The notes under the pieces: generated by a model
Told to the model about the DNA's origin: nothing
Seen by the model: only the letters and a program-made list of their open reading frames with translations
Database searches by the model: none
Shown here: positions 1-48,202 of the stretch, in pieces
How the letters are laid out: each line of letters opens with the position of its first letter
Position numbering within the stretch: the stretch's first letter is position 1
From: Thermomicrobiales bacterium
GTDB lineage: Bacteria > Chloroflexota > Chloroflexia > Thermomicrobiales > UBA6265
Length of the DNA: 48,202 bases
Direction: 5' to 3'
Assembly: GCA_020432165.1 (NCBI GenBank)
Contig: JAGQGU010000037.1
Span: 1-48,202, forward strand
Position numbers and translations under genes: made by a program

Positions 1-1
1 G

Positions 2-1255
2 ACATGGGTAACACTTCCCGCATGACATAGGTAACACATCCTATGGTCGTTTGGGAACCGTGCGGAGGTCAACCGTACGAAGAATCGTGCGGTAGTACAT
101 GATGTCGATCGTGTCTTCCTCCTCGTGCTCATAGATACCAACGTACTCACCTTGCAACTGCTGATTTGCCAGAATACGGCGATTCTCATAACTGATCGTG
201 CCGTTGTAGCCGACCTTCCGGATGGCCAGTGCATCGGGATAGTCCGGAGGCAAAATCAGATCAGGGTAAGGTCGCCGGGATGGCTGATAGACCTCTACCG
301 GATAGCGGTTCTCAATCGCCTGATGGGCACGTCTCGTGTTGTACGTGTCCCGAAAGTGATCAAGCCTTGCCTGTGTCTCGAGCACGCCGGTAAAGGTCGT
401 GCGGGTAATGAGTTCTCTCTTCAACGTCCCGTGAAAACGCTCGACTTTCCCTTGTGTTTGGGGATGATACGGTCGTCCATGGATGAGGACAATCCCCAAC
501 TGGATCAGCCAGAGATCCAGTCCGGTTAATGCTCGTGTTCCTGGTGCACCCCATGGTCCGGCATTGTCAGCCAGGATCCGCTCAGGAAGACCATAGAGCT
601 GGAAGAGCCGCCGCAATGATGTCCACACGGTCTCCCGTGCCTGATTGGTGCACGCATCCAATCCCAGCAGGAAGCGACTATGGTCATCCAGCACACTCAA
701 TGGGTGGATCGTGATCCGGTCAGTGGTGCGGAACCACCCCTTGAAGTCCATCTGCCATAACAGGTTTGGTGCGGCAGATACGAACCGTTGCCATCCTGTG
801 GGACCGGGTGCCTGGCCGCCAGGATGGTGGTCATGCCGATCCATAATCCGACCAACCGTGCGTGCCGCCGGTATCGTGAGCTCGGGATACCGCCGGACAC
901 ACTCCTTGCGAATCTTGGTCTCGCCCCAGACCGGATAGTCGTGTGCCACCTCCATGATGATGGCCTCAATGGATGGATTCGTCCTGGTGGTGGTATGTGG
1001 ACGTCGGGATCGATCCTCAAACGTCTCCGTCGGGTCTTCGGCGCGCTTGAGATACTGATAGATCGTCTTGCGACTGAGCCCCGTCTCCCGGGACGCCTCG
1101 GTCACATTCCAGATACCGGCACGTATCTTCTCCACAATCTGTCGGCGTTGGTCTGCCATCGTGATCACCTTCAACGGCATTGTGCACTCCTTTGCGAGCG
1201 TCCTGCGACAATGCCCAAAGTGTTACCTATGTGGTGCCGGTTCTGTTACCTATGT
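2..1255 (-). mobile_element. IS481-family insertion sequence
   Basis: The element carries one DDE transposase gene on the minus strand between matching ends. Each end holds two copies of a 13-base motif. On the left, ACATGGGTAACAC lies at 2-14 and ACATAGGTAACAC at 25-37. On the right, the inverted copies are GTGTTACCTATGT at 1220-1232 and CTGTTACCTATGT at 1243-1255. The ends therefore form imperfect inverted repeats of about 36 bp. The exact outer bases, and any target duplication, cannot be fixed because the left flank is outside the window. The right end abuts a decapitated MFS gene. Confidence 0.85.
41..1180 (-). CDS. IS481-family DDE transposase
   Basis: This 379-residue transposase catalyses cut and strand transfer of the surrounding insertion sequence. 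Residues 1-50 form a helix-turn-helix (the part around ASRETGLSRKTIYQYLKR). The integrase-type RNase H fold follows. The three catalytic acids are visible: Asp in QMDFKG, Asp in LADNAGPWG, and Glu in QGKVERFHGTLKREL with the usual downstream Lys/Arg. Length is normal for IS481 and the frame is intact, so the element may still be active. The start has an AAGGAG ribosome binding site a few bases upstream. Confidence 0.93.
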   Translation of the reverse strand: MPLKVITMADQRRQIVEKIRAGIWNVTEASRETGLSRKTIYQYLKRAEDPTETFEDRSRRPHTTTRTNPSIEAIIMEVAHDYPVWGETKIRKECVRRYPELTIPAARTVGRIMDRHDHHPGGQAPGPTGWQRFVSAAPNLLWQMDFKGWFRTTDRITIHPLSVLDDHSRFLLGLDACTNQARETVWTSLRRLFQLYGLPERILADNAGPWGAPGTRALTGLDLWLIQLGIVLIHGRPYHPQTQGKVERFHGTLKRELITRTTFTGVLETQARLDHFRDTYNTRRAHQAIENRYPVEVYQPSRRPYPDLILPPDYPDALAIRKVGYNGTISYENRRILANQQLQGEYVGIYEHEEEDTIDIMYYRTILRTVDLRTVPKRP

Positions 1256-1257
1256 GA

Positions 1258-2154
1258 TGGCGTCATACAGTACTCGGTGCCGCGCTGATCGTGGCATTCG
1301 GCGGGGCGATGTTTGAATCGCCAATCTCGGCCGCCATCGCTGCCCTCTCCTATCCGGAAGAGCGACGACGATACTACGCCCGCCTGGGTATGATCAGCGG
1401 TATCGGCACTACGGTTGGCACGCAGATCGGTGCCTTCCTGATCGGTTACGACTTCAAGCAAGTCTGCCTCGGAGGTGCCGCATTTTTCTTCGTGGCGGCC
1501 TTGGCAATCTCCCTCGCCCTACCCCCGGTGGCTGCCTCTGTAGGCTCCGCATCGGCCTCAGCTGGTATCCGGCAGGTTCTGACCGGTACCCTCTTCCTCC
1601 GCTATGTAGTGATCGTAGCTGGATACTGGTTCGCCTGGACACAGTTCGGCCTGACGATCACGCTCGCAGCCGTCGATATCACCGGATCTGATCGCGCCGT
1701 GAGCTGGATCTATCTCGTCAATGCCATCGTCACAATTGCTCTGGGATATGTCCTGCCACGATTCCTGGAGCGATGGTTACCACCATTGCAGCTACAAATT
1801 GCGGGAGTTGCCACCATTGGACTCGGTCTGATGGCGGTTGGACTTGCCTCCGGCTTCAATGGTGTGCTCATTGCGGTGGCGATCTTCGCGATCGGCGCGG
1901 TCATGGCCCGACCAGGACAGGAAACCGTGATGGCGAATCTGGCGCACCCCAGCGCTCGCGGCACCTACTTCGGTATCGCCTCCATCGCGCTGGCTGTCGG
2001 TGGCGGATTGGGGAACTATCTTGGCGGCGTGATCTACGATGCTGGCGGCGGTGCTGAATCGCCCGTGCCGTGGCTCATTTTCGGTGGGGTTGCGCTGACA
2101 ACTTCCGCGCTCCTTTGGTTCAACAGAAACAGATTCAGCGTGGTCCGTTCCTGA
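1258..2154 (+). pseudogene. MdtH-like MFS exporter, 5' truncated by the insertion sequence
   Basis: The reading frame is open from directly beside the IS right end (a stop lies at 1255-1257) to 2154. It resembles the C-terminal three quarters of MdtH-type drug exporters of the DHA1 family: the stretches LIGYDFKQVCLGGAAFF, MARPGQETVMANLA and SARGTYFGIASIALAVGGG match that family in order. Residues homologous to MdtH continue upstream of the first possible start (GTG at 1291, 287 codons), as in TVLGAALIVAFGGAMFESP. About 100 N-terminal residues, covering helices 1-3, are missing. A functional protein is unlikely. The lost 5' part should lie left of the window. Confidence 0.82.
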
Positions 2155-2179
2155 GGGAGTGGTGCGTTGAGACAGGCTG

Positions 2180-2218
2180 TGATATCATCACGCCGTTAGT
2201 TTAGTGATGACTAAACTA
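2180..2218 (+). promoter_or_regulatory. mntH promoter and candidate metalloregulator operator
   Basis: A perfect inverted repeat lies at 2197-2218: arms TAGTTTAGT and ACTAAACTA separated by GATG. It sits 37 bases upstream of the mntH start. An extended -10-like element, TGATATCAT, lies at 2180-2188, so the operator would overlap the transcription start. The size, AT-rich arms and position before a manganese transporter suggest binding of an MntR/DtxR-type repressor. That identification is inference; no regulator gene is nearby. Confidence 0.55.
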
Positions 2219-2255
2219 CGAACTGTCCACCTGTGAACAACGACTCGAGGCGCAC

Positions 2256-3503
2256 ATGCTCTCGGCTGCAGTGCCAAAGCGCAACTACAAAATAACTCGC
2301 ATCCTCCCCTATCTCGGCCCGGCATTTATCGCTGCCATCGCCTATGTGGATCCTGGCAACTTCGCTACAAATATCCAGGGTGGAGCCCGTTATGGGTATC
2401 TGCTCGTCTGGGTGATTCTGGCCAGTAATCTGATGGCGATGTTGATTCAGGCGCTTTCCGCCAAGATCGGAATCGCAACCGGACACAACCTGGCCGAGGT
2501 GATGCGCGATCACCTTCCGGATTGGGGACGCTACGTGATCTGGGCGATCACCGAGATTGTGGCGATGGCAACGGATCTGGCCGAATTCATTGGTGCTGCC
2601 CTCGGTATCCACCTGCTCTTCGGTTTGGATATGATGACTGCCACTGTCATCACCGCCGTTGCCACTGTTGCCATCCTCCAGCTTCATCAACGCGGGATGC
2701 GCATGTTTGAAGCCCTGGTTACCGTGATGATTGGAGTGATCTCGGTCTGTTATCTGATTCTGCTTGGCTATGAATCGCATGACTGGGGGCAGATCGGTCT
2801 GGCGGCGACTCGTCCCCGTTTCGATGGAGCAGAGAGTGTCATTCTCGCGGCAGGTATGCTCGGCGCCACGGTGATGCCGCATGCAATCTTCCTGCATTCC
2901 GCTCTGGTCAATGACCGCACCAATGAATCAACAACCGAGCAACGCAAGCTCCGCCTCTTCAAGATTGAGCTGGTAGATATCTTCATCGCCATGAGCATCG
3001 CCGGATTGGTGAACGCGTCCATGCTGATCATGGCAGCCTCGACCTTCTATGATCGTGGTTTACGGGATGTCGCCAGCATTGAAGTGGCATATGCCACACT
3101 GGAACCACTGCTGGGACGGGCCGCGAGCGCATTCTTCGGAATCTCTCTGCTCGTCTCCGGTCTTGCCAGTGCTTCAGTTGGCACACTGGCCGGACAAACG
3201 ATGATGCAAGGATTTCTGCATAAACGCATTCCCATCTGGCTGCGGCGTGTGGTGACCATGGCACCAAGTTTTGTGGTGGTATGGCTGGGTTGGGATGTCA
3301 CCAACTCGCTTGTGGTGAGCCAGGTCGTCCTAAGCTTCGGTATCCCCTTCGCGTTGATTCCGCTCGTGATCTATACATCACGCAAGGACATCATGGGCAG
3401 TGTGATGGTGAATACCCTGCCGACAAAGATCATCGCATCCGCTGTGAGCGTTCTGATCGTTGCGTTGAATATCTATCTGCTATACAGCGTCATCAGCGGC
3501 TAA
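2256..3503 (+). CDS. mntH: Nramp-family divalent metal transporter
   Basis: This 415-residue inner-membrane protein is a proton-coupled importer of Mn2+ and probably Fe2+. The metal-binding signature DPGN is at residues 32-35 and the second-site MPH motif at 207-209 (TVMPHAIFLHSAL). About eleven hydrophobic segments are visible, as expected for Nramp/MntH. The ATG is preceded by GAGG five bases upstream. The gene stands alone: the upstream MFS gene is broken and the next gene is on the opposite strand. The palindrome just upstream points to control by metal status. Confidence 0.95.
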   Translation: MLSAAVPKRNYKITRILPYLGPAFIAAIAYVDPGNFATNIQGGARYGYLLVWVILASNLMAMLIQALSAKIGIATGHNLAEVMRDHLPDWGRYVIWAITEIVAMATDLAEFIGAALGIHLLFGLDMMTATVITAVATVAILQLHQRGMRMFEALVTVMIGVISVCYLILLGYESHDWGQIGLAATRPRFDGAESVILAAGMLGATVMPHAIFLHSALVNDRTNESTTEQRKLRLFKIELVDIFIAMSIAGLVNASMLIMAASTFYDRGLRDVASIEVAYATLEPLLGRAASAFFGISLLVSGLASASVGTLAGQTMMQGFLHKRIPIWLRRVVTMAPSFVVVWLGWDVTNSLVVSQVVLSFGIPFALIPLVIYTSRKDIMGSVMVNTLPTKIIASAVSVLIVALNIYLLYSVISG

Positions 3504-3529
3504 CCGATCAGGCCAGAAGGCAACCGACT

Positions 3530-4081
3530 CTACCGAACGCGTCCCCGGACACGAATAGCCAACCAACCACCAACCATGGCGGCGGCCAGCATCACGAATG
3601 GGACAACGGCAGCAGTCGGAGGTGGCTCACTACGAATAGAGGCATCCATACCGAGTGCGCTCCGCCCGGCTGCCTTCAGCACAGCCGTGCCGATGTGCAG
3701 CGGCAAATAGAGCGCGGGAATCATCTTCGCCCACAGCATCGGATCACGCTTAACCCGTATACCGGCTAGAAATGCAGCTGGCACGAAACCGATGCTTGCC
3801 AGCACGATATCCGAGGGTTTGATCACAAAGGCGACAACACTGGTCAACGCCGTGATTCCGACCCACTGCAACGTACTGGATCCCCGGGCTTTCCCTTCCA
3901 GAACGAATAATCCGGATGACGCGAACCAGGTGAGACCAGCGATACCATTCAGCACTTTGGCCGGACTGCCATCAGCGACAATCGACGCACCGACGATAAC
4001 CGTGGCGGCAGCCAGGGTACCGGTAGCGATGCGCTCGCGAGGATTTTCGCCCAGCAAGGAATCCAACATCGAAGATTGCAT
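3530..4081 (-). CDS. Hypothetical polytopic membrane protein
   Basis: This 183-residue protein was not assigned to a family. Six hydrophobic segments are visible, roughly residues 18-38, 44-64, 72-90, 92-108, 117-136 and 153-174. The start is hydrophilic (SSMLDSLLGENPRERIATG) and the tail is basic (IRVRGRVR). The C-terminal part looks like an integral membrane domain of a small DUF family. It follows hemW on the same strand after a 13-base gap, so it is probably the last gene of the VC0807-hemW operon. Function is unknown. Confidence 0.7.
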   Translation of the reverse strand: MQSSMLDSLLGENPRERIATGTLAAATVIVGASIVADGSPAKVLNGIAGLTWFASSGLFVLEGKARGSSTLQWVGITALTSVVAFVIKPSDIVLASIGFVPAAFLAGIRVKRDPMLWAKMIPALYLPLHIGTAVLKAAGRSALGMDASIRSEPPPTAAVVPFVMLAAAMVGGWLAIRVRGRVR

Positions 4082-4094
4082 ACGTATCTATCCT

Positions 4095-5267
4095 CTAGAG
4101 AAATTCGGTAACAACGCTGTTCGCCAACATCATGCCGCGCGTAGTCAAACGCACTCCGGTTGGCGTGGATTCCATCATACCCAGCCCGGTCATGCGCATG
4201 ATTTGCTCACCGAAGCAAGCATCCAAAGCCACTCCATGCCGACGCCGAAAGGCCTCTGCATCAATACCGTCCACCAACAGTCGCAACCCCAGCATCATTG
4301 TTTCGCCCCGAGCAGTCTCCTCGTCCAGTACCTCGGTATTGGATTGCGGAAGCAGATCGGCATTGATCTCGCTGATGTATCGCTCCGGCAGCAGCTGGTT
4401 CATGACCCGCGCGCCATCCATCGTCCCGAATGCGCCCGCACCCAGGCCAAGATAATCGCCGTGTTGCCAGTAGATAGCATTGTGCCGACTATAGCCTTCC
4501 GCTGATCTACTCCAGTTCGCAATCTCATAGTGCGTCCAACCAACATCCGCCAATATGCGAATGGCATCTTCGTAGAGATCGGCGGTGAAGTCATCATCCG
4601 GCATGTGCAGAATGCCGCGAGCCTGGGCATCGGCATACGGTGTGCCCGGTTCGATGATCAAGCTGTAGAGACTGAGATGATCTGGTCCGGCATCACCGAG
4701 GGCGACAATCTGCTGCAGATCCCGCTGCCATGATTCACGCGTTTGTCCAGGCCAGCCAAAGATGAAATCCAGATTGATTCGCTCGAAACCAACCTCCCGA
4801 GCCATCGCCACCGCCGCCAACACATCGGTAGATTCGTGCTGACGACCCAATGTACGCAGACCTCGACGATCGAGCGTTTGCGCACCAATACTCAGGCGAT
4901 TCACACCCGCGGACAGGTAGCCTTCCAGATGATCACGGTTGAGCCCGTTTGGATTGGCTTCCATGGTGACTTCGGCATCCGGAAGCACCGTCAACCGGCT
5001 CTGAATCGTCGCCAATATGCGAGCGATCTGCTCCGGAGCCAGCAGACTCGGTGTTCCGCCACCAAGATAGATAGTCGCCGCGGAACGTCCTCTTGCCTCC
5101 CCTGCCCTGCGCTCGATCTCGGTAATCAATGCATCGACATAGGCAGGAATCAGACTCTCCTTGCCGGCATAGGTCGTAAAGTCGCAATAGGGACAAATAT
5201 GAGCGCAGAAGGGAACATGGATATAGATGCCGATGGGATCATCAGCACCCGCCGGAGCGACGATCAT
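4095..5267 (-). CDS. hemW: HemW-type radical SAM heme chaperone
   Basis: This 390-residue cytoplasmic radical SAM protein belongs to the HemN/HemW group. The iron-sulfur cluster motif is Cys21-x3-Cys25-x2-Cys28 in HVPFCAHICPYCDF, with the CPYCDF form typical of HemW. YLGGGTPS and the HemN C-terminal domain follow. HemW proteins bind heme and are thought to deliver it to respiratory enzymes. They lack coproporphyrinogen dehydrogenase activity, although often so annotated. The start codon overlaps the stop of the upstream membrane gene in ATGA, indicating translational coupling. Confidence 0.9.
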   Translation of the reverse strand: MIVAPAGADDPIGIYIHVPFCAHICPYCDFTTYAGKESLIPAYVDALITEIERRAGEARGRSAATIYLGGGTPSLLAPEQIARILATIQSRLTVLPDAEVTMEANPNGLNRDHLEGYLSAGVNRLSIGAQTLDRRGLRTLGRQHESTDVLAAVAMAREVGFERINLDFIFGWPGQTRESWQRDLQQIVALGDAGPDHLSLYSLIIEPGTPYADAQARGILHMPDDDFTADLYEDAIRILADVGWTHYEIANWSRSAEGYSRHNAIYWQHGDYLGLGAGAFGTMDGARVMNQLLPERYISEINADLLPQSNTEVLDEETARGETMMLGLRLLVDGIDAEAFRRRHGVALDACFGEQIMRMTGLGMMESTPTGVRLTTRGMMLANSVVTEFL

Positions 5268-5941
5268 GCCTCGGACTTCTGCTTGCGCTGATCCTTCAAC
5301 ACCTCGTCCATTTCCAGACCGGTGAGTTTACTGAGGGTGGACATAATGTAGAGGATAGATGCGGTAAGGGCGATGAAGACCGGAATAGTGATCACGGGAA
5401 AACTCAAGGCGGTCATACGACCGATCTGCTCGGTGTATTGCTGTGTGCCGCCATCGGCCGTGACCACAATACGAGCGAGGATGAAGTTCAATACGGCGCT
5501 GAGGATGAAGGTGCCTGCCAGCATCCAGGTAGCGACAGAGGTGCGACGATCGTAATCATCCATCTTTCCCTGCGCTTCCAGAATCGGATAGATCTTCTCC
5601 TTATCGATAATGGCATCGAGGAAGAGGCGCGCCAGGGGTTTGCCGATCCAGCCTGAGACCAGAATGGCCAATGCGAGGATGGCCGGAATCATCGCCTCCT
5701 TAACGGCAATCCAGCGGGCAGGCAACTCGAGTAAACCGATGCCGCCGCTGATAGCGATGCTCACCAAACCAAGCACCGGCACCCAGCCGATCTTGTGGTT
5801 TCGCACCATTTCATAGATGCCATAAATAAATGGAAACGCAAGCGCCAGGAGCAGCGCATTGATCGCACCCAGCTTATCGTCATCGGCAAAGCGGGTCATG
5901 ATAATAGTGGGGATCACGACATTGATAAGGATGCTGATCAT
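5264..5941 (-). CDS. VC0807-family membrane protein
   Basis: This 225-residue inner-membrane protein has a start region SILINVVIPTIIMTRF and a body FPFIYGIYEMVRNHKIGWVPVLG characteristic of the VC0807 family (intracellular septation protein A-like). Six or seven hydrophobic segments are visible. Biochemical function is unknown. The start at 5941 was chosen because the family homology begins there. An in-frame extension to 6217 exists but would overlap folC and has no membrane or domain character. No strong ribosome binding site precedes 5941. It overlaps hemW by 4 bases. Confidence 0.8.
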   Translation of the reverse strand: MISILINVVIPTIIMTRFADDDKLGAINALLLALAFPFIYGIYEMVRNHKIGWVPVLGLVSIAISGGIGLLELPARWIAVKEAMIPAILALAILVSGWIGKPLARLFLDAIIDKEKIYPILEAQGKMDDYDRRTSVATWMLAGTFILSAVLNFILARIVVTADGGTQQYTEQIGRMTALSFPVITIPVFIALTASILYIMSTLSKLTGLEMDEVLKDQRKQKSEA

Positions 5942-6039
5942 GGGTGTCGTTGTGCAGCCTTGCAGCGAAATCGAATAGGGTGGAACATTCAGCCTGGTAG
6001 CCGGATGTACCGGGTGTACACGATCAACACAGGAATCGC

Positions 6040-7443
6040 ATGACCGAGACGTATCAACGATACCACGCAGCCGCAGCCCGTATGGATGCCCTGATAGAGA
6101 TGACTCCCAGCCCAACGGATTCATCCCGCGAAGCGGTGCGGGAACGAGCAGAGATCCGGATGGAACGGCTACAACGATTTCTGGCCACCATCGGCAGTCC
6201 GCAGTCGGGTCGACCACTGATCCACGTCGGCGGCACCTCTGGCAAGGGCAGCACCAGCACGATCATCGCTGCGATTCTGACAGCCGCGGGCTATCGCACG
6301 GGCCTGCATACCTCGCCCTATTTACAGACACCAGCCGAGAAGCTTCAGGTCGATGGCAGATTGATCAGCCCGGAAGCATATATCGCACTGGTCGACGAGT
6401 TCTTCGTCGCGCACAACAGATGGGTAAGCGCAGGTAATCCTCCCCTCACCTACGGCGAAGGTTTCAATGCACTGATGTGGATGTATTTCACCAGGGAAAG
6501 CGTTGATATCGGTGTGGTTGAGGTCGGTGCAGGTGGACGCTTTGATCTGACGAATATCCTCGAACCAACCCTCTGCGTGATCACCTCGGTCGGTATCGAT
6601 CACACGCACACACTGGGGAACACCATCGCCGAGATCGCCTGGCACAAGGCTGGCATCATCAAGCAAGGTGTACCGGTGGTGAGCGGTGTTCCGGATCCGG
6701 AAGCGCAAGAGATCATCCGCTCCGAGGCCGAGATGGTCGGCGCTCCCCTCACCCAACTGAATATGGGACTGACGATCCGGCAGGTGGCCACCAGCCCCGC
6801 CGGTACCAGCTGGGCGGAGCGCCCGGAGGGTATCCCGCATCATATGCGCATGGCGGGAAGCTTCCAGGCACGGAATGGACAACTGGCAATAACCGCTGTG
6901 CGGCAGCTGCGCGCATTCGGCTTCGATATCTCGGATCAGGCAATCACAGAAGGTTTGCGCAAGGCCCGCATCCCTGGCCGGGCCGAGATGGTGGACGATA
7001 TCGTTCCGGTGATTCTGGACGGCGCCCACAATCCGGAGAAACTGGCTGCTTTTGCCGCTGATATCCCCTATTTGCTCCCGAGCACAATGGGCAAACGAAT
7101 CGTGGTAGCGGGATTGCTCGAAGCCAAGCAAGGTGATGCCATGATCGCATCGCTCGTACCGGTGATGGATGTGCTGGTGGCAACAAGCCCGCAGGTACTG
7201 GGTAAAGCTCCGAAAGTGACAACTGATATCGAAACATATGCTCGTAAGGCTGGCTTCAACGGCCAGGTGATACTCGAGCCGGATCCGGAACGCGCGATAG
7301 CTCTCGCACTGAAGATGGCGATTCCCGGCATTGATGCGGTGATTGTTACCGGATCGCTCTATCTGGTTGGCAATGTACGCGGGCGATGGTTCCCGGAAGC
7401 ATCGATCCTCCGCACGCAATCCCCCTGGGCAACGAACCGCTAG
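6040..7443 (+). CDS. folC: Dihydrofolate synthase / folylpolyglutamate synthase
   Basis: This 467-residue Mur-ligase-family enzyme adds glutamate to dihydropteroate and to folates using ATP. The P-loop GGTSGKGST is at residues 64-72, followed by HTSPYLQTPAEKLQVDG (folate-binding loop region), the DGAHNPEK motif of the C-terminal domain, and the closing VIVTGSLYLVGNVRGRW. Length is standard. It is divergent from the VC0807/hemW operon across 98 bp. A stem-loop follows the stop. Confidence 0.95.
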   Translation: MTETYQRYHAAAARMDALIEMTPSPTDSSREAVRERAEIRMERLQRFLATIGSPQSGRPLIHVGGTSGKGSTSTIIAAILTAAGYRTGLHTSPYLQTPAEKLQVDGRLISPEAYIALVDEFFVAHNRWVSAGNPPLTYGEGFNALMWMYFTRESVDIGVVEVGAGGRFDLTNILEPTLCVITSVGIDHTHTLGNTIAEIAWHKAGIIKQGVPVVSGVPDPEAQEIIRSEAEMVGAPLTQLNMGLTIRQVATSPAGTSWAERPEGIPHHMRMAGSFQARNGQLAITAVRQLRAFGFDISDQAITEGLRKARIPGRAEMVDDIVPVILDGAHNPEKLAAFAADIPYLLPSTMGKRIVVAGLLEAKQGDAMIASLVPVMDVLVATSPQVLGKAPKVTTDIETYARKAGFNGQVILEPDPERAIALALKMAIPGIDAVIVTGSLYLVGNVRGRWFPEASILRTQSPWATNR

Positions 7444-7485
7444 TTTCCCACCTTCGCCAGCAACAATGTGCACTCCGGAAACGAT

Positions 7486-7511
7486 GAAGGGCGACCATAT
7501 GGCCGCCCTTC
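7486..7511. terminator. Stem-loop between convergent genes
   Basis: The arms GAAGGGCG and CGCCCTTC form a perfect 8-bp stem around a CCATATGG core. It lies between the convergent folC and the small membrane protein gene. There is no long T-run on either side, so it may act as a weak bidirectional terminator or an RNA end-protecting hairpin. Confidence 0.5.
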
Positions 7512-7535
7512 TCTACTGCATCATCTGTGGTGGAT

Positions 7536-7730
7536 TTAGTCCTCGGCCAGGCGGTTGTGCATGATCATGCCGATAATCACCGCGAGAATACCAATGATAG
7601 ACGCCGCCGCTCCGATGTTTACCTCGAAGTTGCCAGCACCATCGATCGCGTGGCCAATACCATAGACAGTGAAACCAACCCCAAAGAGTGTGGCTCCCAG
7701 CGCCGTGAGAATTCGGCTAAATTCCAGCAT
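7536..7730 (-). CDS. Small two-helix membrane protein
   Basis: This is a 64-residue protein with two hydrophobic segments: ILTALGATLFGVGFTVYGIG and ASIIGILAVIIGMIM. A short polar loop (HAIDGAGNFEVN) joins them. The start at 7730 is supported by GGAGA about five bases upstream; an in-frame ATG thirteen codons earlier has no such site. The family was not recognised. It stands alone on its strand between folC and the Tat-exported protein. Function is unknown. Confidence 0.65.
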   Translation of the reverse strand: MLEFSRILTALGATLFGVGFTVYGIGHAIDGAGNFEVNIGAAASIIGILAVIIGMIMHNRLAED

Positions 7731-7870
7731 GATTGTCTCCTCTCGGTCACTGTATGACATGACACGCAATCGACCACAGGCCGATACCCACCCATATGTT
7801 GTCTACATTACCCCAGCCCGTACATCCGCGCCAGTAGCGTCAGGGATTTCCGCGCACCGCTGCCAGATGC

Positions 7871-7902
7871 ACAAAGCCGGAGCATCTCTGCTCCGGCTTT
7901 GT
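7871..7902 (-). terminator. Hairpin downstream of the Tat-exported protein gene
   Basis: A strong perfect stem, with arms CAAAGCCGGAGCA and TGCTCCGGCTTTG around loop TCTC, begins 29 bases past the stop of the minus-strand gene. No long U-run follows, but strength and position fit a terminator. Confidence 0.7.
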
Positions 7903-7930
7903 CTTGCTATCGATATTGATCGATGGCGAA

Positions 7931-8884
7931 CTACATCGTCGGGACGACGATGATCGCACCACCATCAACCTGCAGGCTGCCATCAGCATTGGCCAGGGCA
8001 GAGAAGGCAATGTAGGTGCCACCGGTCACGGTCAGCTCAAAGTAACCGTACTTGTCCGGGCTGAGAACGCCCATACCACCGACAACAGTGGCACCGACTT
8101 CCTCACCAGCGATCCAGGACTTGGCAAGGTCCACAGCGGCAGCGGCATCAACGCTCTCGGTGCTGTTCAGCACAACCAGGTTCGCCGGACCACTACCATC
8201 GTTGCGAACACCAATGGTGTTCAGACCAGCGCTCGGCATCGCGTCGGCGCTAATGGCGCTCTCGGATACGCTCACGGTGAAGTTGGAACCGAAGCCTTCA
8301 GGAGCAAGCTCGCCGCCCTCTGGAGTGGCGACTGGTTCGCTGCCCATGTAGACGGTCTCTTCGGGAGTCAGCACCTTGATCGTGGTGGAGCTCTGCTTGG
8401 AGGCAGCGTGTGCGCTGAAGATCACCCACTCACCAGCGGACAGGTTGACCAGCACGCTGGCAGCGCCGCCAGCCGCGACCGTGGTACCACCAGCGAAGGT
8501 GACACCCTCGAAGGTGCTGACTTCGGTGCCAGAGATGGTCTTGAAGACGGCGGAGTTGAAATCGCTCACCGACATGCCCTCAGGCAGCTGGGCGAGGTTA
8601 AAGCTGGCATCAGCATCGCTGCCGTTCTCCACCTGGAAGACAAACCAGCCCGGCTGATTCTCGGAACCACCATAGATACCGAAGGAGCCATTGGTAACAG
8701 CGATACCGATCTGGGTAACGGTTTCAAGTTCGGCAAGCGTTGGGGCAGTTTCCGGTGTTGCTTCATCAGCAGAAGGAGTCGCGTCCTGTGCGGAAACAAG
8801 GTAGGCCAAACCGGTGGTTGCAGCTGCGCCAAGAGCAACGCCACCAAGTGTTCGGCGACTCATACTACTTTCAAAAACGCTCAT
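7931..8884 (-). CDS. Tat-exported two-domain secreted protein
   Basis: This 317-residue protein has a twin-arginine signal, SRRTLGGVALGAAATTGLAYL, shown here as SRRTLGGVALGA followed by a hydrophobic stretch, ending near AQDATPS. The start at 8884 has AAAGGAG eight bases upstream; an in-frame extension to 8989 lacks support. The mature part has two similar beta-rich halves: one ends GEWVIFSAHAASKQSSTTIK and the other GTYIAFSALANADGSLQV. They resemble cupredoxin-like sandwiches, but the usual His/Cys/Met copper ligands are not apparent. It probably works outside the membrane as a structural or ligand-binding protein. Function is unknown. Confidence 0.72.
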   Translation of the reverse strand: MSVFESSMSRRTLGGVALGAAATTGLAYLVSAQDATPSADEATPETAPTLAELETVTQIGIAVTNGSFGIYGGSENQPGWFVFQVENGSDADASFNLAQLPEGMSVSDFNSAVFKTISGTEVSTFEGVTFAGGTTVAAGGAASVLVNLSAGEWVIFSAHAASKQSSTTIKVLTPEETVYMGSEPVATPEGGELAPEGFGSNFTVSVSESAISADAMPSAGLNTIGVRNDGSGPANLVVLNSTESVDAAAAVDLAKSWIAGEEVGATVVGGMGVLSPDKYGYFELTVTGGTYIAFSALANADGSLQVDGGAIIVVPTM

Positions 8885-9067
8885 GTTTGTGAACTCCTTT
8901 GTTCCGGGCTCACCCTGAACCCGATCTGTTCGCCTGTGCATGTGAGCAACCGCAGAGGAAGCGCATTTCCCCAGGCATCCGCAGGCCACGTTAGCCCAAT
9001 GGTGGGCATTCCTCCATACTATACAGAATTAGGCGTAATATTTCGCGACGTCCACGATGTTATTCAC

Positions 9068-9083
9068 GTCCACCCGGGTGGAC
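9068..9083. promoter_or_regulatory. 16-bp perfect palindrome upstream of the DUF2007 gene
   Basis: GTCCACCCGGGTGGAC is perfectly self-complementary and ends two bases before the ribosome binding site of the gene at 9097. An extra half-site, ACGTCCAC, occurs at 9048-9055, 18 bases upstream of the same sequence at 9066-9073. The identical palindrome recurs at 12991-13006. A dimeric regulator operator is the likeliest reading. Confidence 0.5.
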
Positions 9084-9096
9084 ACGGAGTTTGTTG

Positions 9097-9396
9097 ATGA
9101 GTTTAAACCAGACAGATGATGTCGATATTCTCCAGGTTGCCCACGCGAGCTCCGAACTGGAAGCGCTCATGTGGAGCGAAATGCTAAAGGATGCCGGATT
9201 ACATGTGCTTGTCCGGAGTGGCGGACCGGGTGCGGGTGCCTGGGGATCGGCGGCGACCTTCGACCACTATCTCTTTGTTCGTGCAGATCAATACGACCAG
9301 GCGCGTGCGATTCTGGAGGCAAACAAGGCCATCCGTAAGCAATGGCCCCGTGCCCGCACTGAAGCTCCCGTGGTGAATCCGAGGCAGATAGGCTAA
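9097..9396 (+). CDS. DUF2007-family putative signal transducing protein
   Basis: This 99-residue protein resembles the DUF2007 domain: ILQVAHASSELEALMWSEML, then HVLVRSGG and HYLFVRADQYDQARAILEA. Members are small ferredoxin-like alpha/beta proteins of unknown biochemical role. GGAG at 9086-9089 supports ATG 9097; TTG codons at 9091 and 9094 are alternatives. Three bases separate its stop from the BrkB gene, so the two form an operon. A repeated palindrome lies immediately upstream. Confidence 0.75.
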   Translation: MSLNQTDDVDILQVAHASSELEALMWSEMLKDAGLHVLVRSGGPGAGAWGSAATFDHYLFVRADQYDQARAILEANKAIRKQWPRARTEAPVVNPRQIG

Positions 9397-9399
9397 GAA

Positions 9400-10290
9400 A
9401 TGACCGAACCGGTCAACACTCTCACCAAGATCCGCAGCACGCTTCCCGTGCGATTCGTGACGGATATCATCGAGATAGTCATCAACCGGAACCTGAATGG
9501 CTATGCCCAAATGGTGGCCTATCATCTGCTCTTCGCGACAGCACCCCTGCTCATCGTGATCACGGCTGGCGCCGGTGCTATCACACGAGCAGTCAATGAT
9601 GACCTGGAAAACCCGGCCCTCCCCGTTCTGAACTGGATGCAGGAAAACTTTCCCGCGGAAGTTGCCGATTTCCTTCGCGGTCCAATCGAATCCGCAATCA
9701 ATCAACAAGCAAACTGGGCCTTCTCTATCGGCTCCATCCTGGCACTTTGGGGTGCCCGGGGTGCTATAGCCGCGATCATGCGTGGACTCAATGTTGCCTA
9801 CGGAATCGAGAAAGAACCACGCAACTTTATCGTCACCAACCTGATCGCTACGGCACTCGCCATCCTGTTGGTTGTGTTGGTGGCGACATCGGGCATCGTT
9901 TATACGCTCAGCACATCGTTCGGTGCTGATCTGGCGGAGCGACTCGGATTCCTCGATTCGTTCAATCGCTTCGCGGCTATTGCCACTTACCCATTCATGC
10001 TACTTATTGCGGTAGGCGCATTCGTTGTTCTGAACCGCTATGGCCCCGCCTGGAGAGGTCCGGTGCGTGCCTACATACCCGGTGCAATCTTCACAGTACT
10101 GGGGCTCTACATTTCTACCTTTGCCCTCTCCTTCTGGTTTTCCATTAGCGGTGGCTTTTCCGAAGCCTATGGCGTCTTCGGCTCGGTACTGGTCTTCATC
10201 TTTTTCCTCTATGTCATGGCACTCATTGTCTTGCTTGGAGGAGCAATCAATGCCACCTGGCATCGATTCGCTCAGGCTCAACATGATTGA
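9400..10290 (+). CDS. YihY/BrkB-family inner-membrane protein
   Basis: This 296-residue protein matches the YihY/virulence factor BrkB family. The signature NGYAQMVAYHLLFATAPLLIV is near residue 30, shown by the run YAQMVAYHLLFATAPL. Six membrane helices and a terminal segment VFIFFLYVMALIVLLGGAINA follow. The molecular function of the family is not settled; BrkB is not an RNase as older annotation claims. It is co-transcribed with the DUF2007 gene. Confidence 0.88.
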   Translation: MTEPVNTLTKIRSTLPVRFVTDIIEIVINRNLNGYAQMVAYHLLFATAPLLIVITAGAGAITRAVNDDLENPALPVLNWMQENFPAEVADFLRGPIESAINQQANWAFSIGSILALWGARGAIAAIMRGLNVAYGIEKEPRNFIVTNLIATALAILLVVLVATSGIVYTLSTSFGADLAERLGFLDSFNRFAAIATYPFMLLIAVGAFVVLNRYGPAWRGPVRAYIPGAIFTVLGLYISTFALSFWFSISGGFSEAYGVFGSVLVFIFFLYVMALIVLLGGAINATWHRFAQAQHD

Positions 10291-10293
10291 CCT

Positions 10294-10309
10294 GGTTTCA
10301 CATGAAACA
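10294..10309. promoter_or_regulatory. parS-like site
   Basis: GGTTTCACATGAAACA matches the bacterial chromosomal parS consensus TGTTTCACGTGAAACA at 14 of 16 positions. The differences are the first base and one base of the central CG. It is intergenic, just after the BrkB stop. No parA or parB gene is present in the window, so a ParB-binding role is inference. Confidence 0.35.
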
Positions 10310-10524
10310 TATTCCTGCGTACATACGCACCTTCCAACACCGTCCATGTTCGTTGGTCCCAACCTGCGATACTGTACCGAGCATGGGATGTGCGTGCCGC
10401 GAAACCGGCGGTCAGCCTCAACCGTTTCAGCAACGATGGGGAAACGGCTGACTGACGGGCTCATATGGCACTCACTTGGGAATGGTCACCTGGTTGGCCG
10501 ACTGAATTTGGCAGGAGCAGGTAC

Positions 10525-11076
10525 TTGTTGACGGACGACCGTCATCTTGTAGAACGGGCCCGCGCCGGAGACGCTGATGCGTTTGGCGTGCTCTTTGAGC
10601 ACTACCACGCACCCATTCTTAATTACCTGAATCGCATGGTTTCAGATCGCGCCCTGGCAGAGGATCTCACCCAGGACACCTTCATCAAAGCGTACAAATC
10701 CCTGCCGAAGACTGATCCCGATCTTGCTTTCAAGGCGTGGCTCTATCGCATTGCCACCAATACCGCTATCTCGCATCTGCGTCGGGGCAAGATCGTACGT
10801 TGGCTACCCTTTGTCGGCGAGCATGAGACCCGCGCCGAGCGTATCGATAGCCAGGTAACGCGCACATCGGATATCTCCGCCGCGCTCGATCAGCTACCCA
10901 AACATTACGCATCGATTCTGTTACTCAGGCATTACCAGGGGCTTTCCCTGGCAGAGACGGCCCAGGCATTGGATATCACCGAAAACGCAGCAAAACTCAG
11001 ACTCTTCCGTGCCCGCAAGGCCTTTGCCAAGATCTATGAGGATTCGCCACTTTCTGGAGAGGAGGACCTGCGATGA
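10525..11076 (+). CDS. ECF-family RNA polymerase sigma factor
   Basis: This sigma factor has about 183 residues. Region 2 is seen in AFGVLFEHYHAPILNYLNRM and DLTQDTFIKAYKSL. Region 4 is seen in LDQLPKHYASILLLRHYQGL and the helix-turn-helix LSLAETAQALDITENAAKLR. I chose the TTG at 10525 because AGGAG lies seven bases upstream and region 2 begins right after; ATG 10465 would add 20 residues without homology. The stop overlaps the next start in ATGA, the usual coupling of an ECF factor with its anti-sigma factor. It should direct transcription of an envelope-response regulon. Confidence 0.9.
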   Translation: MLTDDRHLVERARAGDADAFGVLFEHYHAPILNYLNRMVSDRALAEDLTQDTFIKAYKSLPKTDPDLAFKAWLYRIATNTAISHLRRGKIVRWLPFVGEHETRAERIDSQVTRTSDISAALDQLPKHYASILLLRHYQGLSLAETAQALDITENAAKLRLFRARKAFAKIYEDSPLSGEEDLR

Positions 11077-12956
11077 TTTCGCATCAGGAAGCAGAAATCC
11101 TCACCTCCGCCCGTCAGGACGCTCCACTCGATCCCGTTGTGGAACGCGAGTTGCAAGCGCATCTCGCCACCTGCGATCAATGCCGCGCGTTCGCCGCGGC
11201 TACCGAACGTCTCACCGCCGGATTGCGCGCATTGCCAACAACACCGGCGAGTCCGCGTGTTCGCCGCGAAGTTATGGAACAGGTGAATGCCGGTCGAAAT
11301 CCTCTGGTAGCGCTGCTCACCGGCAATAGCTCTGCCAGCTTTGGTACCACTCTGTCGACACTGGCGGCTGTATTACTCATTGGTGTTATTGGCTGGTTTG
11401 CGCTGGATCGCCTCTACTTCGATAGCAACAACGGTAACGAGAACAACCAGATCGCTGCGGTGCCAACCGAAGTGCCCGCGAACGTCTTCAGCGCCACATC
11501 GACTCTTGAAGCAACCGATGCTCCGGCTCCAACAGCAACCTCTGAGACAAAGGCGACGGAAACACCCTCGCCCACCGCGACCTCTGAGCCGACGGCGACA
11601 ACTCCGCCAACACCGACCGCTACGCTGGTTCCGACCTCAACCACGGCACCCACCGCAACATCGGCATCGACCGAAGTGCCCGTGGATCTGACCGTCCCGC
11701 AAGAGACCGCGGCAGTGAGATCAGCGAAAGAACCCACGGCAACGGCGACCGAGAAAGCAACAGTTGCACCGACAACGGTGCCACCAACACAGACGCCTGC
11801 TCCCACACCCACTCAGACGCCAGAACCGACGCAAACACCGGCTATTGAACCGATGGATGGTTCCACAACGAGCGCTGAAGACGTGACTGCTACCAGTGAA
11901 TCCGAGAGGACCACTGCCGCGTCCACCGGTGAGGCCGGGGAGAATAGTCCGGGTATCGAACTCATCGATCCAGGCGATGGTACGGAAGGTGCCGTCGAGG
12001 ATGTACCCAATGAAACCACGAACACTGACGCCATCGAGCCGATCGGAAGCGATGAGGAAGCCACACCTGGTGTTGGCGGCAGCGGCGATACTACCCTGGT
12101 AGAGGCGGACCAATCGGAGGCAGGCACCACATCACTGATGGATGCATCGGTGAGCTACAACATGATCGATGGTGATCCGAGCAATCATCTGGGGCTCACC
12201 GCCGAAGGCCGCATGATCTTCACCAACGTACCGGATGGGGCGACATTCACCACCTCGGATGGCTACACGATGCGATCGGCCGATAGCCAACCCGGCGTTG
12301 TCGAGATATGCACCGATTCCTATTGCGAACCTGCGCTCGAGACCCCGGAGGATGGTTCCTGGCAGCAGGATGTCCCCATGGGTGTTTCGGGCACAACTGC
12401 CTACGTATTGCGTATCTATAGCGACCGCAGTGAGGTCATTGTGGGCACACCACAAGGGACGCAGATCGTGGATCCCGCGGTGGTGTTGGACCTTGGTCCG
12501 ACATCTTCGCCGGCTGCATCTTACGACAGCGATGGCACCATCTATGCCTGGCTACCCAGTGGCGAGTGGCTGATTATGAGCGGTGGCGATGCCTACACCA
12601 CCCAGAGTGGCTACCCGAATCCAACGCTCGTGCGTTTTGCTCCATCTGGTAACGATGGTCCGTTGGTCGGGTACTTCAGTGGCAATACGCTGGTGGTCGC
12701 CTATGCGTCCGATCCTGGCTCTGCACTACTGACCCTGAACACCGAGGGCGTTGATTTCGACATCTCGCCTCCAGGCGATCAGGTGGCCGTGATTCGTGGC
12801 AACGATATCGTGATCTACGATATGCAAGGCAATGAGAAAGTCGTTTACGAAGGCGGCGATTCCCAGCCTGGTAGTGTGCTCTGGCTACGCAGTGGCCTCG
12901 TTTGGGTCGACCGCACCTCCGGCCTGCTCTTCCAGATTCCGGACACCGCTCCCTAG
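11073..12956 (+). CDS. Transmembrane anti-sigma factor with zf-HC2 domain and extracytoplasmic beta domain
   Basis: This 627-residue protein is the probable partner of the ECF factor. The cytoplasmic end carries the zinc-binding anti-sigma motif His-x3-Cys-x2-Cys in HLATCDQC, near residues 29-36. One membrane helix follows near residues 95-112 (LAAVLLIGVIGWFALD). Residues about 130-350 are a Thr/Pro/Ala/Glu-rich low-complexity stalk. The C-terminal 270 residues are beta-rich with propeller-like repeats (for example GTIYAWLPSGEWLIMSGGDA). The outer domain may sense a wall or surface signal; that is inference. A hairpin follows the stop. Confidence 0.85.
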   Translation: MISHQEAEILTSARQDAPLDPVVERELQAHLATCDQCRAFAAATERLTAGLRALPTTPASPRVRREVMEQVNAGRNPLVALLTGNSSASFGTTLSTLAAVLLIGVIGWFALDRLYFDSNNGNENNQIAAVPTEVPANVFSATSTLEATDAPAPTATSETKATETPSPTATSEPTATTPPTPTATLVPTSTTAPTATSASTEVPVDLTVPQETAAVRSAKEPTATATEKATVAPTTVPPTQTPAPTPTQTPEPTQTPAIEPMDGSTTSAEDVTATSESERTTAASTGEAGENSPGIELIDPGDGTEGAVEDVPNETTNTDAIEPIGSDEEATPGVGGSGDTTLVEADQSEAGTTSLMDASVSYNMIDGDPSNHLGLTAEGRMIFTNVPDGATFTTSDGYTMRSADSQPGVVEICTDSYCEPALETPEDGSWQQDVPMGVSGTTAYVLRIYSDRSEVIVGTPQGTQIVDPAVVLDLGPTSSPAASYDSDGTIYAWLPSGEWLIMSGGDAYTTQSGYPNPTLVRFAPSGNDGPLVGYFSGNTLVVAYASDPGSALLTLNTEGVDFDISPPGDQVAVIRGNDIVIYDMQGNEKVVYEGGDSQPGSVLWLRSGLVWVDRTSGLLFQIPDTAP

Positions 12957-12988
12957 GATGAACCGGGGGATGATCCCCTGGTTCATCC
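12956..12988 (+). terminator. Hairpin after the anti-sigma factor gene
   Basis: The arms GGATGAACC and GGTTCATCC enclose GGGG/CCCC pairs around loop ATGAT. The stem begins at the last base of the stop codon. There is no T-run. Three bases later a separate palindrome begins. Confidence 0.6.
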
Positions 12989-13036
12989 TCGTCCACCCGG
13001 GTGGACGACCCTCCGCTCGTAACACTTTGGTACACT
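12989..13036 (+). promoter_or_regulatory. Repeated palindrome and promoter of the macro-domain operon
   Basis: The 16-bp palindrome GTCCACCCGGGTGGAC recurs at 12991-13006. Here it extends to 20 bp (12989-13008). An extended -10-like element, TGGTACACT, ends at 13036, 56 bases before the start at 13093. The palindrome lies over the expected -35 region and so could block or recruit polymerase. Confidence 0.5.
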
Positions 13037-13092
13037 CACCCACAGGGTTCGGATGGAGTTCTACCCGCGAATGTGGCGAAAGATGGAGCACT

Positions 13093-13707
13093 GTGTCCTT
13101 CGATCATTGGGATAATTCCAATCAAACGGTGGAAGAGAATGGTGTCCGCTTTGGACGCACGATTCTGCGCGCGCAATTCGGTGGCTGGGCGACCTCGCAT
13201 CTTGATCTGCTGGTATTGCCTGGAAATCAACGTGGTCTCACCGGAGTGAATCTGACCGGTGGCGGCCGTATTGATGGTGGGCTTGATGTTGAGCGCGAAC
13301 TGATGGCGCGAGCGCCACTCACCCTTGGCACCGCCGCAGCCACCGGCGCCGGAACCTTGGCAACCGGAGGAATCCACGGCATCGTGCATGCCATTGTTGC
13401 CGAGCAACTCGGCGACCCCCCGCGAGAATCGTCGCTACGACAGGCAATCGCCGCCGCGATGCGGGAGTTGGACCGGGTACGAGCGCGCCGGGTTGGCGTT
13501 CTTCCGTTTGGCTCGGGTTCGATGCTGGCGCGCGTGGGTCGAACTGAATCGCTTCCCATCATGATCGAAGAGATCGTCGGCTACTTTCGCAGAACCTCCT
13601 CGCGTGTAGAGTTGGTCACCATTCTCTGTAACTCCTCTTCCGAAGCACAGGAGGTCAGCGGATTGATCGATCGTATCCGCCGGGATTTGTGGGGCACCCG
13701 TGTCTGA
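13093..13707 (+). CDS. Macro-domain-like protein
   Basis: This 204-residue protein looks like a divergent macro domain, the ADP-ribose-binding fold. The recognisable order is: LDLLVLPGNQRG in place of the usual xxNAAN strand, GGGRIDGGLDVERELM for the Gly-rich loop, TLATGGIHGIVHAIV for the strand leading to the His, and RRVGVLPFGSGSML for the phosphate loop. The GTG start at 13093 has GGAG four bases upstream. The reading frame extends to 12832, but that part is antisense-like and overlaps the previous gene. The stop overlaps the hydrolase start. Whether it binds or hydrolyses ADP-ribose is not known. Confidence 0.65.
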   Translation: MSFDHWDNSNQTVEENGVRFGRTILRAQFGGWATSHLDLLVLPGNQRGLTGVNLTGGGRIDGGLDVERELMARAPLTLGTAAATGAGTLATGGIHGIVHAIVAEQLGDPPRESSLRQAIAAAMRELDRVRARRVGVLPFGSGSMLARVGRTESLPIMIEEIVGYFRRTSSRVELVTILCNSSSEAQEVSGLIDRIRRDLWGTRV

Positions 13708-14992
13708 ACCAACCCTCACCAACTGGCGGGCCGGAGCTGATGTTTGGCGCTCAATGCGGAAATTCGACGAACGTTATGTCGATTTCGGTTTTCGCCTCTT
13801 CAGTGCTGGACGTCTTCCCGCAAACCTTTTCGTCCGTTTACATACCTTCGGCATACCGCAGGAAGCCGTCGCCCAGACACTTCGCGATATTCGGTCGCTG
13901 GACGACTGGAGTCGTGCCTGGGTCGAGACTGCCCAGAGCTACCTCGGCATGAGTCGACGTGAGACTTCCGCAGGGAATTTAGCGGAAGCCGAGCGTGCCC
14001 GCTATATGGCAGCAATGTGCTACCACGCAGCGCAGATCATGGAGATTCACGATCTCAAAACGCGTGACAGCTGCCGTGCCTGGACAAGTAGCCTGGTAAA
14101 GCAGTCACTCCATGTTATTCGGCCCAACGCCCGGCACATGACCGTGCAGTGGCGGGATCGTCAGCTCCCGATTCTCTTTGAGGCACCGGAGCAGGCGGCG
14201 CAGCCATTCGGACTGGTAGTTCTCTTCAATGGCATCTCGCAGAGCAAGGAAGAGACCTTCCTGCTGGCGCCACGCTTTCTGGAAGCGGGGTACGCCGTGC
14301 TGGCGATCGATAGTCCTGGTACCGGCGAGGCCACCAGTTTGGGTCCACTCAGCGCCTCCGCCAGCGATATCCTGGATGCTGTGCTGCAGGAACTCAGCGC
14401 TGAGCCAACGATTGATCTCCAGCGGCTCGTGCTGGTTGGATGCAGCTTTGGCGGAAATGAGGCCATTCGCATCGCAAGGCGGATTCCGAACGTGATGGCT
14501 GTCGTCACTGTCACACCAGCCGTGGCACCGGCAGCATGGATGGATTACGCCAACACCATCATTTGGGCGGAGTTGCGCGATGCAGTGGGCGATCGTGATC
14601 CCCGCGAGGTAGCTACCACGTTTGATGTCAACGAGACCGTGGACAAGCTGCATGTGCCCATGCTGATCTTCGGCGCGGGACACGACACGGTCGTGCCACC
14701 AAACGAAAGTCAGAAACTGGCGGAACGGGTAGGGGAGCGAGGTACTCTCGTTTGGTATCCGGATCTCGGACACTGCCTCTATGAGGCCGGTGATCAATGG
14801 ACTACTGAAGCCGTGAGCTGGCTGAATGCTATCGCCGTGGCCAAAGCCGATGGAGAAGTTGATGCAGGTGCATTGAATACCATCGGGCGCCATGCGATGG
14901 AGTCTTCCGAGTATCATCCACTCGGCAATGACGAGAGCTACGAGGAAGAAGACTTCACTGAATACGCACGATTGATTTCCGCTGACGAATAG
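13700..14992 (+). CDS. Alpha/beta hydrolase with N-terminal helical domain
   Basis: This 430-residue protein is similar in layout to FrsA/DUF1100-type and dihydropseudooxynicotine-hydrolase-type enzymes. Residues 1-140 are helical. The alpha/beta core begins near residue 150. The nucleophile is Ser249 in GCSFGG, the acid Asp329 in GAGHD, and the base His358 in DLGHCLYE. The C-terminal tail is acidic (SYEEEDFTEY). The substrate is unknown; an ester or C-C bond is typical. The GTG start overlaps the preceding stop by 8 bases, so it is co-translated with the macro-domain protein. Confidence 0.8.
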   Translation: MSEPTLTNWRAGADVWRSMRKFDERYVDFGFRLFSAGRLPANLFVRLHTFGIPQEAVAQTLRDIRSLDDWSRAWVETAQSYLGMSRRETSAGNLAEAERARYMAAMCYHAAQIMEIHDLKTRDSCRAWTSSLVKQSLHVIRPNARHMTVQWRDRQLPILFEAPEQAAQPFGLVVLFNGISQSKEETFLLAPRFLEAGYAVLAIDSPGTGEATSLGPLSASASDILDAVLQELSAEPTIDLQRLVLVGCSFGGNEAIRIARRIPNVMAVVTVTPAVAPAAWMDYANTIIWAELRDAVGDRDPREVATTFDVNETVDKLHVPMLIFGAGHDTVVPPNESQKLAERVGERGTLVWYPDLGHCLYEAGDQWTTEAVSWLNAIAVAKADGEVDAGALNTIGRHAMESSEYHPLGNDESYEEEDFTEYARLISADE

Positions 14993-15002
14993 GGGAGAGC
15001 AG

Positions 15003-15404
15003 TTACGCGCGTGACCGCCGCATTGCTTTTGTTTTCGTCACGGAATCATCGGCCACCAAGGCAGCGTATTCGGGAGAATCCATCGCCACCAGCGCGATTT
15101 TTCCCTCAGCATCATGATGCACACCCCAGCCATACTGCTTCGGTAGCGGCGAAGCGCGCAGACATGCGCGTCCCTTCTGAAAGTACTCTCCCTGCGCATC
15201 CGCCATCGCCTCAACCGAAATCGCTTCCTTGGCAGCGACCCGGGCGAAGATCACATCGTCGGATGTGTAGGTATACGGGTGGTCGGTGATCATCACATAT
15301 TGCTGGGCAGCAACACTCCCTTTGGTTAGATCGGGCACAACCGCATGATCTGTCGGACTATCGTCCGCCACGACAATCAGCGTATTGAAATAGTTGGTTG
15401 TCAT
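15003..15404 (-). CDS. DUF6157-family protein
   Basis: This 133-residue protein has the start TTNYFNTLIVVADDSPTD and the motif YVMITDHPYTYTSDDVIFA typical of DUF6157, a family of unknown function. The start at 15404 has GGAAG upstream; an in-frame extension to 15524 runs into the divergent gene and has no homology. Its stop lies 10 bases beyond that of the convergent hydrolase gene. Confidence 0.8.
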   Translation of the reverse strand: MTTNYFNTLIVVADDSPTDHAVVPDLTKGSVAAQQYVMITDHPYTYTSDDVIFARVAAKEAISVEAMADAQGEYFQKGRACLRASPLPKQYGWGVHHDAEGKIALVAMDSPEYAALVADDSVTKTKAMRRSRA

Positions 15405-15425
15405 GGTAACTTCCTTCAGTCTGGG

Positions 15426-15431
15426 TACACT
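15426..15431 (+). promoter_or_regulatory. -10-like element of the first GT-C gene
   Basis: GGTACACT at 15424-15431 carries the TACACT hexamer seen before several other genes here. It lies 54 bases upstream of the start at 15486. No clear -35 element was seen. Confidence 0.35.
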
Positions 15432-15485
15432 TTGGCAGTGCGATCCGGTGCTACAGGCATGGTACCGGATGAGTGAGGACATTTT

Positions 15486-17015
15486 GTGACCGCAATGGTG
15501 AGTCCAATCAACGAGACTGTGCAACGAACCGCACGCACATTTCTGTGGGTGTTACTCGGTCTCTTTCTTGCCAAGGGCATCATCATCGCATTGGTGAGTG
15601 CACCGTATTCCGGCCACGATGAGATCGCACACTACAGCTATGTGAAGGTTCTGGCAGAGGAGGGGAGGCTACCGCTCATCCCCGATCTTGAGGAATGGCG
15701 CCTTGCGCACGCAACCGGTGGCGATACCAGCTTCGATGAGATTCCGGATGAGTTCTACCCCTACGCCGGACACTTCACCACCCCCGACTGGCTCCGCGGT
15801 CTGGCATACATCCCACGGGAAATATTCGCCGAGGACGGGGAGTGGTATCCAAGCGGTTGGATCTATACCGCCAATCATCCCCCTCTCTACTATCTCTGGC
15901 TAACGCCAGTCTATTGGCTGACGGATCATCTCCCAACCGACCAGCAGATGCTCTTCATGCGGTTCGCAACGATCCCGTTCGGCATGGCCACCGTTGCATT
16001 TGCCTGGCTGGCGGCCCGTGCGCTCTTTCGGAACGACCTCTTTCTGCGGGCACTCATTCCGGCATTTGTGGCACTGCAGCCACAGATCGCCTATGAATCG
16101 AGCATCATCAACAACGATATCCTCGCGATCATGTTTTGTAGCGCCATCTTCTGGCTCTTGCTCGAGGGTCTGAGAAATGGCTTCAGCCGGAAGATCGTCA
16201 CCTGGCTTGGCATCGCCTACGGTCTCGCGATTTTGGGCAAATCCAGCTCCGCCACAATGGGAGCGATTATCGCCATGGCGATGGTGCTCGGGATTGGTTG
16301 GCGGAATTGGCGCACCTGGTTGATGAAAGGCGCTGCGGTTGTTGGTATCGGCGGAGCCATCACCGCACCCTGGTTGATCTTCATGTGGCGGACCTATGGT
16401 GAGCTCACCGGACTCAATCGTGTCGCCGCACTCCAGGCCTGGTGGAACTCCCAGAGCGACAATCCTCCGACACTACTGGGCGAACTCTTCAATAGCACCT
16501 TCTTCTGGTTCCGTTGGAAGGAAACCTGGGGAGAGTTCGGCTGGAGACTGATTGAGCTCGATGGCTATATGGCCGATGTCTACGGTATCGGACCACGTGT
16601 ACCCACATTCCTCACGGTGATTCTGGTGATCGTGCTCTTTGGCTCGGCCGGAGGCGGAATCTGGTACTGGCGCTATCGCAAGGCGAAAGAAGAGGGGAGG
16701 AAAGACGAAGTCTTCAACCCCGGGCAATGGCAGTGGATCGCGCTATGGACAATGGCAGCGGCATGCGTCCTCGGGTACTACACCGTCCTCCAGTTTGGAC
16801 TCAGCTTCCGTCTGACCCAGGCACGCTACTACTTCCCGATGATTGTGCCGGCGAGCATGCTGCTCATGCTTGGCTTCCGCAGCTGGTTACCATCCAATCT
16901 TGTTCGTATCGGGGGTGCAGCGCTCTTCCTGTCACTGGTGATACTGAATGTGCTCATCTATACCGGCTGGGTCTTGCCATACTGGTATCCCAATGCCGGT
17001 GCCGGAGTACACTGA
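15486..17015 (+). CDS. GT-C-fold membrane glycosyltransferase (DUF2142/PMT-like), first paralogue
   Basis: This 509-residue polytopic membrane protein probably transfers a sugar from a polyprenyl-phosphate donor outside the membrane. The first extracytoplasmic loop carries SGHDEIAHYSYVKVLAEEGR, with the acidic DE..H motif expected of GT-C enzymes. ANHPPLYY and QPQIAYESSIINNDILAI follow, as in DUF2142/GT39-like families. About eleven hydrophobic segments are visible. GTG 15486 was chosen because of an upstream GAGG; ATG 15495 is possible. A paralogue follows 40 bases downstream on the same strand. Confidence 0.78.
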   Translation: MTAMVSPINETVQRTARTFLWVLLGLFLAKGIIIALVSAPYSGHDEIAHYSYVKVLAEEGRLPLIPDLEEWRLAHATGGDTSFDEIPDEFYPYAGHFTTPDWLRGLAYIPREIFAEDGEWYPSGWIYTANHPPLYYLWLTPVYWLTDHLPTDQQMLFMRFATIPFGMATVAFAWLAARALFRNDLFLRALIPAFVALQPQIAYESSIINNDILAIMFCSAIFWLLLEGLRNGFSRKIVTWLGIAYGLAILGKSSSATMGAIIAMAMVLGIGWRNWRTWLMKGAAVVGIGGAITAPWLIFMWRTYGELTGLNRVAALQAWWNSQSDNPPTLLGELFNSTFFWFRWKETWGEFGWRLIELDGYMADVYGIGPRVPTFLTVILVIVLFGSAGGGIWYWRYRKAKEEGRKDEVFNPGQWQWIALWTMAAACVLGYYTVLQFGLSFRLTQARYYFPMIVPASMLLMLGFRSWLPSNLVRIGGAALFLSLVILNVLIYTGWVLPYWYPNAGAGVH

Positions 17016-17055
17016 TGCAGGTAGCGTGCGTCGATAGATATTTCGGGAGCGCCAA

Positions 17056-18600
17056 TTGACCCTTTTCCGCTCGGTCCCGCTCAAGTTCCTCTGGCTGCTG
17101 CTGGCGCTCTTTGCGGCCAAGGGCCTGGTGACCACGTTCGCGTTCCCGGCGTTTTCCGGCCACGATGAAGTCGCCCACTACGCCTATCTGCGTATCTTCG
17201 CGGAGGAGGGACGTGTTCCCGTCATTCCGAATCTGGAGGAGTGGCAAGCCGAGTATCAGGCCCTGGGAGATCACTTCCAGTGGGACAAGATACCGGCGGA
17301 GCTCTACAAATACGCCCACGAAGATGGCCGCATCACCGCCTATACCACCAAGGACTGGTTCGGGGGGCAGAGTCAGCCAATCTGGGTCGTGCAGGTATTG
17401 GGCAAGTATTACCCCTCAGGTTGGGTCTACACTGGCAACCATCCACCCCTCTACTATCTCTATCTGACTCCGGTCTACCATTTGGTGAAGAACCTGCCGG
17501 TGGATGAGCAGCTCTACATATTTCGGCTGGCCACGATTCCGCTCGGTATGGCGACGGTGGTTTTTGCGTATCTCACCGTGCGCACGCTCTTTCCACGCGA
17601 CAAGTTCCTGGCCATGACCGTGCCCGCCTTTGTCGCCTTTCAACCTCAGATCTCCTACGAAAGCACCATGCTCAATAACGATATCCTTGCCATCGCGATC
17701 ACCAGCGCGGTGGTGTGGATGCTGACGCTGGGTCTGCGCAAACGCTTCCCCTGGTGGATATGCATGGTGATCGGTCTCCTCTTTGGTTTCTCCATGCTCG
17801 CCAAGGCCACCTCGGTGATGGTGGCGCTCCTGATCGCCATCGCGATGGCATTCGGCATCGGTATTCGCCGCTGGAAGCAGTGGGTACCCAAGGGAGCACT
17901 TACGGCGGCTATCGCCGGAATCCTGGCACTGCCGTGGTACCTCTACATGTATGTTCAATATGGTGATGCAACTGCGCTCAATGCGGTCAAGGAGCTGCAG
18001 TGGTGGAACTATTCCAGCGGCGATAATCCCGCTATCCGGGAGATGCTCACCAATCGCTGGTTCCATTGGGATCGATGGAGAGAAACCTGGGGGGCCTTTG
18101 GCTGGCGTCGTGTCCAACTCGATATGGGTGGTGACGCGACATTACTGCGACTGCTCCTGTGGCTCACGCTCTTTGGGGTGGTTGGGCTGGCGGTTTATGC
18201 GCTCCGCTTCCTGCGTACCCAACGGGAGATCATTGCGCTGGAGGAATCCGGACTCAGCTTCAGTGAGATTCGCGATCATCGCGACGAAACCCTGGCCATC
18301 CTGCCCTGGCAAGTGACTGGTGTCCTCACCATGGGTGTCGCCTGTGTGGTGGGTTACTACGCGGTGCTCCAGTTCGGCACATCGTTCGCGCTCACCCAGG
18401 CCCGCTATTACTTTCCCATGATCGTACCGGCCGCAATTCTCCTGATGCTTGGCTTCCGCAGCTGGTTCCCGCGACACTGGTTACCCTATGTCGGCGCAGT
18501 TATCTTCCTCGGACTGGTTGTGCTGAATATCTACATCTATGCGGCATTCGTCATCCCATTCTGGCCCGGCTACATCAGTACCATGCCCGCCATCCACTAA
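17056..18600 (+). CDS. GT-C-fold membrane glycosyltransferase, second paralogue
   Basis: This 514-residue protein is clearly related to the preceding gene over its full length. Shared blocks include FSGHDEVAHYAYLRIFAEEGR, GNHPPLYYLYLTPVYHL, QPQISYESTMLNNDILAI, and a TQARYYFPMIVPA block near the C-terminus. About eleven membrane segments are seen. The TTG start at 17056 has GGGAG six bases upstream. Adjacent paralogues suggest a tandem duplication, with possible different acceptors in one cell-surface glycan pathway; neither substrate can be read from the sequence. Confidence 0.78.
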   Translation: MTLFRSVPLKFLWLLLALFAAKGLVTTFAFPAFSGHDEVAHYAYLRIFAEEGRVPVIPNLEEWQAEYQALGDHFQWDKIPAELYKYAHEDGRITAYTTKDWFGGQSQPIWVVQVLGKYYPSGWVYTGNHPPLYYLYLTPVYHLVKNLPVDEQLYIFRLATIPLGMATVVFAYLTVRTLFPRDKFLAMTVPAFVAFQPQISYESTMLNNDILAIAITSAVVWMLTLGLRKRFPWWICMVIGLLFGFSMLAKATSVMVALLIAIAMAFGIGIRRWKQWVPKGALTAAIAGILALPWYLYMYVQYGDATALNAVKELQWWNYSSGDNPAIREMLTNRWFHWDRWRETWGAFGWRRVQLDMGGDATLLRLLLWLTLFGVVGLAVYALRFLRTQREIIALEESGLSFSEIRDHRDETLAILPWQVTGVLTMGVACVVGYYAVLQFGTSFALTQARYYFPMIVPAAILLMLGFRSWFPRHWLPYVGAVIFLGLVVLNIYIYAAFVIPFWPGYISTMPAIH

Positions 18601-18607
18601 TGGAAAA

Positions 18608-18633
18608 GGCGAGGTGGATAGCTCCACCTCGCC
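18608..18633 (-). terminator. Terminator of the HdeD-family gene
   Basis: The stem GGCGAGGTGGA / TCCACCTCGCC with loop TAGC (plus strand) is followed on the minus strand by TTTTCC, a short U-run. It lies between convergent genes and can serve the minus-strand one, with possible use by the plus strand. Confidence 0.75.
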
Positions 18634-18648
18634 CCGTGTCTACCAACC

Positions 18649-19206
18649 TTACTTCAGCGTGCGTACCTTGAAACCAAAGAGAATCTCCGTGACGCCGATG
18701 AGAATCGCGTAGATACCGATCAACCAGATCAAGCTCAATGCACCCGTGCCGGGGAAGGCGATCATGATGAATCCGAAGACGATGTTCACCAGGCCCAGAA
18801 GCCCCATCGTCCATTCGTTGTCGATCACCTTACGCAGGCGAATGGCTTCGACAATCTCCACGACACCAGCCCAAATCGCGAAAATACCGATGGTCACAAT
18901 CAACCAGACCGCAGTAAATCCTGGCCAGGCCATGATGAAGATACCGGCGAAAATGGCAGCGATACCGACAAGAATGTGAGGCCAGATGCTCTCGATTTCA
19001 GCACGATTGACCACTGTCGCGCTGATCGCGAAGACGCCATCGAAAACCAGCCAGAATCCGGCGAGCCAGATCAGGGTTGCCAATGTCAGACCGGGCCAGG
19101 CCCAGGCTGTGATACCGAAGACGATCGCCAGAATTCCGCGGAGGACAAAGAGCCACCAATTCTGGGCAACTGCCCCCGTCAAATCCCTCGCAGACATTGA
19201 AAACAT
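18649..19206 (-). CDS. HdeD-family membrane protein (DUF308)
   Basis: This 185-residue inner-membrane protein has three repeated pairs of helices, such as LRGILAIVFGITAWAWPGLTL, VGIAAIFAGIFIMAWPGF and LGLVNIVFGFIMIAFPGTGA. Each carries the WPG/FPG turn that defines HdeD/DUF308. In enterobacteria HdeD helps survival in acid at high cell density; the role here is unknown. GGAGGG lies six bases before the ATG at 19206. It is a single-gene unit. Confidence 0.88.
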   Translation of the reverse strand: MFSMSARDLTGAVAQNWWLFVLRGILAIVFGITAWAWPGLTLATLIWLAGFWLVFDGVFAISATVVNRAEIESIWPHILVGIAAIFAGIFIMAWPGFTAVWLIVTIGIFAIWAGVVEIVEAIRLRKVIDNEWTMGLLGLVNIVFGFIMIAFPGTGALSLIWLIGIYAILIGVTEILFGFKVRTLK

Positions 19207-19304
19207 ACGCTTCCCTCCTCAACGCATATTGATGACATGGCAAGATGCCAGTCACACAATCATACAGCCACGATATTTGATAGACATAATGATATCGACT
19301 GATC

Positions 19305-20729
19305 CTAATCGAATGTCAGATTCGGATATGCCCTGGCGATACGATCCGGAATAACCGGGACGAGATTGGGGACAAAAGCCTTGTGAACGTAGCGCCTCCA
19401 CAGGAGCACGATGCCGATACCAAGCAGCATGCCACTGGCAATGAGAACCTCAGGCTGTCCATAGATCCCCACCAGCCACGAAACGAGCAGCGTGCTGAAG
19501 GGCATGACGCCATTGAAAGCAAGTGTGTTCAGGCTCATCACCCGACCACGTAACTGATCGGGCGCAGTCTGCTGGAGTCTGGTGGAAAGCTGGGTATTCC
19601 CCATGCTAAAGCTGAATCCACTAATCATTACACCCGGAATGGCCAACCAGACATTGGGAGCGAAGCCGAGCCACACGAGGCCAACGCACAGACCAACCAT
19701 CGCGATTTTCATACGCTTGCGAGCGGCTGTTTCCGTCTTGCGGCCGCGCAGCAGCACAAACGCACCAGTAAGTGACCCGACACCGAGAGCGCTGAGCATA
19801 TACCCAACCCAGCCATCACTACCGCCCAATACATTGGTGGTGTAGAGGGGCAGGAGCACGAGGAGGTTAGGGGAGACAAAGAAGCTTACCAATGCCTGCA
19901 GCAGTACCAGACCCATTGTGCCCTCGTTGGCACTCACATAGGACATACCATCTTTCAGCTGGTTCAGGGCGCTGGTGGATTGCTTGGGGCGTTCGCGCTT
20001 CGGCACAATCTTGCCCAGGCCAATCAGTGTGGTCATGGGGGCCAGTAACGTGAAGATGTTCACCACAAAGGCGCCAGCTAACCCGATGATGCTGATAGCA
20101 GTCGCTGCCAATGCGGGACCGACGATACGAGTAGCGTTAAAGCTGGCGGAGTTCAGCGCAATCGCCTGCGGCAGATCACGCTTCGGCACGAGTTCACTGA
20201 CAAATGCCTGCTGGGCGGGTAATTCAAACGAGGAGATGAGTCCCGCAAGCGCCGCAAGCACGAGGATGTGCCAGTATTCCAATCGACCCGAGCCGATGAG
20301 CACCGCATAGATTGCAGAGATGCATCCCAGCAATCCGAGAGAGATGATGACGATTCTGCGACGATCGAAGCGATCGGCGAGGACGCCGCCGTAAAGACTG
20401 AAGAAGAGCATTGGTAACGCCGAGACGACATTAATCGCACCGATGGCAAAAGCCGAGGTGGTAAGACTCAACACCACCAACTGCATACCAACGTTCTGCA
20501 TCCAGCCGCCACCCAGAGCAACCAGCTGGCTCAGCCAATAGCGCCGAAAAGGGATGTGCATCAGTGCCGAGGGCCATTGCATCTGGCCAAAATGAGCAAG
20601 GTTCGGCAATCTGCTCCGACCACCAGTCACGCTGGGCGCGCTCTTGAAACGCCTCTTTTTCGGGGTGGACTCGTCCGGCACTGCGTTGCTCTCAGGCAAA
20701 TTCGTCTCGCCGGATGGATCGGATGGCAT
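19305..20729 (-). CDS. MFS exporter (EntS-like)
   Basis: This 474-residue major facilitator belongs to the MFS_3/EntS-type group. Around 55 polar residues precede the membrane part. Visible motifs are GGVLADRFDRRRIVI, the cytoplasmic loop 2-3 motif, and RLQQTAPDQLRGRVMSLN in the second half. Twelve hydrophobic segments follow the N-tail. I set the start at 20729 because AGGGGA precedes it; upstream in-frame ATGs at 20756 and 20780 are possible. The cargo cannot be deduced; related proteins export siderophores or drugs. Confidence 0.82.
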   Translation of the reverse strand: MPSDPSGETNLPESNAVPDESTPKKRRFKSAPSVTGGRSRLPNLAHFGQMQWPSALMHIPFRRYWLSQLVALGGGWMQNVGMQLVVLSLTTSAFAIGAINVVSALPMLFFSLYGGVLADRFDRRRIVIISLGLLGCISAIYAVLIGSGRLEYWHILVLAALAGLISSFELPAQQAFVSELVPKRDLPQAIALNSASFNATRIVGPALAATAISIIGLAGAFVVNIFTLLAPMTTLIGLGKIVPKRERPKQSTSALNQLKDGMSYVSANEGTMGLVLLQALVSFFVSPNLLVLLPLYTTNVLGGSDGWVGYMLSALGVGSLTGAFVLLRGRKTETAARKRMKIAMVGLCVGLVWLGFAPNVWLAIPGVMISGFSFSMGNTQLSTRLQQTAPDQLRGRVMSLNTLAFNGVMPFSTLLVSWLVGIYGQPEVLIASGMLLGIGIVLLWRRYVHKAFVPNLVPVIPDRIARAYPNLTFD

Positions 20730-20816
20730 GTCGGTATGTCCCCTGGCGTCAACCATCAGTCGATAGGGATGGTCGTGCAAGGCATTATGCCGGAGGTCTG
20801 ACCATTCGGGTAGTGA

Positions 20817-21824
20817 CTATTCCGCGGAATTCGGCGATTTACGGAAGAAGCTGGTGCGTCCGCGTCGGGCTGTCGTTGATTCTGGCATTGGCCGAGGCTG
20901 TTCGATGGTCAACAACACACTCAAGCCGACAATGATCACCGTAAAGATCAGCGCAACGATGGCCGTAAGGCTGATCGCCTTGTCAGTTCCCCACTGCTGC
21001 TGCGCCACTCCAAGAAACCAGAGAGCCAGAACGATTGAGAAGACTGGATCTTTCAAGACCAGGCTCATCAACGCCGCCACAAAGACCAGAATGAGCACAA
21101 CTACTACTGTAGTGCCGCGCATGCCCAATGGCTGCTGCCAGTGCTGTTCCCACGTGATCACCCAGAGCATAAGCGAGTACGCGGAGGCAGCACCCAGCGA
21201 ACTGACCGCCAGGATGCGCTTCCAGCCAGCAACACTCTTCTCCAAAAGCGCCGTCAGATAGCAAGCCGTCACGAGCACTGTGGTAATGGCGATACTCGCC
21301 AGGCCCACTTCATGCCAGTGCCAGATTTGACTCACTACCCAGATGACCGAGGAAACAAGGGCTGCAACCAGAGCGGGTCCCGTGCGCCTTATGTGGGTGG
21401 CAGCACGCCCCGCGGGTGTCATGCTCCAGATCAGATAGATCAGTAGCAGTGACAGAATGATCCACCACATCAGCATCGTCCAGCGCGCGGGCAAGAGAGC
21501 AATGCTCTCCTGGCGTAACTCATTCCACACCGACGTATTGTTCAGATGTTGCATGGTGGAGAACCACGCCACCAGCCCGACAACTCCGACCAATACCAAT
21601 GGCACCAACCCCCATAGCCAGGGATGCTCCTTCTTCTGGGTTGGTGGCAGCGGCAACGGTTCCGCCTCGACATGGGGGATGGGAATAAGCGCTGTCTGCG
21701 GTTGGGTCGATGCCTCCTCAGGTTCGCTCCCGTCATCCAGCAACCAATCGGGTTCGGGACCTAAATCCGAGTCATCCGCTTGCCTTTTATCTGGCTGTGG
21801 TACATCATCGTTCGTGGTACTCAT
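20817..21824 (-). CDS. Hypothetical polytopic membrane protein with acidic N-terminus
   Basis: This 335-residue protein was not recognised. Residues 1-65 are polar, acidic and proline-rich (PEPDWLLDDGSEPEEAS), probably a disordered cytoplasmic tail. About nine hydrophobic helices follow, beginning at WLWGLVPLVLVGVVGLVAWF, and the C-terminus is basic. The start at 21824 lies only six bases after a TACAAT hexamer (minus strand, 21836-21831) and has no ribosome binding site, so the mRNA may be leaderless. The MFS gene starts 87 bases downstream. Confidence 0.65.
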   Translation of the reverse strand: MSTTNDDVPQPDKRQADDSDLGPEPDWLLDDGSEPEEASTQPQTALIPIPHVEAEPLPLPPTQKKEHPWLWGLVPLVLVGVVGLVAWFSTMQHLNNTSVWNELRQESIALLPARWTMLMWWIILSLLLIYLIWSMTPAGRAATHIRRTGPALVAALVSSVIWVVSQIWHWHEVGLASIAITTVLVTACYLTALLEKSVAGWKRILAVSSLGAASAYSLMLWVITWEQHWQQPLGMRGTTVVVVLILVFVAALMSLVLKDPVFSIVLALWFLGVAQQQWGTDKAISLTAIVALIFTVIIVGLSVLLTIEQPRPMPESTTARRGRTSFFRKSPNSAE

Positions 21825-21937
21825 GGCGCTATTGTATAGTGCTGCACGGACATTGCAGTGGGGGTCAGCAGGAAATCGACCCAACCGCTGCTCCGTCACC
21901 TTCACTTGGTCAACATTCCCCGGGGAGATTTCGCCTC

Positions 21938-23704
21938 TTGTCTGCTGCCGTCACCGAACAGGATTACAGCGCCTCGACGCTGCTGAAAAGATTCGCCACC
22001 TACTACGCACCATACAAAAAGCTCTTTGCTATCGACTTCGGCTGTGCCATTCTCAGCGGATTGCTGGAGCTTGCCTTCCCGATCGCGGTGCAGCGCTTCA
22101 TCGACACGTTGCTTCCCGGCGGTGACTGGGGACGCATCATCGCCGCGTCGATTGCGCTGGCCATCATCTACTTCATCAATACGGGCTTCATGGTCGTGGT
22201 GAACTACTGGGGCCATATGCTCGGTATCAATATCGAATCCGAGATGCGCCGTCGTGCCTTCGATCATCTCCAGCGCCTCGCCTTCCGCTTCTTTGATAAC
22301 AACAAAACCGGTCATCTGATCGGACGTGTCACCCGCGATCTCGAGGATATTGGGGAAGTTGCCCACCACGGACCGGAAGATCTCTTCATCGCGATCATGA
22401 CGCTGATCGGTGCCTTCTGGCTGATGTTCTCCATTCATCCGCCGCTGGCGTGGATCACCGCCATTGTTGTACCGATGGTGATGGTGCTCACATCGCATTA
22501 CGGCAGCCGCATGACTCGCACCTGGCGGGATATGTTCGGTCGTGTCGGCGACTTCAATGCCCGTATCGAAAACAATGTCAGCGGTATCCGTGTTGTACAG
22601 GCGTTTGCGAACGAAGACCACGAGCGCGCCCTCTTCGCCGTCGACAACAAGAACTATCGTGCCACCAAGCTGGAAGCCTACAAGCTGATGGCGGCGAGCA
22701 TGAGCCTGAACTATATCGGCATGCGCCTCACGCAGTTGATCGTGATGGTGGCCGGCACCTACTACGTCATCGAGAACCAGATCACGAATGGCGAGTTCGT
22801 CGCGTTCCTGCTATTGGTCAATGTCTTCTTCCGGCCGATCGAGAAGTTGAATGCGGTGTTGGAGATCTATCCGAAGGGTCTCGCCGGCTTCCGCCGCTAT
22901 GTGGAGCTGATCGACGAGACACCCGATATCCAGGACAAGCCTGGCGCGATCGATGCTGGTCAACTCCGCGGCGATATTCGCTTCGAAGATGTTTCCTTTG
23001 GGTATACCCCGCAGCGCACCGTATTGAACCAGGTCAATCTGGAGATTCATGCCGGCGAGACGGTCGCCTTCGTCGGACCATCCGGTGCGGGCAAGACGAC
23101 GATTTCGGCACTCCTGCCACGCTTCTACGATGTCACCGGCGGTCGCATCACTATTGATGGCACCGATATTCGGGATATGACCGTCGCCAGCCTGCGTCGG
23201 GAAATCGGTATCGTGCAGCAGGATGTCTTCCTCTTCCACGGCAGCATTCGCGAGAATATCTCCTACGGCAACCTGGGTGCTGATGAGGGCGACATTATGG
23301 ATGCTGCCCGCCGCGCCAAGCTGGATGCCGTCATTGCGGATCTGCCGGATGGACTGGATACCATCATCGGCGAACGCGGCGTGAAGATGAGTGGTGGACA
23401 GAAGCAGCGCCTCAGCATCGCGCGTATGTTCCTCAAGAATCCACCGATTCTGATTCTGGACGAGGCAACATCAGCTCTCGATACTGCCACCGAGCAGGCG
23501 ATCCAGCGCAGCCTCAACGATCTTGCTGTTGGCCGTACCACATTGGTGATCGCGCACCGCCTCGCCACCATCCGTCATGCCGATCGCATCGTGGTCGTCA
23601 CCGAGGATGGCATTGCGGAGCAGGGGAGTCACAAAGAACTGCTGGCACAGGATGGTATCTACCGGCAGTTGCATAACGCGCAGTATGAGGAAGAGGAAAG
23701 CTAA
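21938..23704 (+). CDS. ABC exporter, fused membrane and ATPase domains
   Basis: This 588-residue half-transporter probably works as a homodimer. Six membrane helices fill residues 1-320. The nucleotide-binding domain has Walker A GPSGAGKTT near residue 380, Q-loop GIVQQDVFLFHG, signature MSGGQKQR near 484, Walker B ILILDEATSALD near 503 with the catalytic Glu, and the H-loop VIAHRLAT. All catalytic residues are canonical. The type is the MsbA/LmrA multidrug or lipid exporter. TTG 21938 was chosen for its upstream GGGGAG. The long frame extends to 21710 without homology. Confidence 0.9.
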   Translation: MSAAVTEQDYSASTLLKRFATYYAPYKKLFAIDFGCAILSGLLELAFPIAVQRFIDTLLPGGDWGRIIAASIALAIIYFINTGFMVVVNYWGHMLGINIESEMRRRAFDHLQRLAFRFFDNNKTGHLIGRVTRDLEDIGEVAHHGPEDLFIAIMTLIGAFWLMFSIHPPLAWITAIVVPMVMVLTSHYGSRMTRTWRDMFGRVGDFNARIENNVSGIRVVQAFANEDHERALFAVDNKNYRATKLEAYKLMAASMSLNYIGMRLTQLIVMVAGTYYVIENQITNGEFVAFLLLVNVFFRPIEKLNAVLEIYPKGLAGFRRYVELIDETPDIQDKPGAIDAGQLRGDIRFEDVSFGYTPQRTVLNQVNLEIHAGETVAFVGPSGAGKTTISALLPRFYDVTGGRITIDGTDIRDMTVASLRREIGIVQQDVFLFHGSIRENISYGNLGADEGDIMDAARRAKLDAVIADLPDGLDTIIGERGVKMSGGQKQRLSIARMFLKNPPILILDEATSALDTATEQAIQRSLNDLAVGRTTLVIAHRLATIRHADRIVVVTEDGIAEQGSHKELLAQDGIYRQLHNAQYEEEES

Positions 23705-23730
23705 GCCCCGGCTGTCATCCGCACAACGAA

Positions 23731-23762
23731 ACCGCCGCCGGAATGCGGGTTCCGGCGGCGGT
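23731..23762. terminator. GC-rich hairpin between convergent genes
   Basis: A perfect 13-bp stem, ACCGCCGCCGGAA / TTCCGGCGGCGGT, with loop TGCGGG lies between the ABC exporter and the XRE regulator. On the minus strand it is followed by TTTCGTT. It probably ends transcription from both sides. Confidence 0.7.
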
Positions 23763-23803
23763 AGTAGCGGGCAAATTGTTGTGCGGCTTGCGCGAGTGAC
23801 CGA

Positions 23804-24064
23804 TTAGTTATCCGTCAGTTCCGCATCGGATGCCGCCAGAATAGATGGAGTGGGCAAACGCATGCTTCGCGCAGCGCCACTAAACTCCTGAATCTCCCCA
23901 GGCACCATATTCAGTGCTTCGGCGAGTCTTCTGGCAATGTGCGGGCGGGGTTCGCTTTTGCCAAGTTCGATTTGTGAAACGGTTACTCGTGCCACACCGG
24001 CACGGTCAGCCAACGTTTGTTGCGACATATGTCGCCGTTGCCGCGCTTCCCGAAGCGTCAGCAT
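23804..24064 (-). CDS. XRE-family transcriptional regulator
   Basis: This 86-residue protein is a Cro/CI-type helix-turn-helix DNA-binding domain. The helices are seen in LREARQRRHMSQQTLADRAG and VARVTVSQIELGKSEPRPHIA, followed by LAEALNMVPGEIQEF. A short tail completes it. The start at 24064 has AGGGAGA eight bases upstream; the in-frame extension to 24265 is not supported. The target is unknown. The nearest candidate sites are repeats in the intergenic region before the aminopeptidase gene. Confidence 0.82.
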   Translation of the reverse strand: MLTLREARQRRHMSQQTLADRAGVARVTVSQIELGKSEPRPHIARRLAEALNMVPGEIQEFSGAARSMRLPTPSILAASDAELTDN

Positions 24065-24431
24065 CCCGATATCTCCCTCACATGTACCCATTGCCGGATC
24101 GAGGTGCGGGGGCACGGGTGATCGATCCGGCTGATCGGATACTCCGATCAACCCACTGCTACTGTAACCCTCGCAGTCACGCGGTGAAAAGGTATACGGT
24201 CGGCCTATTTCGGAACACGAAAGTACTGGTATTGCTCCTAAGAAACCCTCAGACTGAACGTTCACATCGTACGTTCCGTTATCCGCAAAGCATCTCTTTC
24301 GACAAGAAAATCACATCCAAAGTTGAATGTGACGTTCGTACGCACTGTTTGCCGGCATGGCACAGACTGTAGACGATATCCGCTCTACAATGCCTGCAGA
24401 TTGATATTCACACTACGCGGAGACAACGCAC
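24065..24431. other. Intergenic region with ACGTTC repeats
   Basis: No gene was found in these 367 bases. ACGTTC appears at 24258-24263, 24271-24276 and 24332-24337. The first is inside the palindrome GAACGTTC (24256-24263). CGTACG occurs at 24268-24273 and 24337-24342. A TACAAT hexamer at 24386-24391 lies 40 bases before the aminopeptidase start and is a plausible -10. The repeats may be operators for the divergent XRE gene or the peptidase. Confidence 0.4.
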
Positions 24432-25535
24432 ATGAAGAATCCACTCATCGAGAAATGGGCAAAAGCATTGGTTGGCTATTCGGTCGAGGTTCGGCCTGGG
24501 CAGAATGTGGTCATTATGGGACAGACCGCCGCCGAGGATTTGCTGGTTGCCTGCGCCAAAGAGGTGATTGCGGCAGGTGCGCATCCCATCATCTGGCCGC
24601 AGGTGGAAGGCGTGGCACCCTACCTCCTCACGCATGGTTCGGATGAGCAACTTCAATGGCTTTCGCCATTCGAGACCTATGCCCGCACAGAGGCGGATGT
24701 CATGATCAACATCCGCGCCGAAACCAATACCCGTCGTATGAACGAGGTCGATCCAACCCGGCAGCGCCTCTATACCTCCGCGCGCAATGAGCTGAGTGCA
24801 ACCTATATGCAACGCGCGGCCGATGGCGAACTGGACTGGACACTCACACTCTATCCCACCGATGCCTATGCGCAGGATGCAGATATGGATACGGCCGCCT
24901 TCACCGACTTCTGTATGAAAGCGATGAAGCTGGATCAGGACGATCCTGTGGCGGCCTGGCAGGAACTCCACGATGATCAGCAGCGCCTGATCGACTGGCT
25001 GGACGGCAAGAGCGAGATTCGCCTCACCAGCCCGGACACCGATCTGACGGTGAATGTCGCTGGCCGTACCTGGGTGAACAGCGATGGTCGCCGCAACTTC
25101 CCCAGCGGGGAGATTTTCACCGGCCCGGTCGAAACCTCCGCCAATGGTCATATTCGCTTCAGCTTCCCGGTGGTAACGGGTGGCCGCAGAATCGAAGATA
25201 TCCGCCTGAAGTTCGAGGACGGCAAGGTCGTGGACGCCACCGCCTCGAAGAACGAGGAATATCTGATCACAACGCTGGATACGGATGCGGGCGCCCGCTA
25301 CCTCGGTGAATTCGCCTTCGGCACCAACTTCGGAATCCAGACTTTCATCGGCAATATCCTCTTCGACGAAAAGATCGGTGGCACCGTTCACATGGCACTC
25401 GGACGCGGCTATCCGGAAACCGGCAGCCACAATGTCAGCGCCATTCACTGGGATATGATCTGTGATCTCCGCGAGGGTGGAGAGATCACCGTCGATGGGG
25501 AACTCTTCCAAAAGGACGGTACATTCGTGATCTAG
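24432..25535 (+). CDS. M29-family aminopeptidase (thermophilic metalloprotease type)
   Basis: This 367-residue cytoplasmic exopeptidase resembles AmpS/aminopeptidase T. Family blocks are FPSGEIFTGPVE, ARYLGEFAFGTNFGI, and the C-terminal VHMALGRGYPETGSHNVSAI followed by HWDMICDLR, which supply the Glu, His and Asp ligands of a two-metal site. It removes N-terminal amino acids from peptides, with broad specificity in the family. A strong hairpin follows the gene. Confidence 0.92.
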   Translation: MKNPLIEKWAKALVGYSVEVRPGQNVVIMGQTAAEDLLVACAKEVIAAGAHPIIWPQVEGVAPYLLTHGSDEQLQWLSPFETYARTEADVMINIRAETNTRRMNEVDPTRQRLYTSARNELSATYMQRAADGELDWTLTLYPTDAYAQDADMDTAAFTDFCMKAMKLDQDDPVAAWQELHDDQQRLIDWLDGKSEIRLTSPDTDLTVNVAGRTWVNSDGRRNFPSGEIFTGPVETSANGHIRFSFPVVTGGRRIEDIRLKFEDGKVVDATASKNEEYLITTLDTDAGARYLGEFAFGTNFGIQTFIGNILFDEKIGGTVHMALGRGYPETGSHNVSAIHWDMICDLREGGEITVDGELFQKDGTFVI

Positions 25536-25563
25536 AATCACGGTCCGCAATATTGCTATCGCT

Positions 25564-25596
25564 ATTCCTCCCTTTTGCGTTGCAAAGGGGAGGAAT
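25564..25596 (+). terminator. Terminator of the aminopeptidase gene
   Basis: The arms ATTCCTCCCTTTTGC and GCAAAGGGGAGGAAT (one G-T pair) with loop GTT form a 15-bp stem 28 bases after the stop. The sequence TAATTGTG follows. Confidence 0.75.
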
Positions 25597-25626
25597 TAAT
25601 TGTGATCGCCTGCACTATTCACACTG

Positions 25627-25692
25627 TTGACGATATGAGGTGCATGCTACACTGGGCACGAAATGTGATATCCTACCCCGTTGGTTGGATAT
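25627..25692 (+). promoter_or_regulatory. efeUOB promoter region with palindrome
   Basis: TTGACG at 25627-25632 and TACACT at 25648-25653 could be -35 and -10 elements, although the 15-base spacer is short. An imperfect palindrome follows at 25668-25692: outer arms ATATCC and GGATAT, inner ACC and GGT. Its place downstream of the start point suggests an operator for an iron-dependent repressor or a leader hairpin. This is inference. Confidence 0.35.
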
Positions 25693-25761
25693 TTTTCTTT
25701 CCGGCTATGTGTATGGAAGGCGACGCGATCCTATGCAACGAACAGTCTTTGGTGATGACGC

Positions 25762-27354
25762 ATGTTAGCTACTTTCATCATCGGACTGCGCGAGGGTCTC
25801 GAGGCTGCGTTGATCATTGGTATCATCGCGGCCTTTCTGCGCAAAGCGGGCAAAAGCCTGGTACCGATGTGGACCGGTGTAGCGCTGGCCATCATGCTCT
25901 CGGTCGCGGTCGGTGTCACCCTCAAGCTGATCGAACGCGAACTCTCTCAATCAAAACAGGAAGCACTGGAAACGATCATCGGCGCGGTGGCGGTTGTCTT
26001 CGTTACCGGCATGATCGTGTGGATGAACGATCACGCTCGCGGCATGAAGGCAGCACTGGAACACGAAGCCGCGCATGCACTTGGCCAGGGGAGCGCTCGC
26101 TCACTCGCGATCATGGCCTTTCTGGCTGTCCTTAAGGAAGGATTCGAAACCAGCGTCTTCCTGCTCGCTACCTTCTCGGTCGCGCAATCAACCAAGCTGG
26201 CCGCCATGGGTGCGCTGCTGGGAATCGCCACTTCAGCCATTATCGGATTCGGCATTTATGTCGGCGGTATCAAGATCAATCTGGGTAAATTCTTCCGCTA
26301 CACCGGCGCCTTCCTCATCGTCGTGGCCGCCGGCCTCGCGCTTTCAGTGGTCAGAACCGCGCACGAGGCGGGCTGGATCAATGCTGGCCAGCAGAAGACG
26401 TTCGATCTCTCCTGGCTGGTTCAGCCCGGTACCGTGCAATCAGCGCTGATCACGGGTGTGCTTGGTATTCCCGCCGATCCGCGTCTGATCGAAGTCATCG
26501 CCTGGTTCGCCTATCTGATTCCGGTTTCGCTCTATGTCTACTGGCCAGCAAAGTGGCGACCGCAAGGTGCCGCTGTACCACGATTCAAATTCAGCCTGGC
26601 TGGCGTGCTGCTGGCAGTGGCACTCGGTCTCTACATTGGCTATCCCTCGCCGACCATCAATGCGGCTAATAAGCTCGATCTCGTGGCAAACGACGATCAG
26701 GTCACCTCGATCGGTACGGCCCAGCTTGTCTCCGACGCAAGTGGTATGTCCCTGCAAATCACAGAAAATGGCCAGGAACCAGAGATCATCCGTCTCGATC
26801 AACCCGGTGCAACGGTGGATATCCATAACGGTCTGGAAGCCGAGGAATGGGTCATCTCCCGCACCACGGAGGGTGAGACACAATCGATCACGTTGAACGA
26901 GCTCATCGAACTCAATGGTGGTCGCTTACCTGTCGGAGTGAACGCAAACCGCAATCCGGGGCCGTTCACCATGACACAGTCTACCGTCCATTCCACCACG
27001 GTCTGGATCTACCATGGTGTGCTTCTGGACGCGACGGATGTCTCCAAATCTATCATCGAGATCTCCGACGGCGGTCTGGATTATCCCAGAACAATCAATA
27101 CCTCTCGCGATGGCACCAGTGGTTGGGCTGTTGCGCAGGAGGATCGTGATTCTCAGGCGAAAGCCATCAACGATCTGGACCTGAGCGAGGCCGAGCATAA
27201 GCTCTGGGCACGCGACCTCCCCATCCTTCTTTCTGTTATTGCGATCGGATTCATCGTCTCTGGTGCCAGTTCCCTGGCGCACCTGCGCCGCGAACGCAAG
27301 GGTCAGCCCGATACGCATGCTCCGCCGGTCGAACCTAATGCACTCTCCGTCTGA
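25762..27354 (+). CDS. efeU: Ferrous iron permease of the FTR1/EfeU family with an inserted extracytoplasmic domain
   Basis: This 530-residue membrane protein is the iron channel of the EfeUOB system. The two FTR1 iron motifs are REGLE at residues 10-14 and the variant KEGFE at 125-129. Seven helices lie within residues 1-300. EfeU is usually about 280 residues. Here a soluble region of roughly 190 residues (about 305-490) lies before a last helix (LPILLSVIAIGFIVSGASSL) and a basic tail. Part of it (QPGATVDIHNGLEAEEWVIS) looks beta-rich and cupredoxin-like. efeO begins 83 bases downstream. Confidence 0.92.
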   Translation: MLATFIIGLREGLEAALIIGIIAAFLRKAGKSLVPMWTGVALAIMLSVAVGVTLKLIERELSQSKQEALETIIGAVAVVFVTGMIVWMNDHARGMKAALEHEAAHALGQGSARSLAIMAFLAVLKEGFETSVFLLATFSVAQSTKLAAMGALLGIATSAIIGFGIYVGGIKINLGKFFRYTGAFLIVVAAGLALSVVRTAHEAGWINAGQQKTFDLSWLVQPGTVQSALITGVLGIPADPRLIEVIAWFAYLIPVSLYVYWPAKWRPQGAAVPRFKFSLAGVLLAVALGLYIGYPSPTINAANKLDLVANDDQVTSIGTAQLVSDASGMSLQITENGQEPEIIRLDQPGATVDIHNGLEAEEWVISRTTEGETQSITLNELIELNGGRLPVGVNANRNPGPFTMTQSTVHSTTVWIYHGVLLDATDVSKSIIEISDGGLDYPRTINTSRDGTSGWAVAQEDRDSQAKAINDLDLSEAEHKLWARDLPILLSVIAIGFIVSGASSLAHLRRERKGQPDTHAPPVEPNALSV

Positions 27355-27367
27355 GTCGCTGACGGAG
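27345..27367 (+). other. Intercistronic hairpin at the efeU stop
   Basis: CTCCGTC (27345-27351) and GACGGAG (27361-27367) can pair across the efeU stop codon. There is no T-run. It may protect the upstream message end or adjust the ratio of efeU to efeOB expression. Confidence 0.35.
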
Positions 27368-27437
27368 CCTAGAGGGCACATTCTTCGTATCCCGGGAAAC
27401 GAGTCGTTTACGTGTAGTCACACAAGGAGAGAACCAC

Positions 27438-28670
27438 ATGCTACAGTCCAAAGCCAGCCGACGATATTACGGACAGATGGGCGCGAAGCTCGCCGTGGCG
27501 GCAGCACTTGCTCAGGTACCACTACGGGCCGGTGCCATGCAGGCCGATGCTACTGCCGAAAGCGGTACCACTGCTGCACAGGTAGCGATCACCTTGACTT
27601 CCGATAACGGTGGTACCTGCTCACTGGACACCAACTCTGTGCCTGCGGGTCCGATCACCTTCACGGTGACGAATGTCAGCGCTACCTCCCTGACCGAGGT
27701 AGAGTTGATCAGCAATAATCGCATCCTTGGCGAGAAGGAGAACCTGGCTCCGGGTCTGCCGGCAGTCAGCTTCACCCTGACACTTGGCGGCGGCACCTAT
27801 CAGATCTACTGCCCGGGTGCCAGCGATGAAATGCAAGACTTCGTGGTTACTGGCGAGGCCGCACCGAAGGCAGAAGGTGGCGTCACCGCCGTTCTGGAAG
27901 AGGGCACCGTTGGCTACAAGAACTATGTGGTGGGCGTGATCGATGCCATGGTCACCGCCGTGTCCACACTCAACGACAACATCGTTGCTGGCGATCTCGA
28001 GGCAGCCAAAATTCAGTACCCGCTGGCCCGCCCCTTCTACGAACGTGCTGAATCCAGTGTCGAAGGCTTCGTCATGGAAGGCTTCGATGCCACGGATAAC
28101 CTTGGCAATCTGGACTATCTCATCGATATGCGCGAATCCAATCTCGATCCGGATGCTGGCTGGCACGGTTTCCACGCCATCGAACGCGATCTCTTCGAGG
28201 GTGGCGAGATTACCGATGATACCAAGGCTCTCTCCGCCGAACTGCTGGTGAATGTGCAGTTGCTGCAAACCGTGGTGGCGGATATCGAGTTTGCGCCGGA
28301 AGATCTCGCAAACGGGGCTGCGGCCCTGCTTGAAGAGGTTCAGGCCAACAAGATCACCGGTGAAGAGGAAGCCTACAGCCACTATGATCTCATCGATTTC
28401 GCCGCCAATGTCGAAGGTGCGCAGCAGGCGTTCGCCTTCCTTGAACCCGGCATGGAGATGATCGATCAGGCGCTCACCGACCAGGTGAACACCGAGTTCG
28501 AAAACGTACTGGCACTCTTGAAAACGTATCGTGACGACAGCATTCCGGGTGGTTATATCCTCTACACCCCAGAGGTGCGAGATAGCGAGGGGCCAACCCT
28601 GAGCAAGGCCGTACAGCTGCTGCAGGAACCACTCGCCCGCATTGCGGAGAAAGTCGCCACCGCTGTATGA
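27438..28670 (+). CDS. efeO: EfeO-type periplasmic iron-binding protein, cupredoxin plus M75 domain
   Basis: This 410-residue exported protein feeds iron to EfeU. An N-terminal signal segment ends near residue 33 (LAVAAALAQVPLRAGAMQA). A cupredoxin-like domain covers about residues 45-140, with TCSLDTNSVPAGPITFTVTN and TYQIYCPG. The M75 (imelysin-like) helical domain follows and keeps the metal motif HxxE in GWHGFHAIERDLF. Length and layout match EfeO. AAGGAGAG precedes the ATG. The stop overlaps the efeB start in ATGA. Confidence 0.94.
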   Translation: MLQSKASRRYYGQMGAKLAVAAALAQVPLRAGAMQADATAESGTTAAQVAITLTSDNGGTCSLDTNSVPAGPITFTVTNVSATSLTEVELISNNRILGEKENLAPGLPAVSFTLTLGGGTYQIYCPGASDEMQDFVVTGEAAPKAEGGVTAVLEEGTVGYKNYVVGVIDAMVTAVSTLNDNIVAGDLEAAKIQYPLARPFYERAESSVEGFVMEGFDATDNLGNLDYLIDMRESNLDPDAGWHGFHAIERDLFEGGEITDDTKALSAELLVNVQLLQTVVADIEFAPEDLANGAAALLEEVQANKITGEEEAYSHYDLIDFAANVEGAQQAFAFLEPGMEMIDQALTDQVNTEFENVLALLKTYRDDSIPGGYILYTPEVRDSEGPTLSKAVQLLQEPLARIAEKVATAV

Positions 28671-29941
28671 GCAAGAACGGCTCCGGTAGCCAAAACGCAC
28701 CAGGGCGAGAAATGTCGCGTCGGGGACTGCTCCTGGGAGCAGCCTCGGCCGGCAGCATGGCATTTGACTGGAGAGCCGCAGCGGCTGCTCCGGCAGTCGC
28801 CAATCTCGAAGGTGAAGAGGATGCCATTGATCTGACGCAGAGCATCCCCTTCTACGGGACGGGTGAGCAAGCCGGCATCAGCACACCAATGCAGCGGCAC
28901 TGCGTCTATATGACCTTCGATCTCACCACCACACTGCGCAGCAATCTGCAGGTGTTATTGGCCCGCTGGTCGGCGGCGATCGCACAACTGACAGTTGGCG
29001 AAGCCATCGGTCAGATCGAGCCGACACGAGAGACCGCTGTAGGCAGTGATACCGGGGAAGCGCTCGATCTCGCCCCGGCATCGCTCACAGTGACCGTTGG
29101 CCTGGGACCGAATGTCTTTTCGGATACATTCGGTCTCGCCGAGCAATGCCCGCCGCTGCTACGGGAACTGGTGAGCCTGCCCAGCGATCGCATGGTGGCG
29201 GACATCTCCGGTGGCGATCTATCCATCCAGGCATGTGCCGATGATCCGCAAGTTGCGTATCACGCCGTGCGTAATCTCGCCCGCATTGCCAAAATCACCG
29301 GTGCAGCCATCACGAGATGGACCGTGCTCGGTTTCGGCCGAGCCTCGGCAGGGAAGGGGCAAGTTACACCCCGCAACCTGATGGGATACAAGGACGGCAC
29401 CCGTAACATCACCGAGCCAGAGGATTTCGACCAGTTTGTGTGGCTGAACTCCGGACCAGAATGGCAGCACAAGGGTACCTACCAGGTTGTGCGCAAGATT
29501 CAAATGAATATCGAGAACTGGGATGTCGATCCGGTGAGCGATCAGAATCGTATCTTCGGTCGACATAAAGTCAGCGGAGCGCCGCTAACTGGTGCCGAGG
29601 AGTTCGATACGCCCGAATTCGATCAGACCGACGAGAGTGGTCAAGCCGTGATTGATCCAGCGTCACATATCCGGTTGGCATCGTTCGAGCACAACGAAGG
29701 TGTGAAGATACTGCGCCGCGGCTACAACTATACCGACGGCATCAACCAATATGGATTCCTGGACGCTGGTTTGCTCTTTATCAGTTATCAGAATGATCCG
29801 GCGAACTTCGAGATGTTGCAGCGCAAGCTTGGTGCTTCTGACCTACTCAATGAGTACATCGCCCACATCGGCTCCGCTATCTTCTTCGTGCCTCCCGCTC
29901 CGCAAGAGGGCGGATATCTGGCTCAGGCGATGTTCGAGTAA
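28667..29941 (+). CDS. efeB: DyP-type peroxidase / deferrochelatase
   Basis: This 424-residue heme peroxidase is exported by the Tat pathway; the signal has MSRRGLLLGAASAGSMAF. The DyP motif GxxDG is in GYKDGTRNI near residue 240. The proximal heme ligand is His in ASHIRLAS near residue 333, and the distal Arg is in ILRRGYNYTDG. In EfeUOB systems it oxidises ferrous iron or assists iron release from heme; deferrochelatase activity is debated. It closes the operon. Confidence 0.94.
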   Translation: MSKNGSGSQNAPGREMSRRGLLLGAASAGSMAFDWRAAAAAPAVANLEGEEDAIDLTQSIPFYGTGEQAGISTPMQRHCVYMTFDLTTTLRSNLQVLLARWSAAIAQLTVGEAIGQIEPTRETAVGSDTGEALDLAPASLTVTVGLGPNVFSDTFGLAEQCPPLLRELVSLPSDRMVADISGGDLSIQACADDPQVAYHAVRNLARIAKITGAAITRWTVLGFGRASAGKGQVTPRNLMGYKDGTRNITEPEDFDQFVWLNSGPEWQHKGTYQVVRKIQMNIENWDVDPVSDQNRIFGRHKVSGAPLTGAEEFDTPEFDQTDESGQAVIDPASHIRLASFEHNEGVKILRRGYNYTDGINQYGFLDAGLLFISYQNDPANFEMLQRKLGASDLLNEYIAHIGSAIFFVPPAPQEGGYLAQAMFE

Positions 29942-30000
29942 GAACGGACGGACAAACGTGTTGGACACAGGTACACTCCTTGCGAGAGAGGAGAGTGCCC

Positions 30001-31008
30001 GTGCCAACCATTGCGACCGAACTGCTGCTGGATCTGGCGGAACGCTACGCTGAATCGCCGGTGCTCGTCGGCGGCGGTGAGGCTGCGCTCCCGCACGAAC
30101 TCACTAATGCGACATTTCTGCCAGTTGATATCCGCGAACGCGATGCGGCCAAAGGCACCATTATCCCCCAACCAAAATCCGAGTCGTTCGCGACTGTACT
30201 GGTTCCTGCTCCGCCGGATCGCGATCTGTTGCGGCGCTTTCTGCTGATTGCCGCAGGTGCACTGCTGCCCGACGGTAAGCTCATCGTCTGCGGAGCCAAT
30301 GCCGAAGGTGGCAAGAGCGCGATTAAGGATGCAGAAGCGCTCTTCGGCCCACCGCTCTGGGCTGGGTATCAGGCAAAGCATCGCCTCGGTATTTTCCGCA
30401 AGGGAACAATGCTGCAGCCGGAGTGGGCGAATCAGGCCGGTATCGCACCCGGAACCTGGCAAGACTTTACCGTCGAAACACCGGCGGGATCGCTGGCACT
30501 CCAGACACAGGCCGGGGTCTTTGCCGGGGCCAGGCTCGATATCGGTACCAGCTTATTGCTGGAGCATATGCACATACCGGCAGGTGCTGATGTGCTCGAT
30601 ATCGGCTGTGGTGTGGGTGTGATCGGCCTCACCGCCGCGAAAGTGGGTGCTGGCAGCATCACCATGACCGATGCCAACTTGCTGGCGGTGGAAGCCTCGC
30701 AACGTAATGTCGAACGACTCGGGATCGCGGCAGAGGTGATGGCAAGCGATGTCTTTACCCACATAGGCCACCGCCACTTCGACTTGATCCTCAGCAATCC
30801 GCCCTTTCACCGCGGCAAGAGCGTCGATCTTACCGTCGCCAATCGACTGATTGTGGAGGCACCCGGGCACCTTCGCCCCGGCGGTGCGTTGGTGGTCGTA
30901 GCGAACGCCTTCCTCAACTACGACAAAGCCATGCGCGAAGTGTTCGCTGATGTGGCGATTATCGCCAGCACGCCCCAATTCCACGTGATATGCGGGACAC
31001 GGGCCTAG
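30001..31008 (+). CDS. RsmC/RlmG-like rRNA guanine methyltransferase
   Basis: This 335-residue protein has two Rossmann domains, as in RsmC. The N-terminal one is degenerate. The C-terminal one has the SAM site VLDIGCGVGVIGL near residue 200 and the catalytic motif SNPPFH near residue 265, typical of N2-guanine methyltransferases of rRNA (m2G). The GTG start at 30001 has GGAG seven bases upstream; GTG 29995 is an alternative. A TACACT hexamer is at 29972-29977. Its stop overlaps the convergent DUF1772 gene by 4 bases. Confidence 0.82.
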   Translation: MPTIATELLLDLAERYAESPVLVGGGEAALPHELTNATFLPVDIRERDAAKGTIIPQPKSESFATVLVPAPPDRDLLRRFLLIAAGALLPDGKLIVCGANAEGGKSAIKDAEALFGPPLWAGYQAKHRLGIFRKGTMLQPEWANQAGIAPGTWQDFTVETPAGSLALQTQAGVFAGARLDIGTSLLLEHMHIPAGADVLDIGCGVGVIGLTAAKVGAGSITMTDANLLAVEASQRNVERLGIAAEVMASDVFTHIGHRHFDLILSNPPFHRGKSVDLTVANRLIVEAPGHLRPGGALVVVANAFLNYDKAMREVFADVAIIASTPQFHVICGTRA

Positions 31009-31469
31009 CTACGACTCGCCAGAGCAAGCACACTCGCGACAAATGCCACAACCGACGTCAGCGTGCGCAAACTGTTCCAGCGGACCCATGGCACTTCGAA
31101 TGCCCGCCTGGTGGCGGATGCCTCATTGATGCTTGCCTTTGCCAACGACTCGTTCAGCGGCACATTCCGACCCGCGGTGATGACAAACGTGAACGCCGAG
31201 AAAATAGCCGCAACTCCTGCCCAGATACCCGCCGGGCGCTGATCGCTCCCAAGCAACATCCAGGCAACAATGGGAGCCAGTAAAACCGGGGCAAAGAAGG
31301 GAACGATAAAGCGACGGTTCGGGAGAACGGCGTTGATCCGCAGCATGGTCTCGACGAATGTGACATCACGCACGTTGCGCAGACCGACCATGCACGAACA
31401 CCACCAGGCAAAGAAGAATCCAGCCAACAATCCTGAGGTAATGACAAGCGCCACCAAAAGTACGATCAT
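31005..31469 (-). CDS. DUF1772 membrane protein (anthrone oxygenase-like), second gene
   Basis: This 154-residue protein has four hydrophobic segments and the DUF1772 pattern: LLAGFFFAWWCSCMVGLRNV, TFVETMLRINAV, NVPLNESLA and a closing VPWVRWNSLRTL. Some family members are anthrone oxygenases; most have unknown roles. It overlaps the preceding paralogue in ATGA and is co-translated with it. The two are only moderately similar, so the duplication is probably old. Confidence 0.85.
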   Translation of the reverse strand: MIVLLVALVITSGLLAGFFFAWWCSCMVGLRNVRDVTFVETMLRINAVLPNRRFIVPFFAPVLLAPIVAWMLLGSDQRPAGIWAGVAAIFSAFTFVITAGRNVPLNESLAKASINEASATRRAFEVPWVRWNSLRTLTSVVAFVASVLALASRS

Positions 31470-32002
31470 GTTTCCTCCGCTCTCCAGGATCGATCCAGCC
31501 GACCCAACTCCCGCATGGCGCCGCCCATTGCCAGCAACGCCACCGTGTTTGCAATGGTGCGCAGATTATTCCATCGCACCCAGGGATCCTCATATTCCGC
31601 ACGGATAGCGGCGGGATTCGTCATTGCGGCGATCTCGCCGGCATCACGTAGTTCGTTGTTCAGTGGCACGCTGAACCCGAACGTGATCCCGAAAGCCGCA
31701 GCGTAGAAAACGAATGCCATCACCATCCACATTCCCGTCTTGCGCGCACCGGAGACCCAGGCAACAACGGTCGTGACACCACTCACCACCAGAGCACCAA
31801 AGAATGCTGATCCAAACCACACGTTGCGCACCGTGGCATTTATCCACTGCATCGTCTCGATAAATGTGACGTCGCTGGTCTCTCTCAACCCCACCATGAC
31901 CGAAACCGAGTAGGCGTAGAAAAAACCCGCCATCAATCCGATAAGTCCCAGCGATATCCACACGAGCAGGTTGAGTGCCCATGAAATACGGCTTGCTCTC
32001 AT
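31466..32002 (-). CDS. DUF1772 membrane protein, first gene
   Basis: This 178-residue protein has four membrane segments and the blocks LMAGFFYAYSVSVMVGLRET, TFIETMQWINATVRN, FSVPLNNELRDAG and YEDPWVRWNNLRTIAN, all aligned with the neighbouring paralogue. GGAGAAG precedes the ATG at 32002. The start is divergent from a TetR gene, with paired operators between them, so it is very likely that regulator's target. The substrate is unknown. Confidence 0.85.
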   Translation of the reverse strand: MRASRISWALNLLVWISLGLIGLMAGFFYAYSVSVMVGLRETSDVTFIETMQWINATVRNVWFGSAFFGALVVSGVTTVVAWVSGARKTGMWMVMAFVFYAAAFGITFGFSVPLNNELRDAGEIAAMTNPAAIRAEYEDPWVRWNNLRTIANTVALLAMGGAMRELGRLDRSWRAEET

Positions 32003-32024
32003 ATCTTCTCCTTCTCTACGATAT

Positions 32025-32069
32025 CCGTACCAATGAGTACGGATGCTATAATAGTACCCATGGGTACGG
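32025..32069. promoter_or_regulatory. Divergent promoter with two matching TetR operators
   Basis: Two 18-bp sites share the pattern nnGTACCmATGrGTACGG. Site 1 (32025-32042) is CCGTACCAATGAGTACGG; site 2 (32052-32069) is TAGTACCCATGGGTACGG. Their centres are 27 bp apart. A TATAAT hexamer (32047-32052) lies between them for the tetR side. On the other strand TATTAT (32053-32048) overlaps site 2. Both promoters would be covered by a bound regulator. Confidence 0.78.
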
Positions 32070-32085
32070 TTTTGACAAGGCACCA

Positions 32086-32688
32086 ATGAGAACCACGCAG
32101 ATGAAAAAACGAGACAAGCGTCGTGATGAGATTCTGGATATCGCCAAAGCGATGATGGTGAGGTTGGGTGTCGAGCAAACGACAATGCTGCGCATTGCCC
32201 AGGAGGCCGGAGCATCCAAAGAAACACTCTACAACTGGTTTGGCACCAAGACCGGCCTGATTGAAGCTCTATGCTTGCGCGAAGCGGAGATCATCAACGA
32301 CCAGCTCAGGGAAGCGCTCGGCGATGATTCACAACGTATAGAAACGGTGCTCGAGAATCTCGGTGTAGGGCTTTTACATACGCTGCTGGGCGAATGGTCG
32401 TTGGCAGTGAATCGGGCCGCCATGCAATCGCCGGAGATCGCTGAAACCGTGCTGAAGAGTGGCCGTTTCATTGTCGGACCGATGGTGGCAGAGTACCTTG
32501 AACGACAGGCTGCATCCGGCTTGATCCGTATCGAGTCTGGTGATGACGCCTTTCGCACATTGTTCGGATTGATCATGCGAGATTCTCAAATCCGGGCATT
32601 GTTCTGGAACCGCGCTGAGGATTCCGCGACATATCAGCAACGCGCGCATAACGCTGTTGCCCAGTTCCTCACCCTTGTGGCCACGTAA
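32086..32688 (+). CDS. TetR-family transcriptional regulator
   Basis: This 200-residue dimeric repressor has its DNA-binding domain at the N-terminus: RRDEILDIAKAMMVRLGVEQ, then TTMLRIAQEAGASKETLYNWF, of which the second contains the recognition helix. The remaining 140 residues are the ligand-binding domain. ATG 32086 was chosen because the domain begins there; the in-frame extension to 31975 runs through the operators. It is divergent from the DUF1772 pair and probably represses both itself and them. Confidence 0.9.
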   Translation: MRTTQMKKRDKRRDEILDIAKAMMVRLGVEQTTMLRIAQEAGASKETLYNWFGTKTGLIEALCLREAEIINDQLREALGDDSQRIETVLENLGVGLLHTLLGEWSLAVNRAAMQSPEIAETVLKSGRFIVGPMVAEYLERQAASGLIRIESGDDAFRTLFGLIMRDSQIRALFWNRAEDSATYQQRAHNAVAQFLTLVAT

Positions 32689-32705
32689 CCCTGGATTGGA
32701 TCGAT

Positions 32706-33263
32706 ATGGTGATGAAAGTAATTCTCGGTGCCGGCGCAACAACCCAGAATGGCTGGATATCAACCCAGGAAAGCGAGCTGAATCTGCTTGATCCGAACGA
32801 CTTTGATCGTATGTTCCCGGAGAAAAACGTTGATGCCTTCCTGGCAGAACACGTATGGGAGCATATGACCGAGTCCGAGGGACGGGTGGCTGCCCGCAAT
32901 TGCTTCGACTACCTAAGACCGGGAGGGTACCTTCGCTGTGCCGTGCCCGATGCCAACTTCCGCAACGAGGCGTATCAACAGATGGTGCAACTCGGTGGAC
33001 CGGGTCCGGCGGATCACCCCGCCGCGTCGCACAAGATCGTTTACGACTATCGCACGTTCGTCTCGGTCTTCGCGGATGCAGGCTTTGAGGTCGCGCTGCT
33101 GGAATACTGCGACGATGATGGCTGCTTCCACTACAGCTACTGGAATCCCGATGACGGTCGCATCGGCCGCTCCTGGCGCTTCGATACGCGGAACTCTCCA
33201 GCGCAGCTCGGTATGGTAAGCATCATTGTGGATGCAAAGAAACCGTTGATTATCCCCGTCTAG
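32706..33263 (+). CDS. COG4627-type SAM-dependent methyltransferase-like protein
   Basis: This 185-residue protein keeps the pattern of COG4627 methyltransferases: a first strand ILGAGATTQNGWIS, NVDAFLAEHVWEHMTESEG, and CFDYLRPGGYLRCAVPDANF. The SAM-binding glycine loop is reduced to GAG. The C-terminal third contains SHKIVYDYRTFVSVFADAGF. The substrate is unknown. It starts 17 bases after the TetR gene and may be co-transcribed with it. Confidence 0.7.
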   Translation: MVMKVILGAGATTQNGWISTQESELNLLDPNDFDRMFPEKNVDAFLAEHVWEHMTESEGRVAARNCFDYLRPGGYLRCAVPDANFRNEAYQQMVQLGGPGPADHPAASHKIVYDYRTFVSVFADAGFEVALLEYCDDDGCFHYSYWNPDDGRIGRSWRFDTRNSPAQLGMVSIIVDAKKPLIIPV

Positions 33264-33369
33264 TCAGCGAGATCGTCACGCTCAATCGATCGCGATGTAC
33301 TATGGAACGCGACGCCGTCTCCGATTCGACGCCAATCTACGAAATCTCTGAAATCCTTCAGGAGTATCC

Positions 33370-35268
33370 ATGTTGGCCAAAGTATCTCGCCTTGCGCTCT
33401 CAACATTGCAGAGCCGATTCCGGTTTATGACGCGTACCGCAGAGCTGGAATCAGGTTACGAGGGTACACCATACCTGCTGAAGTGGCTGGGCATTAGCAC
33501 CATCATCGGTATCGTGGCGGGGCTAGGCGCTGTTCTTTTCAGCAATGCTATTCACTTTGCCACGCATCTTTTCCTGGGCAGAGGCGTCGGCTACATTCCT
33601 CCCTTGCCATTGGGCGAAGGATCGCCAATCGAGACGGTGATGGAACGACCCTGGCTGCTTCCGATCATCACGGCGCTCGGCGGACTTCTGAGCGGAATCA
33701 TCGTCTTCCGCTGGGCTCCCGAAGCAGAAGGGCATGGTACCGACGCAGCTATTGAGAGCATTCATTTTCGCAATGCTACCGTGAACCCCAAGGTTCCACC
33801 CGTCAAGCTCCTGGCCAGCGCCATTACGATCGGCAGCGGCGGCTCTGGTGGCAGGGAGGGCCCTGCTGCACAAATCAGTTCCGGGTTCGCATCGGTCCTG
33901 GCAACAATGTTCAAGCTATCGCCAGATGATCGTCGCATAGCCGTTTCTGCAGGTATGGGTGCAGGTATCGGCGCAATTTTCCGGGCACCCATGGGTGGTG
34001 CCCTCATGGCCAGTGAAATCCTCTACATGCACGATATGGAGGTAGCCGTGCTAATCCCGGCGCTCATCTCCAGTATCGTGGGGTATTCGGTATTTGGGAT
34101 GATCGAAGGCTGGACACCGATATTTGGCGCCCAGCCGGGCATTGGCTTCACCGATCCCGTGGCTTTACTCTGGTACCTCGGGCTCGGGTTGCTTGCTGGT
34201 ATCGGCGGTATTCTTTACTGCCGCATTTTCTATGGAACCCAGCGCATCTTCCACCGGTGGCACATTCCGCTCTACCTTAAGCCCGCCATAGGCGGATTCG
34301 CAGTTGGTCTCATAGGTATCGCCATGCATGGGACCATCTCCACAGGGTATGGATGGGTACAAATGGCGATGGGACCAGAAGTCTTAACGATTCCGCTATG
34401 GACCATCATCCTGTTGCCCCTCGCGAAAATGATAACGACATCGCTCAGTATCGGCAGCGGTGGTTCAGGCGGCATCTTCGGACCAGGCATGGTTATCGGA
34501 GGGATGTTGGGTGCCACTGTCTGGAGATTGGGCCACAATATGTTGCCTCATATGCCTTCCAGCCCGGCACCATTTGTGATTATCGGAATGATGGCGCTCT
34601 TCGGTTCCATCGCTCATGCTCCTTTTGCAATGATGCTCATGGTTGCCGAGATGACTGGAAATCTCAGTTTGCTCGCACCGGCAATGATTTGCGTCGCAGT
34701 CGCAACGGCAGTAGTAGGTGATAACACGATCTATGCCAGCCAGCTCCCGGATCGATCGCATGCTCCCGCCCATCGATTACGTATGAGTTTCCCGTTACTC
34801 CACGCGCTCACCGCTGAAGACGCCATTCAAGCCGGGTCCATCTCAGTATCCACTCGTCATCTCATCTCGATTGATGCATCCACACCACTCGATACGGCAC
34901 TAACGATGCTCACGGATGCTGATAACTCCGCTGCAACCATTACAAGAAACGGGAATCCGATTGGAGAGCTTACTCACAAATCCGCAATGATCGCCTATCA
35001 ACGCCATATGGCAGCAGGCACCCGACGGGTACAGGCAATGCCAAGTAACTCCGTGCTGGTAGAGGCGATGGTGGATCAAAAGGCAACTGTGGCGGGGAAG
35101 AAGCTGAGGGAAATCAAACTGCCGCCAGGAGCCATCGTTGTCGCCATCCTGCGCGATCAACAACCGATTACTCCAACCGCTGACGCGTTGATTCAGGTTG
35201 GGGATGTGGTAACCGCGGTTGCCCCCATCGGCCGACTCGACGAAGTACGCCGACGCCTGTCGACCTGA
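33370..35268 (+). CDS. CLC-family chloride channel/antiporter with C-terminal regulatory domains
   Basis: This 632-residue membrane protein has the CLC core in residues 35-460. The selectivity motifs are GSGGSGGREGP near residue 155-165, with the gating Glu in GREGP, and GSGGSGGIFGPGMVIGG near 360. The region 480-560 looks like a partial CBS pair (ISIDASTPLDTALTML), and residues about 560-630 look like a TrkA-C/RCK-C domain (GKKLREIKLPPGAIVVAILR). AGGAG precedes the ATG. Whether it is a channel or a Cl-/H+ exchanger is not decided by sequence. Confidence 0.9.
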   Translation: MLAKVSRLALSTLQSRFRFMTRTAELESGYEGTPYLLKWLGISTIIGIVAGLGAVLFSNAIHFATHLFLGRGVGYIPPLPLGEGSPIETVMERPWLLPIITALGGLLSGIIVFRWAPEAEGHGTDAAIESIHFRNATVNPKVPPVKLLASAITIGSGGSGGREGPAAQISSGFASVLATMFKLSPDDRRIAVSAGMGAGIGAIFRAPMGGALMASEILYMHDMEVAVLIPALISSIVGYSVFGMIEGWTPIFGAQPGIGFTDPVALLWYLGLGLLAGIGGILYCRIFYGTQRIFHRWHIPLYLKPAIGGFAVGLIGIAMHGTISTGYGWVQMAMGPEVLTIPLWTIILLPLAKMITTSLSIGSGGSGGIFGPGMVIGGMLGATVWRLGHNMLPHMPSSPAPFVIIGMMALFGSIAHAPFAMMLMVAEMTGNLSLLAPAMICVAVATAVVGDNTIYASQLPDRSHAPAHRLRMSFPLLHALTAEDAIQAGSISVSTRHLISIDASTPLDTALTMLTDADNSAATITRNGNPIGELTHKSAMIAYQRHMAAGTRRVQAMPSNSVLVEAMVDQKATVAGKKLREIKLPPGAIVVAILRDQQPITPTADALIQVGDVVTAVAPIGRLDEVRRRLST

Positions 35269-35289
35269 AACAGGGGCACCTATCCCACG

Positions 35290-35295
35290 TATACT
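35290..35295 (+). promoter_or_regulatory. -10-like element upstream of the small-gene operon
   Basis: TATACT at 35290-35295 lies 44 bases before the start at 35340 and resembles the -10 hexamers before other genes in the window. No clear -35 element. Confidence 0.35.
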
Positions 35296-35339
35296 ACGCA
35301 TGGAATACGTTAGCACCTGCTTGGGAGTCTCACAGCATC

Positions 35340-35612
35340 ATGTCATCCGCTACATCATCTGGTCCGAATCCTCTTTGCGAAGTCGGTATGCGTCACCCGC
35401 GCGATCGCCATCGTATGCGTCCGGTCGAGGGTGCCGAACAGGTTTGGTTCTGCAGCAAACACGGTATCTACGCACAGCTGGTCTCATCGGATATCGCCGA
35501 AGCTACCAGCCGCGGCGATGACTGGACACATTACGCTGGCGTTGATGGCCTGGTGGTTCGTCTCGGCGATGAGCGTCAGGGCGGACAGATCGTTTACTTC
35601 CGCGAAAAGTAG
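35340..35612 (+). CDS. Hypothetical protein with two cysteines and a His-rich stretch
   Basis: This 90-residue protein was not assigned to a family. Cys residues occur in NPLCEVGMRHPRDRHR and WFCSKHGIYAQLV, so a zinc site is conceivable. The latter part contains HYAGVDGLVVRLG. The nearest GGGAG is about 13 bases upstream, which is far. Eleven bases separate it from the next gene, indicating an operon with the two genes that follow. Confidence 0.6.
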   Translation: MSSATSSGPNPLCEVGMRHPRDRHRMRPVEGAEQVWFCSKHGIYAQLVSSDIAEATSRGDDWTHYAGVDGLVVRLGDERQGGQIVYFREK

Positions 35613-35623
35613 AGGCCTCCGCC

Positions 35624-35881
35624 ATGGACCCGAAAGATATCTGGGCAAATCTGGATCATATCCACAGCCTGTCCGCACGCGAACTCTACGACAATCCTGA
35701 GCTCGAAGAGCTGCATCGCACCTGCCGCCGGGCCGTCTACGAGATGTCCAATGCCGAGCAGCGGGAGACGCTCAGTCGCTTTGTGCGCGATGAGATGTTG
35801 AGCGAAGCCGCCATTGCCCGCGGCGATGGTTGGGAAGAAGTGCTCTCCTTTCTCGATTGGGTCGATGGAGGCATGGAGTAA
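35624..35881 (+). CDS. Hypothetical small helical protein
   Basis: This 85-residue, charged, helix-rich protein (DPKDIWANLDHIHSLSAREL ... VLSFLDWVDGGME) belongs to no family I recognise. It sits between the cysteine-containing protein and the flavin-dependent oxidoreductase; its stop is followed by the next start after two bases. Co-translation is likely. Function is unknown. Confidence 0.6.
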   Translation: MDPKDIWANLDHIHSLSARELYDNPELEELHRTCRRAVYEMSNAEQRETLSRFVRDEMLSEAAIARGDGWEEVLSFLDWVDGGME

Positions 35882-35883
35882 CC

Positions 35884-36975
35884 ATGCTTAAGCTCTGCAT
35901 CGATGGCGGACCCGGCGGCTGGACACGCGCCCAGCAGGATGGGGACACTGCGGCGATGCAGCAGGCTGTGCAGCGCACCATTGATACGGCCCGCATCGCT
36001 GACGAGGCCGGTATCGATTCCCTCTGGCTACTGGAAGATCCGGATGGGTGGGATGCTTTCGCTGTACTCGGTGCCATCGCCAGACAGACGCATCACATCC
36101 GCCTCGGCACCGGTGTGGTCAATACCTACTATCGGCAACCTGCTCAAATCGCTGCCAGCATCAGCACGCTCGATTGGCTCAGCGATGGTCGCGCTTTTCT
36201 CGGATTAGGTCGCGGCCAGACTGAATGGTATGAGTACGCGCTGGGCATGGATGTCGGCGATCCGAATCGGCGCACGCCCGAAGCGATCGAGTTGCTCCGG
36301 CAGTGGTGGCAGTGGGACATGTTTGCGTCGTCACCCTTCGGCTCCACCGAATTTCACGTCCACGGTTGGGAGCGCGAGCTACGACCGCTACAAGAGCACG
36401 TGCCCATTTACTTCGCCGCGGTTGGTCCCAAGGCGATGCAGATCGCAGCGACCCATGCTGATGGCGTTATCTTCAACGATCTCACCTCGTTCTCCTTCAT
36501 GCGCGACCAGATCGTTCGTGTCCGGCAGATAGCTGCCGCCGCAGGACGCGATCCAGAGGCGCTCACCTTCAATGCGCGTTGTCAGGTAACGATCACGGAA
36601 GATCCGGAAGCGCTCTATGAGCAGCGGAAGACCACCGTAGCCATGATTCATTCGTTACCCGGGATGGAGCGCCTGCTGCAGTCCTCGAATTACGATACTG
36701 CGGCGATCATGCGCGAGGTACGGTCGGCGATGCACGTCGATGAGATTCTGGCGCATGGTGGTGCTTTCGGCGAACTTCGCCGCGAGGGAGATCTCGAGAA
36801 AGCCAAAGCCGCTATCCCCGCCGGGCTCATGGAGGAACTGGTTGTCGCGGGTGATATTCAGACGGTACGCGGGAAGCTTGCGGAACTGGAGGAGATTGGC
36901 GTTACCCACGTCTTCATAGCCACCCCGAAGAATCCAGAGCAGCTACCGGAGATCGTGCGCCAGTTGCAATCGTGA
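35884..36975 (+). CDS. LLM-class (luciferase-like) flavin-dependent oxidoreductase
   Basis: This 363-residue enzyme has the TIM-barrel luciferase fold that binds FMN or coenzyme F420. Visible blocks are ARIADEAGIDSLWLLEDP, LGTGVVNTYYRQPAQIAAS, DGRAFLGLGRGQ, and PIYFAAVGPKAMQIAATHAD. The family oxidises or reduces diverse small molecules; the substrate here is not evident. ATG 35884 has GGAG five bases upstream. It is third in the small operon. Confidence 0.87.
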   Translation: MLKLCIDGGPGGWTRAQQDGDTAAMQQAVQRTIDTARIADEAGIDSLWLLEDPDGWDAFAVLGAIARQTHHIRLGTGVVNTYYRQPAQIAASISTLDWLSDGRAFLGLGRGQTEWYEYALGMDVGDPNRRTPEAIELLRQWWQWDMFASSPFGSTEFHVHGWERELRPLQEHVPIYFAAVGPKAMQIAATHADGVIFNDLTSFSFMRDQIVRVRQIAAAAGRDPEALTFNARCQVTITEDPEALYEQRKTTVAMIHSLPGMERLLQSSNYDTAAIMREVRSAMHVDEILAHGGAFGELRREGDLEKAKAAIPAGLMEELVVAGDIQTVRGKLAELEEIGVTHVFIATPKNPEQLPEIVRQLQS

Positions 36976-36991
36976 TCAGACATCCGTTCTC

Positions 36992-37016
36992 GGTAGCAGC
37001 GGAGCTTGTCTCCGCT
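36992..37016 (+). repeat. REP hairpin 1
   Basis: The element reads GGTAGC, then arm AGCGGAG, loop CTTGT, arm CTCCGCT. The GTAG tetranucleotide before a hairpin is the hallmark of REP elements recognised by RAYT transposases. It ends two bases before the first possible start of the RAYT gene. Confidence 0.8.
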
Positions 37017-37018
37017 TA

Positions 37019-37600
37019 ATGGCAGAGCCAGATGGGAAGAGCACGTCATCAATGAGATCTTCTTCATCTCTTATCGACAACCATGCAACCAACAAACGGC
37101 GCAAACCTCTTCGGGCCGAGTTATGGGACTACAGCCAACCCGCGATCTACCATATTACGATCTGTGTTCAGGACAGGGAATCGAGATTTGGCGTCTGTCA
37201 CGACTCCCTGATGGATCTCTCCGCAGCGGGACTGATGGTTGAAGAGGAACTTTTGGCTTTGCCGGATAGGTTCCCGGAAGTAGGTATAGACACCTATGTC
37301 ATCATGCCTAACCACATTCACTTCCTCATAGAAATGAACCTCCGCCGGAAAGAAGCGGGCGGACTAGATTTGTCGAGACCGATTCAGGCATTCAAGTCAT
37401 TGACGACCCGACGATATAGCCAGGGTGTGCGTGAACAAGGCTGGCCTCAGTATGACGGAATACTGTGGCAAAAACGGTACTATGAAACCATCATGCGCAA
37501 TGACAAGTGGCTCGCACGGCACCGAGAATATTTGCTGAATAATCCAGCTCAATGGGCCGATGATCCCGAAAGATTCCACAAGGACTCCTCAATTAGCTGA
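37019..37600 (+). CDS. REP-associated tyrosine transposase (RAYT)
   Basis: This protein has up to 193 residues and belongs to the Y1/HUH single-strand transposase family. The His-hydrophobic-His metal motif is in VIMPNHIHFLIEM, and the catalytic Tyr is probably in WQKRYYETIMRND. REP hairpins flank the gene on both sides, as expected for a REP-RAYT unit. RAYTs bind and cleave single-stranded REP hairpins, probably spreading them. The start is uncertain: 37019 lies against REP 1 with no ribosome binding site, and ATG 37052 is an alternative. Confidence 0.85.
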   Translation: MAEPDGKSTSSMRSSSSLIDNHATNKRRKPLRAELWDYSQPAIYHITICVQDRESRFGVCHDSLMDLSAAGLMVEEELLALPDRFPEVGIDTYVIMPNHIHFLIEMNLRRKEAGGLDLSRPIQAFKSLTTRRYSQGVREQGWPQYDGILWQKRYYETIMRNDKWLARHREYLLNNPAQWADDPERFHKDSSIS

Positions 37601-37620
37601 TGAACCTTGGTTCCCTTTTT

Positions 37621-37645
37621 GGGGCAGACAAGCTGCCCCGCTACC
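37621..37645 (-). repeat. REP hairpin 2 (inverted)
   Basis: On the minus strand this reads GGTAGC, GGGGCAG, CTTGT, CTGCCCC. It keeps the GTAG lead and the CTTGT loop of REP 1 but has a different stem. Compensatory change in both arms preserves pairing. Confidence 0.75.
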
Positions 37646-37654
37646 TGTCATCCC

Positions 37655-37679
37655 GGTAGCAGCGGAGCTTGTCTCCGCT
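37655..37679 (+). repeat. REP hairpin 3
   Basis: This is an exact copy of REP 1: GGTAGC, AGCGGAG, CTTGT, CTCCGCT. It faces REP 2 ten bases away in opposite orientation, giving a BIME-like inverted pair. Confidence 0.8.
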
Positions 37680-37697
37680 TTGAGTGACGATTCGAGG

Positions 37698-37719
37698 GCG
37701 GACAAGCCGCGCTACTACC
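37698..37719 (-). repeat. REP-like hairpin 4 (inverted, shorter stem)
   Basis: On the minus strand this reads GGTAGTAGC, GCGG, CTTGT, CCGC. The loop is the same but the stem is only 4 bp. It is probably a degenerate member of the cluster. Confidence 0.55.
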
Positions 37720-37844
37720 TGTCGATACCCCACAAATACCCCAAATCACGGGGTTACGTGTGGGGTTCGGTGAAGCCGGCTACCAGTTGTCTCCTTGCAG
37801 GCGTATAGTTGCTGCGGCAATGTTCACGTGCGCAAGGAGTACGT

Positions 37845-38819
37845 ATGACCACATCCCCTATCATCCAGCTGCGCGGTGTCACCAAACGCTACGGCAGCTT
37901 CACAGCCGTGAATGGCATCGATCTGGATGTTCAACCCGGCGAAATCTTCGGTATTCTCGGACCCAATGGCGCAGGTAAAACAACCACGCTAGAGATGATC
38001 GAAGGCCTGCGCGCACCCGATAGCGGCACTATCACCGTCGCTGGTTTCGATGCTGTCACCCAGGTCGATGAGGTGCGCAAGATCATCGGCGTCCAGCTCC
38101 AGAGCACCTCACTCTTTCCCTATCTCTCCGCGAACGAACTCATGGAACTCTTCGGGCATTTCTATGGCATCGCCGATCCCAAACAACGCGCCTCTGACTT
38201 GCTGGCGCGTGTGGATCTGGGCGAGAAAGCGAACGCCCGTATGGAGCAGATGAGCGGTGGTCAACAACAGCGACTCAGTATCGCGCTGGCGCTGGTGAAT
38301 TCGCCCGTCGTGAGCTTCCTGGACGAGCCCACCACCGGCCTCGACCCACACGCGCGCCGAAGTTTGTGGCAGACCGTGCTGGATGTGCGCAGCAGCGGGA
38401 CAACCGTGGTGCTCACGACCCACTATATGGACGAAGCGGAGTTCCTCTGCGATCGCATCGCGGTGATGGATGGCGGACGGATTATCGCTTGCGACACTCC
38501 GGAAGCATTGATTCGCTCACTACCGCAGGATGCGATTGTGAAGGCAACTGCCAGCGGCAACCCGGCATGGACCGAGTCCGCGTTGGCAGCATTACCAGGG
38601 GCTACGAGCGCCAGATTAACCGCAGACACCAACAACACCAGCATCGCGATTGGCTCCGCCGATGTGCAGGCCACCATCGTCGCGCTGCTGGCGCTGGCTG
38701 ATCGTGACGACGTACGCCTGACCGATCTCGCCAGCACCAGCGCGAATCTGGAGGATGTTTTCCTCGCGCTCACAGGCCGCAGCTATAGCGACTCCGCAGA
38801 AGAGGAGGTGACGGCGTGA
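37845..38819 (+). CDS. ABC transporter ATP-binding protein (DrrA-like)
   Basis: This 324-residue cytoplasmic ATPase pairs with the permease encoded next. Walker A is GPNGAGKTT near residue 42, the signature is MSGGQQQRLS near 136, Walker B is SFLDEPTTGLD near 155, and the H-loop is TTHYMDEAEF. The C-terminal extension of about 90 residues (ATASGNPAWTESALAALPGA) is typical of the DrrA/CcmA exporter group. ATG 37845 has AAGGAG six bases upstream. Its stop overlaps the permease start in GTGA. Confidence 0.92.
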   Translation: MTTSPIIQLRGVTKRYGSFTAVNGIDLDVQPGEIFGILGPNGAGKTTTLEMIEGLRAPDSGTITVAGFDAVTQVDEVRKIIGVQLQSTSLFPYLSANELMELFGHFYGIADPKQRASDLLARVDLGEKANARMEQMSGGQQQRLSIALALVNSPVVSFLDEPTTGLDPHARRSLWQTVLDVRSSGTTVVLTTHYMDEAEFLCDRIAVMDGGRIIACDTPEALIRSLPQDAIVKATASGNPAWTESALAALPGATSARLTADTNNTSIAIGSADVQATIVALLALADRDDVRLTDLASTSANLEDVFLALTGRSYSDSAEEEVTA

Positions 38820-39877
38820 ACTCCTTCTTCGCGATGCTGATCGCCAATATCAAGATGAGCCTGCGCAACAGGCAGGCAATGTTCTGGAATCTCGCCTTTC
38901 CGGCGCTCTTTATCATTCTCTTCGGGGCGATCTGGGGAAACGATAATTTCAGCACCTTCTCGGTGGGTATCATCCAGTCCGATTCACCGCTTCACAATGA
39001 GGTTGTGGGTGCGCTGCGCAGTTCCGATGCGTTCAGCGTTCACGAGGGCACGGAAACCGACGAGTTGGCTGCGCTCGCCGATGACAATCGCGATCTCGTC
39101 ATTGCGTTACCGACCACAGATGATGGTGCGATCACCATCTACACCGCCGATCGACCGGCAGATACGACCGCGCTGATCGCCATTTCCACCACCCGCACGG
39201 TACTGACCAGCGTGCTCGGTGGGGATCTCGGCACTCCAATCAATGAAGTGACGGTCGATGCCCTCAACACCACCTTCATCGATTGGTTTATGCCCGGTAT
39301 CATCGCCATGAGCCTGATGAACACGGGTATCATCGGTATTTCCACCGCATTCGTGACCTTCCGCGAGAAGGGGATTCTGCGCCGAATCAAGGTGACACCG
39401 TTCCCGCTCTGGAAGTTCCTGCTGGCTCGCGTGCTCGGCGCGATGATTGTTGGCCTCATGAGCACCTTCGTCCTGATCGGATTGGGCATGCTGCTCTTTG
39501 GTGCGCAGGTGCGCGGCAACTGGCTGCTGGTGATCGCCGTCATCATTCTGGTCAGCACCTGTATGCTCAGCATCGGTGCGGCCATCGCGGCCATTGCCCG
39601 CAATGTAGAGACCGCGGCCGCCATGGGTAATATGATCACCTTCCCGATGATGTTCCTGAGTGGTGTCTTCTTCAAAATCAGCAGCATGCCAGACTGGATG
39701 CGCCCGATCATGGCCGTGATGCCGCTGAAATACGGTGTGAATGCCCTGCGCGAACCGATGCTTTACGGGAAGGGGCTCAGCGCCATCTGGCTCGATTGCG
39801 TCATCCTGCTGGGCGTGAGCGCGGTGTGTATCATCATCGCTGTACGTTTCTTCAAATGGGACGCCACTCCGAAATAG
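38816..39877 (+). CDS. ABC-2 type transporter permease (DrrB-like)
   Basis: This 353-residue permease has one N-terminal helix (FWNLAFPALFIILFGAIWG), a large external loop to about residue 155, and five helices after (for example GIIAMSLMNTGIIGISTAF and MITFPMMFLSGVFF). This is the ABC2_membrane_3 layout. Together with the ATPase it should export a drug, lipid or other hydrophobic compound. The GTG start overlaps the preceding stop. Confidence 0.9.
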   Translation: MNSFFAMLIANIKMSLRNRQAMFWNLAFPALFIILFGAIWGNDNFSTFSVGIIQSDSPLHNEVVGALRSSDAFSVHEGTETDELAALADDNRDLVIALPTTDDGAITIYTADRPADTTALIAISTTRTVLTSVLGGDLGTPINEVTVDALNTTFIDWFMPGIIAMSLMNTGIIGISTAFVTFREKGILRRIKVTPFPLWKFLLARVLGAMIVGLMSTFVLIGLGMLLFGAQVRGNWLLVIAVIILVSTCMLSIGAAIAAIARNVETAAAMGNMITFPMMFLSGVFFKISSMPDWMRPIMAVMPLKYGVNALREPMLYGKGLSAIWLDCVILLGVSAVCIIIAVRFFKWDATPK

Positions 39878-39891
39878 TCACGGCAACAAGA

Positions 39892-39919
39892 GACCGAACC
39901 CGTGGATGCGGGTTCGGTC
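39892..39919. terminator. Hairpin between convergent genes
   Basis: The arms GACCGAACCCG and CGGGTTCGGTC form an 11-bp stem with loop TGGATG. It lies between the ABC-2 permease and the PepSY gene. U-runs are weak on both strands. Confidence 0.65.
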
Positions 39920-39931
39920 ATCACTACGAGA

Positions 39932-40759
39932 TCATCCAGCCGGTGTGCCAACCTCCGATTCGTTGGGTGTGGACTCGTCGTCGCTAATGTAGATCGTGCG
40001 AATGGTCGTCTCGCGGATCTGGCCAGTGGTCGCGTCAACAATCACTTCGCTATTCTCGGCCTGGATCACATAGACCACCGTGCCATCATGGCGACGCAGC
40101 TGTAGTGTCTGCGCGCTTTCGCCCGATGCCGTCTCCGCGGTAGCAACAGCATCGGCCGGACTGACCGTTGTGGACAGCAGGAGTGTTTCCAGCTCGGTGG
40201 GCTCACTTGTTGTCGCGGTGGCATCACTTTCCGTTACCGTGGGCGTACCCATAGCGGTTTCGGATTCATTGGCTGTGGACGCTTCCGACTGATCGCCGGA
40301 CTGATCAGACGAATTGCGATTGCTCATACGTCCAGATGGTCCGCCTCGCTGAACCGCCTGTGTATCGAGAACATCACCGCTTACCGCACTGATGGTAATC
40401 AGTTGATCGTCGATCTGAACGACATAGGTCGGTTCACCATCGACATCGCCGGTGCCGAACGCGACGAGGGAGCCATCGACCTCTGCTGTAGCGGTCGTCA
40501 CCGCATCGGCCGGTGAAATCACGGCACTGGCAAGCTGACTGGTCATACCGGAGGATCGACCATGCTGCCGCTCACTCGACGATGACCGCTCTTTGGGCAT
40601 GGACGAATCCTGCCCGGTGTCTTCACTGGTTGTTGTTGGAGTTGATGATGTGGATTCGGAATCCTGGGCAAAAACCGCACCGCTGCCAATCAGAATTGAT
40701 CCGGCAACAAGCGTGGTGAGTCCGATTCTGCGAACGCGATCCATGGGGATCATAGTCAT
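39932..40759 (-). CDS. Secreted protein with two PepSY-like domains
   Basis: This 275-residue protein begins with a signal peptide (RRIGLTTLVAGSILIGSGAVFA, with the cut near AQDSES), followed by a Ser/Thr-rich linker. Two PepSY-type units follow: one with ISPADAVTTATAEVDG and VVQIDDQLITISAVSG, the other with VSPADAVATAETASGES and VIQAENSEVIVDATTGQI. A second Ser/Thr-rich linker lies between them. PepSY domains often inhibit proteases or associate with envelope sensing. The ATG has AAGGA upstream; direct repeats lie in its promoter region. Confidence 0.8.
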   Translation of the reverse strand: MTMIPMDRVRRIGLTTLVAGSILIGSGAVFAQDSESTSSTPTTTSEDTGQDSSMPKERSSSSERQHGRSSGMTSQLASAVISPADAVTTATAEVDGSLVAFGTGDVDGEPTYVVQIDDQLITISAVSGDVLDTQAVQRGGPSGRMSNRNSSDQSGDQSEASTANESETAMGTPTVTESDATATTSEPTELETLLLSTTVSPADAVATAETASGESAQTLQLRRHDGTVVYVIQAENSEVIVDATTGQIRETTIRTIYISDDESTPNESEVGTPAG

Positions 40760-40841
40760 AGCTGGTCCTTCTTCTACGTCGTGAACATCTGCTGTAGCGG
40801 TTGGACCAGCCTGCCAACCTGAGACCAGTATCGGACCGAAG

Positions 40842-40871
40842 TCTTAAAATCTCATGAAAGATATCTGAAAG
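40842..40871. promoter_or_regulatory. 11-bp-spaced direct repeats upstream of the PepSY gene
   Basis: Three similar units, TTAAAAT (40844), TGAAAGA (40855) and TGAAAGG (40866), recur at exactly 11-bp intervals, about 85-110 bases upstream of the PepSY start. Helix-phased direct repeats are typical of OmpR/PhoB-type response regulator binding. Inference only. Confidence 0.35.
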
Positions 40872-40885
40872 GGCGATGAACACAA

Positions 40886-40913
40886 AACCGGGAACAGAAT
40901 ACTGTTCCCGGTT
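40886..40913 (-). terminator. Terminator of the ThyX-like gene
   Basis: A perfect 12-bp stem, AACCGGGAACAG / CTGTTCCCGGTT on the plus strand, with loop AATA. On the minus strand it is followed by TTGTGTT, a U-rich tail. It starts 26 bases past the stop of the minus-strand gene. Confidence 0.8.
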
Positions 40914-40938
40914 CGCCGCGTGACCAAGTGGATCGAGG

Positions 40939-42681
40939 TTACATCACCCGCTTGTTCGGGAGATCATCCAGTTCGTAATTGCGCCAGACGGGAATACCGC
41001 AGTAACGCTCGCCTTCCGGGCAGATTGGTTTGCGGCCGGTACGGCTGCGCATCACACAGGGCGGGCCATCCACATACTGACCGATGACAGGATGCACCTC
41101 GCGCACCTGCTTCACCTCCTGCCAGGCGGTTTCGCTGATTTCGCGCTGGGCGTCCAGGCAGAGTCGCTTAATCCACTTCCAGTAGTAGTTGAGCAGCGAT
41201 CCACTCTCGTAGAAGCGCACATGATGGCTATTCGGCAGGAGGTAGAGTGCTGTCTCCGGATTCGCATCCGCCGCCAGCAACGTGTTCTTGGCGGACCACA
41301 TGGTTTCGATCGCCTCGTTGTAGACGCGCAGTGCCTCGGGATTCTGCCGAATCGCCCACGGAGTGATCACATCCGGCTGCTGACGCAAGTGCGCCGTGAG
41401 GAGCGGCGAGCTACCGGGTGTGCCGCGGTGACGTTGGTTCTGGGCATCTTCCGCACCACTGATGCGTTTCTGGAAGGTGAAAGGTACATGGTTCATCGTT
41501 TGCATCAGCTTGCTGTGCATGCCGAGGAAGACCGAGTTGCCGTGATAGGCATTCTGGCTGCCATCCAGCACGCGCGCGATTGCATCCTCATCGGAGAGCG
41601 CGCTGCCCTCCATACCCATCACCGTACGGATAGCATCGGCGAAGATGCGTTCCGCCTCCGGGTTATGGTTCACCAACTTGCTGTTGAGGCCACCGAGCGC
41701 GGCATCGTACTCCTGGAAGAAGCGTTCGGCACTATCCGGATGCTGGGCCAGATTCGCGCGCCAGTCATCCAGTGCCTGCGCTTCCAGCGTCTGCTCATAC
41801 CCCAGTGCGGTGAGATCGAGCGGATGCCCGGGACCACCCAGGAAGTAGGGATCGACCTCCAGCACCTGACTGATCATCTGGTTGACGATGTAACGGACTT
41901 CTGTCGGCGCATCTGGCTGGTTGGCAAGTACGTAATACCGGAGAAGCGTGAGGCCATTCACGGTGTGATAAAGGTGTGCGGGTGTCGCGAGAGGCAGCAC
42001 ATAGCGCGCCACCTCCTGCGCGCGCTTCTGCACATCGTTGGCTACGCGTGCGCGGGCAGCATCGCCCTGTGCCTTGGCCCGGGCCGGAAAGACCTGAGCA
42101 TAAAGCTTCTCGAAATCCGGTGTAAGGATCTCGCCGATGCGCGTATAGGCATCGAAGGATGTCTGCACCGCATGATCGTAGACAGAGGCGAGGTGATTCG
42201 GGAGATCAGGTGCGGTCATAGTCTCACCGGTGACCTCACGATACCGCTGACTCACCTGCTCGCTGTTGTAGAAAGGATGGCTGTGGAAAAAGCTCCAGAT
42301 AGCAAGACGACTGACATTATCCAGCACGAAGATGAATGTGCTGTGCTGGAAGGTGGTGTGATGGCCAGCTGCGAAGAGGTCCGCATAGAGCTTGATAGCC
42401 CGATCCCGACGATCTTCCCGCGCGGCCAGTTTATCTGCACTCAGTGATGCAGATGCTTCACCGTAGACCAGCTTAAGCACATTTTCAGCCTTGGCTGGCT
42501 TGGCACCATAGCAACTCCAGGCGGCGGCAACCGTCACAGCGAATGGATGCGCGGTGCTTTCTTCCTTAAGAAGCTGGACCGACGGCGGTGTGCTACGGAA
42601 GAGCACCGGCGATTGCAGTGCCAGCGGGTGCTGCGGCAACTCTAGCTGATGAAGATTACGGGCGATGAAATCGTAGGTCAT
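40939..42681 (-). CDS. Double-length ThyX-like flavin-dependent thymidylate synthase
   Basis: This 580-residue protein contains two ThyX-like halves. Half 1 has HHTTFQHSTFIFVLDNVSRL and NSEQVSQRYREV, but the RHR of the ThyX motif is replaced (FFHSHP). Half 2 has MNHVPFTFQKRIS, then NQRHRGTPGSSPLL with RHR but no SQRY, and a ThyX-type end SLLNYYWKWIKRLCLDAQREI. A canonical ThyX is a 220-250-residue tetramer using FAD and methylene-folate to make dTMP. Activity is therefore plausible but not certain. ATG 42681 has AGGA upstream; a 14-residue N-terminal extension is possible. Confidence 0.75.
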   Translation of the reverse strand: MTYDFIARNLHQLELPQHPLALQSPVLFRSTPPSVQLLKEESTAHPFAVTVAAAWSCYGAKPAKAENVLKLVYGEASASLSADKLAAREDRRDRAIKLYADLFAAGHHTTFQHSTFIFVLDNVSRLAIWSFFHSHPFYNSEQVSQRYREVTGETMTAPDLPNHLASVYDHAVQTSFDAYTRIGEILTPDFEKLYAQVFPARAKAQGDAARARVANDVQKRAQEVARYVLPLATPAHLYHTVNGLTLLRYYVLANQPDAPTEVRYIVNQMISQVLEVDPYFLGGPGHPLDLTALGYEQTLEAQALDDWRANLAQHPDSAERFFQEYDAALGGLNSKLVNHNPEAERIFADAIRTVMGMEGSALSDEDAIARVLDGSQNAYHGNSVFLGMHSKLMQTMNHVPFTFQKRISGAEDAQNQRHRGTPGSSPLLTAHLRQQPDVITPWAIRQNPEALRVYNEAIETMWSAKNTLLAADANPETALYLLPNSHHVRFYESGSLLNYYWKWIKRLCLDAQREISETAWQEVKQVREVHPVIGQYVDGPPCVMRSRTGRKPICPEGERYCGIPVWRNYELDDLPNKRVM

Positions 42682-42824
42682 GCGGAATCCTGATGCACTG
42701 TGATTTTGCGGGGCACAACACATCCGTACCGGTCTGGCCGGTGCTTAATATCTCGTGCAAGGATACCTGCTGGGCGGAGACTCTTCACCTGAACGGACAC
42801 CCTCGGCCACATCATCGTTCCTGA

Positions 42825-42887
42825 TACACTTGCAGACACAGAACAGACTCACCGCACGGTGATCAGATTCGGGCATGGAGCCGGCTC
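42825..42887 (+). promoter_or_regulatory. marR promoter with palindromic operator candidates
   Basis: An extended -10-like element, TGATACACT, ends at 42830. Downstream is TCACCG-CA-CGGTGA, a 14-bp palindrome at 42849-42862, and GAGCCGGCTC at 42878-42887. Palindromes between the promoter and the gene are the usual autoregulation sites of MarR repressors. Confidence 0.4.
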
Positions 42888-42908
42888 TCCGGGTTGGGAC
42901 TAAACGAT

Positions 42909-43376
42909 ATGTCTGATTCAGCAACGCTCGCGACACGCATGGTGCATACCTTGCCCGGCTGGGGATTGTGGGCAAACGATCTCCGTGATTTTGAAACACC
43001 CTTCGGCAAGATCGGCTTTCGGCAGGCCAGTGTGCTGTGGGTGCTACGCAAGCAGATTCTGCCAGAACCCCAACAGACACCTACCAACATCGCCAAATAC
43101 TTCGGCGTGCAGAACAGCGCCATCACTCGCGCGGTCGATAAGCTGGAGCAGGGTGGCTATGTCATCCGCAACATCAGCAGCCTCGACAAGCGCGTGCACT
43201 ATCTCGTTCCCACCCAGAAAGGCAATGATGTCAGCGAGTGGATCGAGCGCCTCTACACGGCATCGCTGCAGAAGGAATTGGACACGCTGGATAGTGCCAC
43301 ACGTGCATCCCTGCTGGAACATGTGGAACTACTGCACGACATCCTCGCCAGAATCCGACAGGTTCCCACCGTCTAG
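42909..43376 (+). CDS. MarR-family transcriptional regulator
   Basis: This 155-residue winged-helix regulator has its recognition region in TPTNIAKYFGVQNSAITRAV followed by DKLEQGGYVIRNISSLDKRV, the latter being the wing with the DKR turn of MarR proteins. Dimerisation helices lie at both ends. It precedes an ABC exporter pair on the same strand by about 250 bases and is the obvious local regulator. ATG 42909 was preferred; TTG 42894 is in frame. Confidence 0.9.
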   Translation: MSDSATLATRMVHTLPGWGLWANDLRDFETPFGKIGFRQASVLWVLRKQILPEPQQTPTNIAKYFGVQNSAITRAVDKLEQGGYVIRNISSLDKRVHYLVPTQKGNDVSEWIERLYTASLQKELDTLDSATRASLLEHVELLHDILARIRQVPTV

Positions 43377-43416
43377 CCGCGGCTGAACCTGGTTGCGCCC
43401 CGCTCGACGCCGTCGG

Positions 43417-43422
43417 TATACT
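43417..43422 (+). promoter_or_regulatory. -10-like element upstream of the leader ORF and ABC pair
   Basis: TATACT at 43417-43422 follows GG, as in the other -10-like elements of the window. It lies 39 bases before the candidate leader ORF and about 200 before the first ABC gene. Confidence 0.4.
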
Positions 43423-43461
43423 ATCGAAACGCACCAACGCCCGGCAACGAAAGGTACTGCC

Positions 43462-43524
43462 ATGCAGAGAACAATCCACCCCACCGCATGTCAGTCGACC
43501 GATGAGGTAAACCGGGTTCTGTAG
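43462..43524 (+). CDS. Candidate 20-residue leader peptide ORF
   Basis: This short frame encodes MQRTIHPTACQSTDEVNRVL and stops with TAG. It has GAAAGG seven bases before the ATG and a TATACT element at the usual distance, whereas the ABC gene downstream lacks a good ribosome binding site for its ATG. The stop codon lies in a hairpin, TGTAGCG / CGCTACA, at 43520-43536. A leader peptide controlling the ABC exporter by attenuation is one reading; a short signal or precursor peptide is another. It could also be chance. Confidence 0.3.
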   Translation: MQRTIHPTACQSTDEVNRVL

Positions 43525-43623
43525 CGACGCGCTACACACAACGAGCATTGTTCCACATCGAGATTGCACGTGCGCTAACCCGCCGAAGACGGATGGTCTA
43601 TCGGCATTTTCCGCTGCTTTCTC

Positions 43624-45393
43624 ATGTCGGAGATCTTCACCTTGGCTTCACCTCCAACCACGACCTCGTCACGGGCATTCCTTCTCAATACGCTGAGACC
43701 CTATCGGTGGCGAGTCTTGATGCTACTGCTCACGCTCGTGACCGGTATTGCCGTCTCCATAGCTACACCCTTTATCTCAAGTCGTTTTATTGATGGTGTC
43801 ATCGGCACGGCCACAACCCGACACCTTGTGATGCTGGCCGTTATCACCATCGCCCTTGCTTTCGCATCCCAGGGTATTGCCGTTATCGAAACCTGGGTTG
43901 CGGAATCATTGAGCTGGGATACCACCAATGCCGTCCGCATTGATCTGATCCGGCATGTCCTGACGTTGGACACGGCCTTTCACACATCGCATACGGTCGG
44001 TGAGCTCATCGACCGGGTTGATGGCGATGTTTCGCTTCTCGCCAGATTCCTTTCCCGCTTCACGGTTGTGATTATCGGGAATGCGCTGCTCATTCTGGCC
44101 GTGCTGGCGATGCTGACATCACTCGATATCAGAATCGGGATTGCGCTCGGTGTGGTTGTGGTGATCACGCTACTTGTGCTGACCGTGATTCGCCACCGGG
44201 CAACACCGCTCTGGCAACAGGAACGAGATGCCAGTGCCAACTGGTATGGCGAGCTTGGGGAGTATCTGGACGCGCTGGAAGATATCCAGGCGGCGAAGGC
44301 CGCACCGTGGGTCCTGCACCAAAACACATTGGCCACCCGTATCTGGTACACGGCCACGCTGCGCGCTGGCATGATGGGTTACGCGATGGTCTCCAGCACG
44401 ATCGCGTTATTCGGTATCGGCACAGCCGTGGTGATTGGTATCGCGATTGTGCAAGTACAGAACAACGCCATGACAATCGGCGGTGTCTACCTGGTACTGA
44501 TGTATACCCTGATGCTGCGCTCACCGGTCGAGCAGATTCGCAATGAGCTGCAGGATTTCCAGCAGGCGGATGCCAGTATCCGGCGCGTGATTCAACTTCT
44601 GAACCAGCAATCGGCTCTGCCAGATGAAGGGACATCGGTAATGCCATCTGGCAATCAGCCGATCGTGCTGAACAATGTCAGCTTCGCCTGGAATCCGGCA
44701 CACCCGGTGCTCCGGGAGATTAACATCACCTTCTCACCTGGCCGGGTAACCGGTATCGTCGGCCGCACCGGGAGCGGCAAGACAACGCTGGCCAGACTCG
44801 TCTGCCGGATGATCGATCCTGATACCGGGGTTGTATCCATTGGTGACACCGATCTTCGGGATGTTCCACTGGACCAGATTCGCCAACGTATTGGGGTGAT
44901 GAGCCAGGATGTGCGCATCATCCACGCCACGCTTCGCGACAATCTGACCTGGTTCGATCGCGATATTCCCGATGACAGGCTGATTGCCCTGCTGACCGAG
45001 GTTGGCCTTGGCGACTGGTGGCGTGGACTTCCGGAAGGCTTGGGCACCTGGCTGGGAACGGGCGGATTGACGCTCTCGGCGGGAGAGTCGCAGCTCCTGG
45101 CCTGTACACGACTGTTGCTGGGCGATCCAGAGATCGTCATTCTGGATGAGGCATCATCCCGTCTCGATCCTGTCTCAGAACGCAAGCTGCATCAGGCGAT
45201 TGCGAGAGTGACAAAAGATCGGACAGCACTCATCGTCGCCCACCGCCTGGAGACCATGGCATTTGCCGACGATATCCTCGTGCTGGATGAGGGGAGAGTA
45301 CTGGAACATGGATCACGCACAGCGCTGATGGCCGATCCACAATCTCGCTTCAGCCAGTTGATCGGGCAGACAGCAGAGGAGGGACTGGTATGA
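43624..45393 (+). CDS. ABC exporter subunit 1 of a heterodimer
   Basis: This protein of up to 589 residues has six helices (residues 20-310) and a nucleotide-binding domain. Walker A is GRTGSGKTT near 380; Walker B is VILDEASSRLD near 505 with the catalytic Glu; the H-loop is IVAHRLE. The signature is LSAGES instead of LSGGQ. The family is the MDR-type heterodimer, as BmrCD or LmrCD. The ATG at 43624 has no ribosome binding site; TTG 43642 has GGAG nine bases upstream. The stop overlaps the next gene by 4 bases. Confidence 0.9.
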   Translation: MSEIFTLASPPTTTSSRAFLLNTLRPYRWRVLMLLLTLVTGIAVSIATPFISSRFIDGVIGTATTRHLVMLAVITIALAFASQGIAVIETWVAESLSWDTTNAVRIDLIRHVLTLDTAFHTSHTVGELIDRVDGDVSLLARFLSRFTVVIIGNALLILAVLAMLTSLDIRIGIALGVVVVITLLVLTVIRHRATPLWQQERDASANWYGELGEYLDALEDIQAAKAAPWVLHQNTLATRIWYTATLRAGMMGYAMVSSTIALFGIGTAVVIGIAIVQVQNNAMTIGGVYLVLMYTLMLRSPVEQIRNELQDFQQADASIRRVIQLLNQQSALPDEGTSVMPSGNQPIVLNNVSFAWNPAHPVLREINITFSPGRVTGIVGRTGSGKTTLARLVCRMIDPDTGVVSIGDTDLRDVPLDQIRQRIGVMSQDVRIIHATLRDNLTWFDRDIPDDRLIALLTEVGLGDWWRGLPEGLGTWLGTGGLTLSAGESQLLACTRLLLGDPEIVILDEASSRLDPVSERKLHQAIARVTKDRTALIVAHRLETMAFADDILVLDEGRVLEHGSRTALMADPQSRFSQLIGQTAEEGLV

Positions 45394-47111
45394 AGCGACG
45401 ACCAACGAGCTGGTATCTCTGGAAGCTCATGCGGTACGCACCATTCATCTGCGTCCTCCATGCGATCCTTTGGGGCATGATCAATGCATCGACATTGCTC
45501 TATGGCGTCTTCATCTCCAGATTGATCGCCGATCTCGAAACGGGAGCCAATGATCGGGCAACGATATTTGCGCTGGCGTTCGCGGGGCTGGGTATTGGTC
45601 AGGCGGTCCTCTGGTTGATCGCAGGTCGCACTGAGCTCGTGATGAGATTCAGTGTCAGCAGTGGTGTGGTACGACGAAATCTGCTGCGGATGCTGCTGGC
45701 CACACCCGGGGCAGTGGCGCTTTCTCACTCGGTGGGTGATACGCTCAGCCGCTTCCGCGACGATGCCTATATGGCCGAGGATGCGCTCGACTGGACAAAC
45801 GAGATCGTGCTTCAGGTACTGATCGCGTGCAGCGCGCTCGGTGTCATGCTCTGGATTGATACGCCACTTACCCTCATGACCGTCATACCCACACTGGCGA
45901 TCATTCTCGGCGCGCGCCTGGCCGGAGGCCACCTGGCATCCTTGCGAAGAGCAAGCAGCGAGGCAACCAGCCGCTTCACATCGACCGTTGGCGATGTGGT
46001 GGCAGCCTCATTATCAATTCAGGCGGCGGGCGCGAGTGATCGGACTATCCATCACATCGCCGGATTAGCTGGTGACCGGCGGTCAGCCACACTCAAAGAT
46101 CGGATCGTCACCCAGGCCGTCGATGGCATCACCTGGAACGCCTCTGCCATTGGTACGGGGTTGGTAATGCTCTTTGCCGCTTCCCGCATTCATGAGGGGA
46201 AGCTCTCGGTGGCGGAATTCGTGCTCTTCACCGCGTGGCTGGGCACCGTCACCAACATCGCGGTGGACCTGGGGCGCTATCTGGCACAGATGGCAGCGGC
46301 TCGCGTGGCGTTTGATCGGATGGAAGCGATTGCCGAGCGGGCACCCGCAGACATGACCATTGTGGATCACACACTTCTCTATCTCACCGGGGCGATCCCG
46401 GAGTTGCCCGCCCAACCAGCACCCATCCACACCCAGATAGATGCGCTCAGCATGGCGATAGCCGGGCAGCAGATCGCGCTTCCCCGCGGTCAGATGATCG
46501 CCATCACCGGTCGTATCGGCTCCGGCAAAACCAGGGTACTGCAATCGCTGTTGGAGCTTGATCCAGCGGGCGAGGCCGCGTTCCTTCTGGATAGCGCAGC
46601 ACTTGATAACGTGAGTGAGGATCTCAATATCGGCTATGTGCCACAGGTACCAAAACTCTTCCATGGCACGGTCCGCGAGAATATCCTGCTGGATCGGGAC
46701 GTAGACGAGGTGAGCCTACACGAGGCATTGACACTGGCGGCGCTGGATTATGATCTGGCGCGATTCCCGGACGGCCTCGATACAATCGTGGGGGCACGGG
46801 GACTGCGGGTTTCCGGTGGTCAGGCCCAGCGTATCGCCCTGACCCGGGCACTGGTGACCAGACCGATGCTGCTGGTTGTGGACGATCTCTCCAGCGCACT
46901 CGATGTCGATACGGAGCGGGCAGTGTGGAGCGGTCTGAGATCGCAGCCAGTTCTGACGATATTGGCGGTATCGCACCGGCGTTTTGTTCTGGAACAAGCG
47001 GATGAAATCGTCGTTCTAAGGGCTGGTGCGGTAGATGCCTGCGGACCGCTGGACGAGGTACTGGCGAACTCCAGCGAGATGCGAACACTATGGGATGAGG
47101 AGGAGACTTGA
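45390..47111 (+). CDS. ABC exporter subunit 2 of a heterodimer
   Basis: This 573-residue partner has six helices and an ATPase domain with Walker A GRIGSGKTR near 373 and a full signature VSGGQAQR near 473. Walker B is LLVVDDLSSALD near 494, with Asp in place of the catalytic Glu. The H-loop SHRRF is present. The composite site made of this Walker A/B and the LSAGES of subunit 1 should be hydrolytically weak; the other site is canonical. The gene overlaps subunit 1 in ATGA. Export of drugs or peptides under MarR control is inferred. Confidence 0.9.
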   Translation: MKRRPTSWYLWKLMRYAPFICVLHAILWGMINASTLLYGVFISRLIADLETGANDRATIFALAFAGLGIGQAVLWLIAGRTELVMRFSVSSGVVRRNLLRMLLATPGAVALSHSVGDTLSRFRDDAYMAEDALDWTNEIVLQVLIACSALGVMLWIDTPLTLMTVIPTLAIILGARLAGGHLASLRRASSEATSRFTSTVGDVVAASLSIQAAGASDRTIHHIAGLAGDRRSATLKDRIVTQAVDGITWNASAIGTGLVMLFAASRIHEGKLSVAEFVLFTAWLGTVTNIAVDLGRYLAQMAAARVAFDRMEAIAERAPADMTIVDHTLLYLTGAIPELPAQPAPIHTQIDALSMAIAGQQIALPRGQMIAITGRIGSGKTRVLQSLLELDPAGEAAFLLDSAALDNVSEDLNIGYVPQVPKLFHGTVRENILLDRDVDEVSLHEALTLAALDYDLARFPDGLDTIVGARGLRVSGGQAQRIALTRALVTRPMLLVVDDLSSALDVDTERAVWSGLRSQPVLTILAVSHRRFVLEQADEIVVLRAGAVDACGPLDEVLANSSEMRTLWDEEET

Positions 47112-47140
47112 CGGAGCGCACTTGCGAACCATCCTGGCGA

Positions 47141-47482
47141 TTATCTGCTCGCCAGGATGGCCTTCAGGTCGGATATGAGTTCAGGAATGTCAGTTACGAT
47201 GTAGTGCCATAGGAGACTAAAGTCAACATCACGATACTCGTGAATAAGCTGATGTCGTAGGCCGATCCATTCATGTATGCGTGGGAAATAGGTATCGACA
47301 TCATCGTCTCTGGATCTCACAACTCGTAAAGCTTCGCCAATAACTTCAAACTGACGAATAAAGGCAGACTCCACAAGTTGATCCGACTCGAGGGACTCAC
47401 GCTCGTACTGCTGTCCCCATGCGTCAATTAGCTCTGCGGCATAGAGTGCATCTTCAAGGCGTGAGCGAACTTTAGCGTTCAT
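47141..47482 (-). CDS. hepT: HepT-family toxin (DUF86)
   Basis: This 113-residue helical protein has the HEPN-type RNase motif Rx4HxY in RHQLIHEYRDVD, near its middle to C-terminal part. In characterised HepT-MntA systems the toxin cleaves RNA and is silenced when the partner adds AMP to the Tyr of this motif. ATG 47482 overlaps the mntA end by 11 bases; a TTG at 47506 would add eight residues. The motif is intact, so the toxin may be active. Confidence 0.87.
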   Translation of the reverse strand: MNAKVRSRLEDALYAAELIDAWGQQYERESLESDQLVESAFIRQFEVIGEALRVVRSRDDDVDTYFPRIHEWIGLRHQLIHEYRDVDFSLLWHYIVTDIPELISDLKAILASR

Positions 47483-47777
47483 AGATGGGTATGGCTGTTC
47501 TATCAATGGCTACCCGAAACTCAGGTCGTCGAATCGCCGGACGTGACACCAAATCAAAGTTCTCGCCAAAGAGCCGCTCAAGACCAGCTGAAAGCATCAT
47601 TGAACGGCGGCCTGCCGTCTGATCGTAGTCACCAATATCAAAGAGGAAATCCAGATCAGACTCATTCGGATCCCAGTTTCCGGTAGCAGCCGAGCCAAAA
47701 AGCCACAAGCCTTTCAGTTCAGTCTTCTCGCAGAGTTTGATGATGTCATCCAGATGCTCTTCTACCAGCGGAATCAT
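47472..47777 (-). CDS. mntA: MntA-family antitoxin, minimal nucleotidyltransferase
   Basis: This 101-residue protein carries the minimal nucleotidyltransferase motif, Gly-Ser followed by DxD, in FGSAATGNWDPNESDLDF. The spacing is GSx11DxD, one residue longer than the textbook GSx10DxD. It should AMPylate and inactivate the HepT partner. GAGGGAG lies upstream of the ATG at 47777. Gene order is antitoxin first, with overlapping toxin. Confidence 0.85.
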   Translation of the reverse strand: MIPLVEEHLDDIIKLCEKTELKGLWLFGSAATGNWDPNESDLDFLFDIGDYDQTAGRRSMMLSAGLERLFGENFDLVSRPAIRRPEFRVAIDRTAIPIYER

Positions 47778-47953
47778 GACGCTCCCTCATGCTGACATGT
47801 CTTTCTCTCCTGATTATACGAGAGTGATTGGGAGAGGTTATCTCCCACCACTGCATTGCGCTGCAACAGACAGATCATGCGGCGCTGCGTTCCCAATATG
47901 TACGCATCTCTCATGTACAATATCTGTCACGCGGAGCACCCCTCCGCGTGCGC
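47778..47953. other. Intergenic region between mntA and the T-box leader
   Basis: No gene was found. TACAAT at 47916-47921 is a candidate -10 element for rightward transcription into the T-box. A perfect hairpin, CACGCGGAG / CTCCGCGTG with loop CACCC, covers 47928-47950 and would be the first structure of the leader RNA. Confidence 0.45.
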
Positions 47954-48202
47954 GTTGACGAGGATGGGTAGGCACATACCCAGGCGATTTCAGAGAGCCG
48001 CAGTTGCTGTAAAGCGGTATCAGACCAGTACGTGCCGAGATGACCTCTGAGCTGTATCCCGAAAGGGTGGTCCCTCCACCCGAGTAGACGATGCCGGTTT
48101 GCTGCCGTTATCCAGCGCACCTGATTAAGGGGACCCTCCCCGGCGCCAGGTGACAAGGCGTTTGCTGCGAGGCGAACGCGAACCAAGGGTGGTACCACGA
48201 GT
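47928..48202 (+). promoter_or_regulatory. T-box leader, probably methionine-responsive, cut by the window edge
   Basis: The conserved T-box core AAGGGTGGTACCACG is at 48185-48199, and Stem I landmarks lie before it: GAGGATGGGTAGGCAC, AGAGAGCC, and GTGCCGAGATGACCTC. GGCAC pairs with GTGCC and GAGG with CCTC, framing an internal loop with GAGAUGA on the 3' side. The codon in the expected specifier place is AUG at 48040-48042, suggesting tRNA-Met. The UGGU bulge would fit a discriminator A, as in tRNA-Met. GGGTGG/CCACCC forms a further stem. The gene controlled lies to the right. Confidence 0.72.

What the first reader, a model, noticed from the sequence alone, without database searches (positions are those of the whole stretch)
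36992..37719. REP/RAYT unit with variable stems and constant CTTGT loop
One RAYT gene has an upstream REP and three downstream REPs. Two are identical (GTAG lead, AGCGGAG/CTCCGCT), one has a different fully paired stem, and one is short. All keep the loop CTTGT. The covariation shows that structure and loop, not stem sequence, are preserved. REP/RAYT systems are known mainly from Proteobacteria.
Basis: partly seen in the sequence, partly recalled or inferred. Interest (0 to 1): 0.62.

Follow-up and report, generated by a model that had tools for sequence, protein, structure and literature searches.

The report
RAYT transposase with its REP hairpins
This is a domesticated-type transposase gene with the short DNA hairpins it probably recognises and moves; about 95 related hairpins are scattered through the genome, and comparing them suggests the enzyme reads a fixed GTAG foot and a small structured tip with one unpaired T, while the stem letters are free to change as long as they pair.

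Summary
Four REPs (36992+, 37645-, 37655+, 37719-) flank a 193-aa REP-associated tyrosine transposase (RAYT, 37019-37600), and all carry CTTGT in the window. It is a genome-wide family: a covariance model finds about 95 copies, mostly intergenic, arranged as head-to-head pairs (REPINs; 21 HH, 2 TT, 0 HT). All seven stem pairs covary. The 'constant loop' is not constant: chosen by foot and stem only, 99 loops from this genome and a congener read YTNRT. First and fourth bases are complementary (C-G or T-A) in 96 of 99, and the fifth is T in 98 of 99. So the tip is better read as an eighth base pair closing a two-base loop, plus one unpaired T. The rule (first base pairs with penultimate, last base T) holds for 26 of 28 (pairing) and 25 of 28 (last T) distinct 5-6-nt loops beside 26 RAYT genes. 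RAYTs with 3-4-nt loops form one supported clade. This agrees with published SELEX on a Marinomonas REP (T12-A15 paired, T13 required, N14 free). It is a known kind of system, already reported from Chloroflexi; the unpaired-T tip and its co-evolution with RAYT clades are a new variant. No close RAYT homologue was found in the congener that shares the REPs.

The parts
36992..37016 (+). REP R1: foot GGTAG + C, stem AGCGGAG/CTCCGCT, tip CTTGT
   Evidence: 41.5 bits
37019..37600 (+). RAYT gene (193 aa, HUH at H99/H101, catalytic Tyr Y171, W150/Q151/R160 aligned to E. coli TnpAREP W94/Q95/R104); the true start may lie further downstream
37621..37645 (-). REP R2: GGTAGC, stem GGGGCAG/CTGCCCC, tip CTTGT; inverted partner of R1 around the gene
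   Evidence: 43.8 bits
37655..37679 (+). REP R3, identical to R1; left half of a 65-bp REPIN
   Evidence: (41.5 bits)
37695..37719 (-). REP R4: GGTAGT, stem AGCGCGG/CCGCCCT with one mismatch, tip CTTGT; right half of the REPIN
   Evidence: (33.8 bits)
37391..37474 (+). RAYT residues 125-152 (FKSLTTRRYSQGVREQGWPQYDGILWQK), the alpha3-to-WQ segment: typically 25 residues in RAYTs with an unpaired-T tip, 20 in those with 3-4-nt loops; candidate specificity region
   Evidence: position

Best explanation
The locus is a REPtron: a single-copy RAYT (HUH, Y1 single-strand transposase) flanked by its cognate REPs, the source of or partner to a family of about 95 REPs, many arranged as REPINs (GTAG at both outer ends). 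Likely mechanism: when DNA is single-stranded, as at a replication fork, a REP folds into GTAG-N, a 7-bp stem, one unpaired T on the 3' side, and a Y-R pair closing a TN dinucleotide. The RAYT reads the GTAG foot and the tip (T2, closing Y-R pair, unpaired T5), needs the stem only as a paired spacer, and cuts and transfers the strand with its tyrosine, letting the REPIN move in trans. Shown here: the sequences, the stem and tip covariation, the HUH/Tyr and GTAG-contact residues by alignment, the predicted fold, the REPIN arrangement, and the match between tip architecture and RAYT clade. Inferred: binding, cleavage, mobility, and which residues read the tip.
For: Family: Pfam Y1_Tnp E 1.3e-7 over cut-off; NCBIfam REP_Tyr_transpos 63.6 bits, below its cut-off of 80; profile hits E. 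coli TnpAREP 4er8 at 5.6e-9; predicted fold (pLDDT 82) matches ISDra2 TnpA, TnpAREP and IS608 TnpA. H99, H101, W150, Q151, R160, Y171 invariant in 14 relatives. REPs: about 95 copies, intergenic preference (18 of 89 in coding-like ORFs, 70% for random positions), 21 HH/2 TT/0 HT. Stem covariation. Tip: pos1:pos4 complementary 96/99, T5 98/99, T2 96/99, N3 free; shuffles 0/20000. Across RAYT loci: 26 of 28 distinct loops pair first:penultimate (mean 15 in shuffles, 0/20000 as high), 25 of 28 end in T, with C-G, T-A and G-C all used. Loop class follows RAYT phylogeny (label changes 5 and 3 against about 14 and 13 in shuffles). Of the six RAYTs in this genome only this one has REPs of this family beside it. 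Biochemistry of a relative: PMC8266576. The block is absent at the syntenic site of congeners.
Against: No activity was measured. The congener G003 (91% complete) has 68 REPs of this family but no close homologue of this RAYT, so dependence on this gene is unproven; G004 likewise (69% complete). Many REP copies share ancestry, so counts overstate independent changes. At nucleotide identities of about 75% between species, 'empty sites' in intergenic DNA are weak evidence for insertion, and the borders do not fall exactly at GTAG. The folding program used does not form the proposed two-base loop; to my knowledge it does not allow hairpin loops under 3 nt, so it neither supports nor opposes it. 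The match of tip class to RAYT clade rests on few evolutionary changes.
Confidence: 0.8

Rival explanations
1. The REPs are relics or domesticated intergenic elements (for example transcript-end stabilisers or DNA-structure elements). Stem and tip pairing are kept by selection on the RNA or DNA hairpin, or by template switching, not by the RAYT.
For: Intergenic placement; G003 and G004 keep the REPs without a close homologue of this RAYT; template switching is reported to create and maintain compensatory changes in hairpins (PMC8794818, seen only as the start of its abstract).
Against: The GTAG foot and the T2/T5 tip bases are conserved outside the paired stem, and tip class follows RAYT clade; template switching toward a perfect palindrome would remove the unpaired T. 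No intrinsic terminator coincides with the REPs and no Rfam family matches.
Confidence: 0.15
2. The tip covariation (C-G to T-A) is only ancestry: two or three old REP subfamilies amplified, with no pairing inside the loop.
For: TTTAT is concentrated in one amplified composite element; shuffles over only the 8 distinct loops of this genome are not significant (2170/20000).
Against: TTNAT occurs with all four N and on unrelated stems (GGGGCAG, AGGGCAG, GGTGGCC, GGTGCCC, GGCGACC). Fourteen distinct loops of two genomes give 93/20000 and 28 distinct loops beside different RAYTs give 0/20000, including G-C types.
Confidence: 0.15
3. An ordinary IS200/IS605 insertion sequence rather than a domesticated RAYT.
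For: R1 and R2 enclose the gene like IS ends; the fold is shared with IS608/ISDra2 TnpA.
Against: Single copy, no second near-identical gene; best NCBIfam model is the RAYT family, not transpos_IS200; GTAG-foot REPs are dispersed without the gene; W150/Q151/R160 GTAG-contact positions present.
Confidence: 0.05

Closest known systems
Group 3 REPtron Mb of Marinomonas sp. MWYL1 (Corneloup et al. 2021, PMC8266576)
   Same: GTAG foot separated from a short perfect stem; loop rule T12 T13 N14 A15 with T12-A15 complementary, T13 essential and N14 free, the same Y-T-N-R pattern found here by natural covariation; stem sequence of minor importance but mismatches harmful.
   Different: Here there is an extra, almost invariant unpaired T 3' of the closing pair, a 1-nt spacer, a 7-bp stem, C-G as well as T-A closing pairs, and a divergent RAYT from another lineage.
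GTAG REPs / GTAG-23 family of Thermomicrobium roseum (Di Nocera et al. 2013, PMC3733652)
   Same: GTAG-tagged REPs in Chloroflexi, with alternative complementary stems within families; REPs inserted in palindromes are described there too.
   Different: Its consensus is in a figure that is not held, so sequence identity could not be compared; GTAG-23 elements are clustered at few loci, these are dispersed.
IS608 and ISDra2 (IS200/IS605) subterminal imperfect hairpins
   Same: Y1 HUH transposase fold; recognition of an unpaired T in the stem (IS608 T17) and a T in the loop (T10; ISDra2 T14), as quoted in PMC8266576.
   Different: Those elements carry their own ends and guide/cleavage pairing; the GTAG foot and dispersed REPINs are RAYT features.
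REPIN/RAYT systems of Pseudomonas fluorescens SBW25 (PMC3116915)
   Same: Inverted REP pairs as the dispersed unit; several RAYTs in one genome, each with its own REPIN type; compensatory changes in hairpins.
   Different: Different hairpins and RAYT lineage.

Membership tests
RAYT / TnpAREP | Y1 HUH transposase domain with HUH motif and catalytic Tyr | tested here: met
   PF01797 over cut-off; H99, H101, Y171 invariant
RAYT / TnpAREP | Closer to RAYT than to IS200/IS605 TnpA by profile | tested here: met
   NF047646 63.6 bits against NF033573 19.9, though 63.6 is under NF047646's cut-off of 80; 4er8 is the best solved structure by profile
RAYT / TnpAREP | GTAG-contact residues W94, Q95, R104 of E. 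coli TnpAREP | tested here: met
   Query 149-178 matches 4er8 93-122, giving W150, Q151, R160, invariant in 14 relatives; residue roles from PMC6006769
RAYT / TnpAREP | Gene flanked by REPs, single copy per genome | tested here: met
   six RAYTs, all different, this REP family beside one only
GTAG REP / REPIN | GTAG foot, hairpin, tens to hundreds of dispersed, mostly intergenic copies, head-to-head dimers | tested here: met
RAYT / TnpAREP | Cleaves its cognate single-stranded REP | not testable with these tools
   Needs biochemistry
IS200/IS605 insertion sequence | Multiple near-identical autonomous copies | tested here: not met
   No second copy in own genome; nearest relatives about 43% identical
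Corneloup group 3 REPtron | Loop Y-T-N-R with paired ends, required T2, free N3 (as in REPMb) | tested here: met
   compared with PMC8266576
Corneloup group 3 REPtron | RAYT belongs to phylogenetic group 3 (subclass 2.5) | not tested
   Reference sequences of the published groups were not at hand; works-like is claimed, membership is not

The most novel reading that the evidence does not exclude
RAYTs of this bacterial class read a structured hairpin tip: a closing base pair whose letters may change if complementary, a 2-3-base cap, and one obligatory unpaired 3' T. Whether a RAYT uses this tip or a plain 3-4-base loop is set by a segment of about five extra residues (GVxxxGWxxF/Y) just before its GTAG-reading WQ motif, so that REP and RAYT specificity have co-evolved clade by clade.
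Probability: 0.4. Interest if true: 0.6.

Novelty: new variant of a known kind. Interest (0 to 1): 0.45.

Why it matters
How RAYTs recognise perfect-palindrome REPs is open: PMC8266576 notes that no structural data are available for that group and can only speculate on the contacts. Here natural variation in dozens of RAYT-REP pairs repeats its SELEX rule, adds an unpaired T like the one IS608 uses, and points to a short protein segment. That makes a domain-swap or hairpin-swap test direct, and makes genomes with several RAYT-REP pairs (six RAYTs in this genome) a natural specificity panel.

Tried and rejected
Terminator role: no T-run terminator at the REPs. Known RNA family: none. The idea that the two stems of a REPIN must differ (0 of 21 identical here) was dropped: identical-stem REPINs occur in G003 and G004 and copies are not independent. 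A literal constant CTTGT loop was rejected. Exact REPIN borders from empty sites were not resolved, as flanks at about 75% identity do not align to the base. Alignment A3 is hand-picked representatives and was not used for statistics. A literature search for two-residue DNA loops found nothing useful. Names of the genomes are withheld; the phylum was not established here (among named records the best RAYT match is a Chloroflexi MAG, 38% identity).

Full report
What is there. Window 36992-37719 holds one RAYT gene (37019-37600, 193 aa) and four REPs with a GGTAG foot, a 7-bp stem and a 5-nt tip CTTGT. R1 and R2 point outward around the gene; R3 and R4 form a separate 65-bp head-to-head pair (REPIN). 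R1 and R3 are identical, R2 has another fully paired stem, R4 has one mismatch. All four lie between genes, downstream of a 381-aa ORF that looks like an LLM-type oxidoreductase (from its sequence, not tested) and upstream of an ABC-transporter-like ATPase ORF.

The protein. Pfam Y1_Tnp is over cut-off; the NCBIfam RAYT model is the best match but under its cut-off (63.6 of 80 bits). A profile of 14 relatives finds E. coli TnpAREP 4er8 first (E 5.6e-9), and the predicted structure (pLDDT 82.3) matches ISDra2 TnpA, TnpAREP and IS608 TnpA. The pairwise match to 4er8 (query 149-178 to chain 93-122; weak on its own) equates W150, Q151, R160, Y171 and N175 with positions 94, 95, 104, 115 and 119 of E. 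coli TnpAREP; W94, Q95 and R104 are named in the literature as conserved in REP-reading subclasses (PMC6006769).

The family in the genome. A foot+loop pattern gives 35 hits (5 for the reversed control); 31 of them pair at 6 or 7 of 7 stem positions without having been chosen for pairing. A covariance model finds about 95 copies: feet GGTAGC 57, GGTAGT 18, GGTAGA 12; 27 stem sequences, 80 of 93 fully paired; loops CTTGT 49, TTTAT 15, CTCGT 12 and others. All seven stem pairs have changes on both sides (part of that alignment was chosen by pairing, so one search is the unbiased check). Copies avoid coding-like ORFs (18 of 89, against 70% of random positions) and form 21 head-to-head, 2 tail-to-tail and 0 head-to-tail pairs.

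The tip. To avoid choosing by loop, a foot+stem pattern was used: 44 hits here and 55 in congener G003, none in the reversed control. After turning nine hairpins that sit inverted behind their foot (at least some of them double-foot REPs), position 1 and position 4 are complementary in 96 of 99 (71 C-G, 25 T-A), T2 in 96, T5 in 98, and position 3 is free. With identical 24-mers counted once the result stands (43 of 46; 0 of 20,000 shuffles). The simplest reading is an eighth base pair closing a two-base loop, with T5 unpaired on the 3' side. Published work on Marinomonas REPMb found this same dependence for its 4-nt loop: T12 and A15 complementary, T13 essential, N14 free (PMC8266576); the same paper quotes IS608 as holding an unpaired T17 and a loop T10, and ISDra2 a loop T14.

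Other RAYTs. Hairpins with a GT[A/G][G/C] foot beside RAYT genes of this bacterial class were collected. Among 5-6-nt loops at 26 RAYT loci (28 distinct after orientation), first and penultimate bases pair in 26 and the last base is T in 25; C-G, T-A and G-C closing pairs all occur; shuffled mean 15, none of 20,000 as high. The rule was framed on the first set of loci; among the loci of the later class-wide search nearly all 5-6-nt loops also fit, CCATAT of G112 being the exception. RAYTs whose REPs have 3-4-nt loops fall in one clade (31 rows, support 100/96), apart from one doubtful hairpin inside a broken gene (G002 C163); the label needs far fewer changes than shuffled labels. The stretch between the alpha3 FK[ST] and the WQ motif is typically 25 residues in unpaired-T RAYTs (with GW in 15 of 24 such proteins) and 20 in short-loop ones (GW in 0 of 15); one small divergent clade with unpaired-T tips has 18 (a few larger values there come from a second WQ further on in the protein). 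This association is confounded by shared ancestry.

Relation to RAYT presence. This genome has six different RAYTs, several with visibly different terminal hairpins; only the window's RAYT has this REP family beside it. Nine of 61 related genomes have the REP family: own 72 (stricter filter), G003 68, G004 32, G053 23, few elsewhere. G004 uses other stems (GGGAGCAC) with the same CTTGT tip. G003's three RAYTs belong to two other clades, so either its cognate RAYT is lost, or lies in the missing part of the assembly, or another RAYT serves in trans. At the syntenic place G003 and G001 have neither RAYT nor REPs; G003 has a nucleotidyltransferase/HepT-like pair there instead. Three other REP sites checked along one 20-kb stretch have no REP in G003, and where G001 could be compared none there either, though borders could not be set to the base.

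Verdict. A real, ordinary-in-kind REPtron with a REPIN family, of a kind already known from several phyla but little studied outside Proteobacteria. The refined finding is that the kept tip is a covarying closing pair plus an unpaired T, and that tip class goes with RAYT clade.

Noticed in passing
own genome, e.g. C24:33429-33479 (L075), C76:332894-332944 (L066), C39:38528-38578 (L051): Several REPINs (at least six clear copies) sit in the middle of a larger composite repeat of about 120 bp: 34-35 bp conserved outside each GTAG foot (AGCGGATTCGCTATGTGTTGTCATGTATAAGATC and AGCCGGTTCCGGATGTACTGACACACCCACGGACT), forming an imperfect outer palindrome. 26 of 93 REP flanks exceed a 1% shuffle threshold. 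Similar REPs-in-palindromes are described in PMC3733652.
   Followed up: partly
L159 (G003 C33), syntenic to window 36980-37800: The congener carries a nucleotidyltransferase (Polbeta) gene and HepT-like genes where this genome has the RAYT; a second HepT-like ORF follows a repeat of the upstream flank.
   Followed up: partly
window 36997-37019: The first ATG of the RAYT ORF lies 2 nt after the R1 hairpin, so R1 would be in or beside the translation start region; the start may really be further downstream, or the hairpin may limit translation.
   Followed up: no
own genome C54 (L079, L014) and C105 (L080, L010): Two other RAYTs have long 11-bp terminal hairpins with a GAAA or GCAG tip (GTAG-GGGCGGGTCCT-GAAA-GGTACCCGCCC), a different REP type.
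   Followed up: no
own genome C31:52580-53050 (L081): RAYT whose 5' end runs into a tandem array of GGCCTGAAATGGCCGGCGAGAGA, and whose 3' flank has another array (GGGACGCCAGGACGCCGCCCACTTC), as if the REP hairpin itself were being reiterated.
   Followed up: no
own genome C62:40792-40822 and similar: Double-foot REPs: one hairpin with GGTAG on both sides, as expected from central deletion of a REPIN (the origin is suggested in PMC6006769).
   Followed up: no
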